64,000 bases of DNA from Terriglobia bacterium (GTDB lineage: Bacteria > Acidobacteriota > Terriglobia > Terriglobales > Acidobacteriaceae). The notes under the pieces are model-generated. The model was not told the origin of the DNA. It saw nothing but the letters and a program-made list of their open reading frames with translations, and ran no database searches. Numbering within the stretch: the first letter of the stretch is position 1; each line of letters starts with the position of its first letter. Shown here one piece after another: positions 1 to 64,000 of this stretch. The position numbers and the translations under genes were made by a program. Where the stretch lies: contig JAIQFF010000002.1 of the NCBI GenBank assembly GCA_020073395.1, forward strand, positions 1 through 64,000, written 5' to 3'.

Positions 1-20
1 CCGAAGCCCGAAGCCCGGTT

Positions 21-608
21 CTACCCGCCTTGCTTCAGGTCGGTGAGCACTTGCCGCGCAATTTCCTTCAGAGTCTCAAACACTCCCGGACCCTGGAAGG
101 CGATCGCTTCAATCAGCGGCTCGTTTTTCCGGCGAAGATGCTTTGACAGGGCGTCCACCGAGAGGACATTCGGCAGATCGCGTTTATTGAGTTGCAGGAC
201 ATAGGGAATCTTGTTGAAGTCGTAGCCGTGTTCCTTGAGGTTGGCCATCAGGTTGTCGAGGGCCTCGACATTGGCGTCCATGCGTTCTTCCTGGGAGTCG
301 GCCACGAAGACGATGCCATCCACGCCGCGCAGAATCAGTTTGCGGCTAGCGTCGTAGAACACCTGGCCGGGGACCGTGTACAGGTGAATACGCGTCTTGA
401 AGCCGCGAACTGAGCCCAGGTCGAGAGGCAGAAAATCAAAAAACAGGGTTCGTTCGGTCTCCGTGGCGAGGGAGATCATCTTGCCCTTCTGCTGCTCGGC
501 GGTCTTCTGGTAGATGAACTGAAGATTCGTGGTCTTGCCGCCCAACCCGGCGCCGTAGTAAACGATCTTGCAGTTGATCTCGCGGGCTGCGAAGTTGATG
601 AAACTCAA
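21..608 (-). CDS. mglA: MglA-family small GTPase
   Basis: This is a cytoplasmic Ras-like GTPase of the MglA family, which sets cell polarity and gliding in myxobacteria; its role here is unknown. The P-loop GAGLGGKT lies at residues 19-26, TVPGQ replaces the usual DTAGQ, and NKRD gives guanine specificity. I chose a TTG start at 608 because GAGGGA sits about 6 nt upstream and because this places the MglA-specific threonine of TVPGQ at residue 78, its number in Myxococcus MglA. An in-frame ATG at 641 would add 11 residues. No mglB partner is visible nearby. Confidence 0.88.
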
Positions 609-649
609 GACTTCCCTCGAAACCGGTGGCCGCGTCCGCATCGACGCGA

Positions 650-1011
650 ACGTCTCCCGGTTAAATTTGGCTTGATGCTGCTGGTTTTATACCACATGGC
701 CCGGCGTCCACGGCAGGTTACGCAGGTTACTTGTGGAACACTGTCCTTCTTGGGGAGAGTAGAGCCCGGTCAGTGGCTTTTTACGAGAGGTATGATTTCA
801 GATTGCAGATTTCAGATTTGAGATTGAAAACCCTGGCCAATAGCTTGTCAGGCCCGGATGTTAACTTCGGAATCCAGTTCTAAGGTGTGTCTTGGTGTCC
901 TTTGCGGATTTCCTTTGCGTCCTTCGCGGTAAGAAGCTCTTGACCGCAAAGAGCGCAAAGGATCCGCAAAGTTCGCTTAGGACTTCAACCTGAAATCTGC
1001 AGTCTCGGCCG
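650..1011. other. Intergenic region, no gene; holds a GCAAAGG-type inverted repeat
   Basis: This spacer between mglA and the VWA gene contains no credible reading frame. Its right half (about 893-977) has facing blocks of TTTGCGTCCTT-like and GCAAAGGA-like sequence that can fold back. It belongs to the same family as copies near 25612 and 60178. Confidence 0.5.
893..977. repeat. Dispersed inverted repeat, family C (copy 1)
   Basis: The left arm is built from GTCCTTTGCGG and TTTGCGTCCTTCGCGGT. The right arm carries the complementary ACCGCAAAGAGCGCAAAG and a further GATCCGCAAAG. A near-identical arrangement lies at 25612-25718, which supports a repeated element rather than chance. Confidence 0.55.
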
Positions 1012-2352
1012 TCAGCGACCCAATCCGACGGGATAGTAGCCTTCTTTTGCGGTCACCGTCAGGCCGGAACGCGCCACGTGGACGTCGATCTCGCGGTGGC
1101 TGCTGCTGGGAGTGGAATGAGTCAGGTATCCCAGGGTGTACTGATTGCGCGCATCACCCAGGGCGCGGGCGTAGGTGGTCTCGATGGCGTCGCGGGAAAA
1201 GCCGGGAAAAATCTCGCCGCCGGTGGCGTTGGCGTATTTTGGCAGGATGTTGCTGTAGCCGAGCCGCGAGCCCGACAAAGGCACATGCAGCTTCTGCAAC
1301 GAACCGTATCCGGGAACCGCCGACCCCTCCACGGCCACGCCGTACACCTGAATTCCGTTCGATAACAGGACCTTCAGAGTATCGCTGTAGCTAGCGTTGC
1401 TGCCGTATTCGCGGCCATCGCTGACGATGAAAATGACCTTCCGCCGGGCACGGTCGCGTTTACGCAGTTCGAGGGCGGCGGCCACGATGGCATCGTTCAG
1501 AACATGGGACTCTTTAGGTGGATTGATGGTTCTGGGGGCGCCGGCGTCAATGGGGACACCGTTGACGATGGGCCCCTGCGGCCCCAGCGGACCGCTGGTT
1601 ACGGGAGGACCGTTATTTCTGCCGGTCACCATCTTCAGGCTGTCCAGAGCCGCCGTTAAGCGACGGCCGACCGCTCCAAAGTCGGTCACCCTGGATACAC
1701 TGGTGCTGTAGGTATAGAGGGAGACTTCATCAAACTCACTGAAGGCTCCTTCGAGCGCCGAGAAGGTCTGAATGACCTTCTGCACCGCCACGTCCGGCAT
1801 ACCAGTATCAAACAGCACCGCCGCCGAGAGGGCGAAGGGATCGGTAGTAAAGAAATTCAGGGTCTGCTTCTTGCCATCCTCGAAAACCGAAAAGTCTCTC
1901 GATAGCAGCCCGTTGACCAGGCGTCCGGAGTCATCCTTCACCATCACCGGGACCAGTACCTGGTTGACGTTGGCCACGATTCTGTACAGTTCGTCATTCC
2001 CCGAAGGGTGTTCCGCAGTGGCGCCTCCCTGTGGGACCGTCTTGACGTTGAATGGGGGCGCAGGGGCCACCCCGGGCGCGTAAATCGGTTCTTCGGTTGG
2101 ACTGGAACTGGTGGGCGGCGCCTGATTCGGGGGCGGCACCTGGTCTTGAGGGGCCCGGTTCTGCGGAACCTGGCTCGGCGGGGCCGAACCCGGCGGTGGC
2201 GCATTGGGAAAGGGCCGCGAAGCCGACGGCGCATCCGGAATGTCCTGCTTGGGTTTCTCCTGCTGTTGGGCCGCGATCGTCCCGCCAAACAGGCAAAATA
2301 CCGCTACGGCTGCGGCAAAGGCCTTAGACGTTCTACCGATTACTGAGCACAC
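1012..2352 (-). CDS. Secreted VWFA-related domain protein with proline-rich linker
   Basis: This 446-residue protein has an N-terminal signal-like segment (about residues 10-28, ending near AAQQQ). A proline/glutamine-rich linker to about residue 110 follows, then a VWA-type domain. The MIDAS position reads DTGMP instead of DxSxS, so metal binding is doubtful. The C-terminus has the YTLGYL and GYYP elements common in the acidobacterial VWFA-related family. Its function is unknown, and a cell-surface or periplasmic binding role is an inference. It is divergent from another VWA gene at 2465, with a spacer of about 110 bp. Confidence 0.8.
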   Translation of the reverse strand: MCSVIGRTSKAFAAAVAVFCLFGGTIAAQQQEKPKQDIPDAPSASRPFPNAPPPGSAPPSQVPQNRAPQDQVPPPNQAPPTSSSPTEEPIYAPGVAPAPPFNVKTVPQGGATAEHPSGNDELYRIVANVNQVLVPVMVKDDSGRLVNGLLSRDFSVFEDGKKQTLNFFTTDPFALSAAVLFDTGMPDVAVQKVIQTFSALEGAFSEFDEVSLYTYSTSVSRVTDFGAVGRRLTAALDSLKMVTGRNNGPPVTSGPLGPQGPIVNGVPIDAGAPRTINPPKESHVLNDAIVAAALELRKRDRARRKVIFIVSDGREYGSNASYSDTLKVLLSNGIQVYGVAVEGSAVPGYGSLQKLHVPLSGSRLGYSNILPKYANATGGEIFPGFSRDAIETTYARALGDARNQYTLGYLTHSTPSSSHREIDVHVARSGLTVTAKEGYYPVGLGR

Positions 2353-2464
2353 GGAAACCCCTCCGCCTGACGGCGACTGCCTATATTTCGGATGCCGGAA
2401 CCTGTGGTTTCGTGCATCTAACCTTGATGGAATAGACTAACAAAAAGCGCGGGAGAATATCTGG

Positions 2465-3550
2465 ATGCCAAGAGTCCCCAGGTTTCAGGCGTTTGCAGCC
2501 CCACTGTTGGCGTCCGCCATGCTGGCCGCCGGCCTTTTCTGCGCGCGCCCGGCTTTTGCCCAGCAGCTTCCCCACCTGGCTGGCACTCCGGACCCAGACA
2601 ATCCGGCCCCGAGAGACCAGACTGGGGAGCAAGACCAGTCTGTCAGCACGCTCAAAGTCAATGTCAATGTTGTCCAGCTCTTTTTCAATGTCAAAGACAA
2701 GAAAGGCGCGCTGATTCCCAATTTGACCAAGAACGACTTTCAGGTTGTCGAAGACGGCAAGCCTCAGACCATCAAATACTTCACCGCCGAGTCTGACCTT
2801 CCCCTGACCCTGGGCATTCTGATCGATTCCAGCGGCAGCCAGCAGCAGGTCCTGGAAATGGAGAAGGAAGTTGGGGCCAATTTCCTGAATGAAATTCTGC
2901 GCCCCAAGGACCTGGCATTCGTTATCAGTTTCGACGTCGATTCCAACCTGTTGCAGGATTTCACCAACTCGCCGCGCCTGTTGCGGGCGGCCCTCAACAG
3001 CGCGCGCATCAATGCCCCTCCGTCCAGTTGTGGAGGTCTCCCGGGACAAGGAGGCGGACCCTTGCCGTGCAGTTCCAATCCCAAAGGCACCGTGCTTTAC
3101 GACACTGTGTACCTGGCCTCCCATGATGAGTTGGCCAAGGAAGTGGGGCGCAAGGCCATGATCCTTCTGACCGACGGGGAGGACCAGGGCAGTCAGTACA
3201 AGATCACCGATGCGATTGAGGCCGCCCAGAAGTCGGACTCTATCTGTTATGTCCTGCTGATCGCGGACCGCGGCTTTTACGGGTTTGGCGGGTACTCGGG
3301 CGATCGCGAGATGAAGAAGCTGGCGAGCGAGACCGGCGGCCGCGTGATCGAAGTGGGAAACAAAATGGAGAAGCTGAAGGAAGCCTTTGACCAGATCGCG
3401 CAAGAACTACGCAGCCAGTACAATGTCGGCTACACCCCCACCAACACAGCCTTGGACGGCACCTTCCGCAAAGTGGGGGTCCAGGCCAACAAGAAGGACT
3501 ACAAGATTCAGGCCCGCACCGGATATTACGCCGTCGCCAAAAAAGACTAG
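2465..3550 (+). CDS. Secreted VWFA-related domain protein
   Basis: This 361-residue protein starts with an Arg-containing leader and a hydrophobic core ending around residue 32 (PAFAQ), so it is probably exported. The VWA fold carries an intact MIDAS motif DSSGS near residue 120 and a later TDGED. The C-terminus (YNVGYTPTN, TGYYAV) matches the VWFA-related family found in many copies in Acidobacteria. The substrate is unknown. It lies immediately upstream of the nucleoside hydrolase gene (13-bp gap), so the two may be cotranscribed. Confidence 0.82.
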   Translation: MPRVPRFQAFAAPLLASAMLAAGLFCARPAFAQQLPHLAGTPDPDNPAPRDQTGEQDQSVSTLKVNVNVVQLFFNVKDKKGALIPNLTKNDFQVVEDGKPQTIKYFTAESDLPLTLGILIDSSGSQQQVLEMEKEVGANFLNEILRPKDLAFVISFDVDSNLLQDFTNSPRLLRAALNSARINAPPSSCGGLPGQGGGPLPCSSNPKGTVLYDTVYLASHDELAKEVGRKAMILLTDGEDQGSQYKITDAIEAAQKSDSICYVLLIADRGFYGFGGYSGDREMKKLASETGGRVIEVGNKMEKLKEAFDQIAQELRSQYNVGYTPTNTALDGTFRKVGVQANKKDYKIQARTGYYAVAKKD

Positions 3551-3563
3551 ACTGCAGGAATCC

Positions 3564-4577
3564 ATGAGGATCGCCACTCTGGTTTTCAGCCTGGTCATCG
3601 CATTCTCTCCTGTTGCCTTGGCGCAGACTCCCACCGGCGTCATTTTCGACACGGACATGGGCAACGACGTCGATGATGCGCTCGCCCTGGCCATGTTGCA
3701 TGCTTTCCAGAGCCGCCATGAAGTCAACCTGCTGGCGGTGACCATCAGCAAGGACAACAAGTGGGCCGCGCCCTACGTGGACCTGGTCAATACCTTCTAC
3801 GGACACGCTGAGATTCCAATCGGCACCGTACAAAATGGCAAGACGCCAGAGTCGAATCCGATGATCGAAATTCCTTCCGAACGGCGGCGCCCCGACGGGA
3901 ACTTCGTTTACCCCCACCGTATTTTGGACGGAGCCCAGGCGCCGGAAGCAGTCTCCCTGCTGCGGCAGACGCTGGCGAACCAAAAGGATCGGAGCGTCGT
4001 AATGGTGCAGGTGGGCTTCAGCACAAATCTGGCCCGCTTGCTGGAAACCAAGGCCGATGCGGCCAGTCCGGATGATGGAACTACTCTTGTCCGGAAAAAA
4101 GTCCACTTGCTTTCTGTCATGGCGGGGAATTTTGCCAACGGACGGCCGGAATTCAATCTGGAGAAGGATGTGCCTTCCGCGGTAAAACTCTTCCATGATT
4201 GGCCGACTCCGATCGTGGTGAGCGGGTTCGAAATCGGCGCTGCTCTGGTGTTCCCCGCAACTCGCATCGAGCAGGATTTCGCATACGTGAGGGACCATCC
4301 AGTGGCCGAAGCCTATCGGTCCTATATGAAGATGCCTTACGACCGCCCCACCTGGGACCTGACGGCAGTGCTCTACGCCGTGCGTCCGGAAGAAAAATAT
4401 TTTTCGCTCTCACCGCCCGGAACGATCACTGTTCTACCCGAAGGCAGTTCCCGCTTCGAGCCGTCTCCTGGAGGAAATCACCGCTATCTGATTCTCACGG
4501 ATGAGCAGCGCGCACGAACGCTGGAGGCGATGATCCTGCTCGCCGGCCAGCCGCCTGCGGCTTGCAGCAAACGCTAA
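3564..4577 (+). CDS. Secreted inosine/uridine-preferring nucleoside hydrolase
   Basis: This enzyme of the nucleoside hydrolase (IUNH) family hydrolyses the N-glycosidic bond of nucleosides to ribose and base. The family calcium-binding signature DTDMGNDVDDA is present near residue 30. The ATG at 3564 was chosen because it is directly followed by a clean signal peptide (about 21 residues, ending VALAQ). The open frame extends further upstream into the VWA gene but without family similarity. Most bacterial members are cytosolic, so export is unusual and suggests breakdown of external nucleosides. The window also encodes adenosine, guanine and cytosine deaminases. Confidence 0.85.
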   Translation: MRIATLVFSLVIAFSPVALAQTPTGVIFDTDMGNDVDDALALAMLHAFQSRHEVNLLAVTISKDNKWAAPYVDLVNTFYGHAEIPIGTVQNGKTPESNPMIEIPSERRRPDGNFVYPHRILDGAQAPEAVSLLRQTLANQKDRSVVMVQVGFSTNLARLLETKADAASPDDGTTLVRKKVHLLSVMAGNFANGRPEFNLEKDVPSAVKLFHDWPTPIVVSGFEIGAALVFPATRIEQDFAYVRDHPVAEAYRSYMKMPYDRPTWDLTAVLYAVRPEEKYFSLSPPGTITVLPEGSSRFEPSPGGNHRYLILTDEQRARTLEAMILLAGQPPAACSKR

Positions 4578-4589
4578 TCGACCGAGACT

Positions 4590-5513
4590 CTATTTTTCAG
4601 ACGCGAATGCCCGCTGAGCGCGCTCCACCTTGTCTTGATCAGAGCTCTTCAGACAATGCTCAAGAAGAGCATGCCGCAAATCCGCGGGAATCGGGGTAGA
4701 GTCGCGAACCGGCGTCCAGCCACCGAAAATTCGGGCCGCTCCTTCGAGTTCCTGGTCAGTCAGGTTTCTGCTTTCCACGGCCTCGATGAGTACCTTTGCA
4801 GGATACTGACGCAGAAGTTTTTCGGCGATTTCCTCGTATCCGGGGAATCCCGACCACGGTCCTGCACCGGAACCGTACCAAGCCATTAGGGCACGGATTC
4901 GGCCACTTATGTCGGCGTATTGCTTCGCCAGAGCGAGATTCAGAGGCTCTAAATTTGGATATTTCCCGGGTGGCTGGTATTGACTCACGGCGTTGGACCA
5001 CAGGGGTTTCAGGCTCGAAGGCATTGTCTTCAGCCAGCGGCGCTCGTCCTCCTTTGCCCTAATCTCTTCGCGGTGCACTTGATTGAAGAATTCTCGCGCA
5101 CCCGTCATGCCACGCGCATCAAACCAGCGCAACCATCGGTCGGCATCGCCGTTGTACCAATCGCCGTTCCAGACGGAGCTGCCAATCGCCGTTCCTTCGT
5201 GGTTCCAAACGGTGGCGATCTCTTTCTTGTTCTTCAACAGGGCAATCTCGGGGCCGTCCATGCAGGCGCACTGAAACGGCCCGCCCGTGCGCTTCAGCGT
5301 GATCGCGGACTTCAGTTGCTCGAAGTCCTTGCGGCTCGATGACCGATACACCACAAACTCGCGCTTGAATCCTTCGCTATACACGACCATCTCGTCGGCT
5401 TGATCAATCAAGGCAAAAAGTTCAGACGTTAGTTGGAGTCTGCTCTTCTCGCCAGCCACGACAGGAAGCGCACATGCAACCAGGGCTAACGCGACAAACA
5501 GTTTACGGAACAT
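4590..5513 (-). CDS. Secreted protein of unknown function
   Basis: I do not recognise this 307-residue protein. It starts with a classical signal peptide (MFRKLFVALALVACALP, cleaved near VVAG). The rest is soluble, rich in Trp, Arg and Glu, with a CACM pair around residue 80 and helical C-terminal segments. It is convergent with the nucleoside hydrolase gene (12-bp gap). Export is supported by the sequence, but no function can be assigned. Confidence 0.7.
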   Translation of the reverse strand: MFRKLFVALALVACALPVVAGEKSRLQLTSELFALIDQADEMVVYSEGFKREFVVYRSSSRKDFEQLKSAITLKRTGGPFQCACMDGPEIALLKNKKEIATVWNHEGTAIGSSVWNGDWYNGDADRWLRWFDARGMTGAREFFNQVHREEIRAKEDERRWLKTMPSSLKPLWSNAVSQYQPPGKYPNLEPLNLALAKQYADISGRIRALMAWYGSGAGPWSGFPGYEEIAEKLLRQYPAKVLIEAVESRNLTDQELEGAARIFGGWTPVRDSTPIPADLRHALLEHCLKSSDQDKVERAQRAFASEK

Positions 5514-5562
5514 GGACGAACTCTACTGAAGTCCTGGGAGAACGTCTCGTTACGTTGGTTAT

Positions 5563-5991
5563 TCACGGCAACATTGGGGACGACTTCGCCCGGTCCTTCA
5601 CGCGGATCACGAACTTCAACCCTGACCACACTTCACTCACGGCGCAAACTTTCACATCCACCAGGCCCGCAGCCAGACCGATCCTCCGCACGTCGTTTTC
5701 GTTGAGGTCAGTGGTCACGCCGGAAGTCTTTTTGGGCCAGCTCACCCACAGCATTCCCGCAGGCGCTAGCCGGCCTGCAAATTTGGGAAACTGTTTTTTC
5801 ATGTCTGCCTGGCTCTTTATGAAAATCATGGCGAAGTCGAGGTTGTGCTGGTCCTCCTTCACCAGCGAGCACTGGGACAAAGCCTCCTTCAGCGCCGTAT
5901 TTACGTCGCCGGGCAGCTGGAAAAATGCAACCCGGAATTGTGGCTTGAGGCCTATCTTTTTGGGAAGGGGCGTGCCGGAGTATCCCGCCAT
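5563..5991 (-). CDS. DUF3052-family protein
   Basis: This 142-residue protein begins MAGYSGTPLPKKIG, typical of the DUF3052 family of small soluble proteins common in Acidobacteria and Actinobacteria. A central LAPAGMLWVSWPKK segment is also conserved in that family. No catalytic motif is obvious and the role is unknown. It lies 9 bp downstream of a VWA gene on the same strand. Confidence 0.72.
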   Translation of the reverse strand: MAGYSGTPLPKKIGLKPQFRVAFFQLPGDVNTALKEALSQCSLVKEDQHNLDFAMIFIKSQADMKKQFPKFAGRLAPAGMLWVSWPKKTSGVTTDLNENDVRRIGLAAGLVDVKVCAVSEVWSGLKFVIRVKDRAKSSPMLP

Positions 5992-6000
5992 GCCAATCGC

Positions 6001-7116
6001 CTATGGCGTGGGCGCGTAGTAACCACGCCGGCTGCGAACGCGCAGGCCTTTGTGGTTTTGCGCCAGGATCTCGATGGTGTGGAAGCGTCCGTCAGTACGC
6101 AGGTCGGAGGGCTTGTAGGAAAGCGCGTACTGGCTGCGCAATTCATCCTGGATTTCGACGAAGGCGTTGGCCACGTCATTGAGTTGAAAGGGGAAGAAAG
6201 CGCGTCCGCCGGTAGCATCGGCGATGCGCTCCAAAATTTTGTCCCCGCTACGCCTGCCGCCGGTGATGTTGGTGCTGATGGTGTAGATGATCACTTCCGC
6301 GCGCTGCGCCATCTCGATGGATTCCTCGCGGGTGACGTGGCTCATGTTGTCCTCACCATCGCTAAGCAGGATGATCGCCCGCCGCACCGGCCCATTCTGC
6401 TGTTCCTTGAGCAGCTTGTCGCGGGAGGCAAAATACAGCGCATCGTACATGGCGGTACCACCGCCCGGCCGCATATTGCGAACCCCCCGCGACAGCGCCT
6501 CCGTGTTGTCGGTGAAGTCCTGCTCCACTACCGGGGTCACATCAAAGCCGACTACGAACGCTTTGTCATAGCGGGGCCGGACGGTCTGGTTGAGAAACTC
6601 AATGGCCGATTCCTGCTCGAACTTGAAACGGTCACGGACCGAATTGCTGGCATCCACCAGCAGCCCGACTTGCAGCGGCAGGTCGGTTTCATTGTGAAAG
6701 CTCCGGATCTGGTCGGCCGGCCTGCCGTCGTCGAGCACCGAGAAATCGCCCTTCGCCAGGTTCCTTACATAGCGGCCATGTTTGTCGGTGACGGTGAAAA
6801 CGACGTTCACTTCGTTCACCGTCTTGGTAATCGTGGTAGCTACGTCATCAGCGGGGTTCGAGGCCTCGTCGGCCTTGGCCTTCGGAGAGGTGTCCGATTT
6901 CGCCGGTTCAGGTTTGGCGGCGGGCGAATCAACCAGAGGGGCAGTTTGCGGCTCTGCGCTGGCGGGGGGCGGAGTAGGCGGAGGCGGCTTGGGCTGACTG
7001 CGTTCTTGCTTGACCGCCGAGGGAGCGGACGGCAGGTCGTCGGAAGAATCCTGGGCCAGCACGACTGCCACGAACAACATGCTGCCCAGCAACAAGATGA
7101 TGCTGCGGAACTTCAT
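6001..7116 (-). CDS. Secreted VWFA-related domain protein
   Basis: This 371-residue protein has an N-terminal hydrophobic signal segment (residues 4-21, ending VVLAQ). A Pro/Ala/Lys-rich linker to about residue 95 follows, then a VWA domain with an intact MIDAS motif DASNS and the SDGED motif. The C-terminus (YALSYKP, RRGYYAPTP) fits the VWFA-related acidobacterial family. The function is unknown but probably periplasmic or surface-exposed. A DUF3052 gene follows after 9 bp. Confidence 0.82.
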   Translation of the reverse strand: MKFRSIILLLGSMLFVAVVLAQDSSDDLPSAPSAVKQERSQPKPPPPTPPPASAEPQTAPLVDSPAAKPEPAKSDTSPKAKADEASNPADDVATTITKTVNEVNVVFTVTDKHGRYVRNLAKGDFSVLDDGRPADQIRSFHNETDLPLQVGLLVDASNSVRDRFKFEQESAIEFLNQTVRPRYDKAFVVGFDVTPVVEQDFTDNTEALSRGVRNMRPGGGTAMYDALYFASRDKLLKEQQNGPVRRAIILLSDGEDNMSHVTREESIEMAQRAEVIIYTISTNITGGRRSGDKILERIADATGGRAFFPFQLNDVANAFVEIQDELRSQYALSYKPSDLRTDGRFHTIEILAQNHKGLRVRSRRGYYAPTP

Positions 7117-7148
7117 GACGCCTCAATTATAGCCGCAACCCCTTGAGT

Positions 7149-7308
7149 GTGTGGGATGGGCACTCCTGTCCGCCGCCTTTGACTGTGTGGGGCGGACACT
7201 CCTGTCCGCCGCCTTTGCCCTTGGTGGATGGGGAGTTAGGGTCAAAGTCAACAGTCAAAATCGAAAGTCAAAGTCAAAGTCAGCGGACAGGATTGTCCGC
7301 TCCACACT
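7149..7308. repeat. Dispersed palindromic element, family A (copy 1)
   Basis: Two tandem left arms (GTGTGGGATGGGCACTCC and a second starting at 7185) are followed by TTTGAC. The right arm has three GTCAAA units and ends CCACAC at 7307. The right end supplies the first base of the TAG stop of rluD. It matches copies at 10467, 13739, 39208, 44173 and 62862. Confidence 0.85.
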
Positions 7309-8266
7309 AACCCTCGAGTCGCTGCAACAAATCTTTCAGTTCCGCGGGCAATGGGGCTGCGAAAGACAACGCCTCGCCGCTCCGGGGGTGCTGAAATTGC
7401 AGCCCCGCGGCATGCAGAAAGTTTCTGGAAAGAGAGATGCGAGCAGCTGGCTTGCCGCCTATCTCGCGGGGAGCGCCATAGAGCGTGTCCCCTACCACAG
7501 GATGGCGCAGCGATGCCAGATGGACCCGAATCTGGTGGGTCCGGCCGGTGTCAATGCGCACTTCCAGCAGGGTGAATTTTCCATACGGCGAATCCAGCCG
7601 GCGCTCAACCTGGTAGTGGGTAATGGCTTCACGTCCGCCTGATCGCTTCGTGGTCATGCGAGTGCGCCGCACCCGGTCGCGGCTGATGCTGCTGCTGATC
7701 GTCCCGCGGTCTTGCTTCAGCCAGCCATGCACCAGGGCGATGTATTTCTTTTTCACCTGCCGCCGCACGAACTGGCTGGCCAGCCGGCGATGCGATTCGT
7801 CGTTCTTGGCCACCACCAGGAGCCCGCTGGTGGCCTTGTCCAGGCGATGCACAATTCCGGGACGCAGTTCGCCGCCGACTGACGATAGCTGGCCGAAGTG
7901 ATACAGCAGAGCATTCACCAGGGTGCCGCGATTGCGCTCGTCTTCGGTGGCGCCGGCTCCGGCGTGTACCGTCATCCCGGCCGGTTTGTTCACTACAGCA
8001 AGATCGGCGTCCTCGAACACAATGTCCAGGGGAATGTCTTCCGCCATCGCCCGCAGAGGTGGCTGCGACGCGGTCCCGAGCACGGCGATGCGTTCACCGC
8101 CGCGCAGGCGCAAAGATGCCCGCGCAATCGCATCATTCACCAGCACCAGTTGTTGCGCGATGAGTTGCTGGACACGGGCACGACTGGTTTCGGGAAGATG
8201 CGCCACCAGAAACTGGTCCAATCGTTTGCCGGCATCTTCGGCTGCGGGAATCAGAAGTGGAGGCAT
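7307..8266 (-). CDS. rluD: RluA/RluD-family 23S rRNA pseudouridine synthase
   Basis: This 319-residue enzyme converts specific uridines of large-subunit rRNA to pseudouridine. It has an N-terminal S4 RNA-binding domain (about residues 12-75) and a catalytic RluA-type domain with the signature HRLDKATSGLLV, whose aspartate is the nucleophile. RTHQIRVH is the second family motif. Its size fits RluD better than RluC, but exact site specificity cannot be fixed. The gene follows lgt on the same strand (55-bp gap), and its stop codon touches a family A palindrome. Confidence 0.88.
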   Translation of the reverse strand: MPPLLIPAAEDAGKRLDQFLVAHLPETSRARVQQLIAQQLVLVNDAIARASLRLRGGERIAVLGTASQPPLRAMAEDIPLDIVFEDADLAVVNKPAGMTVHAGAGATEDERNRGTLVNALLYHFGQLSSVGGELRPGIVHRLDKATSGLLVVAKNDESHRRLASQFVRRQVKKKYIALVHGWLKQDRGTISSSISRDRVRRTRMTTKRSGGREAITHYQVERRLDSPYGKFTLLEVRIDTGRTHQIRVHLASLRHPVVGDTLYGAPREIGGKPAARISLSRNFLHAAGLQFQHPRSGEALSFAAPLPAELKDLLQRLEG

Positions 8267-8293
8267 GTAGGCGCGGGCGCCCCCGCCCGTGCT

Positions 8294-8310
8294 CGTCCCC
8301 GAAAGGGGAC
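8294..8310 (-). terminator. Possible hairpin between lgt and rluD
   Basis: CGTCCCC and GGGGACG flank a GAAA tetraloop just downstream of the lgt stop. This is a very stable stem-loop but has no clear U-tract, so it may stabilise or punctuate the lgt transcript rather than terminate it. Confidence 0.4.
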
Positions 8311-8321
8311 GATGGTTTTGT

Positions 8322-9125
8322 TTAGCGCTGCGCGTGCGCCGGAACCGCTCTGGCGGACGACTTGAGCCACCAGATCAGGCCCCCGGTGATCACGAGGCCA
8401 ATGGAAATCAACTGCGTCCCCGTCATGACTCCGCCAAAAACCTCGCCGCGTCCGGGATCGTCACGAATGAATTCCAGGAAATAGCGGGCCACGCCATAAA
8501 GAATGAAATAGGCCGCCAGTACCTGCCCGTCGAACTTCTTGCGTTTGAAAAGCCACATCAGAATGAAAAAGTTGGCCAGTTCGACCGCCGCTTCGAAAAG
8601 CTGCGTAGGCTCAAGCGGTATTCCGAGCGGAGTGTAGGAATTCAAATTTGCGATGGGATTAGTAAAAGTCACACCCCAGAAATGATGGGTAGGCTTGCCA
8701 AAGCAACAGCCGGCGGCGAAGCATCCCACGCGCCCGATGGCGTGCCCCAGGGCCAGCCCGGGCGCGAAGGCATCCCAGGTGGCGAGCGCGGGCATACGGT
8801 GCTGGCGCATGTACCACACGGCCGCAACGGACGCGCCGATCAGCCCTCCCGAGAAGACGCCTCCGGCCTGCAGCGTGGACCAGCTGAAGATGTCGCCGGG
8901 ATGGGTCGAGTAGTATCCCCAGTCGTTGACGATGTACAGGATCTTGGCGCCGATGATGCCGCACAGAACTACCAGAACACCCAGGTTCCAGGCGTCGTCT
9001 TGATTGATTCCTTGCTTGCCGGAGTTGCGGACGCTGATCCAGAGTCCGACCAAAACTCCGGTGGAAACCAACAATCCATAAGTGGGAAGGAAGAACTTGC
9101 CGATATGAAAAAGTTGAGGAAACAC
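8322..9125 (-). CDS. lgt: Prolipoprotein diacylglyceryl transferase
   Basis: This inner-membrane enzyme transfers diacylglyceryl from phosphatidylglycerol to the lipobox cysteine of prolipoproteins. The 267-residue length and roughly seven hydrophobic segments fit Lgt. The family signature is present as GHAIGRVGCFAAGCCFGKPT, and a YGVARYFLEFIR segment matches the C-terminal conserved region. It begins with MFPQLFHIGKFFLPTYG, a normal Lgt start. It is probably cotranscribed with rluD. Confidence 0.92.
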   Translation of the reverse strand: MFPQLFHIGKFFLPTYGLLVSTGVLVGLWISVRNSGKQGINQDDAWNLGVLVVLCGIIGAKILYIVNDWGYYSTHPGDIFSWSTLQAGGVFSGGLIGASVAAVWYMRQHRMPALATWDAFAPGLALGHAIGRVGCFAAGCCFGKPTHHFWGVTFTNPIANLNSYTPLGIPLEPTQLFEAAVELANFFILMWLFKRKKFDGQVLAAYFILYGVARYFLEFIRDDPGRGEVFGGVMTGTQLISIGLVITGGLIWWLKSSARAVPAHAQR

Positions 9126-9668
9126 TATTGATCTAGATGCGCTGCCCGGAGATTTTGTTACAACCCAAGTTTAGCAGGAGCAGCCAGGGAGCGTGCAGGG
9201 CAGAGATGAGAAGCCGACCCACTGTGCCGTGTGACGGGGCCGAGAATGAACCCGTCGGTAGACGTTGGGCGCCCGCCGAGACCCTTTAGGCATCTCCGCA
9301 TGGCGGAGCGTTGCACACCGGATCCTAGTTCGAGTCGAGCTCCCGTTCATTCAGCATTGGTTCAAAAATCGGTGACCCGTCATCACCAACCTGGCAGGTC
9401 GGCTTTCAGTCAGGATGCTAGGGTAAACATCCCGCATTGGCAATAGGGAGAGCGTAAAAAGTTGGCAATCCGCTTGCCAGCAACTTTCGTAAGGGGATAA
9501 CAGACTAGGTGGGGGCAGCCGCCCCGGCTGTCCGGCGGACGGAGCTCCGAACAGAAGCTCTCGGCTGTCAGCTATCGGCTCTCAGCTATAAGCTTCTTAG
9601 CCTTCAGTGCATAAATGTCCGGGTTTCCTGCAGGAATCGACAGCCACACTTGAGTGGGAGCTGAAAGC
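9126..9668. other. Intergenic region holding a 6S-like RNA; no protein gene
   Basis: No credible reading frame lies between lgt and zapA. The centre (9213-9403) forms a long rod of nested stems reported separately. The right part (about 9520-9660) has short facing copies of AGCTCTCGGCTGTCAGC-like sequence with no other recognisable content. Confidence 0.6.
9213..9403 (-). ncRNA. ssrS: Candidate 6S RNA downstream of zapA
   Basis: In many bacteria the 6S RNA, which binds sigma70 RNA polymerase, lies directly downstream of zapA, as here. Four stems nest in one rod. GCCGACC (9213-9219) pairs with GGTCGGC (9397-9403). TGACGGG (9232-9238) pairs with CCCGTCA (9376-9382). GAATGAAC (9244-9251) pairs with GTTCATTC (9345-9352). 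CTCCGC and GCGGAG (9294-9308) form the tip. The asymmetric unpaired stretches and the 191-nt span resemble the roughly 184-nt 6S RNA. The strand is inferred from zapA. A different structured RNA is possible. Confidence 0.55.
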
Positions 9669-10004
9669 TTATCCAGCGCGGCGCTTATCTTCCAGTACTT
9701 CATCCAGCGCGCTCGATAGATGCTGGGCGCGGCGCAGGTAGTCGCCGGATCCCACGTCCTGGTTGCGCTTGACCAGGTGGTATTCGTCGGCGATGTTCAG
9801 CGCGGCCAGCACGGCCAGGCGCGCCGTATCCACCGTGTGGGTCTGTTCTGACACCGCTCGCATCTTGCCATCCACGTACTCAGCCAGTTTGAGAATATAT
9901 TCCGCGTCCGAGCCGCGGAGATTATAGGGCTGGTCGAAAATCTCGACCCGGACAGCGTTATTGCTGGGATCCTTGATCGCGGTGTGTTTCGTGGCCGTTG
10001 CCAT
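9669..10004 (-). CDS. zapA: Cell division protein ZapA
   Basis: This 111-residue cytoplasmic protein fits the ZapA family, which bundles FtsZ filaments at the division ring. It has the globular N-terminal part (VRVEIFDQPYNLRG, then a YVD-K segment at residues 45-50), the conserved TARLAVLAALNIADEY stretch and a helical C-terminal tail. It lies 34 bp downstream of a coiled-coil gene on the same strand, a common zapB-like/zapA pairing. A 6S RNA candidate follows. Confidence 0.88.
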   Translation of the reverse strand: MATATKHTAIKDPSNNAVRVEIFDQPYNLRGSDAEYILKLAEYVDGKMRAVSEQTHTVDTARLAVLAALNIADEYHLVKRNQDVGSGDYLRRAQHLSSALDEVLEDKRRAG

Positions 10005-10038
10005 ACTCGTTTCTCCTCAGGACGGAGGTCGGGACCGA

Positions 10039-10335
10039 TCAGCTGACCGCCTGCTCCTCGGAAATGGATTCGATCTGGCCCAGCATCTTCTCCACCCGGC
10101 CGCGGATCTCTTCCCGTTCCTTGCGCAGCCGTACCATCTCGCGGCGCAAACCATCCAACTCTTCTTCGCGCTCCTCCAACTGCTGGCGCAGACGTTGCGC
10201 ATCCCGCTCCGCAGCCGCCCGGGCCTCCCGCGCCGACTTGTACAGTTCAATGGTGCGATAAACTTTCTCTTCGAGCGCCTGAAAATCGTCAGCCGGAACC
10301 TGCGCCGATACCCCTTCCGCCATCCTCACAGACAT
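10039..10335 (-). CDS. Small coiled-coil protein, ZapB-like
   Basis: Nearly all of this 98-residue protein (about residues 18-92) is predicted coiled coil, rich in Arg, Glu and Leu with heptad spacing. Position immediately upstream of zapA and the size suggest a ZapB-like partner in division-ring assembly, but the sequence itself is too low in complexity to prove it. GAGGAAG lies about 10 nt before the ATG at 10335; a second in-frame ATG is four codons later. Confidence 0.65.
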   Translation of the reverse strand: MSVRMAEGVSAQVPADDFQALEEKVYRTIELYKSAREARAAAERDAQRLRQQLEEREEELDGLRREMVRLRKEREEIRGRVEKMLGQIESISEEQAVS

Positions 10336-10655
10336 GATGCCACCACTTCCTCAAGAGAAATTGGGAACTTGAGCGCAGTATAACCCAGAACCCTGTGAAT
10401 CCAATGAGATGCTTGCGGAGGATTTGTGGGTTGGTCGCGAGCTAGAACCGCGATGTGTGCAAGTGAGTGTGGGTCGGACACTCCTGTCCGACGTCTTTGG
10501 CGTTGGTTTTGGTGGTGACTTGCCGATTGTGCCCGTTCTGAGAGAGTCCGAGGCAAAAAAAGTCAAAGTCTAAGGGTCAGAGTCAAAGGCGTCAAAGTCA
10601 AGGGCGTCAAAGTCACGGGCGTCGGACAGGAGTGTCCGACCCACACGGGCCTTAC
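10336..10655. other. Intergenic region, no gene; mostly a family A palindrome
   Basis: This spacer between the aminotransferase and the coiled-coil gene consists largely of the palindromic element at 10467-10646. The remainder shows no reading frame or RNA that I can support. The promoter of the zap genes should lie in 10336-10460. Confidence 0.5.
10467..10646. repeat. Dispersed palindromic element, family A (copy 2)
   Basis: The left arm (10467-10492) starts GTGTGGGTCGGACACTCC. The right arm (10621-10646) is its perfect 26-bp reverse complement. The interior (10561-10615) is made of GTCAAAG units about 12-15 bp apart. The right end lies 9 bp from the stop of the aminotransferase gene. Confidence 0.88.
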
Positions 10656-11855
10656 TTATCGTGCTCGCAACTTCTTCAGGCGCTCTCCGGCGGCGTCCAG
10701 CGTCTCATCGCGTTTGCAGAACGCAAAACGCACCTGCTGCGCGCCGTCCCGGGCGTCGTTGTAGAAACTCGATCCCGGAACCGAGGCCACCCCAATGTCT
10801 TTCACCAGATATTTCACAAACTCGAGGTCACTCGCGAACCCGAATGCGCTAATGTCAGTCATGACGTAATAGGCGCCGCGCGGACGAAAACAACGGAAGC
10901 CAGCCTCGGTCAAAACCGGGACCAGGCGATCACGCCGCTTGCGGTACCCCTCGGCCAGTTCCTGGTAATAGCTCGCTGGCAGGCCGAGCGCCGATGCTCC
11001 AGCCTCCTGCAACGGAGCAGGCGCGCCCACGGTGAGAAAATCGTGCACCTTGCGAATGGCATCCGTTATCGCGGGCGGGGCCACGGCCCAGCCTACGCGC
11101 CAGCCGGTCACGCTGTAGGTCTTCGACAAGCCGTTGATGGTGATCGTGCGATCACGCATGCCCTCGAGCGCCGCCATCGAAATATGCCTGGTGCCGTCGT
11201 ACAAGATGTGTTCGTAGATTTCATCCGTGATGGCCAGGACGTTGAATTCCACGCACAGGTCGCGGATCAATGCGAGTTCGCTTCGGGTGAAAACCTTGCC
11301 AGTGGGATTATTCGGCGTATTAACGATGATGGCCTTAGTGTGATTATGAAACGCAGCCCGCAGCTCGCGCTCATCGAAGGCCCATTCGCCATCGGGCGTG
11401 CCCGGCGGGCGCAGCTTTACAAAACGCGGCTTGGCGCCGGAAAGAATCGCGTCCGGGCCATAGTTCTCGTAGAACGGCTCGAAGATCACCACCTCGTCGC
11501 CGGCGTTGCACACCGCCAGCAAGGTCGCGATCATGGTTTCGGTGGAGCCGCAGCAAACGGTTATTTCGCGCTCCGGATCGACCGCGACCCCCTGCCACAA
11601 CTGCATCTGCCGGGCAATGGCGTTGCGCAGGTTCTTCGCTCCCCAGGTGATGGCGTACTGATTGACGTCGGCTGCGATCGCCTCTTGCGCGGCGCGCTTG
11701 ATCTCCTCCGGAGCGGGAAAATCGGGAAAGCCCTGCGACAGGTTCACGGCGCCATGCAGCATGGCCTGTCGCGTCATTTCGCGAATGACGGATTCAGTGA
11801 AGTATGCAACCCTGCCGCTGAGAAGAGACTTCTGCTGGATGGCGTGTTCTGCCAT
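10656..11855 (-). CDS. Class I/II pyridoxal-phosphate aminotransferase
   Basis: This 399-residue protein is a fold-type I aminotransferase of the aspartate/kynurenine aminotransferase-like group. It shows NTPNNPTGKVF (Asn contact to PLP), DEIYEHILYDG (Asp to the pyridine nitrogen) and GLSKTYSVTGWRVGW, which contains the lysine forming the Schiff base. Substrate preference (aspartate, methionine, glutamine or kynurenine transamination) cannot be decided. It is the last gene of a minus-strand run with the purine permease and guanine deaminase; the 58-bp gap allows cotranscription. Confidence 0.88.
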   Translation of the reverse strand: MAEHAIQQKSLLSGRVAYFTESVIREMTRQAMLHGAVNLSQGFPDFPAPEEIKRAAQEAIAADVNQYAITWGAKNLRNAIARQMQLWQGVAVDPEREITVCCGSTETMIATLLAVCNAGDEVVIFEPFYENYGPDAILSGAKPRFVKLRPPGTPDGEWAFDERELRAAFHNHTKAIIVNTPNNPTGKVFTRSELALIRDLCVEFNVLAITDEIYEHILYDGTRHISMAALEGMRDRTITINGLSKTYSVTGWRVGWAVAPPAITDAIRKVHDFLTVGAPAPLQEAGASALGLPASYYQELAEGYRKRRDRLVPVLTEAGFRCFRPRGAYYVMTDISAFGFASDLEFVKYLVKDIGVASVPGSSFYNDARDGAQQVRFAFCKRDETLDAAGERLKKLRAR

Positions 11856-11913
11856 AGGGCGTCAGCCTACCACAGTGCCAAATGATCCCGCCTTGCTGCT
11901 GAGGGATGAGCTG

Positions 11914-13209
11914 TTACGCCGCGGCGAGATAGACATATCGCAGAATGAACAGCACGGTGAGGATCCAGACCAGCAGGTTGATCTCGCGAGCTTTTCCGGC
12001 TGCGATTTTTACCACGGTGTAGGAAATCAGTCCCAGGCTGATGCCAGTCGCAATGCTGAAGGTCAGAGGCGTGGCCAGCATGGCAATAAAGGCGGGCACG
12101 GCTTCGCTGAAATCTGCCCAGGCGATGTGCGCGATCGATTGCGTCATCAGCGCGCCTACCAGGATGAGCGCCGGGGCGGTGGCATAGCCGGGAATCGCAG
12201 TCGCCAGCGGAGAAGAGAACATGGCCCCGAGGAAAAGCGCGGCGACCACCATATTGCCGAGTCCGGTGCGGGCCCCGGCCGCGATTCCGGCAACGCTTTC
12301 GATATAACTGGTCACCGTAGAAGTGCCCGCGACGGCTCCAAAAATGGTCCCCGTCGCATCCGCCACCAGCGCCCGCCCTACGCGGGGAATTTTCCCGTCC
12401 TTGATGAAGCCACCTTGCTCGCACACCCCGACGAGAGTGCCGACATTGTCGAACAGGTCCACGAACAGGAAGGCAAACAGGATTTCGAGAAATCCCAGAT
12501 GAATGGCACCCCGCAGATCGAGTTGCAGAAAAGTAGATGAAGGATGGGGCAGCGAAAAGATCGCGGAAGGCCACTGCGAGATGCCGCGGAGCATGCCCAG
12601 CAGCGCGGTCCCGACAATTCCGATCAGGATGGCGCCATTGACCTTCCGCGCCATCAGGAACAGGGTCAGCACAATCCCGAAGCAGGCTGTCTGCACTTCT
12701 TTGTCGGCAAAATTGCCCAGGCCGACGAACGTGGCTGCATTGGCCACCACCAGCTTGGCATTCCGCAACCCCACGAACGCAATGAAGAACCCTATGCCGG
12801 TGGCGGTGGAATGCTTGAGGCAGTCGGGCATGCCGTTGACAATTTGCTCGCGCACCCGCGTGATCGTGAGCAACAGGAAAAGAACGCCGGAGAGGAAGAC
12901 CACGCCCAGCGCCGTGCGCCAGGGAACGTGCATGTTCAAGCAAACGGAATAAGTAAAGTAAGCATTGAGCGACATGCCCGGCGCCAGCGCAATGGGATAG
13001 TTGGCGTAAAGCCCCATCACCAGCGTCGCCACGGCGGCGGAAAGGCAGGTGGCAAACACCACGCCCTCGACCGGCATTCCCGCCTGCGCCAGGATCTGCG
13101 GATTCACCATGACGATGTACGCCATGGTCAGGAAGGTGGTGAGGCCACCCAGCATCTCTTGCCGCACCGTGGTGTGGTTCTCGGCCAGCCTGAAATAACG
13201 TTCGATCAA
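11914..13209 (-). CDS. NCS2 purine permease (AzgA-like)
   Basis: This 431-residue membrane protein with about 12-13 hydrophobic segments belongs to the AzgA subgroup of NCS2 nucleobase:proton symporters, which take up adenine, guanine or hypoxanthine. Typical elements are TTFLTMAYI near the start, ALAPGMSLNAYF, TATGIGFFIA and GTSTVTSYIESVAGIAAG. The guanine deaminase gene lies 27 bp upstream on the same strand, so import of guanine followed by deamination is a reasonable inference. Confidence 0.9.
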   Translation of the reverse strand: MIERYFRLAENHTTVRQEMLGGLTTFLTMAYIVMVNPQILAQAGMPVEGVVFATCLSAAVATLVMGLYANYPIALAPGMSLNAYFTYSVCLNMHVPWRTALGVVFLSGVLFLLLTITRVREQIVNGMPDCLKHSTATGIGFFIAFVGLRNAKLVVANAATFVGLGNFADKEVQTACFGIVLTLFLMARKVNGAILIGIVGTALLGMLRGISQWPSAIFSLPHPSSTFLQLDLRGAIHLGFLEILFAFLFVDLFDNVGTLVGVCEQGGFIKDGKIPRVGRALVADATGTIFGAVAGTSTVTSYIESVAGIAAGARTGLGNMVVAALFLGAMFSSPLATAIPGYATAPALILVGALMTQSIAHIAWADFSEAVPAFIAMLATPLTFSIATGISLGLISYTVVKIAAGKAREINLLVWILTVLFILRYVYLAAA

Positions 13210-13236
13210 TCGCTCTCCTCCAGGTTTCGAGCCGGT

Positions 13237-13704
13237 TCAGTAGCGGGTCTTGTCCGACTTCTCCTGCCAGACGTGAAACGCTGCCAGCGCTTCCTGGCGC
13301 ATCATCTGGGTCATCGGAATCTTGCGGCGCGAGAGGGGCTGCGTCATTTCACCATAGATCAATGAATCGTCGAATCCGTTTTTCGATGCATCCGCCGCGA
13401 AACTTCCGAAGTACACGCGAGCCAGACGCGCCCAGTAAATCGCCCCCAGGCACATGGGACAGGGCTCGCACGAGGTATAAAGTTCGCAACCTTTGAGTTC
13501 GAAGAGCCCCAGTTTCTGGCAGGCCTGTCGGATAGCGAGCATTTCGGCGTGGGCGGTGGGATCATTGGTCAAGGTCACCTGGTTCACGCCCTCCGCAATA
13601 ATGCCGCCGCCTTGGACGATCACAGTCCCGAAGGGTCCACCCCGTCCAGAACGAACGTTTTCGATTGAGAGTTGAATGGCGCGCGCCATGAAGAGATCGC
13701 TCAT
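13237..13704 (-). CDS. guaD: Guanine deaminase (CMP/dCMP deaminase fold)
   Basis: This 155-residue zinc enzyme converts guanine to xanthine. It has NDPTAHAEMLAIRQAC with the zinc His and catalytic Glu, and TSCEPCPMCLGAIYWARL with the two zinc Cys. The AHAE context, the WARL ending and the C-terminal FHVWQ segment match the Bacillus GuaD type rather than tRNA adenosine deaminase TadA. It forms an apparent operon with the AzgA-like permease. Confidence 0.87.
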   Translation of the reverse strand: MSDLFMARAIQLSIENVRSGRGGPFGTVIVQGGGIIAEGVNQVTLTNDPTAHAEMLAIRQACQKLGLFELKGCELYTSCEPCPMCLGAIYWARLARVYFGSFAADASKNGFDDSLIYGEMTQPLSRRKIPMTQMMRQEALAAFHVWQEKSDKTRY

Positions 13705-13738
13705 GTGAAGCCTTCTGAGCCAGCCAGTATAGCGGAGT

Positions 13739-13857
13739 GTGTGGCGCGGGCGCCCCGCCCGCGGCTTTTGACGTTGAACTCAATTTCTCCCGTCCCACTG
13801 CCTGCGGGGCTTTGACCTTGAATTCAAACCTCGCGGGCGAGGGCGCCCGCGCCACAC
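13739..13857. repeat. Dispersed palindromic element, family A (copy 3)
   Basis: GTGTGGCGCGGGCGCC (13739-13754) and its perfect complement (13842-13857) flank an interior with TTTTGACGTTGAA and TTTGACCTTGAATTCAA. The core (CGCGGGCG) differs from the GGACA-type core of other copies, but the ends and TTTGAC joints are the same. It lies between divergent guaD and the MATE gene. Confidence 0.85.
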
Positions 13858-13886
13858 AATCCAGTTGGTATAGTCACAATGAACCG

Positions 13887-15248
13887 ATGCCTGTGGAATC
13901 TCAGCCCGTTTCTGTCGCCCCGCGCCGCGCGGACTTTTCGCTGACCCTGCGCCTGGCCCTGCCGCTCATCATTGCCGAGGTCGGCTGGATGAGCATGGGT
14001 ATCGTGGACACCATCATGGTGGGAAGGCTGCCCGACAGTGCCGTCGCCATCGGAGCCACCGGCCTGGGCCAGAGCCTTTATCACAGTATCGCCATCTTTG
14101 GCGGCGGCTTGCTGCTTGGACTGGATACCTTCGTCGCCCACGCCTACGGGCGCGAAGATCTGAACGATGCCCGCCTCTCGCTGGTGAACGGACTGTTTCT
14201 CGCCTTTGCGCTGACCCCAATCCTCATGCTGGCAGTATCGTTCTGGCCGCCGCTGATGCAGCGCTTCGGAATCAGCGCGGAACTGGTGGAGCCGATGCGC
14301 CCGTTCCTATACGCACTCAACTGGGGCACGCCGCCACTGCTCGCCTACTTCGCGCTCCGCCGTTATCTGCAGGCGGTGAACGTCGTGGTTCCCATCATGT
14401 TCGCCCTCATCTCCTCCAATCTCGTGAATCTGGTCGGCGATTGGGCGCTGATCTACGGACACCTCGGGCTTCCCGCCATGGGCATCACCGGTTCCGGCTG
14501 GGCTACCTGCGTGGCCCGCATCTACATGGCAGGCGTGCTTGCTGTCACTTTGCTCTGGGTGGAGTCAAAACGTTCCCTGCCCCGGTGGACAGGCGCCGTC
14601 CGCATCGATCTGCGTCGAGTTTCGGCCTTACTCAAGCTGGGGGCGCCGGCGGCAACCCAGATTTTGTGCGAGATCGGCGCGTTCTCGGCTGCCACGGCAG
14701 TGGTGGCAAAGCTGGGGCCCGTCCCGCTCGCCGGTCACGAAATCGCCTTAAACTGCGCCGCGTTCACATTCATGGTGCCACTCGGAATCAGCTCCGCCGC
14801 TGCGGTGCGCGTCGGACAACAGTTGGGGAGAAAGGATCCGCAAGGCGCGCGCCGCGCGGGCTGGTCCGCCATCATGCTCGGAGCGGGATTCATGACCTGC
14901 TCAGGACTGGTGTTCGTGTCCATTCCCACGTTGATTGCGCGCCTGTTCTCGCCAGACCCGCTGGTGATGCGCACCGGCGCCAGGCTGCTGCTGGTGGCGG
15001 CGGCATTCCAGCTCTTCGACGGCTTGCAGACGGTCGCGACCGGAGCCCTTCGCGGCGCAGGAGACACGAAGACGCCCATGCTGGCTAACTTTGTCGCCTA
15101 CTGGCTGATCGGGCTTCCCGTGGGCTATGTCTTATGTTTCAGACTTGGATGGGGAGCGGTCGGAGTGTGGATCGGCTTGTGCGGCGGCCTGGTGATCATC
15201 GGGTCAGCCCTTCTGCTGGCATGGCACCGGAGAAAGCTGCCCGCGTGA
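13887..15248 (+). CDS. MATE-family multidrug/Na+ exporter
   Basis: This 453-residue inner-membrane protein has about 12 hydrophobic segments in two homologous halves, as in the MATE family (NorM/DinF type) that expels drugs or metabolites in exchange for H+ or Na+. LALPLIIAEVGWMSMGIVD opens the first half and LKLGAPAATQILCE the second; GALRGAGDTKTPM is a further family element. The ATG at 13887 avoids translating the palindromic repeat that an upstream in-frame start would include. Substrate unknown. Confidence 0.9.
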   Translation: MPVESQPVSVAPRRADFSLTLRLALPLIIAEVGWMSMGIVDTIMVGRLPDSAVAIGATGLGQSLYHSIAIFGGGLLLGLDTFVAHAYGREDLNDARLSLVNGLFLAFALTPILMLAVSFWPPLMQRFGISAELVEPMRPFLYALNWGTPPLLAYFALRRYLQAVNVVVPIMFALISSNLVNLVGDWALIYGHLGLPAMGITGSGWATCVARIYMAGVLAVTLLWVESKRSLPRWTGAVRIDLRRVSALLKLGAPAATQILCEIGAFSAATAVVAKLGPVPLAGHEIALNCAAFTFMVPLGISSAAAVRVGQQLGRKDPQGARRAGWSAIMLGAGFMTCSGLVFVSIPTLIARLFSPDPLVMRTGARLLLVAAAFQLFDGLQTVATGALRGAGDTKTPMLANFVAYWLIGLPVGYVLCFRLGWGAVGVWIGLCGGLVIIGSALLLAWHRRKLPA

Positions 15249-15430
15249 CATGGCGTTCGGGCGCCGATCCGGGCGGGTCTCGGGAAGAGTGACCATCGCA
15301 CTCTCAGATGCGCCGCAAGCCCATCACCTTACTCACACAGACTTCAGAGGCTGGTGGACCAGCCGGAACCTTGTACCCCGCGGCCGAAAGCCTACATCCT
15401 CCGATCCGCCGCGAGGGGTTAACCTACTTG

Positions 15431-15787
15431 CTAGGCACTGTAGTTCGCCACCACTCGAGCCACTTTTCCAATCGCTGACAGCTCCATGAACTCTCCCGTG
15501 CGTGTCCCCTTTTGATTTGTGTAGTAGAGCAGCAAGCTGTTTACGCCCCAGAGGACGTCCTCAAGGTGAAACTGGAGTTCCGGGTAGGCTTCTAGCCCTC
15601 GCTGAAAATAAGCTCTCAAGTTTGCCTTTCCGACCACCTTGCCATCTGACGTCCCCAACAGCCGGGCGGCAACTGGCGAAGTCAACTCGATTGCATCCTC
15701 ATAGTGCCTCATGATCAAGTCCAGATCATGACCGTTCCAAGCCGCTACCCAATGGTTGGCCAGATTCCACGCCTCGTCTCTCGTCAT
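15431..15787 (-). CDS. SnoaL/NTF2-like protein
   Basis: This 118-residue protein resembles the SnoaL-like branch of the NTF2 superfamily: WVAAWNGHDLDLIMRHYED followed by a strand-rich second half ending in a hydrophobic strand. Such cone-shaped proteins act as small hydrolases, isomerases or binding proteins, and no catalytic residues can be assigned here. It lies beside the IS110-family element, whose left inverted repeat begins about 90 bp from its start. Confidence 0.7.
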   Translation of the reverse strand: MTRDEAWNLANHWVAAWNGHDLDLIMRHYEDAIELTSPVAARLLGTSDGKVVGKANLRAYFQRGLEAYPELQFHLEDVLWGVNSLLLYYTNQKGTRTGEFMELSAIGKVARVVANYSA

Positions 15788-15874
15788 TGCCGTTTCTCCA
15801 GTTGACGGTTCATGAATAAAGGTATGAAGAGCAATGCGCGACAGTCTACTTGATGGTTGTCATGAACAGATGGG

Positions 15875-15889
15875 ATGAGAAGGCCGGTC
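15875..15889 (+). repeat. Left inverted repeat of the IS element
   Basis: ATGAGAAGGCCGGTC lies 69 bp before the transposase start and is the exact reverse complement of 17329-17343. Confidence 0.85.
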
Positions 15890-15958
15890 TCCGGACGGGA
15901 TGCTGTACGCTCCCAAGTTATCGACGTGCTCGAAGCACAGATAAAAAGGAGACCGGCA

Positions 15959-17062
15959 ATGAAGAAGATTAGCACCGAAGCGGCACAGCAAAGCGGAAAA
16001 ATCTCAGAGCAGAAGTTAACCGTCGGACTGGACGTGGGCGATCGCTCGAGCTGGTATTGCGTGCTGGATGAAGCAGGCACGATTGTGCTGGAGCAAAAAC
16101 TGGGCACGACCCCGAAAGCGATGAAGGAAGTGTTCGGAAGCATGCCGCGCAGCCGGATCGCGCTGGAAACGGGAATGCATTCGCCCTGGGTAAGCCGGTT
16201 GTTGAGCAAGTTGGGACACGAAGTGATCGTGGCCCATGCGCGCAAGGTGCGCTTGATCGGAGAGAGCCGAAAGAAGGACGATCGGCTGGATGCGCAGACC
16301 CTGGCGCGGCTGGCCCGGATCGATCCCCAGCTGTTGTCCCCGGTGAAGCATCGCAGCGCGAAGGCACAAGCGGATCTGACGGTGATCCGGGCGCGTGCCG
16401 GACTGGTGCGTGCACGAACGGCGCTGGTGAATACGGCCCGCGGACTGGCCAAGAGCTACGGGGAGCGGCTGCGCGGGTGCAACGTACGCAATATGAATCC
16501 GGAGAAAGCCCAGGAGCTGAGTCCGGAACTGCGAAGCGCACTGGAGCCGTTGCTGGCGGGAATCGAGTCGCTGAGTGAACGCATCCGGGAGTGCAACGAA
16601 GGGATCGAGCGATTGGCGCGGGAAAGCTATCCGCAAGTGGCGCAACTGAAGCAGGTGAAGGGGGTGGGCACATTGATCGCGCTGACCTTGCTGCTGACGC
16701 TGGAAGACGCGCATCGTCTTGGCAAGAGCCGGGACGTGGGCTGCTACTTGGGGCTGCAGCCGGGACGGAGAAACTCGGGCCAGAGCGAGCCGCAGATGCA
16801 CATCAGCAAGGAAGGCGATCCCTATCTGCGAACCCTGCTGGTGCAGGGAGCGCACCACATCCTGGGCCCGTTTGGAGCCGACAGTGACTTGCGGCGCTGG
16901 GGATTGAAGCTGGCCGAGCGCGGCGGCAAGAGCGGGAAGAAACGAGCCATTGTTGCAGTTGCGCGAAAGCTGGCCGTCTTGCTGCATCACCTGTGGGTGA
17001 GCGGAGAGGTCTACGAACCGTTGCGCAACAGCAAACAAAGAGCGATGCCGGCGGCTGCATAA
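15959..17062 (+). CDS. IS110-family transposase (DEDD recombinase)
   Basis: This 367-residue protein has the N-terminal RuvC-like DEDD domain (GLDVGD, ALETGM, KKDDRLDAQTLARL) and a C-terminal Transposase_20 domain with VKGVGTLIALTLLL, YLGLQPGRRNSG and HISKEGDPYLRTLL. The catalytic serine of the family is expected in the GDPYLR/LLVQGAHH region but I cannot fix the residue. AAAAGGAGA stands just before the ATG at 15959. The enzyme should be guided by the RNA of the element. Confidence 0.92.
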   Translation: MKKISTEAAQQSGKISEQKLTVGLDVGDRSSWYCVLDEAGTIVLEQKLGTTPKAMKEVFGSMPRSRIALETGMHSPWVSRLLSKLGHEVIVAHARKVRLIGESRKKDDRLDAQTLARLARIDPQLLSPVKHRSAKAQADLTVIRARAGLVRARTALVNTARGLAKSYGERLRGCNVRNMNPEKAQELSPELRSALEPLLAGIESLSERIRECNEGIERLARESYPQVAQLKQVKGVGTLIALTLLLTLEDAHRLGKSRDVGCYLGLQPGRRNSGQSEPQMHISKEGDPYLRTLLVQGAHHILGPFGADSDLRRWGLKLAERGGKSGKKRAIVAVARKLAVLLHHLWVSGEVYEPLRNSKQRAMPAAA

Positions 17063-17328
17063 AACCAAAACGCTCTGCGAAAGGAAAAGCCAAAGCCTAA
17101 AGCCGAGTTCCGGTGACTGCGTTAAACGCCTGGCCCAGCTTTCATCTTGGAGATGAAACCGAGGTCGATAAACAGGTGGCAGCACCGGCTGAAACGAGAA
17201 CACCCAACTTGCACCGAGCGAAGCAAAGCGCTCATCGAAGAGTGCGGATGGAAGGGTGGCGACAGTGGCGACTCGGCCGGGAAGAAACAGCGTGACCAAC
17301 CAATACCAAAACGAATCCACTTGACTCC
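17063..17328 (+). ncRNA. Putative bridge-RNA region of the IS1111-type element
   Basis: IS110-family transposases are directed by a structured non-coding RNA; in IS1111-type elements it lies in the right end after the gene. This 266-nt stretch has no reading frame and several stems, including TTTCATCT-TGG-AGATGAAA (about 17138-17156) and GAGCG/CGCTC (about 17217-17234). There is also a direct repeat GTGGCGACA/GTGGCGACT near 17260. RNA ends and guide loops cannot be set from one copy. Confidence 0.55.
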
Positions 17329-17343
17329 GACCGGCCTTCTCAT
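17329..17343 (-). repeat. Right inverted repeat of the IS element
   Basis: GACCGGCCTTCTCAT is the exact reverse complement of the left repeat at 15875-15889. Confidence 0.85.
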
Positions 17344-17421
17344 GGAAGGCGTTTACATCAACAACCGTTGTACTCGATGGACTGGTATCGAGTGTCTCTC
17401 TGCTCCCGGTCACTCCCTCAG

Positions 17422-18222
17422 CTAAATTCCCTCAGAGTATTCTCGACCTGCAGGGATGCGGCGAATATGCAAGCCCTGCTCATCGGTCAAATATGCGTAG
17501 CCGGTTCGGGGCTGCCAGCGATTCTCCGGATCCAGCAACTCGTAGCGTCGCCGGCGTTTGATCCTGTCTTCGCGATGTAACATGCCCAAGTGGTAGACGT
17601 TCAGATCGGCCACGGGATACGAGCCGGCAATGCGGGATTGCAGCGGCGCCTTGGTCGCATGCAGCGGACGGGTATCGAACTCGTGGTTTTCGCGCGCTTT
17701 GAACAGCCGCGCTGGTGTCTTTGAACCCCAGATGCCGTCTACCCGGAACTCACCGGTTGAATTCCAAAGTTCTCGTAAATGCACAGCATACGCGAAGTAT
17801 CGGAGCATTCGTCCTCTCCAGATTACTCGCTCGCAGCGCTTGCGGAATTCCCGTTCTACACGTTCGTCGGCATCAAGACTGATCAGCCATTCCGCGCCGT
17901 GCTGTAATGCAGTAGCCACCAGGGCGCGGTAATTCCCCACCTCATCCCAATACGGCCGATCGGGTGAAACCCGCAACACCTGCAACACTTCAGGACGCGC
18001 CTCAAGAAACTCCGCCGAGCCGTCGGTCGAGCCGTCATCGAGCGCCACGATGCCGTCCACCTGCGGACCGATATTGGCTACATAACCGGGGAGAAGATGG
18101 ATCTGATTCCTTACTGCGAGCATCGCAAGCAGTCGAACCCGTCGCCGCGCCGGCAGACCAAACGAACCCGATGGAACTTCGTAGCGTAAAAGCCGCCGCC
18201 GGATTCTGTATGAACCAAGCAT
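17422..18222 (-). CDS. Family 2 glycosyltransferase
   Basis: This 266-residue cytosolic enzyme has the GT-A fold signatures of GT2: an N-terminal MLAVRNQIHLLPGYV strand, DDGSTDGSAEFLEA (nucleotide-sugar binding) and SLDADERVE, the DXD-like metal motif. It transfers a sugar from a nucleotide sugar to an unknown acceptor. The last 60 or so residues are basic (RIKRRRRYELLD). Its stop codon lies about 80 bp from the right repeat of the IS element. No cell-wall or polysaccharide operon surrounds it. Confidence 0.83.
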   Translation of the reverse strand: MLGSYRIRRRLLRYEVPSGSFGLPARRRVRLLAMLAVRNQIHLLPGYVANIGPQVDGIVALDDGSTDGSAEFLEARPEVLQVLRVSPDRPYWDEVGNYRALVATALQHGAEWLISLDADERVEREFRKRCERVIWRGRMLRYFAYAVHLRELWNSTGEFRVDGIWGSKTPARLFKARENHEFDTRPLHATKAPLQSRIAGSYPVADLNVYHLGMLHREDRIKRRRRYELLDPENRWQPRTGYAYLTDEQGLHIRRIPAGREYSEGI

Positions 18223-18295
18223 CGTCCATTGCCCCTCTACTTAAAAGCATCCCTCCTTGTAATGACACTTCTCAAACGCTTTAGCCGCCGGGCTC

Positions 18296-19408
18296 TCATC
18301 CCGAGTAATCCCACGCGTGATCTTTGCCCTTTGCCGTTAAGGATTCTCGTACCTTCGCGTATCCAGGCTTGATGACGGTATAGATCAAGTCGCAACGCTG
18401 GCGGTAGGGCAGGAACGCGCTCTTCATCGCGTTAATGGTAATTTTCTCGAAGTCATCGAGAGACAGGCCGAAAGTCTCCGCGGCGGCCTCGAATTCCTGG
18501 GTCATGGTGGTATCGCTCATCAGCCGGTTGTCGGTGTTCAGGGTAACGCGAAATTTTTCCTGATAGAGAATCTTGAAGGGATGTTCTGCCAGACTCGGGG
18601 TCGCGCCAGTGTGGACGTTGCTGATCAGGCAAATCTCCAGCGGAATTCGCTTGTCGAGAACGTACTGGGCAAGATCGCCCAGCTTCACCACCTTGCCATC
18701 CGCGACGGCGATGTCGTCAATCAGCCTCGTGCCATGCCCGATGCGATGCGCCCCGCAGTACTGAATAGCTTGCCAGATTGATTCCTTGCCGTAGCCCTCA
18801 CCGGCGTGAATCGTGATGTTGAAATTCTGACGCTGTATGTAATGAAAGGCGTCCACATGCTTCTTGGGCGGATACCCGCCTTCCTCACCCGCCAGATCGA
18901 AGCCAACCACGCCGCGCTCGCGAAAATCCACGGCCAACTCCGCCATCTCGAGCGACACGTCCATGTTGCGCATGGCACAGATGATCAATCCCGAAACCGT
19001 TCCAAAATCCTTTCGTCCACGTTCCGACCCTTTCAGCACAGCCGAGACCACTTGCTGGTGCGTCAGCCCCTTGCGGGTGTGAAAGACGGGCGCAAAGCGG
19101 GTTTCAAAATAGACCACGCCGTCGTTCCTCAAATCTTCGGCCTGCTCATAGGCCACCCGCTCCAGCGCCTCCTCCGTCTGCATCACGGCGATGGTGTGGG
19201 CGAAGCCTTCCAGATATTTGGCCAGACTTCCCTTGTTCGCGCCCTGATGAAACCATTGACCCAACGCAGTCGCGTCGCCGGTGGGAAGACCCGTGTAGTT
19301 CGTCTCCTTGGCCAGGTCAATGACGGTTTGCGGCCGCAGCACGCCGTCCAGATGCTCGTGCAAAAGCACTTTAGGCAGGCCGGCCAGTTGACGCTTATCA
19401 AGCTTCAT
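18296..19408 (-). CDS. add: Adenosine deaminase
   Basis: This 370-residue zinc enzyme deaminates adenosine or deoxyadenosine to inosine. The metal and catalytic motifs are in order: LHEHLDG (zinc His pair), IHAGEGYGKES (catalytic Glu), RIGHGTRL (His), and TLNTDNRLMS with the zinc Asp, a form common in bacterial Add. Length is normal. It is part of a minus-strand run with a VWA gene, a cytosine deaminase and eutBC. Confidence 0.92.
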   Translation of the reverse strand: MKLDKRQLAGLPKVLLHEHLDGVLRPQTVIDLAKETNYTGLPTGDATALGQWFHQGANKGSLAKYLEGFAHTIAVMQTEEALERVAYEQAEDLRNDGVVYFETRFAPVFHTRKGLTHQQVVSAVLKGSERGRKDFGTVSGLIICAMRNMDVSLEMAELAVDFRERGVVGFDLAGEEGGYPPKKHVDAFHYIQRQNFNITIHAGEGYGKESIWQAIQYCGAHRIGHGTRLIDDIAVADGKVVKLGDLAQYVLDKRIPLEICLISNVHTGATPSLAEHPFKILYQEKFRVTLNTDNRLMSDTTMTQEFEAAAETFGLSLDDFEKITINAMKSAFLPYRQRCDLIYTVIKPGYAKVRESLTAKGKDHAWDYSG

Positions 19409-19447
19409 GATGGAACTCCACTTCTCGGCACGACGGCTGCTCAGTGC

Positions 19448-20437
19448 TCAACCCCCGCCGGCCCAATAGTTGCTTCTGAACAGCACCGTCTCATCCCGCG
19501 CCGGATCCTTCAATCGCACTCGAATCTGGTGCAGCCCGGGACGAGGGCTCCTGGGTTCAAAGCTCAGCAGGTAGCGGCTGTGCACGTGATTGGCAAAGCT
19601 GTTCATCTTGTTCTCAAAGCTCTTGCGGGATGCGAAAAGCTCGTGCTCACCGCCGCTCATCGACGCAATCGCCAGGGGCATGTTCTTTTTCATCGCCGCC
19701 AGCGTCATCAGAAGAACGCCCTGTATGTTGGGTTGAGCGCCCCAGCCAGCCTCGTCCCGGTTGCTGCCTCGTTCGGTATCCAGTACCTGTGATAGCGAAG
19801 GAGAAAAAGGAAGAGCATAAACTGCCGTGTTTGTGACCCCGATCAACTTCACCACCTCATCGAGCTTCGCAAAGTGACTGCCATGATCGCGGGTTTCGCT
19901 GATCAGCAGCAGCAGGCGCTGGCGGCCCTCGGGCCGCTTGTTCAGCAATTTGACTGAATACGCGACGGCGTCGAGAATCGCCGCGCCATTGTCACCCGCC
20001 TGCAGCGTTTTGAGGTCGCCCTCGATAAGTTCGGGATTGTGGGTGAAATCGCGCGCCAGAGTAAGTTTGCTGTCAAAGAACACCAGAGCCGTTTCGGTGT
20101 CAGGCTGGCCCAGCACCGGCCCCAGCATTGACGGTAAACCACGTATCCTGTCGAACTCACGCTTGGCTCTCCGCCCGCACTGCACCGCGATCATCAGCGA
20201 GACGGGTTCGGCTTCTGCTGCTTCGTCCAAATAGGGCACCTGCTCGATACCGTCGTCTTCAATGACGAAATCTTTGGCTTGCAGCCCGTACACGACGCTG
20301 CCGTTTGCATCCCTCACCAGCGTGGGCACCACTACCACGTTGGCCTGGGCATTGAAGGTGGGCTCCTGCGGCGCCGCGGCGGGTTTAAACACCAACAGGA
20401 ACATCGCAGAATACAAACTGGCTTTGGAGCTGTTCAT
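19448..20437 (-). CDS. VWFA-related domain protein with degenerate MIDAS
   Basis: This 329-residue protein has a short N-terminal hydrophobic segment (residues 6-20) consistent with export. The following VWA-type fold resembles the other three VWFA-related proteins of the window (VYGLQAKDFVIEDDG, RYLLSFEPRSP). The first MIDAS position reads AVQCG instead of DxSxS, so metal-dependent adhesion is unlikely. Its ATG overlaps the stop of the cytosine deaminase gene by 4 bp, so the two are translationally coupled. Confidence 0.78.
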   Translation of the reverse strand: MNSSKASLYSAMFLLVFKPAAAPQEPTFNAQANVVVVPTLVRDANGSVVYGLQAKDFVIEDDGIEQVPYLDEAAEAEPVSLMIAVQCGRRAKREFDRIRGLPSMLGPVLGQPDTETALVFFDSKLTLARDFTHNPELIEGDLKTLQAGDNGAAILDAVAYSVKLLNKRPEGRQRLLLLISETRDHGSHFAKLDEVVKLIGVTNTAVYALPFSPSLSQVLDTERGSNRDEAGWGAQPNIQGVLLMTLAAMKKNMPLAIASMSGGEHELFASRKSFENKMNSFANHVHSRYLLSFEPRSPRPGLHQIRVRLKDPARDETVLFRSNYWAGGG

Positions 20438-20877
20438 GTCTCCCGCGAACTACTCTCCCCGATATCCTCGTTCCAGACTTCGGGACTCGCCCTTATGTAC
20501 TCGCCCAGCAACGCAGCGCACTCCGCAGAGTCAAGATCGACAATGTTCACACCGAGTGACCGCAGCCATTCCACGCCGCCCTGAAAGTTGCGACTCTCCC
20601 CCACCACCACCGTCCCGAAACCAAACTGCCGGACCAGCCCGCTGCAATACCAGCACGGCGCCAGGGTGGTGACCATGATGAGGTCGCGATAGCTGCGCTG
20701 CCGTCCCGCGTTGCGGAAGGCATCCGTCTCTCCATGCATCGACGGATCGCCCTGCTGCACCCGGCGATTGTGACCCGCGCCCAGTAGTTGGCCGGGCTGA
20801 TCGAAAATCGCCGCGCCAATGGGAATGCCGCCTTCGGCCAGCCCCTTACGCGCCTCCACCAGTGCGACCGCGAGCAT
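20434..20877 (-). CDS. Cytosine deaminase (yeast Fcy1-like)
   Basis: This 147-residue protein has the small CDA-fold zinc enzyme motifs: MHGETDAFRNAGR (zinc His, catalytic Glu) and TTLAPCWYCSG (zinc Cys pair). The C-terminal PEVWNEDIGE is diagnostic for the yeast-type cytosine deaminase that makes uracil from cytosine. The frame is open for about 15 further codons upstream with family-like residues (LDYA), so a non-ATG start near 20900 is possible. It is 4-bp coupled to the downstream VWA gene. Confidence 0.83.
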   Translation of the reverse strand: MLAVALVEARKGLAEGGIPIGAAIFDQPGQLLGAGHNRRVQQGDPSMHGETDAFRNAGRQRSYRDLIMVTTLAPCWYCSGLVRQFGFGTVVVGESRNFQGGVEWLRSLGVNIVDLDSAECAALLGEYIRASPEVWNEDIGESSSRET

Positions 20878-20951
20878 CGCGGCATAGTCCAGGCTCAGAT
20901 TCGTACCCTCCCCGGCATCATTATTGCACTATGCCGGAACTCGTTTCCGGT

Positions 20952-21713
20952 TCACGTTTCGGCCCCGGGCAGGGAACGATGAATCCCATCCTTCTGAAAA
21001 TCCCCCACAAGCTTGAGTTCAATGCCAGTCAATTTCTGGCGCAGAGCTTCGTGGAGATAGAAGGCAAGCATTCTGGCGGCGGCCGCGTAGTCCAGCCCTT
21101 CCGGACGGATGTTCGAAATGCAATTGCGCTCGGCGTCAGTGCGACCGGGGCGCGGCCCCCATGTGATGTACGCGCCCAGACTGTCCGGCGAAGTCAGGCC
21201 AGGACGCTCGCCAATCAGGACGACTGACACTTTCGCCTGCAGCGCCGCGCCGATTGCATCGCCAATCGCCACGCGCCCTTGCTCAACGATGCAGGTTGGA
21301 CCAACCGACCACTGATGGTTGAGCAGCGGTAAGACTTCGTCCAGCAAGGGCAAGGCGTGACGCGCCACCGCCAGGGCGGAGAGGCCGTCGGCAATCACAA
21401 ACACGACATCACAGCAGGCGGCGACAAGACTCGCGGTCGACTCCGGATTGAGCGCTCGCCCCATCCCGGGATGACGCAAATAGGTGGCCCGGTCCGGAGC
21501 GGTGCTTCGGAGGACGCACACGGCCAGCGCGCGTTCGCGCAGCGCGGCCAGCAGAAACGACACATCCAGGACAGCGTGGACCGCGTCCCGCGCCTGGGCG
21601 TGGGCCAATTGGAAATCGAGTACTTCGTGAGTCGCCAGACTGGAGCCGGCGCGGTCCAACCCAACCCGCGCCGAAGTGTAGTGCCGAAGGCCTCTGACCA
21701 ATTCATCCGTCAT
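20952..21713 (-). CDS. eutC: Ethanolamine ammonia-lyase small subunit
   Basis: EutC forms with EutB the adenosylcobalamin-dependent enzyme that splits ethanolamine into acetaldehyde and ammonia. The protein shows TSARVGLDRAGSSLAT near the start, a VIADGLSALA segment and GERPGLTSPDSLGAYITWGP near the C-terminus, all typical. I chose the ATG at 21713, one base after the eutB stop, giving 253 residues. No microcompartment shell genes or reactivating factor eutA are present. Confidence 0.92.
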   Translation of the reverse strand: MTDELVRGLRHYTSARVGLDRAGSSLATHEVLDFQLAHAQARDAVHAVLDVSFLLAALRERALAVCVLRSTAPDRATYLRHPGMGRALNPESTASLVAACCDVVFVIADGLSALAVARHALPLLDEVLPLLNHQWSVGPTCIVEQGRVAIGDAIGAALQAKVSVVLIGERPGLTSPDSLGAYITWGPRPGRTDAERNCISNIRPEGLDYAAAARMLAFYLHEALRQKLTGIELKLVGDFQKDGIHRSLPGAET

Positions 21714-21714
21714 A

Positions 21715-23079
21715 TCAGGGCACCGGATTGACTCCCGCCGGCAACAGGCCATTCACGGTGAGCCGGCGGAATTCGCCGCGCTCCAGCCAGGCTTCGAATT
21801 CCGGCGCGGGCCGCAGTCCCAGTGCCGAGCGCAGGTAGAGCGCATCGTGAAAAGACGTGCTCTGGTAGTTCAGCATGACGTCATCCGCTCCGGGCACTCC
21901 CATGATGTAGTTCACTCCGGCCACGCCCAGCAGGGTCAGGAGCGTGTCCATGTCATCCTGATCGGCCTCGGCGTGGTTGGTGTAGCAAACGTCGCAGCCC
22001 ATGGGAAGGCCCAGCAGTTTGCCGCAGAAGTGGTCCTCGAGTCCGGCGCGGATGATCTGCTTCCCGTCGTAAAGATATTCCGGCCCGATAAATCCCACCA
22101 CGGTGTTCACCAGCATGGGCCGGTAGCGACGGGCCACAGCATAGGCGCGGGCTTCCAGCGTCTGTTGATCACAGCCGCAATGCGCTCCCGCCGACAGCGC
22201 GCTGCCCTGGCCGGTCTCGAAATACATGACGTTGTCACCGGCGGTTCCGCGGTGAAGTTCGCGCGCGGCCTGATGCGCCTCATCCAGCAGCGCAAGATTT
22301 ATTCCGAACGACTTGTTGGTCGCCTCCGTGCCACCGATGGACTGGAACACCAGGTCGATGGGCGCGCCTTGCCGCAGCGCCTCCATTTGTGTGGTGACAT
22401 GTGCCAGCACGCAACTCTGCGCGGGAATGGCAAACTTCTCACGCGCGTAATCCACCAACCGGAGCAGCGTGCACACCGAGGCCACATTGTCGCTCGCAGG
22501 ATTGATGCCGATCACCGCGTCTCCCGATCCCAGAGAAAGGCCGTCCACAATGGATGCCGCAATGCCAACCGGATCATCGGTGGGATGGTTGGGCTGCAGT
22601 CGCGTTGAAAGCCGCCCGCTGAGGCCGACCGTGGTGCGGAAACGCGTCACCACCCTGATTTTGCGCGCTACCGCGATCAGGTCTTGCGCCGGCATGAGTT
22701 TCGATACGGCTGCTGCGATCTCCGGAGTCAGACCGGGGGCCAGCGCGGCCAGCACTGCGCCGGTCGCATGCTCGTCCAGGAGCCAGTTGCGGAACTCGCC
22801 CACGGTAAGCGACGCCACCGGCGCAAAGGCAGCGAGGTCGTGGGCATCCACAATCAGCCGGCTGACCTCGTCGGACTCATAGGGAATCACGAGCTCATCG
22901 AGAAAGTGGCGGAGTGGAAGGTCGGCAAGAACGAAACGGGCGGCCACCCGCTCTTCGGCGCTGGCGGCGCAGATGCCGGCCAACTGGTCTCCCGACCGGA
23001 GGGGCGACGCCTTCGCCAGCAATTCCTTCAGATCGGCAAAGCTGTAAGTTACACCGCGAATCGAGTGGGCCATCCGCAT
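21715..23079 (-). CDS. eutB: Ethanolamine ammonia-lyase large subunit
   Basis: This is the catalytic TIM-barrel subunit of ethanolamine ammonia-lyase (about 454 residues, family-typical). Recognisable parts are YSFADLKELLAKASPLRSGD at the start, DAVIGINPASD, FQSIGGTEATNKSFG, YFETGQGSALSAG and MGVPGADDVMLNYQS. GAGGAAG lies about 9 nt before the ATG at 23079. It is directly followed by eutC. The gene diverges from the GH31 gene across about 150 bp that must hold both promoters. Confidence 0.93.
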   Translation of the reverse strand: MRMAHSIRGVTYSFADLKELLAKASPLRSGDQLAGICAASAEERVAARFVLADLPLRHFLDELVIPYESDEVSRLIVDAHDLAAFAPVASLTVGEFRNWLLDEHATGAVLAALAPGLTPEIAAAVSKLMPAQDLIAVARKIRVVTRFRTTVGLSGRLSTRLQPNHPTDDPVGIAASIVDGLSLGSGDAVIGINPASDNVASVCTLLRLVDYAREKFAIPAQSCVLAHVTTQMEALRQGAPIDLVFQSIGGTEATNKSFGINLALLDEAHQAARELHRGTAGDNVMYFETGQGSALSAGAHCGCDQQTLEARAYAVARRYRPMLVNTVVGFIGPEYLYDGKQIIRAGLEDHFCGKLLGLPMGCDVCYTNHAEADQDDMDTLLTLLGVAGVNYIMGVPGADDVMLNYQSTSFHDALYLRSALGLRPAPEFEAWLERGEFRRLTVNGLLPAGVNPVP

Positions 23080-23236
23080 GCGGTCGCGCTTCCTCAATTA
23101 TGCATGGTTGGCTGCCGTCCGGAGCAGTGGCCAGATGGGCGCGTAACCTTCCTCGCACGGACGTTTCTCCGGCTTCACACACCCGGTTTTTATGTTAGCT
23201 TTGGTTCCGCGAATTTAGAAGTTAAGGTCGCTAATC

Positions 23237-25588
23237 ATGCCAAGGTTCCAGACCATCTTTGGACCAGCCCTGCTTTGCGTTCTGGCGCTCTTCGCCGGCA
23301 TAGCGCACGCCCAATGGGCGCCGATGAATTCCGTTACCAACCTGCAGCAACAACCTGACGGTGTGCTTTTCATCATGCAGACGGGCACGCTGAAGCTCCA
23401 GGTGTGCACCGATTCGATCATTCGCGTCCGTTACTCCGCCACAGCCACGTTCTCCGATCGACCTGATTACGTGATCACGAAAACCAGCTGGCCCGAGACT
23501 AAATGGACAATGCAGTCCACCGGTGACGGCGTAACGCTTACCACTTCGCGCCTGGCGGTGACGGTCACTCGCAAGGACGGCGGCATTACTTACCGCGACC
23601 TTGATGGCAAGCAACTGTTTCAGGAGGCAACGCGGAAGTTGACCCCGGTAAAGGTCAATGGCGAGGACACCTATCGCGCGGAATCGTTCATCAACATTTA
23701 CGGCTCGCGCGAGGCGCTCTACGGGCTCGGGCAGCACCAGGCGGGCGTCTGGAACTACCGCGGCGAGTCGGTGGATATTTCTCAGGACAATACGAACATC
23801 GCGGTCCCCCTGCTGCTTTCGAGCCAGGGTTACGGCGTCTACTGGAACAACGACTCGCGGAGCCGGTTCAACAACCGCTTTGCGAATTACATGTACATCA
23901 CTTCCGAAGTGGCCGACAACATCGACTACTACTTCTTTTACGGCCCTGAATTTGACCGGATCATCGCCGCTTACCGCGAACTGACCGGGCAGGCACCCAT
24001 GTTCGGGAAGTGGACCTACGGCTTCTGGCAATGCAAGAACCGTTACAAGTCGCAGGAAGAAATTCTGGGAGTCGCCAGGAAATACCGCGAGCTGCATATT
24101 CCCGCGGACAACATCGTGCAGGACTGGTTCTGGTGGAATCACAAGGGCGAGCACGTCTTCAACAAGAACTATCCCGACCCGAAGGGAATGATCGATCAGC
24201 TGCACGCCCAGAATTTTCACCTCATGATCTCGGTCTGGCCCTTCTTCGAGCCGGGGTCCTCGGTCTATGAAGACATGGACAAGCGCGGCTGGTTCGTGGA
24301 CAAGTTCAAATTCGCCAAGCCGCCCTACCACACCGACGGCATGGCGGTGTACGACGCCACCAATCCCGAAGCCCGGAAATACTACTGGCAACTGATGGAC
24401 AAGGCCCTGTTCAACATCGGCGTGGATGCCTGGTGGCTGGACACGACCGAGCCGGAAACCGAAGGCCAGGAAGAAAACATCCTGCTGCACCACAAGATCG
24501 CTGCCGGAAGCGGCGATCGCTACGTCAATATTTTCCCGCTGATGACCACGGGCGCGGTTTACGACGGGCAGCGCAGCTCCTCAGACAAGAAGCGAGTCTT
24601 CATTCTCTCCCGCTCGGCCTTCGCAGGCGACCAGCGCTATGGAGTCACGGCCTGGTCGGGCGATATTAACTCCGATTTCTTCAGCTTCCGTCGCCAGATT
24701 CCCGCCGGTTTGAATTTCGCGCTTTCCGGCATTCCCTACTGGACCACCGACATTGGCGGCTTCGTCTCCGGAGATCCCGACGATCCCGCCTACCGCGAGC
24801 TATTCATCCGCTGGTTCCAGTACGGCACCTTCAATCCCATTCTGCGCGTGCACGGGACGCGCAAGACCGATCAGAACGAACTCTGGTCATACGGGCCGGA
24901 CGCGCAGAAAATCCTGGTAAGTTTCGACCGCCTGCGCTACCGCATGCTGCCCTACACCTATTCGCTGGCTTGGAAGACCACCAGCGAAAGTTACACTCCC
25001 ATGCGTCCGCTGGTGATGGACTTTCGCTCCGATGTTCGCGCCCAGAACATTGGCGACCAGTTCATGTACGGCCCGGTATTTCTGGTAAACCCTGTCACCG
25101 AGCCTGACGCCACCACGCGGCGGCTCTACCTGCCGCAATCAAAGTGGTATGACTTCTGGACGGGATCGCCCATCGCAGGCGGCCGGACCGTCGATGCCAA
25201 TGCTCCGCTCGACCGGCTGCCGCTCTACATCCGTGCCGGATCAATTCTTCCGCTCGGCCCGGATGAAGAATGGTCCACGGAAAAGCCCGCCGATCCCATC
25301 GAACTCAGGATCTACCCAGGGGCGAATGGGGACTTCACTCTGTATGAAGACGAGAACGACAATTACAACTACGAAAAGGGTGCCTACGCCACCATCTCTT
25401 TTCACTGGGATGACGCCAAACAGGCGCTGACCATCGGCGATCGTCAAGGCCAATTTCCCGGCATGCTGGAAAGCCGCACCTTCCGTGTCGTATTCGTGGG
25501 CGAGAACCACGGTGCAGGTATCGATCCAGACGAGCACGCGGACAAGACCGTGCAGTATTCCGGTAAGCAGACAGTCGCAGTCCCCTAA
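23237..25588 (+). CDS. Secreted GH31 alpha-glycosidase (alpha-xylosidase-like)
   Basis: This 783-residue protein has a signal peptide of about 26 residues (ending AHAQ) and a full GH31 architecture: N-terminal beta-sandwich, (beta/alpha)8 barrel and C-terminal beta domains. The nucleophile aspartate lies in DAWWLDTTEPE and the acid/base in AWSGDI; PYWTTDIGGF follows. The variant resembles alpha-xylosidases and alpha-glucosidases acting on plant oligosaccharides; specificity is not settled. Length is typical. It stands alone on the plus strand ahead of the ATP-grasp and GH97 genes. Confidence 0.9.
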   Translation: MPRFQTIFGPALLCVLALFAGIAHAQWAPMNSVTNLQQQPDGVLFIMQTGTLKLQVCTDSIIRVRYSATATFSDRPDYVITKTSWPETKWTMQSTGDGVTLTTSRLAVTVTRKDGGITYRDLDGKQLFQEATRKLTPVKVNGEDTYRAESFINIYGSREALYGLGQHQAGVWNYRGESVDISQDNTNIAVPLLLSSQGYGVYWNNDSRSRFNNRFANYMYITSEVADNIDYYFFYGPEFDRIIAAYRELTGQAPMFGKWTYGFWQCKNRYKSQEEILGVARKYRELHIPADNIVQDWFWWNHKGEHVFNKNYPDPKGMIDQLHAQNFHLMISVWPFFEPGSSVYEDMDKRGWFVDKFKFAKPPYHTDGMAVYDATNPEARKYYWQLMDKALFNIGVDAWWLDTTEPETEGQEENILLHHKIAAGSGDRYVNIFPLMTTGAVYDGQRSSSDKKRVFILSRSAFAGDQRYGVTAWSGDINSDFFSFRRQIPAGLNFALSGIPYWTTDIGGFVSGDPDDPAYRELFIRWFQYGTFNPILRVHGTRKTDQNELWSYGPDAQKILVSFDRLRYRMLPYTYSLAWKTTSESYTPMRPLVMDFRSDVRAQNIGDQFMYGPVFLVNPVTEPDATTRRLYLPQSKWYDFWTGSPIAGGRTVDANAPLDRLPLYIRAGSILPLGPDEEWSTEKPADPIELRIYPGANGDFTLYEDENDNYNYEKGAYATISFHWDDAKQALTIGDRQGQFPGMLESRTFRVVFVGENHGAGIDPDEHADKTVQYSGKQTVAVP

Positions 25589-25611
25589 ACCGGCGAAGGA
25601 AAACTCGGCCT

Positions 25612-25718
25612 TGGCGTCCTTTGCGGCTTCCCTTTGCGTCCTTTGCGGTTTAAGACTTGATTGATTTGCCGGCAACTCAAAATCCTTAACCGCCAAGGAC
25701 GCGAAGGACGCAAAGAAA
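25612..25718. repeat. Dispersed inverted repeat, family C (copy 2)
   Basis: The left arm (TTGGCGTCCTTTGCGG, then CTTTGCGTCCTTTGCGGTT) faces the right arm (AACCGCCAAGGACGCGAAGG, then ACGCAAAG). The element lies between the GH31 stop and the ATP-grasp gene and matches copy 1 at 893-977. Confidence 0.65.
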
Positions 25719-25793
25719 TCCAACTCTCACGTTCTTTGTAATCGGGCTTTAACAATGCAGTGCTAGACTCAAGCGCTTTAGCGTGTCGCCGCC

Positions 25794-27083
25794 ATGGAAA
25801 AGAAGAAAAAGTTCCTCTTTGCCTCGCTGTCGGGATTAATCAGCGACATCGCCTGGCAGGTCTCCAAGGAAGGCCACGAAGTCCGCTATTACATCAAAGA
25901 CCAGAAGGAAAGCGACATTGCCGACGGCTTTGTGGCCAAATCGGAGGATTGGGAGAAAGATTCCGATTGGGCCGACATCATCGTCTTCGACGATACCCTG
26001 GGACAAGGCGAGAAAGCGCAGGCGCTGCGCGCCCAGGGAAAGAAGGTCATCGGAGGGACTGCCTACACCGACCGACTGGAAGATGACAGGTCCTTCGGGC
26101 AGGAGGAACTGAAGAAAGCTGGGGTCAACATCATTCCCTATGGCGAGTTCGAGTCGTTCGACGAGGCCGTCGAACACGTGATCAAGAACCCGGACCGCTA
26201 TGTGATCAAGCCCAGTGGCGAGGCCCAGAATGTGAAGCGCCGCCTGTTCGTGGGCGAAGAAGAAGACGGTCAGGACGTGATCCGCATGCTGGAGGCCTAC
26301 AAGAAGGCCTTCTCGGATGAGATCAAGGTTTTTCAGTTGCAGCGCAGGGTGACCGGGGTGGAAGTCGCGGTGGGTGGCTTCTTCAACGGAAAACAGTTCG
26401 TCTACCCGGTCAACGTAAACTTTGAGCACAAGAAGCTTTTTCCCGGCAACCTTGGTCCGCCTACGGGAGAGATGGGCACGTCCATGTTCTGGAGCATGCC
26501 CAACCAGCTTTTCAATCAGACCCTGCTCAAAATGGAGCCGAAACTTGCCGAGGAGGGCTACGTCGGATACATCGACGTGAACTGCATCGTCAATCATCAC
26601 GGCATATATCCGCTCGAGTTTACCTCGCGTTTCGGATACTCCACCATCAGCATCCAGCAGGCGGGAATGATCACGCCCATCGGGCAATTTTTCTGGGACC
26701 TGGCCAACGGCAACGACCCTAAGCTGAAAGTCAGGAGCGGCTTTCAGATCGGTGTCCGTATCGTGGTGCCTCCCTTCCCCTTTGATGACGACGAAACTTT
26801 CGAGTCGTACTCCAAGAACGGGGCCATCGTATTCCGCAAGCCCCCGGCCGACGAGATTCACATAGAGGACGTCAAACAGGTCAACGGCCAGTGGCTGGTG
26901 GCCGGAACTTCGGGAGTCATTCTGATCGTCGTGGGTCTGGGCCAGACCATGAAACAGGCTCAGGCCCAGGTCTATTCCCGCATCAAGAACGTCTTGATTC
27001 CGAACATGTATTACCGCACCGACATTGGCGATCGCTGGGATGAAGACAGCGACCGTTTACACAATTGGGGCATATTGCGGTAA
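25794..27083 (+). CDS. PurD-like ATP-grasp protein
   Basis: This 429-residue cytosolic protein resembles the ATP-grasp superfamily, in particular phosphoribosylamine-glycine ligase (GAR synthetase): an N-terminal Rossmann-like part, then RYVIKPSGEAQNVKR with the ATP-binding lysine and GYIDVNCIVNHHGIYPLEFTS, whose C-terminal part carries the metal-binding residues. It lacks purine-biosynthesis neighbours and PurD N-terminal signatures, so it probably ligates another substrate. Flanking glycosidase genes give no clear clue. Confidence 0.72.
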   Translation: MEKKKKFLFASLSGLISDIAWQVSKEGHEVRYYIKDQKESDIADGFVAKSEDWEKDSDWADIIVFDDTLGQGEKAQALRAQGKKVIGGTAYTDRLEDDRSFGQEELKKAGVNIIPYGEFESFDEAVEHVIKNPDRYVIKPSGEAQNVKRRLFVGEEEDGQDVIRMLEAYKKAFSDEIKVFQLQRRVTGVEVAVGGFFNGKQFVYPVNVNFEHKKLFPGNLGPPTGEMGTSMFWSMPNQLFNQTLLKMEPKLAEEGYVGYIDVNCIVNHHGIYPLEFTSRFGYSTISIQQAGMITPIGQFFWDLANGNDPKLKVRSGFQIGVRIVVPPFPFDDDETFESYSKNGAIVFRKPPADEIHIEDVKQVNGQWLVAGTSGVILIVVGLGQTMKQAQAQVYSRIKNVLIPNMYYRTDIGDRWDEDSDRLHNWGILR

Positions 27084-27193
27084 CATTCTCTCCCTCTGAT
27101 GCCTTGTTCCCGGAATGGTCCTGCGCATAATACGGATGATGGCCGAGCCTTCGAGCAAAAGTCCAATTTTTCTCTCCCCGAGGAGAACGTCCG

Positions 27194-29155
27194 ATGAAAT
27201 CTTTCTGGAAAAATACAGCTCTCATACTGGTGCCGCTGTTAAGCCTGGCGGGGACCGCGTTGGCACAAGCCAGCTACAACCTGCTCTCACCGGACAAACG
27301 GCTCGAGGTGAGAATTCGCACTGGCGAACGCTTTCAGTATGACGTCCTGTTCAAGGGAACAGCGCTGCTGCAGAATTCCAGTTTCTCCATCGACATTGAT
27401 CACACTACGCTGGGCCTGCAACCCAAGGTCAAGACAACCAAGGAGCGCAGCTACGACGGCATTCTCGAACCGCCGGTGCGGCAGAAATTCGCCAAAGTAC
27501 GGGAGAACTACAACGAACTTCGCCTGACCATGGACGGCAATTACGCCGTCGTATTCCGCGCCTATAACGAAGGCGTGGCTTATCGTCTGGAAACATCTTT
27601 GCCACAAGCCGAAGTAAAAGTTTACGGCGAGGAATCCAGCTTCAATTTCGCGGGCGATTACCGGGTTTACTATCCTCAAGAGGAAAGCTTCTTTTCGCAC
27701 AACGAACGGCATTACCTGCCGGTGAATCTGAACACCATCGCGCCCAGCGCGATTGCCAGCCTGCCCGCGGTGGTCGAAGCCGCAAATGGGGTTAAAGTGG
27801 CGGTCGCGGAAGCCGATATCGAAGACTATCCCGGGCTCTGGCTGCGCGGCACCAGCAACAACGGGCTGGCGGCCACCTTCCCGCCGTATCCGCTGAAAGA
27901 AACATTGGAGAAGGACCGCGATTTCAAGGTCACCCAGGCGGCCGACTACATCGCCGTGACCCGCGGCACTCGGAGCTATCCCTGGCGGCTGTTGGGAATT
28001 GCGGAAAAAGATGGTGACCTGATCACCAATCAACTGGTCTGGCTGCTGGCCAAACCGTCGCAGGTCCAGGACACCTCATGGATCAAGCCCGGCAAGGTGG
28101 CCTGGGACTGGTGGAACGCGCTCAACATCGATGGCGTGGATTTCAAGTCCGGCGTCAATACCCAGACCTACAAGTACTTCATTGATTTCGCCGCCAAGTA
28201 CGGCATTCCTTACATCATCCTCGACGAGGGCTGGTACAAACTCGGCAATGTGCTCGAAGTCGTGCCCGAAGTGAATATGGAAGAGCTGTCGGCATACGCC
28301 AAACAGAAAAATGTCGGCATCATCCTATGGATGGTCTGGAAGACGTTAGATGACCAGTTCGACCCGGCCTTCGACGAATTCCAGAAATGGGGCGTCAAGG
28401 GCCTCAAGATCGATTTCATGCAGCGCGACGACCAGAAGCTGATCAATTTTTATTTCAAGACCTCCCGCGAGGCGGCCAAGCGCCACATGCTGGTTGATTT
28501 TCACGGTGGACAGAGTCAGATCACCATGACCCGCACCTGGCCCAACATGATCAGCGGCGAGGGCGTACGCGGCCTGGAGTGGAGCAAGTGGAGCGCTGAA
28601 ACCGAACCCCAGCACAACATCACCCTACCTTTCACCCGCATGTTTCTGGGACCGATGGATTTCACTCCCGGAGCCATGCTGAACGCAACGAAAAAGGACT
28701 TCGCTCCCATCTTCGACCGTCCCATGAGCCTGGGCACGCGCTGCCACCAGTTGGGAATGTACGTGGTGTTTGAAAGCCCGCTGCAGATGCTATCCGATAG
28801 TCCATCGAACTACTTACGCGAGCCGGAGATAATGGAGTTCCTGGCGCCCGTCCCGTCGGTCTGGGACGACACGAAAGTGCTCGACGCTCGCATGGCGGAG
28901 TATGCATTAGTCGCTCGTAGAAGCGGCAAGGATTGGTATGTCGGCGCGATGACCAACTGGACTGCCCGCGACCTGGAAGTGGACTTCTCCTTTCTGCCCG
29001 CCGGAATTTTCTGGCTGGAAGCGTACCAGGACGGCGTCAACGCCGATCGCGTGGCCAGTGACTACAAGAAGACCAGGACCCAGGTTACGCGCGACACCAA
29101 ACTGAAAATATCCCTCGCTCCCGGGGGAGGCTGGGCAGGAAGGATTCATCAATAG
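27194..29155 (+). CDS. Secreted GH97 alpha-glycosidase
   Basis: This 653-residue protein has a signal peptide (about 24 residues, ending ALAQ) and the GH97 layout: an N-terminal beta-sandwich, a central barrel and a C-terminal beta domain. Barrel motifs include VAWDWWNALN, IILDEGWYK, GLKIDFMQRDDQ and MLVDFHGGQ. GH97 members are inverting glucosidases with a Glu base or retaining alpha-galactosidase-like enzymes with an Asp nucleophile. The KIDFM aspartate and the absence of a Glu in VDFHGG favour the retaining type, which is an inference. Confidence 0.85.
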   Translation: MKSFWKNTALILVPLLSLAGTALAQASYNLLSPDKRLEVRIRTGERFQYDVLFKGTALLQNSSFSIDIDHTTLGLQPKVKTTKERSYDGILEPPVRQKFAKVRENYNELRLTMDGNYAVVFRAYNEGVAYRLETSLPQAEVKVYGEESSFNFAGDYRVYYPQEESFFSHNERHYLPVNLNTIAPSAIASLPAVVEAANGVKVAVAEADIEDYPGLWLRGTSNNGLAATFPPYPLKETLEKDRDFKVTQAADYIAVTRGTRSYPWRLLGIAEKDGDLITNQLVWLLAKPSQVQDTSWIKPGKVAWDWWNALNIDGVDFKSGVNTQTYKYFIDFAAKYGIPYIILDEGWYKLGNVLEVVPEVNMEELSAYAKQKNVGIILWMVWKTLDDQFDPAFDEFQKWGVKGLKIDFMQRDDQKLINFYFKTSREAAKRHMLVDFHGGQSQITMTRTWPNMISGEGVRGLEWSKWSAETEPQHNITLPFTRMFLGPMDFTPGAMLNATKKDFAPIFDRPMSLGTRCHQLGMYVVFESPLQMLSDSPSNYLREPEIMEFLAPVPSVWDDTKVLDARMAEYALVARRSGKDWYVGAMTNWTARDLEVDFSFLPAGIFWLEAYQDGVNADRVASDYKKTRTQVTRDTKLKISLAPGGGWAGRIHQ

Positions 29156-29160
29156 CCTGC

Positions 29161-29182
29161 GGTCATCCTGAGCGAAGAGGAC
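29161..29182. repeat. Family B repeat arm (GTCATCCTGAGCGAAG)
   Basis: A single arm of the TCATCCTGAGCGAAG-type dispersed element lies directly after the GH97 stop codon. Fuller copies occur at 45362 and 56638. Confidence 0.5.
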
Positions 29183-29358
29183 GGCTTCCCAAGGATGGAG
29201 GACGGGCGTCCTCCCACTTAGCGTATCCCATCTTCTTAGTCATTAACCTACGTGGAGATGTTCCCCCCGCTACAGTAATGCCCTGATTGTTCCAGAACTG
29301 TCGCGCCTGTAACGTTGTCCAGCGAACAAGCTGTAACAAATTACGAGGGAGGACTTCC

Positions 29359-29511
29359 ATGGGAACTATCTTGATCGTGATTCTGGTGCTGTTATTGCTC
29401 GGCGCCCTTCCGACGTGGCCCTACAGCAGCAGTTGGGGATATTTCCCCAGCGGCGGACTGGGACTGGTTTTGCTCATCGTAGTCATTCTGGCGCTTACGG
29501 GCAGGGTCTGA
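29359..29511 (+). CDS. Small DUF3309-type membrane protein
   Basis: This 50-residue protein has two hydrophobic segments (residues 3-18 and 31-47) separated by LPTWPYSSSWGYFPSGG, the signature of the DUF3309 family of tiny membrane proteins. The ATG at 29359 follows GAGGGAGGA at good spacing; an in-frame start further upstream is less likely. The function of the family is unknown; stress-related expression has been suggested for relatives. Confidence 0.75.
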   Translation: MGTILIVILVLLLLGALPTWPYSSSWGYFPSGGLGLVLLIVVILALTGRV

Positions 29512-29520
29512 CGGGCGAGT

Positions 29521-30009
29521 TTATTTCTCGCTCTCTTTGGAGTGGTACTCGAACAGGCGCTTGGTCAAAATCACCAGCGCAAGAATCTGGGTCCATTCCG
29601 AGACTACGTTTCCGACCACCTGTCCCCATTTCGATTCTGGGTCGGCGTGCTTATAGACGGCGACCCAGCAAACACCGGTGGCCAACAGGAACAGGGTCAA
29701 CGAGTGATCCGTTATGGCTTCCCAGAAGGGACCCCGCAAGTTCAGGGGAGGCTTTCTGCTTTCAGCGGAGCCTCGTTCATAGAGATACTTGGTAGCGAAC
29801 ACGGTCACGACAACTCCCGACCAGTCGGCAATGGCGTTTCCAAAAAATGACCCCCAATGGGTCTCAGGATTAGACCTAGAATAGAGGACGATCCAGAGGA
29901 TCAGGACGCCAACGTAGGCGATACTCAGAGAGTGCTGCGCCAGAAATCCTTTCCTGCGAGACTTGGTCTTCCTGGCCTCTTGCCCGGTATCGCGTTTTTC
30001 CTGCGCCAC
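29521..30009 (-). CDS. Conserved inner-membrane protein of unknown function
   Basis: This 162-residue protein has a basic N-terminus (residues 1-25) and about four hydrophobic segments in two similar halves. Each half holds a repeat of the type NPETHWGSFFGNAIADWSGV and DPESKWGQVVGNVVSEWTQI, so it arose by internal duplication. I do not recognise the family. It is convergent with the DUF3309 gene (9-bp gap). Confidence 0.65.
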   Translation of the reverse strand: MAQEKRDTGQEARKTKSRRKGFLAQHSLSIAYVGVLILWIVLYSRSNPETHWGSFFGNAIADWSGVVVTVFATKYLYERGSAESRKPPLNLRGPFWEAITDHSLTLFLLATGVCWVAVYKHADPESKWGQVVGNVVSEWTQILALVILTKRLFEYHSKESEK

Positions 30010-30063
30010 GGAAACCAGTTTAAACCTTATTCCCGCGTCATTATTTCCGACACATTGTTCAAC

Positions 30064-30092
30064 GTGTCATCCTGAGCGAGTCGAGGGACCCT
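30064..30092. repeat. Family B repeat arm (GTCATCCTGAGCGAGTCGAGG)
   Basis: This single arm of the TCATCCTGAGCGA-type element lies in the spacer between two small membrane-protein genes. Confidence 0.5.
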
Positions 30093-30128
30093 GCCATTTG
30101 AAATAATTCTCGTTCGAGGGAATTTTAA

Positions 30129-30434
30129 TTACAGACTCCGCGGCCCTTGCTCGCTGGGCGACCTCTTGCCGCGAAACCACAACCCGAGATAAACAAGAAG
30201 CGCAATCAGCGCGAATACGAACACGAAGTGGACAATTGTCACGATCGCGATATCGGGGGGATGGTGCTCGACCCATTCCCACCATGTCAGTACAGCTGAT
30301 CCCACGAGGGCAAGCAGGAGTTTCCGCGTCGCCCATAAGCCTGGCCAGAATCCCGTGCCCGCGGTGGGGGCGGTGTCCCACAGCATATGGTCGAAAATCC
30401 AGCGAGTGATTTTCCGATAAGTCGGGACCGACAT
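30129..30434 (-). CDS. Small membrane protein of unknown function
   Basis: From the ATG at 30434 this is a 101-residue protein with two hydrophobic segments (about residues 37-52 and 62-85) and a basic C-terminus. A longer in-frame start at 30497 exists but begins with sequence unlike a membrane protein. It lies downstream of the FecR/DUF6600 gene on the same strand. I recognise no family. Confidence 0.55.
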   Translation of the reverse strand: MSVPTYRKITRWIFDHMLWDTAPTAGTGFWPGLWATRKLLLALVGSAVLTWWEWVEHHPPDIAIVTIVHFVFVFALIALLVYLGLWFRGKRSPSEQGPRSL

Positions 30435-30512
30435 GGCGGGAGCGTAGCACAAACGCGCAACGGCATCCAGCGGGATGCCGTTGCTCCATCGGGCCAAAAA
30501 TGAACGCCTGCT

Positions 30513-32798
30513 TTAGCGCCGGCCTCCGCCGCCGTGCGAGCCGTTGCCGTGCGGACCGCCGCCGCCCGATCCACCTCGATTTCCGCCACCACCACCGCCG
30601 CCATGGGATGGAGCTGACATGCGCGGTGCGCCTCCCTCACCCCCACGCGGCATCACAATCGGCTGCCTCATTTCCAGAGGAGGCCGGGAGTAACTGCGGG
30701 GGGCTTGCTGCCCCATGCCGCGTCCACCAACTGATCCCATCTGGGGACGCGACATCTCGTAACGCGCCGGGGAATCCGCTCCGCGCCCGCCGTTCATACC
30801 GCCTCCGTTGTTCATGCCATAGGGAGAACCTCCGGACTGCGGTGTGAAATGCCGCCAGTCTCCACCGTTAGTCGAAGCCTCAGGCCGCGGCGAGTTTCCC
30901 GGTCGCGGAACATTGGACATCCTTGATGGCGACGACCGTTCGGCGGGACGACTCATGCCTCCTGGCTGCTGCGCCGGAGCCGAATTGGAAAATCTCCGCC
31001 ACCCGGAGCCGTCGGAAATCGCAGGCCGCGCCGCTCCGCCATTACTTGTACTTGCGGGAGAGGACATCGTCCCCCGAGCTCCGCCCTGAGTCGGTCCCTG
31101 ATTCTGACCTTGCGACCGGTTTTGCGCAGGGCCCGAGCCGAAGCGCTGGAAGCCCTGGTTGTCCCGGGAGCTCGCGCCCCGTTCAGACTGCTGCATGCCA
31201 GGAGGGTTAGTACGGACTCCGGGCGTGGGCCTTGCGATCGAGCCGCGCCCGGTGCTGTTCGCGGAATTCTGGTTGGGTCCGTCGCTCCTCGAGAAGGTCC
31301 GATCCGCGCCGCTACGCTGGATCGACTGCCGCATTTGCGAGACTTCGTTATCGAACGATCGCGGCGCGGCTGCCGGCCGCGATTTCGAGAAGAATCGCTG
31401 TTGTTCCCTGCCGCGCGGTATCGTCGATGCCGCCGCCGGCCGGTTGCTTACCGACAGTGCCGCACGCGTCGGGACCACGGGAAGATTTCCCTCGATCCGG
31501 CGCCCGCTACGAAAGGCTTCGCCGTTCACCGCCACCGCAGCGGATCGTCCCGTGCCGAAGTGCCCTGTCGGAACCGTCGAGATGCCCTCACGCACTCTCT
31601 GGTTCATCGTGGCCAGCCGCAAGTTGGAATAGAGGCCGCCCCGACGAAGAGGAGCGATGCCACCAAATCCGCGGTTGTTGTAGATATTGATGTTGGTGAC
31701 GTTGACTACGTTGTAGTGCGAGCGGTAACGGCCATACCAGGGATAGAACGTGTCGCACGGCCCGATCGGCAGCCAGCCCACCGAACCGAATCCGAATCCA
31801 ACCCCCACCCCTCCGCCAAAACCAAAGAAGGAGACGTACGCGGGCGCCCACACCGGACGGTAGCGCGGATATCCGTAGGCCGGACCCGGCCACCACACCC
31901 ACGAACTGTTGTAAACGAACCAGCGCCCGTAGTGATAAGGCGCCCAGCCCCAGGGTTCATACGAAACCCAGGTCCAGCCCCAGCCCGGCTCCCACACCCA
32001 GCGTCCGCTGCGATAGGGCGCCCACCCCGGGCCCGCCGCCGGCGCCCACACCGGACCGTAGTCCGGCACCGTCACCCAGCGGCCATAAGCGTCAAGGTCT
32101 TCCGAGCCTACGTAGTAGCGATTGGTATTTCTCCACGACTCGGCGTCGAGAATCTTGTGATCGCGGTCGTTGTTCCACGAATCCCAACTGTCTTTGGCGG
32201 GCGCATCGGCCAGCTTGTACTGCGTGTCGTCTCCCACGCCGCGCACAATGGCCATCTGGCCCTGTTCCACTTGGGTACTGCCCTGGGGCGTCGAAATCTG
32301 CGCCGAGCCCTTGCGGACAATTACCGAGGTCTCGCCTTCCGCATTCGCTTCGATCCGATAAACACCTTCCCTCTGATCGGGACGGATGGCGACGTTTGCG
32401 GTATCAATCTCCACCGCGGCTTCGCTGCCTTTGAAAACCGAATAGTCGATCAGTCCGCGATCGACCTGTATCTGGATTTGCGTTCGCGAGAGGCCTGCAA
32501 TGCCGGCCAAGGTGTTGTCGCCCAGGCGCACGATGTTCCCGTGGTCAAGCTGCACTTCAGCCCGCGAGTTGGCGCCGGTGGAGAGCTTGTCGCTGCTCAC
32601 AATGGGCTGGTTCAACACCACCGTCGCCCAATCCCCGGAATCACCGCGCTGCGTGGAAACGTCTCCGTGGATCAGACTGATGCGCGCTACGCTGGAGCGA
32701 ACCTCAGATTGCTCCTCAGTACGTTGTTCCTGTGCCATGGTCATTGCACACAGGCCTAGAATCAGCGCTCCAACCATCAATGCCAATCGGTTTTTCAT
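30513..32798 (-). CDS. Secreted FecR-domain / DUF6600 protein with Gly-rich tail
   Basis: The start at 32798 has GAGAGGTGG just upstream and gives a signal peptide (MKNRLALMVGALILGLCAM). Order of parts in about 761 residues: a FecR-like domain (residues 35-180, with a GDVSTQRGDSGDW start), a Trp/Tyr-rich DUF6600 region with repeats such as WVWEPGWGWTWVSYEPWGWA, a long disordered Ser/Arg/Gln part, and a Gly-rich end with GGGGGGN. Such proteins are exported and common in Acidobacteria. The role is unknown; FecR-domain signalling is possible. Confidence 0.8.
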   Translation of the reverse strand: MKNRLALMVGALILGLCAMTMAQEQRTEEQSEVRSSVARISLIHGDVSTQRGDSGDWATVVLNQPIVSSDKLSTGANSRAEVQLDHGNIVRLGDNTLAGIAGLSRTQIQIQVDRGLIDYSVFKGSEAAVEIDTANVAIRPDQREGVYRIEANAEGETSVIVRKGSAQISTPQGSTQVEQGQMAIVRGVGDDTQYKLADAPAKDSWDSWNNDRDHKILDAESWRNTNRYYVGSEDLDAYGRWVTVPDYGPVWAPAAGPGWAPYRSGRWVWEPGWGWTWVSYEPWGWAPYHYGRWFVYNSSWVWWPGPAYGYPRYRPVWAPAYVSFFGFGGGVGVGFGFGSVGWLPIGPCDTFYPWYGRYRSHYNVVNVTNINIYNNRGFGGIAPLRRGGLYSNLRLATMNQRVREGISTVPTGHFGTGRSAAVAVNGEAFRSGRRIEGNLPVVPTRAALSVSNRPAAASTIPRGREQQRFFSKSRPAAAPRSFDNEVSQMRQSIQRSGADRTFSRSDGPNQNSANSTGRGSIARPTPGVRTNPPGMQQSERGASSRDNQGFQRFGSGPAQNRSQGQNQGPTQGGARGTMSSPASTSNGGAARPAISDGSGWRRFSNSAPAQQPGGMSRPAERSSPSRMSNVPRPGNSPRPEASTNGGDWRHFTPQSGGSPYGMNNGGGMNGGRGADSPARYEMSRPQMGSVGGRGMGQQAPRSYSRPPLEMRQPIVMPRGGEGGAPRMSAPSHGGGGGGGNRGGSGGGGPHGNGSHGGGGRR

Positions 32799-32835
32799 GG
32801 CCCCACCTCTCGCGAGAAAGAACTCGCGCATGATT

Positions 32836-32851
32836 GACAATGCATGTGCCA
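32836..32851 (-). promoter_or_regulatory. Possible sigma-54 promoter of the FecR/DUF6600 gene
   Basis: On the minus strand TGGCACATGCATTGTC has the -24 TGGCAC and the -12 TTG with the correct 10-nt spacing between GG and G. The usual C after that G is T. It would start RNA about 28 nt before the chosen ATG. An NtrC-type activator gene lies about 2 kb away. This is one imperfect match, so it is tentative. Confidence 0.4.
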
Positions 32852-33128
32852 TGCCAAACCGGCTCCGGAGGTGTCAAATAAGTCTTTCTTTTTCAACAAT
32901 CTAGGTGAATTACAAATGACGGTGAATGGGGGAGGGGAGCGCCCCTGGCCGGGCTCAGCCAGAAGTGGTGGTTTTCAGCCACCAGAAGCCATCCGAAGCC
33001 CGACATCGTGGGCCAGATCCTGGCCCTGAACCAGCATGAGGGCCCGCGTCGCGGAAGAGTGGCCCTTCCAGGGCCGCTTTCTGTTCCCCAAGAGTCAAAA
33101 CGTGTGGGGCTATTGCTCCAACGACCAA
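32852..33128. other. Intergenic region without a gene
   Basis: Apart from the promoter region of the FecR/DUF6600 gene, I see only GC-rich short repeats (GGTGGTTTTCAGCCACC-type hairpin near 32970 and GGCCCTTCCAGGGCC near 33062). No coding frame is convincing. Confidence 0.4.
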
Positions 33129-33944
33129 CTAGAAGTTGACCTTGATCGCCAGTTGCACCTCGCGCGGCCCCACCGACGTATAGCTGATCTGTCCAAAGCT
33201 GGGGTCATCCACGGAAGTGTCCGGGGTGCCAAATACCGGATGATTGAAGGCATTCTGCGCTTCAATGCGGAACTCCAGATTCATCTCTTCGCGCACACGG
33301 GCCAGCGAGAACTGCTTGCCCAGAGACAGATTGCTGGTAAACGTCCGCGGCGTGCGGATGCTCCCCATGGCTCGCGGAGCATTGCCAAGGGTGAAATCGT
33401 CCGGACGCTGGAAGACGCCCGGATCGGCGAAGTATTGATCAACCCAATCCGGTCCATGATTGCGTTTGGGGGTTCCGACAACGTTCGGCCGCTGGCCGCC
33501 ATAAGTAGGCAATGAATTTCCATCCGCGACGCTAAACGTCAGCGGCCGCCCGTCAGCGATGCGCCATATCCCGCTGGTCTTCCAGCCGCCCACAATCGCC
33601 TCTAGCACGGGAGGCATGTTGCCGAGAAAAGCCCGGTGCCGCCCGAAGGGAAGATCGTAGCTGTAGCTAAACTGCACCACCTGCGGAATGTCAAAGGTAG
33701 ACAAGCTTCTTTCCAGCCACGGCTTGTTGGGATCCTGCAGGCTGGTGAAGCTGCCCAGCCAGGTCACGTTGTCGTCGGCCTGGGAAGAGTCGTCAATTGA
33801 CTTCGACCAGGTATAGGTCACCAGGAACTGCAAACCGTTAGAGTAGCGTTTTTCAGCGAGCAGTTGCAGTGCGTGATAGGTCGAATTAGCAATCAGTTGA
33901 ACGTCGTTGGCAACACCCGTGAACTGAGGGTACGGAAGCAGTCA
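33129..33944 (-). pseudogene. C-terminal fragment of an Oar-like TonB-dependent receptor
   Basis: The frame encodes the end of a large outer-membrane beta-barrel of the carboxypeptidase-regulatory-like/TonB receptor type: YPQFTG, TYHALQ, LVTYTWSKSIDDSS, DLPFGRHRAF, LEFRIEAQNAFNHP and a terminal aromatic (KVNF). Full-length members have roughly 1,000-1,200 residues; only about the last 270 remain. An in-frame TGA lies just upstream of the retained part (near 33945) and there is no start or signal peptide, so this is a truncated remnant. The break is about 30 bp from the next gene. Confidence 0.75.
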
Positions 33945-33973
33945 CGTTTCTCGCTTCGCAAACCGGAGACAAC

Positions 33974-34438
33974 ATGAAAACAAGATCGATCGTTCTGGCG
34001 ATTGTAGTGTGCTTTGTCGGATTATCTTTGAGTTTCGCTCAGAACCCGCACATGGGTACGTGGAAGCTCAACGAAGCCAAGTCGAAGATCCCCGCAGGGA
34101 TGATGAAGAACAGCACCGTCACGTACACCGAGGAGGGTGATAGCGTGAAGGTCACCACCGAGGGTACCAGCGGCGACGGCAGCGCCTTGCATACCGAGTG
34201 GACGGGCAAGTTCGATGGCAAAGACTATCCTCTGACCGGCGATCCCGCCGCGGACACACGGTCCTATACCAAAGTCGACGATCACACACTGACCTTAGAA
34301 AACAAGAAGGGTGGAAACGTCACAACCAGCGGGCGAATCGTGGTTTCCGCGGACGGCAAGACTCGCACCCTGACCGCATCAGGTAAGAATTCGGCGGGCA
34401 AGAAGGTCACCAGTAAAGCGCTCTACGACAAGCAGTAG
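33974..34438 (+). CDS. Small secreted protein of unknown function
   Basis: This 154-residue protein has a clear signal peptide (MKTRSIVLAIVVCFVGLSL, cleaved near SFAQ). The mature part is strand-rich: GTWKLNEAKSKIPAG at the start, and YTKVDDHTLTLENKKGG and ADGKTRTLTASGKNS later, the look of a lipocalin-like small beta-barrel found repeatedly in Acidobacteria. No function is known. CGGAGACAAC precedes the ATG. Confidence 0.75.
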   Translation: MKTRSIVLAIVVCFVGLSLSFAQNPHMGTWKLNEAKSKIPAGMMKNSTVTYTEEGDSVKVTTEGTSGDGSALHTEWTGKFDGKDYPLTGDPAADTRSYTKVDDHTLTLENKKGGNVTTSGRIVVSADGKTRTLTASGKNSAGKKVTSKALYDKQ

Positions 34439-34900
34439 TTGCATTTTTGACCCCGGTTCGATGTCCCCCGCATTCATGCTGTGGGACGTCGGGCTGGCGG
34501 AGTCTAGCCAGCAAGACGGGTACGAGCGAATCGGGCGGCCTGTAACTGTTGAAAGATCGCGTTACAGCAACAATCCGAGTCCACGGACTGCTCAAAGATG
34601 GGAGGTAGGTCGCTTGGGCTTTTCCCCAAAGGTCAAAAGGCGCCCATTTCCGCTCATCATTCAACTGAACTGAGCAGGATTTTCGGCGTTTTTCCGAACC
34701 CGAGTCATTCCGTCCGTGCTTCAGGTTCAATCGGCTAATTGAATGTGGTCGTCATGCCACCGCAGGTCGGCCTTTAGGCGCAGCGGCGCCACCGGAGCTG
34801 AAGCCCGACTCAGGTTCCCTCGCGACGCGGCGCTGAAGCGCCGCTCTTCCACGGTGCTGTTGAGGTCCGCTTAACGAGCTGCTCCAAAAGCGTCAATGCC
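34439..34900. other. Intergenic region without a gene
   Basis: This 462-bp stretch has no supportable reading frame. It holds short hairpins such as GCTGGCGGAGTCTAGCCAGC (near 34492) and GCGGCGCTGAAGCGCCGC (34838-34855). The latter lies near the 3-prime end of the NtrC-type gene and could punctuate that transcript. Confidence 0.45.
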
Positions 34901-36289
34901 CTATTCTTCATTCTCCTTTTCCCCCTCGTCGCCAATGCCAATTTTCGAGAGCCGATAACGCAGCGCGTTGCGCGAGAGCCCCAGCATGCGCGCGGCCTGG
35001 CTCTTGTTGCCATGAGCGCGGCGTAGAGCTTCCTGGATCATCTCGTCTTCCCACTGCTCCAGAGTCATACCCTCGGGAAGAAAACTGGACGAGAGATCAG
35101 CCGTCTTACCGGCCCGCGAGTCAATATGAATGTCGCCGGCTTCCAGTAGCGGACCCGAAGACAACGCCGACGCCCGCTCCAGGATGTTCTGCAGTTCGCG
35201 CACGTTCCCCGGCCAGTGATAGTCCATCAGCATCTTTAAAGCTTCCGGCGAAACGCCGCTGAGCTTCTTGCCAGAGTCCTGAGCAAAGCGTGAGAGAAAC
35301 AGGTTCACCAGCTCGGGAATATCCTCCTTGTGCTCGCGCAACGGAGGAATATCGATGGGCACAACATTCAGCCGGTAGTAGAGGTCCTCGCGAAAGGTGC
35401 CATCCTCGAGGGCCGCCCGCAAATCCCGATTGGTGGCCGCCACCAGCCGCACGTCCACTTTGATGGTCCTGGTGCCGCCTAGCCGCTCGAACTGGCGCTC
35501 CTGCAAAACCCGGAGCAGCTTCACCTGGATTGTGGGAGGAACATCGCCGATTTCATCGAGGAATAGGGTCCCTTTATCGGCGAGTTCGAACTTTCCGGGT
35601 TTGCTGCCGCTGGCGCCGGTAAAGGCGCCCTTTTCATAACCAAACAGTTCGCTCTCCAGAAGGTTCTCCGGAATGGCGGCGCTGTTGATCTTGATGAACG
35701 GTCCGGATGCCCGGCGTGATTTCTCGTGGATGGCGCGCGCCACCAGGTCTTTGCCCACGCCGCTTTCCCCACCCAGCAGCACGGTGGAGTTGGTGGGCGC
35801 CACCCGTTCCACCGTGGCCAGGACCTCCTGCATTTTCGCGCTGCGCGCCACCAGGTTGGGGTGCTGGTAACGCTGTTGCAGAGCCTCGCGCAGCGAACGG
35901 TTCTCCACCCGCAGGCGCTGCACATCCAGCTCCTTGTGCACCACCATGCGCATTTCGTCGAGAGAGAAGGGTTTGAGGACGTAATCGCTCGCCCCCGCTT
36001 TCATGGCCTCGACCGCGGTTTCGACTGTCCCGAACGCGGTCATGACAATTACCGGCAGCGCCGCCTGAAAGCGTTTTACGGCCTGCAGGAAATCCAGCCC
36101 ATTCATGCCCGGCAACTTGAGATCGGTGATCACCAGATCGACGGGACCGTTTTGCAGCAGCTTCAAACCTGTTTCCGCATCCTCGGCGGACACCGTTTGG
36201 AAACCGTCGTCTCCCAGATTGAGTTCCAGGAGACGGCGCATCTTTGCCTCGTCCTCGACAATTAGAATGGTCGCGTTCGGGATCGTCAT
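34901..36289 (-). CDS. NtrC-family sigma-54 response regulator
   Basis: This 462-residue regulator has three domains. A receiver carries the phospho-acceptor Asp near residue 56 (LVITDLKLPG). An AAA+ domain shows Walker A GESGVGKD, the sigma-54 contact loop GAFTGA and LFLDEIGD. A Fis-type helix-turn-helix lies at the C-terminus (SQAARMLGLSRNALRYRLSK). It activates sigma-54 promoters upon phosphorylation by the kinase encoded directly upstream (4-bp overlap). Targets are unknown; one candidate site is at 32836. Confidence 0.93.
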   Translation of the reverse strand: MTIPNATILIVEDEAKMRRLLELNLGDDGFQTVSAEDAETGLKLLQNGPVDLVITDLKLPGMNGLDFLQAVKRFQAALPVIVMTAFGTVETAVEAMKAGASDYVLKPFSLDEMRMVVHKELDVQRLRVENRSLREALQQRYQHPNLVARSAKMQEVLATVERVAPTNSTVLLGGESGVGKDLVARAIHEKSRRASGPFIKINSAAIPENLLESELFGYEKGAFTGASGSKPGKFELADKGTLFLDEIGDVPPTIQVKLLRVLQERQFERLGGTRTIKVDVRLVAATNRDLRAALEDGTFREDLYYRLNVVPIDIPPLREHKEDIPELVNLFLSRFAQDSGKKLSGVSPEALKMLMDYHWPGNVRELQNILERASALSSGPLLEAGDIHIDSRAGKTADLSSSFLPEGMTLEQWEDEMIQEALRRAHGNKSQAARMLGLSRNALRYRLSKIGIGDEGEKENEE

Positions 36290-37563
36290 GAACCTCCAGC
36301 TCCCTGCCCAGCCTCTTCCTCTACCGGAAAGAAGATCACGAAACCGGCCCCCTTCTCATCTGATTTCTCTAGCCGGATAGTGCCGTGATGCTCATCCACA
36401 ATCTTTGAAACGATGGAAAGCCCCAGTCCGACGCCAGTTTTCTTGGTGGTCACAAAAGGATTAAAGATCTGCTCCCGCATTTCCGCCGGGACCCCAGGGC
36501 CGGTGTCTTTCAACCGCACCTGAACCCCCTTACGCCCGTTCGAACTCGTGCCCGAAACCTCGACTCGAAAGGTTCCGCCATCCTCGCCCATGGCCTCATA
36601 GGCGTTCTGGACCAGATTCAGAAACACCTGTTCGCAAAGATTCTCGTCGAGCGGCACCAGAGGCAAATCACCCTGATATTCGCGCTGCACCACTATGGGC
36701 TCGCCCTTCCACTGTTCCGCCACTGACTTCAGGGCCTGGTCAAGCAGGTCCGTCACCCGCAGGAGACGGGTTTCGATACGCAGCGGCCGCGCAAAATCGA
36801 GAAAGCGGGTGACCAGCGCGCTCGCCCGGTTTACTTCGCTCGATATGTACCCTGCCAGCTCGCTGGCCAGGGGATTCGAGTCTTCCAGCTTGCGGTTGAG
36901 GGTCTCCGCCGACCCCTTGATCACTCCCAGCGGATTGCGAATTTCGTGCGCCAAACCCGCTGAAAGCTGCCCCAGGGCCGCCAGCCGCTCAGAGCGTCGA
37001 GCTTCCGCCTGGGCCCGCTCCAGCTGGCGATTGACCTCCGTCAATTGTTCGGCCACCTGCTGATATTGCGTCGTCTTCCGCCGGTTCTCCAGGGTGAAGC
37101 GGTTCACCACCATCGCTGCCAGGAAAAAAAACATGATGCGGATGGCGAGTTCGGCCGCTCCGGTGGGGGTCAGAGTGTATTCCTGCAACGCTGGATAGAG
37201 ATATGAACAGTAGGCGGCCGAGGCCAGCGCGGTCCAGAGCAAAGTGCCCCAGGAACCAAAGTGGATGGCGGCGGTAACGATCGGGACGTAGTAGATAGGA
37301 TAGTAACTGCTGTTAATGCCCAGCTCGCCCGTGTGATTTATCAGCAGTGTCGCCAACAGGATCTTGATCAGGACCACGAGGGAGCGTCCATATCGCGGCC
37401 AGTTTGCGATGATTCGGCCTTCGGCCAGCTGGACTACGCCAATGGCCAGCAACACCAGCTGCTTGTGGCGTTCCCACACTGGCGGTAACGCTGCCAGGCC
37501 CAACAGGAAAAGCAGCCAAAGCACGTCCATCCAGCTGATACGGCTTTGTTTTTCTTCGTTCAT
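36286..37563 (-). CDS. Membrane sensor histidine kinase (NtrB/ZraS-like)
   Basis: This 425-residue kinase has about six N-terminal hydrophobic segments (residues 8-160), a short coiled linker, a HisKA domain with LAHEIRNPLGVIKGSAETL and an HATPase domain with NLVQNAYEAM and DTGPGVP. There is no large periplasmic loop, so the signal is probably sensed within or near the membrane. Its stop overlaps the ATG of the NtrC-type regulator by 4 bp, so the pair is coupled. Confidence 0.92.
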   Translation of the reverse strand: MNEEKQSRISWMDVLWLLFLLGLAALPPVWERHKQLVLLAIGVVQLAEGRIIANWPRYGRSLVVLIKILLATLLINHTGELGINSSYYPIYYVPIVTAAIHFGSWGTLLWTALASAAYCSYLYPALQEYTLTPTGAAELAIRIMFFFLAAMVVNRFTLENRRKTTQYQQVAEQLTEVNRQLERAQAEARRSERLAALGQLSAGLAHEIRNPLGVIKGSAETLNRKLEDSNPLASELAGYISSEVNRASALVTRFLDFARPLRIETRLLRVTDLLDQALKSVAEQWKGEPIVVQREYQGDLPLVPLDENLCEQVFLNLVQNAYEAMGEDGGTFRVEVSGTSSNGRKGVQVRLKDTGPGVPAEMREQIFNPFVTTKKTGVGLGLSIVSKIVDEHHGTIRLEKSDEKGAGFVIFFPVEEEAGQGAGGS

Positions 37564-37789
37564 CGAGACGGCTATAACCCTCGGACCTCACCATAGCCTC
37601 GTCAGCAGTGTATCTCGCCTCATATCTTGACGGTCAACGGAACCTCGATTCCGGTTAGCGCCTCGCGTTGAACGAATCCCGGTGAGCGCAAGTCGAAGGC
37701 CCTCTCTTTTTCCGAAGATTTATCAGCTCATAGGGATCCTTCGACTCCGAAAGGCATTTCGCAGCGAAATATCTTCCTCCGCTCAGGAG

Positions 37790-37829
<40 letters not shown>

Positions 37830-38032
37830 GCGGCAGCCTCTCAGCGGTTACTACGCCCCCGGCCGCAAGAGTCGAAGAGATTGCCCGCACCCGGTACAAT
37901 TGCCGAGCCCATGACTATCCGCCTCTTCCCAAATCGGAGAGATTTCCACAGTAGCCCGAATGGGCCATTCACAGGCTCCCTCCCAGCCTTTATCTTGATG
38001 TTGAGCAGGCTTCGGGGGAGGGCTGTTCGACA

Positions 38033-38066
38033 AACGTCCCATGACTTAACCAAGTCTGGGACGTTT
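38033..38066 (+). terminator. Intrinsic terminator-like hairpin upstream of the fucose cassette
   Basis: AACGTCCCA and TGGGACGTT form the stem base, GACTT/AAGTC extend it around an AACC loop, and TTTTGT follows on the plus strand. No upstream gene on that strand needs terminating, so it may be an attenuator in the leader of the dehydrogenase-fucP operon, or may end an unseen small RNA. Confidence 0.6.
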
Positions 38067-38152
38067 TGTATTGAGCGCCACATCACACACCTGACGTGTC
38101 CAACCGTAAAGAAGAAGCGGCATCCCGGCGCCGCCGCGGGAAGGACAATGAA

Positions 38153-39166
38153 TTGAAGGCCCTGGTAATCAAAGAGCCGGGACACGCGGAGATCAGGGCA
38201 GTGTCCGACCCAGCGGCCGATCGGGGCGGCCTGCTTCTGAAGGTCCGCATGGTGGGTTTTTGCGGAAGTGACCTGAATTCCTTCCGCGGCCGCAACCCAC
38301 TGGTATCTTTCCCCCGAATTCCCGGCCACGAAGTTTCGGCCACGATTGTCGAAGGCAGTAACCAGAACCCCGCACTTGCTGCCGGGGTGGATGTGACGCT
38401 GTCTCCCTACACCAGTTGCGGCCAGTGCGCCTCCTGCCGCCGCGGCCGCCCCAATGCCTGCCAATTCAATGAGACGCTCGGAGTACAGCGGGACGGGGCA
38501 GCCACGGAATACATCGTAGTGCCCGCTGAAAGAATCTATCCGGCGAAGCTTACCCTCAAGGAGTTGTGCCTGGTAGAACCGTTGACCGTTGGCTTTCACG
38601 CGGTGGCCCGTGGACGGGTGACTGCCAACGATAGGGTGGCAATCCTGGGCTGTGGCGGGGTTGGGCTCGGCGCCGTGGCCGCGTCGGGTTTCCGCAGCGC
38701 AAGGACCATCGCCATCGACCTGGACGACGAAAAGCTAAACACCGCACGGGCGGCGGGCGCCACCCATTCCATCAACACGGCCAGGGAAGAGTTGCACCCG
38801 CGCCTGGCTGAATTCACCGATGGCCGCGGCCCCGACGTGATAGTCGAAGCCATCGGACTACCCGCAACCTTCCGTGCCGCGGTAGAAGAAGTGGCCTTCA
38901 CCGGCAGAGTCGTGTATATCGGTTATGCCAAAGAGTTGGTGGCTTACGAGACCCGGCTCTTCGTACAGAAAGAACTCGACATTCTCGGGTCGCGAAACGC
39001 TCTGCCGGAGGATTTTCGCGATGTAATTCGCATGCTGGAGGAGCATCGCTTTCCGGTAGACGATGCCGTCAGCTCGATCGTGACCATGAATGAAGCTCCG
39101 CATGCCCTGGCGGCATGGAGCGAGAATCCGACGCGGGTGAAGAAAATCATGATGCGCATGGACTGA
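38153..39166 (+). CDS. Zinc-dependent medium-chain dehydrogenase (sugar/polyol type)
   Basis: This enzyme of the MDR zinc-alcohol dehydrogenase family is related to LgoD/RspB-type sugar-acid and polyol dehydrogenases. A TTG start at 38153 with GGAAGGA 7 nt upstream gives 337 residues. Catalytic zinc ligands are Cys37 (GFCGSD) and His59 (PGHE). The structural zinc site is CGQCASCRRGRPNAC, and NAD binding uses GCGGVG. GSRNALPEDF near the C-terminus matches the LgoD/RspB group. Position ahead of fucP suggests oxidation of L-fucose or a derived acid, an inference. Confidence 0.85.
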   Translation: MKALVIKEPGHAEIRAVSDPAADRGGLLLKVRMVGFCGSDLNSFRGRNPLVSFPRIPGHEVSATIVEGSNQNPALAAGVDVTLSPYTSCGQCASCRRGRPNACQFNETLGVQRDGAATEYIVVPAERIYPAKLTLKELCLVEPLTVGFHAVARGRVTANDRVAILGCGGVGLGAVAASGFRSARTIAIDLDDEKLNTARAAGATHSINTAREELHPRLAEFTDGRGPDVIVEAIGLPATFRAAVEEVAFTGRVVYIGYAKELVAYETRLFVQKELDILGSRNALPEDFRDVIRMLEEHRFPVDDAVSSIVTMNEAPHALAAWSENPTRVKKIMMRMD

Positions 39167-39207
39167 GTGAGGGCTTCTGTGTGTGATGTGTAGTTGTGTG
39201 GGTTTCT

Positions 39208-39283
39208 GTGTGGTCGCGGGCGACTCGCCCGCGAGAGCTGAAAGCAAAGTCAAAAGCCGCAGGCGAGTCGCCCGCGACCACAC
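39208..39283. repeat. Dispersed palindromic element, family A (copy 4)
   Basis: GTGTGGTCGCGGGCGACTCG (start 39208) and its perfect complement (39262-39283) form 22-bp arms around an interior with AAAGTCAAAAG. The element sits in the spacer between the dehydrogenase gene and fucP and would form a stable hairpin in the operon mRNA. Confidence 0.88.
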
Positions 39284-39302
39284 TCGGATAAGAGATCACT
39301 CT

Positions 39303-40616
39303 ATGCAAGTATCGAATGCTGCCGTCAGCCCAGCTACGACTGGGTCCAGGCACGGACTGCTGTTCCCTGCTGGGCACCTCCTGCCCTTCTTTCTGGTTAC
39401 AGCACTGTTCTTCTTATGGGGCGTGCCCAACAACCTGAACGATGTGCTGATCCGGCAGTTCATGAAATCATTTGCCATTACCCGGTTCCAGGCGGGCCTG
39501 GTACAGTTTGCGTTTTACATGGGCTACGTCGTCCTGGCGATGCCGGCGGCGCTGCTCATGCGCAAGCTCGGCTACAAATCCGGATTCGTGATCGGACTGC
39601 TCCTGTTCAGCTTGGGGACATTCCTGTTCTGGCCGGCCGCGGTGGCGGGGCGCTATATTTTTTTTCTGCTCGCCCTGTTCGTCATTGCCAGCGGATTGTC
39701 CTTTCTCGAAACTGCCTCCAACCCCTTCATCGCGCAGTTGGGAGATCCGGAGAGTTCGGAGAGACGCCTCAACTTCTCACAGGCCTTCAATCCCCTGGGT
39801 TCGATCAGCGGTGTCCTCATCGGCACGGCATTCATCTTTTCCGGCGTGGAATTGAGTTCGCAACAGGTTGATTCCCTGAAGTCGCAACATCTCTATGACG
39901 CGTACTTGCGATCGGAAACGCTGCGCGTAGTCAAGCCCTATCTGGTTCTGGGGGTGATCGCGCTGATCTGGGCGGTGTTAATTTGGCGGACGAAATTTCC
40001 CGCGATTCAGAGCGAGCATGAAGCCGGCGGCGATCATGGGCGCTTTCTGGACCTGCTCCGCTATCCGCACTTCCTGCTGGCCGTGGTGGCACAATTCCTG
40101 TACGTCGGCGCCCAGGTGGGGACATGGAGCTATTTCATCCAGTATGTGCAGGACTACACCCACCAGCCCGAGAAAGTCGCGGGATACTTCCTCACTGGCA
40201 CGCTAGGGGGCTTCGGAATCGGACGTTTTATCTCCGCTTACCTGATGCGCTTCATCGCCCCCAACAAACTACTGGGCATATACGCCTTATTCAACATCGT
40301 GTTGGTCAGTGTGGCCGTGCTGCGGCCGGGCTGGGTCGGATTGTGGGCGGTCTTTCTCACCAGCTTCTTCATGTCGCTGATGTTTCCCACCATCTTCGCC
40401 CTGGGATTGAAGAAACTCGGGCCCAACACCAAGATTGGCGGCTCCTTGCTGGTGATGGCAATCGGCGGCGGGGCCGCGGTGCCGCCGCTCATGGGCCTGA
40501 TTGCGGAAGCCCACGGCATGGCCGCAGCGTATTTGCTTCCCCTCGTGGCCTATGCCTTTATCGCGGCCTACGCCTTCGTCGGCGCCAAGGCCGGACTTTC
40601 TGAGGAAACGGTGTGA
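39303..40616 (+). CDS. fucP: L-fucose:proton symporter FucP
   Basis: This 437-residue MFS transporter belongs to the FHS/FucP family. It has 12 hydrophobic segments, the FFLWGVPNNLNDVLIRQF element in the first helix region, and the SFLETASNPF and FSQAFNPLG motifs specific to FucP-like sugar symporters. The ATG at 39303 was chosen over an upstream in-frame start that would translate the palindromic repeat. It imports L-fucose released by the two fucosidases encoded downstream. Confidence 0.92.
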   Translation: MQVSNAAVSPATTGSRHGLLFPAGHLLPFFLVTALFFLWGVPNNLNDVLIRQFMKSFAITRFQAGLVQFAFYMGYVVLAMPAALLMRKLGYKSGFVIGLLLFSLGTFLFWPAAVAGRYIFFLLALFVIASGLSFLETASNPFIAQLGDPESSERRLNFSQAFNPLGSISGVLIGTAFIFSGVELSSQQVDSLKSQHLYDAYLRSETLRVVKPYLVLGVIALIWAVLIWRTKFPAIQSEHEAGGDHGRFLDLLRYPHFLLAVVAQFLYVGAQVGTWSYFIQYVQDYTHQPEKVAGYFLTGTLGGFGIGRFISAYLMRFIAPNKLLGIYALFNIVLVSVAVLRPGWVGLWAVFLTSFFMSLMFPTIFALGLKKLGPNTKIGGSLLVMAIGGGAAVPPLMGLIAEAHGMAAAYLLPLVAYAFIAAYAFVGAKAGLSEETV

Positions 40617-40670
40617 GAAACGTGTCGGTGTTCCGGACAGCAATAAAAAATACTGGTGATAAAGGAAAAC

Positions 40671-42335
40671 ATGCACATGCCTCCCCTGCCCCTGAGTTCC
40701 CTTCGCGGATTATTAGCCGGCATCCTGGCTCTCGGAGTCATAGCCGCTCTTCCCTGTCACTCCCAAACTCCGGCATCACCCACTGCTCCCACTGCGTCCG
40801 AAGACCCAGCTCTTATCGATCAGGCCTGGCAGAGGGCAAGTGCGAAGTATGACGCCCCGCGCACTGCGATCCTCGCTGACGTGGACCGCGTTGCTCATCA
40901 GGGCCCGTTTCGTCCGGACTGGGAATCGCTTCAGAAATATCAGGTCCCCGAGTGGTACAAGGATGCGAAGTTCGGAATCTTCATTCATTGGGGTATCTAT
41001 TCAGTCCCGGCGTTTGGCAACGAGTGGTATCCGCGCAACATGTACAGAAAAGATTCGGAAGAGTACCAACACCACATCGCCACCTACGGGCCGCAGGACA
41101 AGTTTGGCTACAAGGATCTCATCCCCATGTTCAGGGCCGAGCACTTTGATGCCGTCGCCTGGGCTCGCCTGTTCAAGGAATCGGGCGCCAAATACGTGGT
41201 CCCCGTGGCGGAGCATCATGACGGCTTCGCCATGTATGACAGCGGTCTTAGCGACTGGACTGCAGCCAAGATGGGCCCGAAACGCGACGTTATCGGCGAC
41301 CTGGCCCAGGCGGTTCGGGCGGAAGGTTTGCACTTTGGAACATCCTCGCACCGCGTGGAGCACAATTTTTTCCTGGGCATTGGCCGCACTATTCCGTCCG
41401 ACATCAACGATCCGAAATACGCTGCCTTCTACGGCCCGGCGCATACCTGGCTGGAGGCCCGGAGGGGCACGCCGCTCGCCAACGATTTCACTTACGTCTC
41501 TTCCGCCTGGGCCGACGACTGGCTGGCCCGCTCTTCCGAGATTGTCGAGAAGTACCATCCCGACATCATGTACTTCGACTGGTGGATCGGCCAGCCTTCT
41601 ATCCGTCCCAATCTGACCCGATTCGCGGCGTTTTACTACAATGCATCGCTCAAATACGGCGATCACGTTGGCGTCATAAACTACAAAGACTGGGCCATTG
41701 AAGAACACTCCGCGGTCCTCGACCTGGAACGCGGGCAGCTTGCCGACATTCGCCCCCTGTACTGGCAGACCGACACCTCGGTCAGCAACAAATCCTGGGG
41801 CTATATCAAGAACGACACTTTCAAATCGCCGCAGTTTGTGGTGCAGCAGCTCATCGATATCGTCAGCAAGAACGGCAATCTGCTCCTGAACATCGGTCCG
41901 AAGCCGGATGGCACCATCCCCGACGAGGTGCAGCAGGTGTTGCGGGACGTGGGTTCGTGGCTCGCGGTGAACGGCGACGCAATTTACGGAACGCGTCCGT
42001 GGAAGATTTACGGCGAAGGGCCAACCCAGGTCGCAGCGGGTTCGTTCCATGACACCGACACCGCCAACTACACCGCGGAAGACTTCCGCTTCACCACGAA
42101 AGGCAACAACCTGTACGCCATTGAACTGGGCTGGCCGGCCGGCGGAGAGGCAGTCATTCATTCGCTGGGCACAGCGGTGGGCAGCCAGAAAGTTGAGTCG
42201 GTGAGCCTGGTCGGCTCGGATGCCAGGATTCAATCGCGGCAAGAGGCCGACGGTTTGCACCTGCAACTTCCGCCGCAAGCTCCCGGCAAGTATGCTTATG
42301 TTTTCCGCGTGCTTTTTGGAAACGCAGCCCGATAG
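40671..42335 (+). CDS. Secreted GH29 alpha-L-fucosidase (first copy)
   Basis: From the ATG at 40671 (AAAGGA just upstream) this is a 554-residue enzyme with a signal peptide (about residues 1-31, ending CHSQ). GH29 motifs are FGIFIHWGIYSVPAFGNEWY, VPVAEHHDGFAMYDS and PDIMYFDWWIG, with the nucleophile aspartate in YFDWW. The C-terminal beta domain follows DGTIPDEVQQVL. It removes alpha-L-fucose from glycans outside the cytoplasm. It precedes a second GH29 gene. Confidence 0.92.
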   Translation: MHMPPLPLSSLRGLLAGILALGVIAALPCHSQTPASPTAPTASEDPALIDQAWQRASAKYDAPRTAILADVDRVAHQGPFRPDWESLQKYQVPEWYKDAKFGIFIHWGIYSVPAFGNEWYPRNMYRKDSEEYQHHIATYGPQDKFGYKDLIPMFRAEHFDAVAWARLFKESGAKYVVPVAEHHDGFAMYDSGLSDWTAAKMGPKRDVIGDLAQAVRAEGLHFGTSSHRVEHNFFLGIGRTIPSDINDPKYAAFYGPAHTWLEARRGTPLANDFTYVSSAWADDWLARSSEIVEKYHPDIMYFDWWIGQPSIRPNLTRFAAFYYNASLKYGDHVGVINYKDWAIEEHSAVLDLERGQLADIRPLYWQTDTSVSNKSWGYIKNDTFKSPQFVVQQLIDIVSKNGNLLLNIGPKPDGTIPDEVQQVLRDVGSWLAVNGDAIYGTRPWKIYGEGPTQVAAGSFHDTDTANYTAEDFRFTTKGNNLYAIELGWPAGGEAVIHSLGTAVGSQKVESVSLVGSDARIQSRQEADGLHLQLPPQAPGKYAYVFRVLFGNAAR

Positions 42336-42366
42336 ACTGCGGGTTCCAACCAATCAGGAGGCGCTC

Positions 42367-43794
42367 GTGCTTCGTCCTCAGGTTTGCGGTGTCAGCCCGA
42401 TCATTTTCCTTCTCTTGTTCTGCTTCCTGGTTCTCCCCAGCCTTCAGGCCCAACCCTCGCACTACGAACCGACGATCGAGTCCCTCAACCGGCACCCTCT
42501 CCCCCAGTGGTATGCGGATGCCAAACTCGGGATATTCATTCACTGGGGTCTATATTCGGTCCCGGGATGGGCTCCGCTGACCCATCCTGAGCATGACTTC
42601 GGCAATCAGGACTACATCGTCAACAATCCTTACGCTGAATGGTATTTCAACACCATGCGCCTGGAGGGCTCGCCCACCCAGGCGTATCACCGCGAGCACT
42701 ACGGCGCCAACTACGACTACTACAATTTCGCTCCGATCTTCGACCGCGAGATCAAGAAGTGGAATCCCGAGGCCTGGGCGAAAATATTCCGTGACGCCGG
42801 CGCCAAGTATGTGGTGCTCACGTCGAAGCATCACGATGGATTCACGCTCTGGCCCAGTTCAACTCCGAATCCTACGCTGCTGCCGGATCGCCAGCACGCC
42901 ACCCGCGATATCGTCGGCGAGTTGACCACCGCCGTCCGCAGTCAGGGCCTGCGCATGGGTCTGTACTATTCCGGCGGATACGATTGGACCTTTGTGCCCG
43001 GCCCGATCCGCGAGTCGGGGGACCATCAAAAGGTAAAGCCGCAAAGCGAAGCCTACGGCAAATATGCGGACGCTCACGTGCGGGAACTGATTGAACGCTA
43101 CCATCCCGCGCTGCTTTGGAACGACATCGACTATCCCAAGTCCGGACATCCTTTAGAGATCATGGCGGAGTATTACAACGCCGTGCCCGATGGCGTCATC
43201 GACGACCGCTTCGGAGTCAAGCATTCTGATTTCAGATCTCCGGAATACCAGACCCTCGACCACATCAGTCCGACCAAATGGGAGGAGTGCCGCGGCCTGG
43301 GACGCTCCTTCGGCTACAACCGCGCCGAAGGCGAAGCCGAGACTATCGCTCCCGATGAACTCATCCATCTGCTGGTCGATATCGTAAGTAAGAACGGAAA
43401 TCTGCTGCTCGACGTTGGCCCGGAAGCCGACGGCACTATCCCGCCTGTCCAGATGAGCCGCCTGCAGGCGCTGGGAGAGTGGCTGCAGCAGAATGGCGAA
43501 GCCATCTATGGCACACGGCCATGGAAGCGGGCTGTGGGTGAGACCGCTGAAGGAATCCCCGTCCGATTTACTCAGAAGGACGCCGCAGTCTATACCACCC
43601 TGCTCGGTCAGCCGAAAGCGACCAGCATCACGCTCAAAGGTGTTTCCTTTAAGGCGGGCTCGCAGATTTACCTGCTGGGAAGCTCCAGGCCCGTCGCATG
43701 GTCGCAGCAAGGAAATGATATTCGCGTTGACCTGCCTTCCTCTCTTCCCGGGCACTATGCCGTTGTGCTTAAGCTGGCAGGGCCAGTGTCCTGA
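42367..43794 (+). CDS. Secreted GH29 alpha-L-fucosidase (second copy)
   Basis: I chose a GTG start at 42367 because AGGAGG lies 5 nt before it and a signal peptide follows directly (hydrophobic core IIFLLLFCFLVLP, cleaved near LQAQ). The longer open frame from 42220 overlaps the first fucosidase. The 475-residue protein has KLGIFIHWGLYSVPGWAP, VLTSKHHDGFTLWPS and HPALLWNDIDYPKSG, where the Asp of WNDID is the nucleophile. It is divergent from the first copy, so different linkage preference is likely. Confidence 0.92.
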   Translation: MLRPQVCGVSPIIFLLLFCFLVLPSLQAQPSHYEPTIESLNRHPLPQWYADAKLGIFIHWGLYSVPGWAPLTHPEHDFGNQDYIVNNPYAEWYFNTMRLEGSPTQAYHREHYGANYDYYNFAPIFDREIKKWNPEAWAKIFRDAGAKYVVLTSKHHDGFTLWPSSTPNPTLLPDRQHATRDIVGELTTAVRSQGLRMGLYYSGGYDWTFVPGPIRESGDHQKVKPQSEAYGKYADAHVRELIERYHPALLWNDIDYPKSGHPLEIMAEYYNAVPDGVIDDRFGVKHSDFRSPEYQTLDHISPTKWEECRGLGRSFGYNRAEGEAETIAPDELIHLLVDIVSKNGNLLLDVGPEADGTIPPVQMSRLQALGEWLQQNGEAIYGTRPWKRAVGETAEGIPVRFTQKDAAVYTTLLGQPKATSITLKGVSFKAGSQIYLLGSSRPVAWSQQGNDIRVDLPSSLPGHYAVVLKLAGPVS

Positions 43795-43822
43795 CCTGGA
43801 AGGGAAAGGGTGCGAACAACAA

Positions 43823-44161
43823 ATGAACCGAAGATTTTGCCTGACCTTAGACCTGAAAAATGATCGCGCGCTGATGGCCGAGTACAAGCGCTATCACCAG
43901 AAGATCTGGCCGGAGATTTCGCAAAGCATAAAAGATTCCGGGATCGAGGACATGGAGATCTATCTCCTGGGCACGCGCATGTTCATGATCATGGAAGTAA
44001 ACGAGCGCTTCTCTTTCGAAGCGAAAGGTCAGGCCGACCGGCAGAACCCGAAAGTTCAGGAGTGGGAAGATCTTATGTGGAAGTTCCAGCAATCGCTGCC
44101 CGAGGCCAAGCCGGGCGAGAAGTGGTTGCTCATGGAAAGAATATTCAAGCTGGAGCCCTGA
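43823..44161 (+). CDS. L-rhamnose/L-fucose mutarotase (RhaM-like)
   Basis: This 112-residue protein belongs to the RhaM (YiiL) family of dimeric ferredoxin-like mutarotases that interconvert alpha and beta anomers of 6-deoxy sugars. It has CLTLDLKNDRALMAEYKRYHQ with the catalytic-type His, YLLGTRMFMIMEV and the C-terminal WLLMERIFKL. Its place after fucP and two fucosidases suggests L-fucose is its substrate. It is the last gene of the cassette; a family A palindrome follows. Confidence 0.87.
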   Translation: MNRRFCLTLDLKNDRALMAEYKRYHQKIWPEISQSIKDSGIEDMEIYLLGTRMFMIMEVNERFSFEAKGQADRQNPKVQEWEDLMWKFQQSLPEAKPGEKWLLMERIFKLEP

Positions 44162-44172
44162 TGCAGTTGCTT

Positions 44173-44294
44173 GTGTGGGACGGACACTCTTGTCCGTCGC
44201 TTTTGACGTTGGTAGTGCAGCCGATTTTCAGGTCCAGGTCCGTCCACATTGAAGTCGAAGTCAAAGGCGACGGACAAGAGTGTCCGTCCCACAC
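44173..44294. repeat. Dispersed palindromic element, family A (copy 5)
   Basis: GTGTGGGACGGACACTCTTG opens a 28-bp arm (44173-44200) whose perfect complement is at 44267-44294. TTTTGAC and GTCAAAG flank the interior. It separates the convergent mutarotase and hypB genes, and its last base begins the TAG stop of hypB. Confidence 0.9.
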
Positions 44295-44986
44295 TAAACG
44301 GCTGCCATGGTTCGTGACTCAGCCAGCCGTTCTGCCAGGAATCCCAAGTACTCTTCGACTCCCTCTCCGGTCTTGGCGGAAAGCTGAAAGACGCGCATGC
44401 CTGGGCGGACGGCCTGAATGTTGCGCCGCGTGGCTTCTGAGTCGAACTCAACCGCCTCAGCCAAGTCGCTTTTGGTGATGATCGCCACATCCGCACTGTT
44501 GAAAATCGTCGGGTACTTGAGCGGCTTGTCTTCGCCCTCCGTCACCGACAGTAGCACCACGCGAAGATCTTCTCCCAGATCGTAGGACGAAGGACAGACC
44601 AGGTTGCCCACGTTCTCGATGAAGAGGAAGTCCAGTTGGCCGAGGTCCCATCCCTCTTCGTCCACAGCACGCTGCACCATGGCGGCCTCCAGGTGACAGA
44701 GAGTCCCCGTAATGATCTGCTTCACCGGGGCCAGGCTGCGAGCCAGTCGCGCCGCATCATTTTCTGTCGCGAGATCGCCGACCAGGGCAGCCACACGATA
44801 ACGCGGGCGAAGCAGGGTCAGCGTCTTTTCGAGGAACGCGGTCTTGCCCGACCCGGGGCTCGAAACCAGGCTCACCACGAACACCCCCGCAGCGTGAAAA
44901 CGAGTGCGAAGGGCGCGGGCCACGACATCGTTCTGCTTCAACACGTTCTTTCGAATTTCCACCAGCCGGGGTTCCGGACTCATCAC
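44294..44986 (-). CDS. hypB: [NiFe]-hydrogenase nickel-insertion GTPase HypB
   Basis: HypB delivers nickel to the large subunit with HypA and GTP hydrolysis. The 230-residue protein has the P-loop SSPGSGKTA (residues 42-50), a CHLEAAMVQRAVDE metal-site region and KSDLAEAVEFD for guanine binding. It lacks the N-terminal His-rich nickel store seen in some HypB proteins. Its ATG overlaps hypA by 4 bp. The stop codon abuts a family A palindrome. Confidence 0.94.
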   Translation of the reverse strand: MMSPEPRLVEIRKNVLKQNDVVARALRTRFHAAGVFVVSLVSSPGSGKTAFLEKTLTLLRPRYRVAALVGDLATENDAARLARSLAPVKQIITGTLCHLEAAMVQRAVDEEGWDLGQLDFLFIENVGNLVCPSSYDLGEDLRVVLLSVTEGEDKPLKYPTIFNSADVAIITKSDLAEAVEFDSEATRRNIQAVRPGMRVFQLSAKTGEGVEEYLGFLAERLAESRTMAAV

Positions 44987-45324
44987 TGTATCTCCAATGC
45001 CACCACTTCAAGTTCCTTGCCGTGGACGATCTCAGAAGTCGGCGTACCGCATTCCGCACAGCAAAATAGTTGAACCGAACTGAGAGGCCTCTGCACTTTG
45101 CAATGCGGACAAAAGATCACTACCGGCACATCCTCGATAACCAGGCGCGACCCCCGCAGCGGCGTATCGTCGCAGGCCATCTCGTAGGACGAGAGCAAAG
45201 CCTCCTTCACCACGCCGGAAAGCGCCCCCAGCTTGAGGTGCACCGCGTTCACTTGCACGCCCCGCTGCAGAGCCTCTTCCTGCGCCATTTCGACAATGCT
45301 CATCGCGATGGAGAGTTCATGCAT
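44983..45324 (-). CDS. hypA: Hydrogenase nickel/zinc metallochaperone HypA
   Basis: HypA binds nickel through His2 of MHELSIAM and carries a structural zinc site formed by two CxxC pairs at residues 72/75 (CPHC) and 89/92 (CAEC). It is 113 residues, the usual size. It overlaps hypB by 4 bp downstream, and its first 25 bp overlap the extended end of hypF. Confidence 0.94.
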   Translation of the reverse strand: MHELSIAMSIVEMAQEEALQRGVQVNAVHLKLGALSGVVKEALLSSYEMACDDTPLRGSRLVIEDVPVVIFCPHCKVQRPLSSVQLFCCAECGTPTSEIVHGKELEVVALEIQ

Positions 45325-47738
45325 GTAGTCTTCCCCGCGCCACCTACGCCCCCTCGACTAGCGTCGTCCTGAGGGACTTCAGTCCCGAAGGATCTCGCGC
45401 ATACTGCAACAATCGCCGGCCCAGGCCTCGATCCGCTGCACGCCAGATCCTTCGCAAGCTCAGGATGACGCCTGGTATGAAGTATGGGAGGCACAAACGC
45501 CGCCAGAGCCGCCTGCCCCAGGCTTATCCCTCCGTCATTCGGCGGCACCGCATGATTCGTCCAAATGCACAGCGGCTCTGCCGCAAACAGCGATTTGACA
45601 TCCTCAAGCAACAGCTCGTTCTGGAATACGCCTCCCGACAGGACGATGGTGTCCAGAGCGTGCGCGTGGCAAAGGGCGATCACACAACCCCTCAGAGCCG
45701 CGGCAACTCCTCGCTGGAAGGCCCGCGCAATCTCGCCCGGGTCCCGGCCGCGCTGGCGATCTTCGATCACGCCCTGCAGCAACGGCCGGAAATCCAACTC
45801 CGTTCCAGTAAAGGGAAAGGTATACGCCTCAGTGATACCGGCTCCGCGCGCCAGCTGTTCCAACCACATTGCAGCCTGCCCTTCAAAAGAAATTTCCCGC
45901 GTAAACCCCAGCAAGGCTGCAACCGTATCGAAAAGCCGGCCCATCGAAGTGGTGGAGAAAGTCCGCACGCCCTTCGTCACTAACTCTACGGCGTTCAAGA
46001 ATCGCTCGGGAAAGTTGAAGGGTGCCGCAGTCAAGTCCGGCAAAGCATCCAGCTGCGCCAGAAATCCGGCCGCGGCCTGAACCGGGTATTGCGCTGCGGC
46101 ATCCCCGCCGGGAAGCGCGGCAGTACGAAGATGAGCAACGCGCTCAAAGCCATCCCTGACGGTGCCCACAAAAATCTCGCCGCCCCAGATGCTGCCGTCG
46201 TCTCCGTAACCTGTGCCGTCGAAGCTCACTCCCAGCACGCGCTTGTCCCACTCGCCGTGTTCCGCCAGCACGGACGCCACATGCGCCCGATGATGCTGCA
46301 CCGCTACCGTCCGAGGAGCCCCCAGCTCCGAAGCGTGAAGCGCCGAAGCATACCGCGGATGACAATCATGAGCCACCAGGACTTCATCCCAATCAACCTC
46401 GTACATCGCCACCAGATCGGAGATGGTTTCCTGAAAAGCGCGGAATGCCTCGTAGTGTTCCAGGTCCCCAATGTGCTGGCTGACAAAGGCCTGGCCGTCC
46501 ACCACCAGCGTGATTGTGTTTTTCAGGTCTGCCCCCAGCGCCAGAATCGGCCGCTGGCACGGCACCTTGGCCACAGCCCCGGGAGCATAGCCGCGAGATC
46601 GGCGCAGGATGACGGGGCCGAAAGCGCCATCGCGCACAACCGAATCGTCAACCCGGCGTGCGATGGGTCGCTGCCCAATCAAAAATGCATCCGCTATACC
46701 GGAGAGCCGCTGGAGCGCATCCTCGTCATCGTAGGCAATGGGTTCACTGGAACGGTTGGCGCTGGTCATCACCAAAGCTTCCGGCGCGCCGGCCGCAAAC
46801 AGCAAATGGTGCAAGGGAGTGTAAGGCAGCATCACTCCCAGTTCATTATTTTGCGGGGCTACTCCGGCCAGTCCGACTTTCGCTGGCGCCAGGACAATGG
46901 GGCGAGCGGCAGAAGTGAGCAGCGCTTCGCTCTCCGAGGAAAGCTCCACCAGGCTGTGGGCTCCATCGAAGTCCCGAACCATCACCGCGAATGGCCTCTC
47001 CTTGCGATATTTGCGCTCGCGCAAAGCCGCCACGGCCGCGGGGTTGCGGGCATCGCAAGCCAGGTGATATCCACCCAGCCCCTTCACTGCGACTATCTTT
47101 CCGGCAATCAGAAGGTCAGCCACATGACGAATGGCGGTTTCCGTTCCAGGGATGGTCTGTGCTTGCGGCTGCAGATAATAACTGGGGCCGCAGGCCGGGC
47201 AGGCAACGGGTTGGGCATGAAATCTGCGGTTGCCTGCATCGATGAATTCTCCGGCACAATAGTCGTCCAGCGGCCAGTCTTTCATGGTGGTGTTGGGCCG
47301 GTCGTAAGGCAGAGCAAGGACGACGGTGTAACGCGGACCGCAGTTGGTGCAGTTGATGTAGGGATAACCGTAGCGCGGATTGCGAGGATCGAAGAGTTCC
47401 CTGAGGCAATCATCACACACCGGCAGGTCAGGCGAAATCCGGACCGTCGGCCGCTCCCGGTGCTGGCTTTCCCGGATGGTAAATCCGCTCACCCCGAGAG
47501 GTGTGACTTCCTGTACATCCATCTCCGCAATGCTGGCGGCGGGCGGCGGCTGTGTCTTCATCTCGTGCACAAACGCTTGCAGCCCCTGCTCTGCGCCTTC
47601 CAGATAAATCTCGACGCCTTCCTCGCCATTCAGCACCCATCCCCCGAGGGTGTTGGCGCGAGCCAGGCGATACACGAACGGACGGAAGCCCACACCCTGC
47701 ACCACCCCGCGGACCCGGATGGAACAGGCACTGGCCAT
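45300..47738 (-). CDS. hypF: Carbamoyltransferase HypF with repeat-derived C-terminal tail
   Basis: HypF makes the thiocarbamate precursor of the cyanide ligands from carbamoyl phosphate. The domains are present in order: acylphosphatase (RGVVQGVGFRPFVYRLA), two zinc fingers (CDDCLRELFD/CTNC and CAGEF/CPAC), a YrdC-like domain and a Kae1-like domain with HHRAHVASVLAEHG and FDGTGYGDDG. The natural end should be near GISLGQAALAAF. The last 45 or so residues are encoded by a family B repeat (45362-45470) and then run into hypA. The start at 47738 gives 812 residues. Confidence 0.93.
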   Translation of the reverse strand: MASACSIRVRGVVQGVGFRPFVYRLARANTLGGWVLNGEEGVEIYLEGAEQGLQAFVHEMKTQPPPAASIAEMDVQEVTPLGVSGFTIRESQHRERPTVRISPDLPVCDDCLRELFDPRNPRYGYPYINCTNCGPRYTVVLALPYDRPNTTMKDWPLDDYCAGEFIDAGNRRFHAQPVACPACGPSYYLQPQAQTIPGTETAIRHVADLLIAGKIVAVKGLGGYHLACDARNPAAVAALRERKYRKERPFAVMVRDFDGAHSLVELSSESEALLTSAARPIVLAPAKVGLAGVAPQNNELGVMLPYTPLHHLLFAAGAPEALVMTSANRSSEPIAYDDEDALQRLSGIADAFLIGQRPIARRVDDSVVRDGAFGPVILRRSRGYAPGAVAKVPCQRPILALGADLKNTITLVVDGQAFVSQHIGDLEHYEAFRAFQETISDLVAMYEVDWDEVLVAHDCHPRYASALHASELGAPRTVAVQHHRAHVASVLAEHGEWDKRVLGVSFDGTGYGDDGSIWGGEIFVGTVRDGFERVAHLRTAALPGGDAAAQYPVQAAAGFLAQLDALPDLTAAPFNFPERFLNAVELVTKGVRTFSTTSMGRLFDTVAALLGFTREISFEGQAAMWLEQLARGAGITEAYTFPFTGTELDFRPLLQGVIEDRQRGRDPGEIARAFQRGVAAALRGCVIALCHAHALDTIVLSGGVFQNELLLEDVKSLFAAEPLCIWTNHAVPPNDGGISLGQAALAAFVPPILHTRRHPELAKDLACSGSRPGPAIVAVCARSFGTEVPQDDASRGGVGGAGKTTCMNSPSR
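45362..45470. repeat. Family B inverted repeat inside the hypF 3-prime end
   Basis: CGTCGTCCTGAGGGACTTC with CGAAGGATCT faces CAGATCCTTCGCAAGCTCAGG and GATGACG. The element lies within the open frame of hypF and supplies its C-terminal extension. Related copies are at 56638-56815 and, as single arms, 29161 and 30064. Confidence 0.7.
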
Positions 47739-47740
47739 GG

Positions 47741-47977
47741 TCACTCCACGTCCACGATGCAGCTGTGTCCTTGCCAACCTACCTGGACGACTTTCCCATC
47801 TTCCACCAGCAGTGGGACGTTGCGCTGTCCGCGCGCCACTTCGCGCATGCGCCCGCGGGCCACGGGATCGGCTTCGACGTCGTACTCCACAAATTCGGAA
47901 CGCTTCCATTCCAACCAATCGCGCATTTCGCCGGTGTAGGGGCAGCGCGCGGTGCCGTAGAGTTCAAGCTTGGCCAC
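47741..47977 (-). CDS. Small thioredoxin-fold protein, UXX-star-like
   Basis: This 78-residue protein resembles glutaredoxins and the UXX-star (seleno)protein group: LELYGTARCPYTGEMRDWL with a CPYT redox-type motif (Cys12), then GQRNVPLLVEDGKVVQVGW with the cis-Pro and a final CIV. A GTG start at 47977 has GGAGG 9 nt upstream and overlaps the SIS gene by 14 bp. It lies between the SIS gene and hypF (2-bp gap), so a redox or thiol role in hydrogenase assembly is likely but unproven. Confidence 0.72.
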   Translation of the reverse strand: MAKLELYGTARCPYTGEMRDWLEWKRSEFVEYDVEADPVARGRMREVARGQRNVPLLVEDGKVVQVGWQGHSCIVDVE

Positions 47978-49148
47978 GGTCGAGTACCTCCAGCGATTCG
48001 CGGATGACGTGATAAATCGAAGCCTGGATTTCCTGGATGCGAGGAATGTAATCGCATTGCACCACCACGGGAAAGTCCGCCAGGCGCTTGCGTTTGATTT
48101 CGCCACCGTCGTATCCCAGCAGCGCCACACTCAGCAGGTTCCGTTTGCGGGCTTCTTCGAGGGCCATGATGATGTTGCGCGATCCGCCGCTGGTCGAGAT
48201 CGCGATCGCAACATCTTCCGGACGGGCCTGCGCGATCAGCTGGCGCAGGAAGATCGCCTCCGTCCCAATATCGTTGGCCACGGCTGTGATGTTGGCCGGC
48301 TCGAGAGCCAGCGACACGGCAGGAACCGGTTTAAAGCCCAGCGGGGGAAGAACGCAATCAATGGCCCAGTCGTTGGCGTCAGTTGCCGAGCCGCCATTGC
48401 CAAAGATAATGAGTTTGCCGCCACGCTGCAGCCGTTGATGAATTGCCAGCGCGGTGTTGCTGATTTGCTCGGCTTCTATGCGCGCCACCTGGCCGCGCAA
48501 CCTGGCATCGTCATGCACCTTCATCAGGATGGACGTTGCGACCTCAGCCAGCAGGTCCGTGGTTCCCTGTTTTTCCGTACCCAGGAAGGGATAGAGAAAT
48601 CCCGATTCGCCCACCTCATGGCCCAATTCGCGATGCTCGAAGAAGACGTGCACGGTTTCCCACAGCGTGTGGTAAAGAATTTCAACCATCTCCTGGTGCA
48701 TGAATGGATCTTGTGTGGGAGCACCGAGCGCGTAGGAACCCTCCATGCCGGGGAGGGCAAACGTCATAGCGTCCTGCAAGTGGGCCAGTTGCAAAGTCGC
48801 CCAGACTTCGGGATCGCCTTCGGGCGGCCCGAATCCCATGACGATATCCTCCGGATGCAGTATGGCCTCGAGCCAGGGGCGGAACAGAATTGACAAATCC
48901 AGAGCGGGGAGAGCGCGCTTTCCCACGATCACAGGATGAACGAATTCCACCGAGACATGTTGCGCGTCGGTGGCGTAAGGACCGCGCCCGAAGGCGAGAA
49001 GACGCCCTCCACGCAGAAACCGTTCTGACATCTCGCGGCAAGCTTCGGCCAGGCGCGCCGCTTCGCGTGAGAAGAACTGTTCGTAAATTTCGTTCCGCTC
49101 GAGCAGCCGCTCTTCCACCTGACTTGTGAGTTCAACCGTTGTCGCCAT
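47964..49148 (-). CDS. Double SIS-domain protein in the hydrogenase operon
   Basis: This 394-residue protein contains two SIS (sugar isomerase) domains. The C-terminal one (about residues 205-394) resembles phosphoheptose isomerase GmhA, with GGKLIIFGNGGSATDANDWA and AISTSGGSRNIIMAL. The N-terminal one (residues 25-195) is degenerate: GGRLLAFGRGPYATDAQHVS keeps the outline but lacks the STSG loop. It lies between hypE and the redoxin gene. Similar proteins accompany high-affinity hydrogenases, but their reaction is unknown; a phosphosugar-binding or scaffold role is a guess. Confidence 0.78.
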   Translation of the reverse strand: MATTVELTSQVEERLLERNEIYEQFFSREAARLAEACREMSERFLRGGRLLAFGRGPYATDAQHVSVEFVHPVIVGKRALPALDLSILFRPWLEAILHPEDIVMGFGPPEGDPEVWATLQLAHLQDAMTFALPGMEGSYALGAPTQDPFMHQEMVEILYHTLWETVHVFFEHRELGHEVGESGFLYPFLGTEKQGTTDLLAEVATSILMKVHDDARLRGQVARIEAEQISNTALAIHQRLQRGGKLIIFGNGGSATDANDWAIDCVLPPLGFKPVPAVSLALEPANITAVANDIGTEAIFLRQLIAQARPEDVAIAISTSGGSRNIIMALEEARKRNLLSVALLGYDGGEIKRKRLADFPVVVQCDYIPRIQEIQASIYHVIRESLEVLDRGQA

Positions 49149-49160
49149 ATCGTTTTCCGG

Positions 49161-50285
49161 TTAACAGATGCGCGGCAGAGGATCTCCCACCAGCATATCC
49201 ACGATGCGGCTGCCTCCGTAACGGGTTGTTACAAGCACCGTGCCCGCCGGCTGTTCGCGAACTTCGCCGATCACCTGGGCTTCGCTGCCGCCCGGCGCCA
49301 GGCTCAGGGCATTGATTGCAGCGTCGGCATACTCGGGCGAGACCACGGCGAGGAATTGGCCCTCGTTCGCAATGTGCAGGGGATCGAGTCCCAGCAACTC
49401 ACATGCGCCGCGCACCATGTCACGCACCGGAATCTGATCTTCAAAGAGAACCATGCCCAGTCCGCAATCCCGCGCCAGCTCGTTTAAGGATGTAGCCGCA
49501 CCGCCCCGGGTTGGATCGCGCATCCAGCGAACGCCCGGGCCTGCGGCTCGAACCAGGGTCTCGACCAGAGACAGCACGGAGCGCGTGTCAGACCGAAGAT
49601 CAGCTTCGAGGTCGAGCTCGCCGCGCGCCAGCAGGATGGTGATGCCGTGATCGCCGATCGGCCCGGAAAGCAGAATCTTGTCGCCGACACGCACCGAGCG
49701 CGGATCGATGGTGACGCCGCGAAGCGGACAACCAATGCCAGTGGTGGTGACGTACATCTGGTCGGCCTTGCCGTGCTCGACCACTTTGGTGTCGCCACCG
49801 GCGATGCGAACACCCGCGTCCCGCGCGGCTTTTGCCATGGCGCGAACTTCGGCCTCGAGCACCGGCGTAGGCAGCCCGGCTTCGAGCACAAAGGTGACTA
49901 CCAAGGCTTCAGCCCGGGCTCCTGAGACCGCGAGATCGTTCACCGTGCCGTTCACGGCAAGTTCGCCGATGGATCCGCCCGGAAAGGTCAGCGGCTTGAC
50001 TACAAAGCTGTCAGTCGTGATCGCGACTTTGCTCCCGTTGATGTCGATGTGCGCGGCGTCTCCCAAAGGCCCGGGGGCAGATCCAAAAAGCAGGGGAGCA
50101 AAAAGACCTTCGACCAGCTTGCGGCTGGCCTTACCTCCGGCTCCGTGAGCCATCTCGATTTGGGGATCGCGAAACCGGATGGGCACCGGCCTGGCATCGA
50201 CAGCAGCCTGATCGTCTAGGCGATCGAAGTCAGGCTGGTCGCCATTGCTGCCTTCCGGTGTTCGTAGTTGTGATAAGCGGCGCAT
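49161..50285 (-). CDS. hypE: Hydrogenase cyanide-ligand maturation protein HypE
   Basis: HypE dehydrates the thiocarbamate on its C-terminal cysteine to a thiocyanate and passes cyanide to iron on HypC/HypD. The ATP-dependent PurM-like fold shows MAHGAGGKASRKLV, TTDSFVVKPLTFPGG, RIAGGDTKVVE and MRDPTRGGAATSLNELA, and ends in the functional PRIC. The start is uncertain: the ATG at 50285 overlaps hypD by 70 bp, while a GTG at 50186 would give a more usual N-terminus. Confidence 0.92.
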   Translation of the reverse strand: MRRLSQLRTPEGSNGDQPDFDRLDDQAAVDARPVPIRFRDPQIEMAHGAGGKASRKLVEGLFAPLLFGSAPGPLGDAAHIDINGSKVAITTDSFVVKPLTFPGGSIGELAVNGTVNDLAVSGARAEALVVTFVLEAGLPTPVLEAEVRAMAKAARDAGVRIAGGDTKVVEHGKADQMYVTTTGIGCPLRGVTIDPRSVRVGDKILLSGPIGDHGITILLARGELDLEADLRSDTRSVLSLVETLVRAAGPGVRWMRDPTRGGAATSLNELARDCGLGMVLFEDQIPVRDMVRGACELLGLDPLHIANEGQFLAVVSPEYADAAINALSLAPGGSEAQVIGEVREQPAGTVLVTTRYGGSRIVDMLVGDPLPRIC

Positions 50286-51346
50286 GATCCTTCCGATGAC
50301 ACCATGAGCGCGCCGACAGGATGCTCCGGCGTGCACTCACGGCCAAAGAGTTTACACTGGTGCGGCTTCAGCACGCCCTTCAGGACTTCCCCGCATTGCG
50401 CGGCTTTGGGATCGGTCACTCGAATGCCCGGAACCTCAAAGCGCTGCTCCGTGTCCCAGGCGGCATATTTGTCGTTCAGGCGAAGTGCCGATTGCGAGAT
50501 AAATCCCAGGCCCCGCCATTCGAAATAGGGGCGTAACTGGAAAACCTCGGCCATGGCACGAAGAGCGGCACGGTTGCCTTCCCAAGGTACGACTCGCTTG
50601 TACTGGTTCTCGACTTTGGCTTCGCCTGCTCTCAGCTGACGCAGCAGCATGACGATCGACTGCAACATATCGAGCGGCTCAAAGCCGGAGACCACAATGG
50701 GTTTGTCCTGGTCCTTGGCAATCCACTCGTAGGGACGGCAGCCAATGACAGTCGAGACATGCCCGGGGCCGATGAATGCGTCCAGACGCATATCTGGCGA
50801 ATCGAGAATCGCCCGGATCGCAGGGATGATAGTTACATGATTGCAGAATACAGAGAAATTCTGGATGCCCTCAGTTTTGGCGCGCATCAGCGTGAGCGCG
50901 GTGGAAGGCGCCGTGGTCTCAAACCCGATAGCGAAAAACATGACGTGCTTCTCGGGGTTGAGCCGGGCAAGCTTCAGAGCGTCTGATGGCGAATACACGA
51001 TGCGGACGTCCATCCCGCGGGCTTTATGCTCGAGCGGGCTGCCCTGGGTCCCGGGAACGCGCATCATGTCACCGAAGGCGGCAAAGATTACGTCTGGTTG
51101 TTGCGCGATGGACAGGCCATCGTCAATGCGCCCCATGGGAAGCACGCAGACCGGACAGCCCGGCCCGTGGATCAGTTCGATATTTTCCGGGAGGATGTCT
51201 TTGAGGCCGAAGCGATAGATAGCATGAGTGTGACCGCCGCAGACTTCCATGAGGCGGTAGTACCGGTCGCTCCCGGCCAGGCGGCGGATTTCCTCCGCGG
51301 TTCGTGAAATCAGTTCGGGCTCGCGGAACTCATCAACAAATCTCAT
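50216..51346 (-). CDS. hypD: Hydrogenase Fe(CN)2CO assembly protein HypD
   Basis: HypD is the iron-sulfur scaffold on which Fe(CN)2CO is built with HypC. The ATG at 51346 follows GGGAGGA at ideal spacing and gives 376 residues. Conserved parts are MEVCGGHTHAIYRFG, HGPGCPVCVLPMG, FAIGFETTAP and FCNHVTIIPA. C-terminal cysteines for the [4Fe4S] cluster are in AAQCGEVLKG, HQCKLFGREC and GSCAAY. It lies 36 bp after hypC. Confidence 0.94.
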   Translation of the reverse strand: MRFVDEFREPELISRTAEEIRRLAGSDRYYRLMEVCGGHTHAIYRFGLKDILPENIELIHGPGCPVCVLPMGRIDDGLSIAQQPDVIFAAFGDMMRVPGTQGSPLEHKARGMDVRIVYSPSDALKLARLNPEKHVMFFAIGFETTAPSTALTLMRAKTEGIQNFSVFCNHVTIIPAIRAILDSPDMRLDAFIGPGHVSTVIGCRPYEWIAKDQDKPIVVSGFEPLDMLQSIVMLLRQLRAGEAKVENQYKRVVPWEGNRAALRAMAEVFQLRPYFEWRGLGFISQSALRLNDKYAAWDTEQRFEVPGIRVTDPKAAQCGEVLKGVLKPHQCKLFGRECTPEHPVGALMVSSEGSCAAYHNYEHRKAAMATSLTSIA

Positions 51347-51382
51347 GCCGATCCTCCCTCGCAAGCTGGACGCCGGCAGGCG

Positions 51383-51721
51383 TCAATTCACTTCGGCGTC
51401 ATTCACTTCGGCGTCATCGATTTCGGCGTCACTTATTTCGACGTCATCTATTTCCTCCAGGCCGTATCCCTGGACTTCCTGCATGGCTCCATCGATCTCT
51501 CCCAGCGCCCGGAGGGTATTCATCTGGTCGAGAGCGTCGCCCTCGCTGATCTTGCTCATGGCAAAACCGACATGGATGAGCACCCAGTCGCCGGGCACGG
51601 GTCTGTCGTCCTGCAGCAGGCCGAGATCAATCTTGCGCCGGACGCCGGCTACGTCAACCAGCGCGGACTCCGCATTGTCGCCGGAGATTTCGACGATCTT
51701 TCCTGGTATGGCTAGGCACAT
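51383..51721 (-). CDS. hypC: HypC chaperone with acidic repeat tail
   Basis: HypC carries the Fe(CN)2CO unit to the large subunit through its N-terminal cysteine, MCLAIPGKIVEI. The start at 51721 removes unrelated upstream sequence. The OB-fold core ends near residue 85 (EIDGAMQEVQG). Residues 92-112 are an acidic tail made of five-residue units such as DAEVN, DAEVN, DAEID and DVEIS, encoded by 15-bp tandem repeats. Usual HypC proteins have 75-95 residues and no such tail. Confidence 0.92.
   Translation of the reverse strand: MCLAIPGKIVEISGDNAESALVDVAGVRRKIDLGLLQDDRPVPGDWVLIHVGFAMSKISEGDALDQMNTLRALGEIDGAMQEVQGYGLEEIDDVEISDAEIDDAEVNDAEVN
51386..51460 (-). repeat. 15-bp tandem repeat encoding the HypC tail
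   Basis: On the plus strand ATTCACTTCGGCGTC occurs at 51386 and 51401, then ATCGATTTCGGCGTC at 51416, ACTTATTTCGACGTC at 51431 and a degenerate fifth unit. The period is kept in frame, giving acidic pentapeptides. Confidence 0.9.
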
Positions 51722-51740
51722 GCGACATCCTCCCGGGCTG

Positions 51741-51863
51741 GTCGTTAGTCCTTGGTCGTTGGCCGTTGGCAAAACCATCCCCGATTGCTCACCTTTAGTC
51801 TTGTTCACCAGGCACCAACCACTTGGTTTTTTGGCCAACGACCAACGGCCGAAGACCAACGGC
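51741..51863. repeat. Inverted repeat of GTCGTTGG/CCAACGAC type
   Basis: The left part (51741-51770: GTCGTTAGTCCTTGGTCGTT, then GGCCGTTGG) is complementary to the right part (51834-51863: CCAACGACCAACGGCCGAAG, then ACCAACGGC). It fills the spacer between the YceI gene and hypC. Confidence 0.65.
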
Positions 51864-51868
51864 GGTTT

Positions 51869-52450
51869 TCAAGCTTTATGAGCGTTGATGTCAAACGAGA
51901 GCTTGAGCTCGTCCTTCAGCTTTATCGTGCCCCCGGCGGCGGTCACTGGGCTGATTTGATAATCGCTCTGGCGCACGGAAAACTCTCCGGCGGCGCGCAA
52001 AGTGTCATCCTTCAGCGTCACCCGCGCCAAAACCGGCTGATCCCGGGTCTCTCCGTGCAGCGAGAGTTCCCCGTTCAGCGCAACCACATACAACCCCTCG
52101 CCCATCTTCCGGACTGATGATACCCGGGGGCATTCGTAAACGATTTCCGGGAAGCTACCGGCCTCCAGGACCTCGTCATGCATTTTACGCTCTATCTCAT
52201 GGCGGTCCTTATCGCTTATGTCATCGGTCACAGTCAGCGAAGAGGCCTGAATCGCCAGGCGAAGAGACGCATCCTCCAGGGCATTTGAATTCCACCGGAC
52301 CTCGCCCTCGAAGTCCCGGACTGCAATCTTCGGGCTATGGGCGAATGCCGAAAGCATCCCAGTGGCAAACGCCCGGACAATAAATGTACTCCTGGCGGCA
52401 TCAATTAGATATCGAACCGTGGCCGTTTGAGGCGTTCCGACTGTGGTCAA
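51869..52450 (-). CDS. YceI-family lipid-binding-like protein
   Basis: This 193-residue protein has the YceI lipocalin-like fold: YLIDAARSTFIVRAFA at the start, LSAFAHSPKIAVRDFEG, a central HDEVLEAGSFPEIVYEC and a final DELKLSFDINAHK. YceI proteins bind polyisoprenoids or other lipids. Unlike many, it has no signal peptide, so it should act in the cytoplasm. The start is a TTG at 52450 and is not certain. It lies between the small membrane protein gene and hypC in the hydrogenase operon, where its role is unknown. Confidence 0.8.
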   Translation of the reverse strand: MTTVGTPQTATVRYLIDAARSTFIVRAFATGMLSAFAHSPKIAVRDFEGEVRWNSNALEDASLRLAIQASSLTVTDDISDKDRHEIERKMHDEVLEAGSFPEIVYECPRVSSVRKMGEGLYVVALNGELSLHGETRDQPVLARVTLKDDTLRAAGEFSVRQSDYQISPVTAAGGTIKLKDELKLSFDINAHKA

Positions 52451-52493
52451 ACCGACATTCCCCCTTTGGTTGCAGACCTTTCGTCTCCTTCTG

Positions 52494-52691
52494 CTACATG
52501 GCCCGCAGTTTCAAGTAGCGATCCAGGTCGGGCAAAGCCAGATTGGCCAGATCACCAACCCCCAGCTGCCCCATGTAACGTCTCGCAATCGGATTGGTGA
52601 GAATCAGGCCCGCACCGAAAACGATCAGCGCCACGCCACTGAGCATAAATAGCGTGTCCTTGTTGTTGAAGCCCGCGTTACCATTTTCCAT
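52494..52691 (-). CDS. Small single-span membrane protein of the hydrogenase operon
   Basis: This 65-residue protein has one hydrophobic segment (about residues 14-33, LFMLSGVALIVFGAGLIL) followed by a basic, helical tail ending LPDLDRYLKLRAM. AAGGAG lies 7 nt before the ATG. I do not recognise the family. In this position it could anchor or couple the hydrogenase to the membrane, which is only an inference. Confidence 0.65.
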   Translation of the reverse strand: MENGNAGFNNKDTLFMLSGVALIVFGAGLILTNPIARRYMGQLGVGDLANLALPDLDRYLKLRAM

Positions 52692-52720
52692 TGTCCGTCT
52701 CCTTTTCGTTTCAGGATGTC

Positions 52721-53572
52721 TTACGGCGTCGAATCAAACTTCGAATCAGGCCCATCCCCGTTGAGGATTCTGTTCACCAGCGACTCCACCAGCTTGACCG
52801 CCTCGTCCACCGCAGCCTCCACTGGCTTGCTCAGTCCCATCTGGCCCTCTTCGCCTCCGAGAGTCTCCGGTTCGCAGCCCACCAAAAGAACGTTTTTGAC
52901 GTCGATGTTCATGGCTTTGGCCATGCGCAACACGTTTATGGGATTCATGGCATGCGCTTCGACTGTGGCAGGCGGAGCATTTGCTTCGTCCAATGCTTTC
53001 AGGTCGGGCTCGATGACGTAGAGCGTGCCTGGGGCCTGGCCATGCGGACACGCATCCACCAGGATCGTGGTTTCGTAACCGTCCTGCAGCGCGTAAGCGA
53101 GATCGAAGCCGCGGATGCCGAAGTCGGCCACCCGCACGCTCTGGGGAAGCTCAAAGCCCGCCATGCGGCGAACGACTTCGACGCCAAAGGCATCGTCGCC
53201 CAGGAAGATGTTCCCAATGCCGGCAACCAGAATACTGGGTTTCTGGACGGGCTTGAACTCACGGGCTTCTTCATCCGAAAGCGGTTCGACTTCTTCGGCA
53301 TCGAAGAAGAAGCGATGCCCGGGCTGGCGCAGCAGGCCCATGTCTCGACCAGGGTCGTTATCAAGAACGACGCAGACGTGGCACTTGCCTTCGTAGTCCT
53401 GCTCGATGCCTTCAATGGTGGCAACCTGTCCGGCCAGCGCGATATCCATCACATCGCCGCCCTCACGGGGACGCAGGCGCACGCGGCTTCCGGCCCGCAC
53501 CTCGACTCCTGAAATCTCGAAATGATCGAGCGGCGTCTTTTCTTCCAGAAGCTGCCACTCCCACTCGTTCAT
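52721..53572 (-). CDS. Hydrogenase maturation endopeptidase with N-terminal extra domain
   Basis: The C-terminal part (residues 112-275) is an M52 (HyaD/HybD-like) peptidase that removes the C-terminal peptide of the large subunit after nickel insertion. GIGNIFLGDDAFGVEVV holds the first nickel-sensing acid, VDACPHG the second and HAMNPINVL the His. Residues 1-110 form an extra domain of strand-rich sequence (MDIALAGQVATIEGIEQDYE and CHVCVVLDNDPG), unrelated to the peptidase. A 4-bp overlap couples it to the gene upstream. Confidence 0.88.
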   Translation of the reverse strand: MNEWEWQLLEEKTPLDHFEISGVEVRAGSRVRLRPREGGDVMDIALAGQVATIEGIEQDYEGKCHVCVVLDNDPGRDMGLLRQPGHRFFFDAEEVEPLSDEEAREFKPVQKPSILVAGIGNIFLGDDAFGVEVVRRMAGFELPQSVRVADFGIRGFDLAYALQDGYETTILVDACPHGQAPGTLYVIEPDLKALDEANAPPATVEAHAMNPINVLRMAKAMNIDVKNVLLVGCEPETLGGEEGQMGLSKPVEAAVDEAVKLVESLVNRILNGDGPDSKFDSTP

Positions 53573-54633
53573 TGAGTTTCCTCCTTGAGCGGGCGTAGCC
53601 CCCGCAAAGCTCCGTGCAGCTTCATGAACTGTTCCGCCGGCATGGTCTCAGTCCGCTCCAGCATGGCGCGGGCCCGATCGTCCGATTGGCTCATCTCACT
53701 CTTCTCGTCGTCGGTCAAGGTCATGATGCGCAGGGAGAGAATCTCGTCAATCTCGGTCCCGTCGAACAAATCGCCCGCACTTTCGGGAGCGATCTGAGGA
53801 TAGTCATAAAGGATGATGGGCGAGGAGAGCAAAGTGTCGAACTGACCCTGGTCGCCGACCAGCACCGGAAAGGTTCCGACATTGTTGCACTTGGCGACAA
53901 CCTCGCCGAGCGCCTCCGGAGGAGCAATCAGCGAAACGAATCGCCCGTCCTGCACGCCCAGAACAGTGTGAGTCGAGGCCAGGGAGCTTAGCAAAGCGTC
54001 GTCGCGGGAAGAGTCCTTCGTCACTTCGAAAGGTGTGGTGTTACGAATCCGAACGCTGATCTTGAATACTCCGTCCGCAACTCTTTCGCTCATGATTGCG
54101 ACAGCGCCACAAAGCGGCTTTCGTTCGCGGACGATCACCCCCACGATCGGCCCGCTGCCGTCGCGCAGATATTCGAATTGCTTTTCCGCGGGGAAATCAA
54201 ACTCATCGGGCACCAGCCTGTAGGCCAGCGTTTCCAGGTTGTACGCCGGCAAAATAACTTCGCGCTCAACGGCTTCCTGCCAGGGCTGGTAGACGCGACC
54301 GTTCACCACAAGCCGGTCCACCGGGCGAAACTCAGGTATTTCGCCGGGCAACAACTCGTTCACCGGCATAGTCAGTTCGCCGATAGAGCGGGCCACCAGT
54401 TGGAGAAAGCGCACTCGAACTTCCAGCCCGGTTATGGAGCCGCCCTCGACCAGGCACTCGGTCTGCATGGTCCAGGCCTCGCTGCCGTTCTGCACCTCGC
54501 TGTAGGACTGAGGGCAGAGTACGCCAAAGTTCCAGCGCTGCTGGTTTTTTACCGAGGAGGGGCGATAGGGATAGAGCATGTACCCCTCGTAGAGCACAGC
54601 TTTTGCGATCTGCTCCACCACACCCAAATTCAT
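53569..54633 (-). CDS. Hydrogenase-operon protein of unknown function (354 aa)
   Basis: The ATG at 54633 overlaps the stop of the DUF6084 gene (TGATG) and fixes the start; the open frame continues upstream but in the wrong gene. The protein is soluble and strand-rich: ECLVEGGSITGLEVRVRFLQ, YRLVPDEFDFPAEKQFEYL and SSPIILYDYPQIAPESAGDL near the C-terminus. Only two or three cysteines occur, without a metal motif. I do not recognise a named family. Its tight coupling to DUF6084 and the protease suggests a role in hydrogenase assembly. Confidence 0.75.
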   Translation of the reverse strand: MNLGVVEQIAKAVLYEGYMLYPYRPSSVKNQQRWNFGVLCPQSYSEVQNGSEAWTMQTECLVEGGSITGLEVRVRFLQLVARSIGELTMPVNELLPGEIPEFRPVDRLVVNGRVYQPWQEAVEREVILPAYNLETLAYRLVPDEFDFPAEKQFEYLRDGSGPIVGVIVRERKPLCGAVAIMSERVADGVFKISVRIRNTTPFEVTKDSSRDDALLSSLASTHTVLGVQDGRFVSLIAPPEALGEVVAKCNNVGTFPVLVGDQGQFDTLLSSPIILYDYPQIAPESAGDLFDGTEIDEILSLRIMTLTDDEKSEMSQSDDRARAMLERTETMPAEQFMKLHGALRGLRPLKEETQ

Positions 54634-55277
54634 CAGATCACCGTCTCTTCCACCGGAATGATGCTCTCCAGGGCTTCTTCCCAGGTGGGAATGCCGTGCT
54701 TCACTTTGTATTGATACAGGCGGTCGAAAGCGTCCTTGTGCAAGCAGAGCCAGGCGCTGTTGGGATAGAACGATTCCATCATGTCGCGCCAGATTTTTAC
54801 CGGCAGCCGGAAGCGGGCTTCCTTGTCCCAGGAGATGGGCGCAACCTGCAGGCCGCCGTCGCTGCCCTCGTAGAAAACCGTTCCGCTGAACTGCACACAA
54901 ACCGGGACTTCTCCGTCCGCCAGACCGTCGAAATATTTGGTGGCAGCCACATTGAAATCGAACGTACACGGCACCGGAAGATCGACCAGTGTCGATCCCT
55001 TGAACGATGGCACGACCAGATTGGCGTGCGTCCACAAAAGACTTCGCAAGGTCTGGCCCCAGCGGCTGGGCTCGCCAAAGAGGTCAAGCAAGCGCTCCTG
55101 ATCTTCGGGCGTGTATTTGCGTCGAGTGACTTCCAGTTGGATCTGGCAGCGTAGCGCGACCGTGTGAATCGTCTGCTCCGGATTGGCATCTGTCAGACGA
55201 AGTTTGAAAACCAGAAGCGGTGTAGCTGCATTGGCAACAACCTCGGCGCCTTCGACGTGAAAGGTCAGGTCAGGCAT
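54633..55277 (-). CDS. DUF6084-family hydrogenase-associated protein
   Basis: This 214-residue protein starts MPDLTFHVEGAEVVANAATP, as in the DUF6084 group found beside group 1h hydrogenase genes. It appears as a beta-rich soluble protein (LLVFKLRLTD, ALRCQIQLEVTRR, VPCTFDFNVAATKYFDGL) followed by helices ending RLYQYKVKHG. The start at 55277 overlaps the preceding DUF5947 gene by 8 bp. Its function is unknown. Confidence 0.77.
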   Translation of the reverse strand: MPDLTFHVEGAEVVANAATPLLVFKLRLTDANPEQTIHTVALRCQIQLEVTRRKYTPEDQERLLDLFGEPSRWGQTLRSLLWTHANLVVPSFKGSTLVDLPVPCTFDFNVAATKYFDGLADGEVPVCVQFSGTVFYEGSDGGLQVAPISWDKEARFRLPVKIWRDMMESFYPNSAWLCLHKDAFDRLYQYKVKHGIPTWEEALESIIPVEETVI

Positions 55278-55956
55278 GGGATTCCTCTTGCTCTTGAGAT
55301 GCGTCCTGCCTCTCGGAGGAGACCTCAACCGATCGCGCTTTCAGACTGGTGAAGAACTCGCCCAGCTCCCGCCATACCTCGGTTCCGCCAGAAAGGCCCT
55401 TCCAGTGCATGCGGATCAGGCCTACCAGCTTGTAACATTCGTCGATGGGAAGCAGGTAGTATTCCGCCGCGGAATATCCACGGGAGTAGCCCAGCCGATT
55501 GACCAGCAGCCCCTCCACATCGGATTCCATTTCGTTCAGAATCGGATTACGCGCCACAATATCGTTCCAGGATTCCAGCGCCAGCAACGATTCCGTCGCG
55601 CCCGCCGGGCTGGGATACAGCGCAACCACGCGGTTCTCCAGGCTGCTCTTGAGGAAGAAGGCCATGTTGATGGGGACCATCAGGCCGTTCCACTCGGGGT
55701 CGCTGAGATTGAACCCGGGAAGAGAACGCACCCGGCGCGGGACTCGTTTGAACTTTACTCCCTGGCCGCTGAACAGGATGGCGCAGGCGTCGCAGGTGCA
55801 GAGGAGTTTACGCCGCTCCAGCTCAATCAAGTGCGGATGACCAGGCGCTAACCCGACGCTACACAACTCGCAACGCTCCAGCGGCCTTTCGCGGCGCGCA
55901 AACTGGCGCAGCGTCCCAAAGCCGTCGGCGGGGTCGGTAAGTTGTCCGGCACTCAT
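55270..55956 (-). CDS. DUF5947-family protein with CxxC pairs
   Basis: This 228-residue protein has two cysteine pairs near its N-terminus, CELC (residues 29-32) and CTCDAC (residues 53-58), arranged like a zinc or iron-sulfur site. A conserved middle part follows (YPSPAGATESLLALESWNDI). DUF5947 proteins occur next to hydrogenase large-subunit genes in Actinobacteria and Acidobacteria. An electron-transfer or metal-binding role is plausible but not shown. Confidence 0.78.
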   Translation of the reverse strand: MSAGQLTDPADGFGTLRQFARRERPLERCELCSVGLAPGHPHLIELERRKLLCTCDACAILFSGQGVKFKRVPRRVRSLPGFNLSDPEWNGLMVPINMAFFLKSSLENRVVALYPSPAGATESLLALESWNDIVARNPILNEMESDVEGLLVNRLGYSRGYSAAEYYLLPIDECYKLVGLIRMHWKGLSGGTEVWRELGEFFTSLKARSVEVSSERQDASQEQEESHA

Positions 55957-56031
55957 GATTTCAACATGCTCAAATCTGCACCGTGGCGCCGGGACGACGG
56001 CGCTACAACGAGCGGCGCTACATTGAATCCT

Positions 56032-56616
56032 TCAGTCCGCACCCTGCGGCGGATTGACTTCGACCTGCAATCCGGCAGGACTGCCCACCAGCTTGTCCAA
56101 CGCCACAAATCCGGAAGCGGGCTTCTCTTCCAAACCTTCGATGAGCAGCGAACTCATATCCGGCGCGGCGTCATACATGGCTCCTTCCAGCGTGGCCTGC
56201 ACGGTCTTTGCGGTGGACCCGCAAGTATGCGATCCGGTTTCGACACGCAACCGGATGGCGCCGTCGTTCACGCCCAGCAACTCAACTTCGCAGCCCTGTT
56301 TCCGCAGCTGCGACCGTACCCGGTCCACGGCTTTCAGCACCCGGGTTTCGATGTCCTCGGGATGGAGGCCATAAAGAATCAGCACGCTGCTCACCAGCGC
56401 ATCGCGACCCAGCCGGTCAATGATGCCCATGCCCCGCTCTCCCGCGTCAGCAACAATATCGAGCACCTTCTCCAGGGCCGCGCCGTGCAGATCCATCAGC
56501 GATTGCACCAGGCCCTTGGTGGCGGCCCGCACCGCAGGATCAGCGATCGCTTCGATTTCCTGCACCAGGCCGCCGATGCGCTGCATGTCTTCCCGAAAAT
56601 CTCTGTTATCGGCCAC
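56032..56616 (-). CDS. NifU C-terminal-like protein with incomplete CxxC
   Basis: This 194-residue protein has a helical N-terminal half (residues 1-75) and a C-terminal NifU-like iron-sulfur scaffold fold (residues 85-165, LYGLHPEDIETRVLKAVDRV, then VELLGVNDGAIRLRVE). Where NifU has CxGC, this reads SHTCGST with a single cysteine (Cys132); the only other is Cys109. It may hold a cluster at a subunit interface or have lost that role. A GTG start has AAGGAG 4 nt upstream. It is the first accessory gene after the large subunit. Confidence 0.8.
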   Translation of the reverse strand: MADNRDFREDMQRIGGLVQEIEAIADPAVRAATKGLVQSLMDLHGAALEKVLDIVADAGERGMGIIDRLGRDALVSSVLILYGLHPEDIETRVLKAVDRVRSQLRKQGCEVELLGVNDGAIRLRVETGSHTCGSTAKTVQATLEGAMYDAAPDMSSLLIEGLEEKPASGFVALDKLVGSPAGLQVEVNPPQGAD

Positions 56617-56968
56617 AAGGCTCCTTGAAAGAACGTGTTGTCATCCTGAGCGGAGTCGCGGATTCGCTTCGCGAATCTGCTACGCAGTCGAAGGACCTCT
56701 ACCTTATTACCGCCGCCGAAGTCCTTAAGGAAACTTTTCTGTGGCGGATAGGGGTCCTTCGACTTCACCCACCCATTCGCGAAGCGAATGGGTGGCCTTC
56801 GCTCAGGATGACAACCCTCTTAGGTTCCAGCGTTAACCAGCGCCAAAAGCCAAAACGCAAAAAATTAGGAGTGAGAGCGCAGTTTTGAGATGCCAGATCC
56901 CTCCTCTGTGAGCGTATCTGGCAATTCCTAGCTACCACCCTCACTCCCTCGTCCACCATGGTGCGAAC
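56617..56968. other. Intergenic region between hydrogenase genes, filled by a family B repeat
   Basis: No reading frame is supportable. The left 180 bp are an inverted repeat (56638-56815); the rest (about 56816-56968) shows no clear feature beyond a GAGGG-rich stretch. In the transcript this would separate the structural genes from the accessory genes by a long hairpin. Confidence 0.6.
56638..56815. repeat. Family B inverted repeat (full copy)
   Basis: The outer arms TTGTCATCCTGAGCGGAGTC and GCTCAGGATGACAA pair, as do inner GTCGAAGGACC and GGTCCTTCGAC. Two smaller hairpins, GATTCGCTTCGCGAATC and CCATTCGCGAAGCGAATGG, lie inside. Of the copies in this window it is the most complete. Confidence 0.8.
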
Positions 56969-58765
56969 TCAGGGTTGAAGACCGAACATCGGGGAATGGT
57001 GCGTCTCCAGCACCTTGCCGTTCCCCAGATACATGTGCACGCCGCAAGGCAGACACGGATCGAAGCTCCTTACCGCGCGCATTATATCGATTCCCTTGAA
57101 CTTGTCAGGGCCGTTTTCCTCAAAGATCGGGGTATTCTGCACCGCGTCCTCGTACGGACCCGGAGTGCCATAGATGTCACGGGGATTGGCATTCCAGGGA
57201 GTTGGAGGATAGGGATGGTAGTTGGCGATCTTACCCTCTTTGATCACCACGTGGTGCGAGAGCACGCCGCGTACCGCCTCGTGGAAGCCGCAGCCAATGG
57301 CCTCCTCAGGCACTTTGAATTCGGTCCAGGTCTTGGTGTGTCCAGCATGTAACTCCGCCAGCGCCTTTTCCATGAAATGAAGTGCAGCGCAGGCAGCATA
57401 GACCTGGAAGTATGTCCGGGCGCGGTCGCGTTCGATAGCGTTGCTCCACTTAGGAATCTTCCATTCAAACTCGACCTCGGGCAGCGAGGTGGTCTTGGGC
57501 AGGTACATCTTTACGCTGCTGCCGGTGGCCTTGATGTATCCGATGTCCACCAGCCCGGCCAGCGCGGTCGTCCACAGGCGAGCGATTGGTCCACCTCCGG
57601 TATCCATCGCCAGGTGGTCACCAGTGCGCTTGTCGAACCACCGCGGGGACATGACCCATGTGTACTTGCCGCCAAAGTCACGCTTCTGCGGCCGCGGGAT
57701 CGTGGTCTGGTTCCAGGGATGGTTCTTGTCCACCGGATTGCCGAGAGGGTCTGTCTTGACGAAAGTTTGCGAGTTCTTCCACTCGTCGTAGTAAGAACTG
57801 CCCAGGAGAATCCGGATATTCAGGTTGATGTCCACCAGATCGGTGGTCACCAGCTTGCCATCCACCACGATGCCCGGGGTGACGAACATGCCGCGGCCCC
57901 AGTTCGTCATGTTCTTATAGGTGTAATCGCAGACGTCGGGATCATTGAACGATCCCCAGCAAGCCAAAAGGACACGCCGCCTACCGACTTCTTCGTAACC
58001 GGGGAGGGCATCGTAGAAGAAATCGAACAAGTCGTCGTGCAGTGGCACCACCTTCTTCATGAACTCCACATACTTCATCAAGCGGACCAGGTAGTCAGTA
58101 AAAAGCTGGACGGTGGGCACCGTGCCCACGCCGCCCGGATACAAAGTGGAGGGATGGACGTGCCGGCCTTCCATCAGGCAGAACATCTCCCGTGTCATGC
58201 GGCTCATGACCAGGGCCTCGCGATAGAAGGCTCCGGTAAACGGATTGAGGGCGGTCATGATGTCAGCAATGGTGCGGTAGCCATGCGCACTGGCGTGGGG
58301 CGCCGCCGTGGATTGAGCTTTGGCCCAGACTTTGGGATTGGTTTCCTTGACCATCTGCTCGCAGAAATCCACGCCGACCAGATTGTCCTGGAAGATATTG
58401 TGGTCGAACATGTACTCGGCAGCCTCGCCAAGATTGACGATCCACTCCGCGATCGGAGGCGGCTTGACCCCAAACGCCATGTTCTGCGCGTAGGTGGCGC
58501 AGGTGGCGTGGTTGTCGCCGCAAATGCCGCAGATGCGGCTGGTGATGAAGTGAGCGTCGCGCGGGTCTTTACCTTTCATGAAGATGCTGTACCCGCGAAA
58601 AATGGACGAGGTGCTGTGACACTCGACCACATGCTTGTTCTCGAAGTCGATCTTGGTAAAAATGCCCAGGCTGCCCACGATCCGAGTAATCGGGTCCCAG
58701 TTCATTTCCACCAGGTTCCCCTTTTTTCCGGGGGCGTCCTTCGTCGGTGCGGTAATAGTGCTCAT
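56969..58765 (-). CDS. hhyL: Group 1h [NiFe]-hydrogenase large subunit
   Basis: This 598-residue catalytic subunit carries the nickel-iron site. The L1 motif is SRICGICGDNHATC (Cys79, Cys82) and the L2 motif is FDPCLPCGVHM (Cys571, Cys574). Both fit the high-affinity group 1h (formerly group 5) type that oxidises trace H2. A 21-residue tail after His577 should be removed by the maturation protease encoded downstream. AAGGAG lies 7 nt before the ATG, and the small-subunit gene precedes it by 32 bp. Confidence 0.95.
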   Translation of the reverse strand: MSTITAPTKDAPGKKGNLVEMNWDPITRIVGSLGIFTKIDFENKHVVECHSTSSIFRGYSIFMKGKDPRDAHFITSRICGICGDNHATCATYAQNMAFGVKPPPIAEWIVNLGEAAEYMFDHNIFQDNLVGVDFCEQMVKETNPKVWAKAQSTAAPHASAHGYRTIADIMTALNPFTGAFYREALVMSRMTREMFCLMEGRHVHPSTLYPGGVGTVPTVQLFTDYLVRLMKYVEFMKKVVPLHDDLFDFFYDALPGYEEVGRRRVLLACWGSFNDPDVCDYTYKNMTNWGRGMFVTPGIVVDGKLVTTDLVDINLNIRILLGSSYYDEWKNSQTFVKTDPLGNPVDKNHPWNQTTIPRPQKRDFGGKYTWVMSPRWFDKRTGDHLAMDTGGGPIARLWTTALAGLVDIGYIKATGSSVKMYLPKTTSLPEVEFEWKIPKWSNAIERDRARTYFQVYAACAALHFMEKALAELHAGHTKTWTEFKVPEEAIGCGFHEAVRGVLSHHVVIKEGKIANYHPYPPTPWNANPRDIYGTPGPYEDAVQNTPIFEENGPDKFKGIDIMRAVRSFDPCLPCGVHMYLGNGKVLETHHSPMFGLQP

Positions 58766-58797
58766 TCGATCGCTCCTTTGGACTCAGTAGGATCTTC

Positions 58798-59862
58798 TCA
58801 GTAAGACCGTGGGTGGTACCCGGTGGTCAGTTCTGCGCGCGGATGACGCCACTTGGGCTCCTTGTTGACCGTGGACTGAGTCATAGAACGCAGGGCACGA
58901 ATCGCGCGGCCATAAGCGCCGACGGCTGAACTCGAGACCCGGGCGCCTGGCGGTTCATCCATAAAGGGCATAAATTTGTCGGGGAATCCAGGCATGGTGC
59001 AGCCGATACAGATACCGCCTACGTTGGGACATCCGCCGATTCCGGCCATCCATCCGCGCTTGGGCACGTTGCAGTTCACTACCGGGCCCCAGCATCCCAA
59101 TTTCACGATGCATTTCGGGGAGCCATACACTTCCGCGAAATCGCCTTGCTCGTAGTAGCCGGCGCGATCGCAACCTTCGTGGACGGTCTTGCCAAACAGC
59201 CACGTGGGGCGCAGTTCATCGTCGAGCGGAATCATGGGAGCCAGTCCCGCCACCTGATAAAGAAGATAGAGGACAGTCTCCATGAAGTTGTCCGGCTGCA
59301 CCGGGCATCCTGGAACATTGACGATGGGCAGACCGGCTTTAGACCTCCAGTCCCAACCCAGGTAGTCCGCCAGACCCATGGCGCCAGTGGGATTGCCTTC
59401 CATAGCATGAATGCCGCCGTAGGTGGCGCAAGTCCCGCAGGCAACCACGGCGAGTGCCTTGGGTGCCAGACGGTCAATCCACTCATTGGTGGTGATGGGC
59501 TGACCGGTCGTGGGATCGGTTCCTAGCCCTGCCCAGTAACCTTCTTTCTTTATTTTCTCGTTGGGAATGGAACCTTCGACTACCAGGACGAAGGGATCCA
59601 GCTGACCTTTCTCCGCCAGGTACCAGAATTTCAGGAAGTCATCTCCGTTCTCATAAGCCAGGACGGGATTGTGCAGGTGTACTTTGGGAAGGCCGGGAAT
59701 TGCTCCCAGCAGAACATCTTCGATACTGGGTTGACTAGCCGCGGTGACCGAAACCGAGTCTCCGTCACAGCCCAAACCGGCGGTGATCCAGAGAATGTGT
59801 ACTTCGGCGACTGGCGATGGTTTTTGCGTTTTCCGACCGTACGGAACCGTTTCCGCTGCCAT
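58798..59862 (-). CDS. hhyS: Group 1h [NiFe]-hydrogenase small subunit
   Basis: This 354-residue subunit relays electrons from the active site through three iron-sulfur clusters. Cysteines are at Cys32 (LGCDGDSV), Cys142/145, Cys186 (VPGCPVQ), Cys231, Cys251/257, Cys264, Cys278 and Cys285/288. The CDGD stretch supplies the Asp that, in group 5 enzymes, helps bind the proximal cluster beside three Cys. No twin-arginine signal is present, so the enzyme faces the cytoplasm. AAAGGAGAG precedes the ATG. Confidence 0.95.
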   Translation of the reverse strand: MAAETVPYGRKTQKPSPVAEVHILWITAGLGCDGDSVSVTAASQPSIEDVLLGAIPGLPKVHLHNPVLAYENGDDFLKFWYLAEKGQLDPFVLVVEGSIPNEKIKKEGYWAGLGTDPTTGQPITTNEWIDRLAPKALAVVACGTCATYGGIHAMEGNPTGAMGLADYLGWDWRSKAGLPIVNVPGCPVQPDNFMETVLYLLYQVAGLAPMIPLDDELRPTWLFGKTVHEGCDRAGYYEQGDFAEVYGSPKCIVKLGCWGPVVNCNVPKRGWMAGIGGCPNVGGICIGCTMPGFPDKFMPFMDEPPGARVSSSAVGAYGRAIRALRSMTQSTVNKEPKWRHPRAELTTGYHPRSY

Positions 59863-60094
59863 AGCTCGACTCTCCTTTCCCGCCTCAACTGGAAGACGGG
59901 AGCTGCCGAATTTCTGGTTAACGATTAGCGAATACTCTTCAAACCTTGCCCTGGTAGCAGTTCTCTTCGCTGTAGAAGGGAAACCTGAAAAAAGTGCGCC
60001 CTGTTCTTAATGGCGCCCCTAGGATCAACAAAAGCAAAGACCGTCACAAGCGGGAGCCCCACTTTTTAAGTTTCATGGGAAGCACTATTTTTTC

Positions 60095-60113
60095 TATCGG
60101 GGATTCCCCGATA
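60095..60113. promoter_or_regulatory. Perfect palindrome, candidate operator for the hydrogenase operon
   Basis: TATCGGGG-ATT-CCCCGATA is a 19-bp perfect inverted repeat about 235 bp upstream of the hhyS start. It lies beside an AT-rich tract and close to a NarL-type regulator gene, whose family binds dyad sites. The link to that regulator is inferred. Confidence 0.5.
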
Positions 60114-60177
60114 CTGGGAAACTCTATATAGCGCCGCCGTCCCGCTGGCTGTCCGGCGGGCGCTACTCGGACGCTGT

Positions 60178-60240
60178 GGTTTTCTTTGCGCTCTTTTGCG
60201 GTGTCTTTGCGAACATTGCGGTCAGGGATTTTGATCGCAA
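60178..60240. repeat. Family C repeat arm (partial)
   Basis: TTTCTTTGCGCTCTTTTGCG and TGTCTTTGCG blocks are followed by TTTTGATCGCAACGG, a weak match to the GCAAAGG arms at 893 and 25612. Only one side is well preserved. Confidence 0.35.
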
Positions 60241-60250
60241 CGGATCTGCA

Positions 60251-60943
60251 TCACGCCGTCTTTTCGTCCATGTTCCACTGGATGGCATGCTGCATGAGTT
60301 CGCGCGCGCTGCGCAGGGACAATTTTTCCTTGATATGCGCCTGATAGGATTCGACCGTCTTGACGCTTATGTGCAATTCTTCGGCAATCTGCCGGGTACC
60401 GTGGCCTTCCCCGATCAAACGAAACACTTCCAGCTCGCGATCGCTCAGGTCGGCGATGGAGGAGTGGCGCAGCGTGCCCGATCCGGTGATGTAGTGTTTC
60501 AGCATCCGGTTGGCGACACGGTCGCTCACGTAGATCTCGCCGCCCAGGATGCGGCGCAGCGCCACCAGCACCTTTTCTGTTGCCTCCTGCTTCATGATGT
60601 AGCCATTCGCACCCGCCCGTAGCGCGCGCTCCGCATAGATTGACTCGTCGTGCATGGAGAGGATCAGCACCGGGAGCGTCGGGTACAGATTCCTTATGTT
60701 CTTGAGCAGATCAAGCCCGTCTGGACCATTCAGGGAAATGTCCACGATGAGAACGTCCGGCTTGGCGGAAGCCAGCACGTGCATGGCGCCGCTGGCTTCT
60801 TCGGCCTCACCGCAAACCACCAGGTCGGTTTCCTGATTGATGAGCAACGCCAATCCCTGGCGCACAATGGGATGGTCGTCCACCACCAGGATTCTGCTCT
60901 TTCTCACTGCGACGTGGTCCTGAACCTTGTGAGATGAGTTCAT
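60251..60943 (-). CDS. NarL/LuxR-type response regulator
   Basis: This 230-residue regulator has a receiver domain (VVDDHP, phospho-acceptor Asp68 in LIVDIS, LSMHD, Lys in IMKQEA) and a LuxR-type helix-turn-helix (LSDRELEVFRLIGEGHGTRQ, then VKTVESYQAHIKEKL). The ATG at 60943 lies 5 bp after the kinase stop, so the two are cotranscribed. Placement directly upstream of hhyS and the nearby palindrome suggest that it controls the hydrogenase operon, which is an inference. Confidence 0.92.
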   Translation of the reverse strand: MNSSHKVQDHVAVRKSRILVVDDHPIVRQGLALLINQETDLVVCGEAEEASGAMHVLASAKPDVLIVDISLNGPDGLDLLKNIRNLYPTLPVLILSMHDESIYAERALRAGANGYIMKQEATEKVLVALRRILGGEIYVSDRVANRMLKHYITGSGTLRHSSIADLSDRELEVFRLIGEGHGTRQIAEELHISVKTVESYQAHIKEKLSLRSARELMQHAIQWNMDEKTA

Positions 60944-60948
60944 ATTTC

Positions 60949-62928
60949 TTAGTCCTCGACCGGAAACAGGCAAGTAACCGTGGTCCCACCGGCGTCGCCC
61001 GGTTGTATCTGCAGCGCAGCTCCGATCATCCTGGCCCGGTAGTTCATAAGATGAAGTCCCATGCCCACGCCTTTGCCGGGAAGCTCCGGAATACCCGTGC
61101 CGTCATCCTCAATTACCAGGGCGCCCTGACCCCGAGCAGCCGCGAGACGAATCACGATGTGCTCAGGCCGGCCATGTTTGATGGCGTTGTTCACGGCCTC
61201 CCGCGCAATATAGTAGAGATGAGTCGCCATGGCGTCATCATGAATCAGCACAGGAGTGAAGCACTCGAAGCGGCACGAAACCCCAAACAAGTCCTCCACC
61301 TCTCCCGCCCGTTGCTGGAGCGCCGACATCAGCCCCCGCGCATCGGACACCACCGGCAGCAGGCCGCGTGCCAGTTCCCGCGTCTTATTAATGGCCTCAT
61401 TCACCAGCTTCACGATCTTGGCCGCGTCTCCGGCCTCCGGCAAGCCCTTTTCGACAAGCTTCTGTTCCTGCACCTTACTCATGAATGCAATACCGGTAAG
61501 ATGCTGTCCCAGGCCATCGTGTAGATCCTGTCCGATCCGACGCTGCTCCCGCCCGCTGATCTCAAGAATGGTTTTCTCCAGGTGCTTGCGCTCCGTGATG
61601 TCGCGGATGGCGCTCGAAACCAGCACCCCTTCCTCGGTTTCCAGCGGGCTTAAGCTGATCTCCACCGGAAATTCGTGGCCATCCTTGTGCAGGCCGTAGA
61701 GCTCCGCGCCAGCTCCCATAGGCCGGACTCGCGGCTCTTCGAAGAAAGTCTTCCGGTGCTCCGAGTGCTTGCGTCGCAGCCGCGCCGGCACCAGCAATTC
61801 GAGCTCTTGCCCTAGCAGCGCCTCCCGGTGATAACCGAACAACTTCTCCACCTGGGCGTTGACCAGGACAATCTTGCCTTCTCGATTGACCACCACTACG
61901 GCGTCCGGCGCGGCTTCCAGCAGGCCACGAAATTTCGCCTCGGCCCGTTTGCGCTCCGTAATGTCAATGCCCGAAGCGATCACGCAACTCACAGCTTCGT
62001 TGGCACCGGGGAGGGTCGTGGTCGACCATGCGATGATCCTCTGCCGGCCGTCTCGACAAACCCATCGGCTTTCGTACTCATTGGGGCGCTCGTCGGCGCG
62101 GGTTTTCTGGAACGACGCTTTGAAATGTTCCACTTCTTCCGGAATCAGAAACAGGTCCCAAATACACTGTCCGCGAACTTCCTCGAAAGAATACCCCGTC
62201 ATTTGCTCACAAGCCCGGTTAAAGCGGATGATCCTGCCTTCCGGGTCGAGCACCACCACCAAAGCTCCCACAGTGTGGAGGATGGCGGAGACCACATTGC
62301 GCTCTTCCTGCAGAGCCTCTTCCGTCCGCTTCAGGTCGGTGATGTCAAATCCCACTCCGTGAATGAACCAGGGCTCGCCGTCTGCCTTGCGAATCATCTT
62401 GGCTTCGCAATGAAACCAGATCACGCGGCCGTCTCGCGCCACCACGCGATAGGCCGAGCGCAGGGGATTGCCGGTAAGAAACATCTCGGCCGCTTCGGTG
62501 CTCCAGCGCTGCTTGTCGTCCGGGTGGATATGGCTATACCAGCGCACCGGGTCCTCTAACCACTCCTCCTGGGAAAATCCCAGCGCGGCTTCGATCTGCG
62601 GACTCACATAGGCTTCGCCGATGCCACGATCGAGATAGGCCATGAATACGACGGCAGGAATCTGCTCAACCAGGGCGCGATATCTTGCTTCCAGATTGGG
62701 GAGCTGCGGATCCGCGGCCGGAGCGATGCCTGGCTTTTCCGGCGGATACACAATGCGCCGGGCAATGCTGGGATCCTGAGTAAAGACTCCCGCCAGCTCC
62801 TGGAGAATTTCCTCAGCCTGCGCAGGATCAAGCTCCGGGTCGGCCAGCGCCACCGGACGGAGTATGGGGCGGACACTCTTGTCCGCCGCCTTTGACTTGG
62901 ACTCCGGCATTCCTAAACTCATTTCCAC
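60949..62928 (-). CDS. Soluble multi-PAS sensor histidine kinase (NarX-like output)
   Basis: This 659-residue kinase has no membrane segment. It carries three PAS domains (about residues 75-205, 210-330 and 335-455), a HisKA_3 domain with [19 protein letters not shown] (phospho-His in DLHDG) and an HATPase domain. It resembles kinases that sense redox or gases in the cytoplasm, but no haem- or flavin-binding residue can be assigned. The first 20 residues ([14 protein letters not shown]) are encoded by a family A repeat arm, so the N-terminus may be recent. The first codon is GTG; an ATG lies two codons later. Confidence 0.9.
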
Positions 62929-63062
62929 GTCATGAACTCCACAACAGCCGCGGCTCCAAATCTAAAACCAAATCCCAACCCCAACTCCAACTCCAACCCC
63001 AACCCCAATACCAACCCCAACATCAACCCCAAAAGCGTCGGACAGGAGTGTCCGACCCACAC
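62862..63062. repeat. Dispersed palindromic element, family A (copy 6)
   Basis: GTATGGGGCGGACACTCTTG (62862) and its TTTGAC joint lie inside the kinase gene. The right arm GTCGGACAGGAGTGTCCGAC, ending CCCACAC, is at 63037-63062. The two cores are different variants, so the arms pair imperfectly, but each core is itself dyadic. The interior holds a hexanucleotide repeat. Confidence 0.75.
62971..63030 (+). repeat. AACCCC-type hexanucleotide repeat (10 units)
   Basis: Ten consecutive 6-bp units run AATCCC, AACCCC, AACTCC, AACTCC, AACCCC, AACCCC, AATACC, AACCCC, AACATC, AACCCC. The phase is kept throughout and weaker units extend left to about 62959. The tract lies inside the family A element between the kinase gene and the second small-subunit gene. 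Confidence 0.92.
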
Positions 63063-63077
63063 CCACACACATGCGGA

Positions 63078-64000
63078 TCAACGGGGGCGCTTGCGCCATC
63101 CTGGCTCTTTGTTGAGCGACGACTGCGTAAAGCGGCGCAACGCGTGAATCGCACGTCCATAAGTTTGGACGGCTGCGGAGGACAAAAGCGACCCTGGCGG
63201 CTGATTCATGAACGGCATGAATTTGTCGGGAAAGCCCGGCATGGTGCAGCCGATACAGATTCCGCCGATATTCGGACAACCTCCGATCCCGCCCATCCAA
63301 CCTCGCTTACCGACATTGCACTGGACCACCGGGCCCCAGCATCCCAGCTTGACGATGCACAGGGGCGATCCATATTCGTCGCCAAATTGCGCCTGCTCGT
63401 AGTACCCTCCACGATCGCATCCCTCGTGCACAGTGCTGCCAAACAGCCAGGTGGGACGCAACGCCTCATCCAGGGGAATCATGGGCGCCCGCCCGGCCGC
63501 CATGTGCAGCAGGTACAACAACGTCTCCATGAAATTGTCCGGCTGCACCGGACACCCCGGCACGCATACGATGGGAATATCCGCCTTCGAACGCCACTGC
63601 CAGCCCAGGTAATCCGCAAGGCCCATGCAGCCCGTGGGATTTCCTTCCATGGCATGGATACCGCCGTAGGTGGCGCAGGTCCCTGCCGCAATCACGGCCC
63701 AGGCCCTGGGCGCCAGACGATCGACCCATTCGCAGGTGGTGATCGGTTGCCCGGTCTTTGCGTCGGTGCCGAATGAAGCCCAATACCCTTCCTCTTTATT
63801 GGTTTCGTCCGGAATCGATCCTTCGATGACGAGAATAAAAGGTCCCAGCATATCCTGTGCCGCCAGGTGAAAACGCCGCATGAAGTCGTCGCCATTTTCA
63901 ACAGCAAGGAAGGGATTGAGGAAGTTGACTTTGGGAATCCAGGGCAGGGCGCCGGTCACGATGTCTTCGATACTGGGCTGGGTGGCCGCCGTCATGGCAA
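63078..64000 (-). CDS. Second group 1h hydrogenase small subunit (partial, runs off the window)
   Basis: This protein is closely similar to the small subunit at 58798-59862 over its whole visible length. It shares TAATQPSIEDI, ACGTCATYGG-like AAGTCATYGGIHAMEGNP, VPGCPVQPDN, KLGCWGPVVQCNVGKRGW and GGICIGCTMPGFPDKF, and all cluster cysteines seen in that region are kept. The frame remains open past 64000, where the first proximal-cluster Cys should lie; an in-frame ATG at 63995 is probably internal. No large-subunit gene follows it downstream; the sensor kinase gene does. Confidence 0.9.
   Translation of the reverse strand, partial: AMTAATQPSIEDIVTGALPWIPKVNFLNPFLAVENGDDFMRRFHLAAQDMLGPFILVIEGSIPDETNKEEGYWASFGTDAKTGQPITTCEWVDRLAPRAWAVIAAGTCATYGGIHAMEGNPTGCMGLADYLGWQWRSKADIPIVCVPGCPVQPDNFMETLLYLLHMAAGRAPMIPLDEALRPTWLFGSTVHEGCDRGGYYEQAQFGDEYGSPLCIVKLGCWGPVVQCNVGKRGWMGGIGGCPNIGGICIGCTMPGFPDKFMPFMNQPPGSLLSSAAVQTYGRAIHALRRFTQSSLNKEPGWRKRPR

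What the first reader, a model, noticed from the sequence alone, without database searches (positions are those of the whole stretch)
15868..17346. Intact IS1111-type element with a probable bridge RNA
A full-length DEDD transposase, a perfect 15-bp subterminal inverted repeat and a 266-nt structured, gene-free right end together suggest an active RNA-guided element. The stem TTTCATCT/AGATGAAA is a good anchor for folding.
Basis: partly seen in the sequence, partly recalled or inferred. Interest (0 to 1): 0.58.

Follow-up and report, generated by a model that had tools for sequence, protein, structure and literature searches.

The report
IS1111 insertion element with guide RNA
An intact mobile DNA element in an acidobacterial genome carries an RNA whose guide sequence matches the exact site where the element sits; about forty relatives show guide and site changing together, so it is a solid new example of a known RNA-guided jumping gene.

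Summary
15868-17346 is an intact IS1111-group element: a 367-aa DEDD transposase (15959-17062), a perfect 15-bp subterminal inverted repeat and an AG core at both junctions. Its right end carries a structured RNA of about 176 nt (17102-17277). In 41 related elements the RNA's 5' guide matches the element's own right flank from the core onward (mean run 7.0 nt; 4.3 after shuffling flanks; 0 of 20,000 shuffles as high). In 25 elements the 3' guide matches the left flank. For the window element the matches to the rejoined target are 10 nt contiguous and 8 of 9 nt. A donor guide also covaries: 7 of 7 elements with tip ATAGAAG carry GATAGAAG in the RNA. This is a new member of a kind published in 2024 (seekRNA / bridge RNA). 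One addition: the left end is a second structured, covarying RNA, a leader whose outer stem, its 5' arm inside the inverted repeat, covers the transposase ribosome-binding site; the principle is published for ISPpu9. No RNA was measured, no empty site was found, and activity is not shown.

The parts
15868..17346 (+). whole IS1111-group element, 1479 bp, with AG core as its first two bases
   Evidence: ends recur in relatives while flanks differ; own-genome copies share the left end
15875..15889 (+). left subterminal inverted repeat ATGAGAAGGCCGGTC
   Evidence: perfect 15-bp match to 17329-17343
15883..15957 (+). structured leader of the transposase mRNA: GCCGGUCUCC 15883-15892 pairs with GGAGACCGGC 15948-15957, covering the ribosome-binding site; two inner hairpins
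   Evidence: MFE -36.5, z -4.47; covariation on 46 left ends
15959..17062 (+). DEDD transposase, 367 aa, IS1111-type motif GLQPGRRNSG
   Evidence: Pfam and NCBIfam hits
17102..17277 (+). predicted bridge RNA / seekRNA, about 176 nt, closed by GCCGAG/CUCGGC
   Evidence: conserved structure on 45 sequences
17123..17131 (+). T guide UAAACGCCU, complementary to the top strand of the right target flank AGGCGTTTA
   Evidence: 9 nt perfect; covaries across 41 elements
   Evidence: hairpin in 41 of 42 segments
17168..17176 (+). B guide AUAAACAGG, like the top strand of the left target flank plus core (ATGAACAGG, 8 of 9)
   Evidence: positions -4 and -5 covary with left flanks in 25 elements
17203..17210 (+). 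tentative second donor guide CCCAACUU, 7 of 8 complementary to the left tip AAGATGGG of the circle
   Evidence: weak: by eye, among the elements with tip AGATGAG whose RNA was read only L077 shows the matching change
17248..17254 (+). donor guide AUGGAAG, equal to the right tip plus core
   Evidence: 7 of 7 ATAGAAG tips have GATAGAAG in the RNA
17322..17327 (+). TTGACT, predicted -35 of a promoter completed at the circle junction (-10 GAAGAT across the joined ends)
   Evidence: TTGAC at this place in 53 of 59 right-end matches; not tested
17329..17343 (+). right subterminal inverted repeat GACCGGCCTTCTCAT
17347..17348 (+). AG core, target-side copy
   Evidence: AG follows the right tip in the relatives listed

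Best explanation
This is an intact IS1111-group element that moves by RNA-guided recombination. The ends join in an excised circle, which completes a promoter (-35 in the right end, -10 across the junction). The transcript gives transposase and, from the right end, a bridge RNA / seekRNA of about 176 nt. In its first half two guides flanking a hairpin read both strands of the target around the AG core (the window's own target is ATGAAC-AG-GCGTTTAC). In its second half a donor loop reads the element's own tip. The DEDD transposase then recombines circle and target at AG. Shown here: anatomy, ends, conserved RNA structure, guide-target and guide-donor covariation. Inferred from relatives: circle, junction promoter, transcription, strand exchange. 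A second structured RNA, the leader in the left end, probably hides the ribosome-binding site and keeps transposase scarce; this is shown as structure and covariation only.
For: T guide against own right flank: mean run 7.02 nt against 4.30 permuted, 0 of 20,000, n = 41; B guide 3.92 of 5 against 3.03, 0 of 20,000, n = 25. 17 of 34 alignable guides match all nine positions; 424 of 482 pairs with different guides favour own over swapped flanks, 46 ties, 12 losses. Donor guide: 7 of 7 ATAGAAG tips with GATAGAAG. RNA structure: 92.2% of cells paired, 6 pairs changed on both sides. RNA in the right end and T guide 5' of B guide, as published for IS1111.
Against: No RNA data. No empty site found in 100 genomes. 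14 of the 41 T matches run under 7 nt; L025, L057, L083 and L028 score only 2 or 3 (by eye L057 has a shifted 9-nt match and L028 a doubled right end). The T match of the window could also have been kept by chance descent. Folding energy of the window RNA alone is unremarkable (z -1.25). The second donor guide is not supported by covariation.
Confidence: 0.92

Rival explanations
1. The guide matches are an accident of common descent: each lineage has a fixed target and RNA, and the match does not direct insertion.
For: The elements are related, so permutation tests overstate independence; many share the same target type.
Against: 14 guide types among 34 elements track their own flanks, down to single bases such as L070 and L082 GTTAG, L081 CATAG, L029 TTTC and L023 over 12 nt; own beats swapped in 424 of 482 pairs with different guides. 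Related ISEc11 needs the right-end RNA for circle formation and transposition (PMC11187229).
Confidence: 0.04
2. Degenerate, immobile remnant: intact by chance, no longer moving.
For: No near-identical second copy in the assembly; the next is 86% over half its length. The B guide has one mismatch.
Against: Open reading frame, perfect repeat, perfect 9-nt T match and intact RNA helices all persist.
Confidence: 0.3
3. The left-end dyad is a DNA binding site for the transposase rather than an RNA leader.
For: Its 5' arm lies in the inverted repeat, and the second arm resembles the right-end repeat.
Against: Two inner hairpins covary apart from the repeat, and slid controls fall from 87.9% to at most 47.2% of cells paired. 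The second arm overlaps the ribosome-binding site (by construction of the alignment a GGAG is present). In the GGTCGATC group the leader arms pair further than the two end repeats do (by eye).
Confidence: 0.2

Closest known systems
IS1111-family elements ISEc11, ISPa11 and ISKpn4 with seekRNA (Siddiquee 2024, PMC11187229; abstract, parts 1 and 2 of Results and the section on many targets read)
   Same: DEDD transposase with GL-P----SG motif, subterminal repeats, right-end RNA, T guide 5' of B guide, promoter at the circle junction (predicted here)
   Different: Other host phylum, other target; here a covarying donor guide and leader are added
IS621 and the IS110/IS1111 bridge RNA (Durrant 2024, PMC11208160; passages read)
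   Same: Bipartite RNA with target and donor loops, dinucleotide core
   Different: IS621 is of the IS110 group, RNA in the left end, CT core; protein similarity here only E about 0.001
ISPpu9 (Gomez-Garcia 2021, PMC8450116; abstract and passages read)
   Same: 5' leader that folds over the ribosome-binding site; downstream small RNA; AG repeat at the insertion site
   Different: There an antisense RNA opens the leader; no antisense RNA was looked for here
IS5075 (locus L108)
   Same: Subterminal repeat whose left copy can pair with the stretch before the start codon
   Different: Only 28.5% transposase identity; the stem is not significant in my scoring (p 0.31)

Membership tests
IS1111 group | DEDD transposase of the IS110 superfamily | tested here: met
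   PF01548, PF02371, NF033542 over cut-off
IS1111 group | GL-P----S(t)G motif in the C-terminal part | tested here: met
   GLQPGRRNSG in the translation; motif as given
IS1111 group | subterminal inverted repeats of 7-17 bp, 7 bp extension at the left | tested here: met
   15 bp perfect, 7 bp from the left end; range, extension
IS1111 group | longer noncoding region downstream of tnp | tested here: met
   284 nt right, 91 nt left
bridge RNA / seekRNA system | conserved RNA structure in the noncoding end | tested here: met
bridge RNA / seekRNA system | guides for both strands of the target, T before B in IS1111 | tested here: met
   order
bridge RNA / seekRNA system | donor-binding loop with two guides | tested here: inconclusive
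   one guide covaries, the other does not
bridge RNA / seekRNA system | RNA bound by transposase and needed for transposition | not testable with these tools
   needs an experiment
known Rfam family | match at the gathering threshold in the element | tested here: not met
   only a 6S RNA elsewhere in the window

The most novel reading that the evidence does not exclude
In this and other IS1111-group elements the subterminal repeat has a second job in RNA. The left copy is the 5' arm of a leader stem that hides the ribosome-binding site, so element ends, circle-junction promoter and translation control are tied together. The right copy could compete for the same arm in a full-length transcript and so release translation.
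Probability: 0.35. Interest if true: 0.45.

Novelty: new member of a known kind. Interest (0 to 1): 0.33.

Why it matters
It adds about forty natural guide-target pairs, nearly all from Acidobacteriota assemblies, with 14 guide types among 34 alignable elements. That is useful for learning the pairing rules of IS1111 bridge RNAs, including one donor guide supported by covariation. The covarying leader suggests that folding over the ribosome-binding site, shown experimentally for ISPpu9, may be common in the superfamily: 12 of 32 IS110-family genes scored had such a stem at p < 0.05, where 1.6 are expected by chance.

Tried and rejected
Palindromic target: the window's target looked like a hairpin, but 22 rejoined targets show no excess folding (mean z -0.07, 1 of 22 below -2) and own half-sites are no more symmetric than mixed ones. 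Rejected.

Empty site: the rejoined window flanks gave no uninterrupted match in 100 genomes, the window's own included. A short degenerate target pattern hit the own genome three times against two control hits. Uninformative.

Bridge RNA acting on the leader: predicted duplex -49.9 against -53.1 (sd 4.5) for shuffled RNA. Rejected.

Start at ATG 15875 (395-aa ORF): left-end lengths in relatives differ by non-multiples of three, so ATG 15959 is used.

Second donor guide CCCAACUU: kept only as tentative.

Selection to note. 63 right-end RNA hits were reduced by removing identical starts; 48 with both anchors were aligned and 8 were left out. 45 were kept for structure; L037, L038 and L044 were dropped because their first helix misaligned. 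Left ends: 45 passed a filter requiring a GGAG before the start, 7 were skipped, and L036, one of those skipped, was added by hand. The filter selects for a ribosome-binding site, not for pairing. One search scored 32 genes: 25 of the 30 loci, six plasmid loci and the window; its shuffles keep base composition only. One search timed out; the hairpin count used a faulty pattern and was redone. Donor counts leave out rows that are off-register pattern hits, judged by eye.

Full report
What is there. Window 15868-17346 holds one complete element. Left to right: AG core within a 7-bp tip; 15-bp repeat 15875-15889; a left end of 91 nt in all; a 367-aa transposase from ATG 15959 to the stop at 17060-17062; a noncoding right end; the matching repeat 17329-17343; a 3-bp tip; and a second AG at 17347-17348. 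The protein hits both Pfam halves of the IS110-type transposase and NCBIfam's 'IS110 family RNA-guided transposase', and carries GLQPGRRNSG, the IS1111 form of the SG motif described in PMC11187229. Its resemblance to solved IS621 and ISCro4 transposases is weak by sequence (E about 0.001).

Relatives. The assembly has another element at 78% DNA identity (L002), a half copy at 86% cut by a contig end (L003), a left end at a contig end (L004) and a 74-bp left-end remnant (L005). One scan of named bacterial and archaeal genomes gave 68 loci, nearly all in Acidobacteriota assemblies. Of 100 genomes searched, the window's own and 99 relatives, 24 had matches; some of these are the same assemblies as the named ones, and identical sequences were counted once. 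The ends AGATGGGATGAG... and ...TTCTCATGGA|AG recur while the outer flanks differ, which fixes the boundaries and the AG core.

Guides. Between GACUG and CCUGG the RNA holds the reverse complement of the right flank. Window: UAAACGCCU against AGGCGTTTA. L002: CUAUCGCCU against AGGCGATAG. L023: 12 nt. Over 41 elements with RNA and right flank, the own contiguous match from the core averages 7.02 nt against 4.30 for permuted flanks, with none of 20,000 permutations as high; 27 of 41 run at least 7 nt. Over 34 with alignable 9-nt guides there are 14 guide types; 17 of 34 match all nine positions and 23 at least eight. The second guide, just before CAG in AGGUCGAUAAACAGG, matches positions -1 to -5 of the left flank (3.92 of 5 against 3.03, 25 elements, none of 20,000), mainly through positions -4 and -5. 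Against its rejoined target the window element has 10 contiguous nt for T (CAGGCGTTTA) and 8 of 9 for B. Relatedness inflates these permutations, but 424 of 482 pairs with different guides favour own over swapped flanks, with 46 ties and 12 losses.

Donor loop. In the second half, GAUGGAAG repeats the right-end tip plus core. Seven elements (L026, L037, L038, L039, L041, L042, L089) have ATAGAAG at the tip and all seven have GATAGAAG in the RNA; 41 have G in both. L034 and L040 also keep G with another base in front, and L074 has tip ACGGAAG against GATGGAAG. I read the other rows of that tally as off-register pattern hits. The partner guide on the 5' side is only tentative.

Structure. On 45 right-end sequences the named helices keep 92.2% of cells paired, against at most 51.6% when slid. 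6 of 30 pairs show changes on both sides (1 of 500 shuffles as many) and 17 cells do (0 of 500). The best covarying pair is 17111-17187 in the stem closing the target loop: C-G in 36, A-U in 6, G-C in 3. The stem closing the donor loop is the weakest, with one pair broken in 26 of 45. Energy alone is not impressive for the window sequence (z -1.25).

Leader. The left end folds at -36.5 kcal/mol (z -4.47): GCCGGUCUCC 15883-15892 pairs with GGAGACCGGC 15948-15957, which includes the ribosome-binding site one base before the start codon. On 46 left ends 44 keep at least 8 of the 10 outer pairs. 87.9% of cells are paired, against at most 47.2% slid, and 16 of 26 pairs have both-side changes (0 of 500 shuffles); one inner helix is only 58.1% paired. 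L040 and L083 lack the outer stem. In IS5075 (L108) the left repeat can also pair with the stretch before the start codon, but in my scoring that stem is not significant (p 0.31). Such stems are significant at p < 0.05 in 12 of the 32 genes scored. The principle was demonstrated for ISPpu9, where weakening the structure raised expression 26-fold (PMC8450116, passages), so I count it as a variant, not a discovery.

Mechanism and limits. The junction would put TTGACT 18 bp from GAAGAT, which spans the joined ends. TTGAC sits at this place in 53 of 59 right-end matches; by eye several of the six misses are not true ends. A junction promoter is known for ISEc11. Circle formation, transcription and strand exchange are inferred from published relatives.

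Literature. Searches for IS1111 with bridge RNA and with seekRNA return the 2024 papers that define this kind. A search requiring two of the terms IS110 family, bridge RNA and Acidobacter returned 8 papers, none containing the last term. IS1111 with ribosome binding site, transposase and hairpin returned none; IS110 with ribosome binding site, stem-loop and transposase gene returned two, one being ISPpu9. The library holds open-licence papers only.

Verdict. A well-supported new member of a known kind, with unusually clear natural covariation of guide, target and donor, plus a covarying leader worth a simple reporter test.

Noticed in passing
window 15883-15957: Covarying leader RNA over the transposase ribosome-binding site; its 5' arm lies partly in the inverted repeat.
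   Followed up: yes
L002 2919-3180: The second full copy in the same genome carries about 200 extra bases with a long imperfect palindrome between the RNA and the right end.
   Followed up: no
L087, minus strand: A 383-bp derivative with both ends and most of the transposase and RNA deleted; could be moved only by a partner element.
   Followed up: partly
L005 1501-1574; L150: Left-end remnants without a right end nearby, 74 bp identical to the window in L005.
   Followed up: no
window 9212-9403, minus strand: 6S RNA, Rfam RF00013, 53.3 bits.
   Followed up: no
own genome G000: 13 places match the IS110-family transposase model, so the genome is rich in this superfamily.
   Followed up: no
L010 and L030 right flanks: Flanks read AGGCGAGGCG and AGGGCCATT, as if the core region had been repeated or had gained a base at the junction.
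   Followed up: no

Follow-up and report, generated by a model that had tools for sequence, protein, structure and literature searches.

Why should the genes that assemble the cofactor of a [NiFe]-hydrogenase enclose a protein with two sugar-isomerase (SIS) domains together with a small redoxin? The source of the CO ligand in organisms without HypX and the reductant of HypD (PMC12134894), as well as the source of the iron (PMC10847431), have been named as gaps in the account of how the [NiFe] cofactor is built, and aerobic scavengers of atmospheric H2 have to assemble this cofactor in air. The gene pair studied here was encountered in the group 1h hydrogenase locus of a soil acidobacterium of the Terriglobales type, within a stretch of 64,000 nucleotides (hereafter the window, to which coordinates refer unless a locus is named). 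The analysis indicates that the pair is real and conserved, and its sequence context suggests that it is most likely accessory to Fe(CN)2CO assembly.

The gene pair and its inheritance with the hyp genes

All genes of the locus lie on the minus strand, in the order hhyS-hhyL, group 1h accessory genes, hypC, hypD, hypE, the gene for the double-SIS protein (dSIS), the redoxin gene, hypF, hypA, and hypB. The small and large subunits of the hydrogenase, HhyS (58798..59862) and HhyL (56969..58765), are followed downstream by hypC (51383..51721), by hypD (50216..51364), which carries the canonical motifs MEVCGG, GPGCPVC, and GFETT, and by hypE (49161..~50267), the product of which ends in PRIC. On the other side of the pair are hypF (~45300..47738), hypA (44983..45324), and hypB (44294..44986). 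The dSIS gene occupies 47964..49148 (394 aa; ATG at 49148, end of the stop codon at 47964) and the UXX-star-type redoxin 47741..47977 (78 aa; GTG at 47977, end of the stop codon at 47741), such that the two genes share 14 bp (47964..47977), with a GGAGG upstream of the redoxin GTG. The overlap and the position between hypE and hypF therefore stand as given in a preliminary description of this DNA, and the pair is inherited with the hypCDEF genes.

All 20 acidobacterial loci that span the junction share an overlap of exactly 14 bp, and a purine-rich, Shine-Dalgarno-like stretch (mostly GGAGG) lies just 5' of the redoxin ATG or GTG in 19 of them, the exception being L020; this constancy indicates that the arrangement is not due to chance. 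The overlap amounts to 8 bp on a Thermus plasmid, and in one acidobacterium (G086) the genes are ~110 bp apart without overlapping. Mean identity to the window across the acidobacterial loci is 79% for dSIS and 75% for the redoxin, on par with the neighboring hypE (81%) and hypF (72%).

Several other features of the region may be recorded. A YceI-like protein (51869-52450) is encoded between a protease gene and hypC in most loci, at times in two copies (L003, L006, and L107). A second, orphan HhyS-like small subunit (63078-63995, the gene extending to contig position 64097; 339 aa) is 72-74% identical to HhyS, in a genome with a single HhyL match; it is separated from hhyS-hhyL by genes for a PAS histidine kinase and a response regulator (60251-62928), and a second hhyS is likewise found upstream in L107, L121, and L078. 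Together with the kinase and regulator, this orphan subunit is possibly an H2 or redox sensor.

A divided SIS protein within a hyp-specific family

The two halves of dSIS correspond to SIS domain 1 (48600..49148, residues ~1-183) and SIS domain 2 (47964..48599, residues ~184-394), both on the minus strand. The Pfam SIS_2 model clearly matches the second half and only weakly matches the first (20 bits versus a cut-off of 27), in agreement with a previous reading of the protein as one intact and one degenerate SIS domain. The comparison with the phosphoheptose isomerase GmhA, in which H64, E68, Q175, and H183 bind Zn and paired sites are connected through D61 (PMC5705639), nevertheless shows that domain 1 has not decayed. 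It holds the GmhA metal-ligand positions in 26 of 26 sequences (H64, E68, Q152, and H160 in the window) and the channel aspartate D61 in 25 of 25, and it contains the longest invariant stretch of the protein, TDAQHVSVEF-x-HPVIVGKRALPALD, including the signature that reads VEFVHPV in the window. What it lacks are the GNGGS and STSGxS phosphate loops. These are held by domain 2 in 26 of 26 sequences (GNGGS and ISTSGGS in the window), which also retains Q372 and H380 and carries aspartates (D260 and D264) where the first two ligands would be. Decay of domain 1 is thus ruled out by the invariant tetrad and stretch, and as judged from the aligned sequences the split between the domains is a division of labor after duplication.

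Structure prediction (pTM 0.86) yielded two SIS domains in one chain that are predicted to pack as a pseudo-dimer. The best full-length structural match of the model is the double-SIS protein GKRP (Z 28.8 over 355 residues), the isomerase domain of GlmS also matches over the full length (Z ~27), and the second half alone superposes on a phosphoheptose isomerase structure with Z 24.6 and an rmsd of 1.5 Å over 177 residues. If the two halves pack as modeled, they would probably form one composite metal-plus-phosphate site.

The relatives of dSIS are found in other hyp operons. Profile-profile comparison aligned its first half with the single-domain SIS proteins encoded there at 99.7% probability, and every SIS protein detected within a hyp cluster bears the signature VEFxHP[VI] (in domain 1 in the case of dSIS and in the first gene of a mycobacterial pair), which is absent from all acidobacterial and E. 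coli GmhA-type proteins in the comparison. Of ten single-domain hyp-SIS, nine have the full set of ligands and loops, and the remaining one differs by one loop residue; because these single-domain proteins hold every motif, dSIS resembles a duplicated and divided site. A tree of 55 SIS domains placed the 23 GmhA sequences included in a separate group (support 100/99), joined dSIS domain 1 with the first SIS of Mycobacterium intracellulare (94/95), and joined domain 2 with the second (99/96); the first M. intracellulare SIS has a long branch, and its exact place is therefore less certain. In line with this separation, dSIS (134.0 bits) and two single-domain hyp-SIS (148 and 157 bits) all score below the curated equivalog cut-off of the GmhA model TIGR00441 (209.45). 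Score, clade, signature, and genomic place together rule out an ordinary GmhA for lipopolysaccharide heptose.

As in dSIS, the elements are split between the two members of the mycobacterial pair: the first SIS retains H, E, and H but not the loops, one of the four metal ligands being missing at the aligned position, and the second retains the loops. Moreover, the first M. intracellulare SIS is fused to a downstream HypC-like domain (PF01455, 44.9 bits). This fusion in one mycobacterial protein provides a direct link of the hyp-SIS family to the HypC-HypD scaffold. Such a fusion, of a SIS domain of the first-domain type and a HypC-like domain, is recorded at L055 9881-10591 in a gene annotated as HypC family.

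Distribution across cassettes, phyla, and hydrogenase groups

Every dSIS locus that was read over its full length shows the order hypC-D-E-dSIS-redoxin-F, and this extends to the plasmid-borne cassettes of Thermus thermophilus SG0.5JP17-16 and Sulfobacillus acidophilus, which lie beside group 2a-like hydrogenases (a label assigned to the Thermus, Sulfobacillus, mycobacterial, and alphaproteobacterial clusters by neighborhood and similarity). In Cupriavidus pHG1, Afipia, Bradyrhizobium, Mesorhizobium, Novosphingobium, and Sphingopyxis, a single hyp-SIS gene separates hypC from hypD; in Methylocystis it stands between hypF and hypD, and several acidobacteria have it between hypD and hypE. Retention inside hypC-F modules across phyla, as expected of a maturation factor, was hence observed for hyp-SIS and dSIS alike. 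Since these genes occur among hypC-F in several phyla and with various hydrogenases, the family is tied to the Fe(CN)2CO gene module and not to group 1h. Two further observations concern the plasmid cassettes. An apparent frameshift breaks the Sulfobacillus dSIS frame (L054 14001-15127), for which the record has no annotation. An extra short HypC-like protein is encoded 5' of hypD in the dSIS cassettes of Thermus, Sulfobacillus, and one acidobacterium (L053 11606-11833, L054 11515-11748, and L079 11904-12086), that of Thermus with an internal Cys-x-x-Cys; no such gene was found before hypD in the group to which the window belongs.

Co-occurrence with the group 1h enzyme was assessed in a family sample of 300 genomes, among which 42 encode HhyL, 24 encode dSIS, and 19 encode both. 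HhyL is present in 19 of the 24 dSIS genomes versus 23 of the 276 without dSIS (odds ratio 42, p = 2e-14, with related genomes not being independent), and the five dSIS genomes without an HhyL match are mostly incomplete assemblies. The two genes are thus associated in this sample. An exclusive link is not supported: group 2a-like cassettes carry dSIS, and dSIS is present in only 19 of the 42 HhyL genomes, which rules out a pair specific to group 1h. Among HhyL genomes with a readable hyp cassette, dSIS is present in ~20 and a single hyp-SIS in 8, and 13 contain neither; in these 13 acidobacterial genomes a hyp-type SIS was not found anywhere. The gene is therefore dispensable or replaceable, and group 1h maturation does not in general depend on it. 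None of 18 acidobacterial genomes searched yielded an additional hypD or a hyp-type SIS at another site: each gave a single hypD match, and the SIS genes outside their hyp cassettes all lack the VEFxHP signature.

Genomes of one genus (g4) illustrate how such differences may arise. Their HhyL is ~87% identical to that of the window, yet two types of hyp cassette are present: type A, with a HypD ~82% identical to that of the window and with dSIS and redoxin, and type B, with a HypD only 47-49% identical and either a single hyp-SIS (G217) or none (G094 and G163). The combination of similar hhyL but divergent hypD (L074/L075 versus L076/L077) points to cassette exchange. In G210, a type A cassette that otherwise looks complete has a dSIS shrunk by internal deletion to a short remnant (L104 9480-9640) beside an intact redoxin gene, and HhyL was not found in this genome.

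On the NCBIfam Uxx_star model (NF041212, cut-off 66) the redoxin of the window scores 65.2 bits, and three of four orthologues exceed the cut-off (L001 67.2, L018 78.8, and Thermus 75.0 bits, versus L010 64.8). The active site is CPYT (as in the window) or CPHT, with C12, T15, and C73 invariant, and the model shows a compact glutaredoxin-like fold (pLDDT 92), that is, a (U/C)xxT motif in a short glutaredoxin fold. Outside intact dSIS cassettes the redoxin was found with the dSIS remnant of G210 and as weak matches in G075, G137, and G208. Hyp-SIS without redoxin is common, and a table entry for Parageobacillus gives the order hypC-D-E-'GST N-terminal domain'-F, apparently a similar small gene without SIS (PMC12976888). 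The two proteins therefore need not act together.

Candidate roles and comparison with known systems

The idea that the locus encodes an extra maturation step agrees with the placement of the pair within hypCDEF, with the hyp-specific SIS genes beside hypC, hypD, or hypE in several phyla, and with the mycobacterial HypC fusion. The association of dSIS with HhyL (19 of 24 versus 23 of 276 genomes) and the dSIS remnant of G210, where HhyL was not found, likewise speak for a role in maturation. On balance, we lean toward the pair acting as accessory maturation factors of one Hyp cassette, engaged at or close to the HypC-HypD scaffold during the Fe(CN)2CO stage and not in nickel insertion or proteolysis; the placement of dSIS at HypCD is suggested by gene neighborhood and by the one fusion. 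A single-domain, GmhA-like hyp-SIS would have been duplicated, domain 1 retaining the metal-ligand tetrad and domain 2 the phosphate-binding loops, and the two domains, predicted to pack as in double-SIS proteins, would share one composite site; dSIS most likely serves HypCD by binding or converting a phosphorylated metabolite. In HypD, a pair of redox-active cysteines is needed for hydrogenase activity (PMC9900092), and what donates electrons to the HypD cluster is a stated gap (PMC12134894), which makes the redoxin a natural guess for a thiol donor to HypD. The redoxin, which appears to be translationally coupled to dSIS, most likely keeps a thiol of HypD or of dSIS reduced in aerobic cells.

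What dSIS would supply is a matter of more tentative choice. The specific role that we prefer, and still regard as unlikely, is replacement of HypX: in aerobes without this enzyme, dSIS or a single hyp-SIS would derive the CO ligand, or a precursor of it, from a phosphorylated metabolite. Aerobes that have HypX use it to make the CO ligand, and where the CO comes from in its absence is an acknowledged gap (PMC12134894). The SIS genes in question are located solely among hypC, D, E, and F, and a search of the phylum sample gave no HypX match in its 13 genomes with HhyL; HypX occurs in 2 of 247 Acidobacteriota genomes, both without HhyL. On plasmid records, which together with published papers constitute the actinobacterial evidence, HypX lies near hhyL in Kitasatospora, Embleya NBC_00896, and Streptantibioticus (S. 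cattleyicolor), with no SIS there. Nine plasmid records, from the two lineages Cupriavidus (pHG1) and Bradyrhizobium (seven plasmids), carry both hyp-SIS and HypX, 54-88 kb apart and in separate hydrogenase clusters, and no single cluster with both was seen. This mutual absence fits replacement but is suggestive only, as it is confounded with lineage and hydrogenase type. Moreover, HhyL is encoded in G094, G163, G063, and G196 in the absence of both hyp-SIS and HypX, which rules out as a strict rule that SIS always replaces HypX; a Streptomyces BHT-5-2 locus has neither gene as far as its plasmid is concerned. To our knowledge, no SIS enzyme makes CO, which also weighs against this role.

Metal delivery and sugar-phosphate sensing are near-equal alternatives to CO supply, and each is improbable when taken singly. 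If dSIS handled iron, its tetrad-bearing domain would be a metal carrier for HypC/HypD and the phosphate domain a gate. This would account for a domain 1 with all ligand positions and no phosphate loops, and for the fusion of its mycobacterial relative to a HypC-like domain, and the iron source is described as a gap (PMC10847431). It is harder to reconcile with the metal of GmhA, which is Zn and catalytic (PMC5705639), with the apparent use of Isc for the iron in E. coli (PMC10847431), and with the ligand missing from the mycobacterial first domain. As a regulatory sensor, dSIS would bind a sugar phosphate and gate maturation by protein contact, as GKRP does with glucokinase. A double SIS with one phosphate site kept and with GKRP as its best structural match would suit such a role, and group 1h hydrogenases serve carbon starvation. 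A fold match to GKRP, however, shows no function, and the single hyp-SIS keep a complete GmhA-type catalytic set that a pure sensor would not need.

That the two genes merely ride with the operon as passengers is the least probable reading: many group 1h loci lack both and earlier annotation had named them just gmhA and glutaredoxin 3, but they are as conserved as core hyp genes with order and overlap fixed, show a hyp-specific signature and, in one relative, a HypC fusion, and recur in the same cassette across phyla. Returning to the preferred role at HypCD, its fullest form, a HypX-independent, metal-dependent, divided-site dSIS feeding the CO ligand (or iron) to HypCD in aerobic H2 scavengers with the redoxin as thiol donor, is offered as a long shot. 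A hyp-specific SIS family with predicted site residues makes these cofactor questions testable, its carriers including Cupriavidus necator H16 and, by annotation, Mycobacterium smegmatis, and the distribution suggests hyp-SIS as a candidate gene to add for hydrogenase expression in foreign hosts.

Genes of this kind have been listed before. According to the legend of Fig. 5 in Eichorst et al. (2018), gmhA (putative phosphoheptose isomerase) and glutaredoxin 3 genes occur in acidobacterial group 1h loci, which that figure compares with those of Streptomyces and Pyrinomonas (PMC5900883). GmhA is listed among the maturation proteins of Acidithiobacillus (PMC7735108), MSMEG_2706 gmhA is listed with the hyp genes of M. 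smegmatis (PMC5445863), and a Saccharopolyspora hydrogenase operon contains two gmhA genes that were mutated along with hypD in an industrial strain (PMC3359211). The literature searched contained no functional or mutant study of hyp-linked SIS genes, and SIS is not mentioned in the parts of a 2025 review consulted here. The presence of gmhA-like and glutaredoxin genes in group 1h loci is thus previously known (PMC5900883); new, as far as searched, are the family signature, the divided double-SIS architecture, the linkage to one cassette in different hydrogenase groups, the fusion to HypC, and the tally of loci without hyp-SIS.

Among known systems, GmhA (TIGR00441) shares with dSIS the SIS_2 fold, the ligand positions (domain 1), and the phosphate loops (domain 2), but combines ligands and loops in one subunit, whereas in dSIS the elements are divided over two domains in 26 of 26 sequences; GmhA also has an AEL..R loop where dSIS has VEFxHP, and the two belong to separate clades. 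The single-domain 'gmhA'/SIS proteins of hyp clusters (Cupriavidus pHG1 and Bradyrhizobium) share VEFxHP and the hypC-D-E-F location with dSIS and differ in having one domain with complete motifs and no adjacent redoxin; the Acidithiobacillus 'GmhA' and M. smegmatis MSMEG_2706 are likened to them from paper descriptions (PMC7735108; PMC5445863). The split pair of M. intracellulare has, by the tree, the same two paralogous domains as dSIS and is hyp-linked, but consists of two genes, with a HypC-like fusion and no redoxin, and the two gmhA genes of S. erythraea, known by description (PMC3359211), are probably similar to it. GKRP and the GlmS isomerase domain have two SIS in one chain in a similar whole-chain arrangement (Z 27-29), at 10-14% identity and with no known link to hydrogenases. 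UXX-star (seleno)proteins share the glutaredoxin-like fold and CxxT site with the redoxin, which is a hyp-linked Cys form, and published discussion of the known families concerns metals or unknown substrates (PMC13188914). Finally, HypX is, like dSIS, an optional accessory in the hyp clusters of aerobes, with unrelated domains and chemistry: it combines formyl-transferase and enoyl-CoA-hydratase-like domains, while the pair described here shows only the SIS and glutaredoxin/GST-N families.
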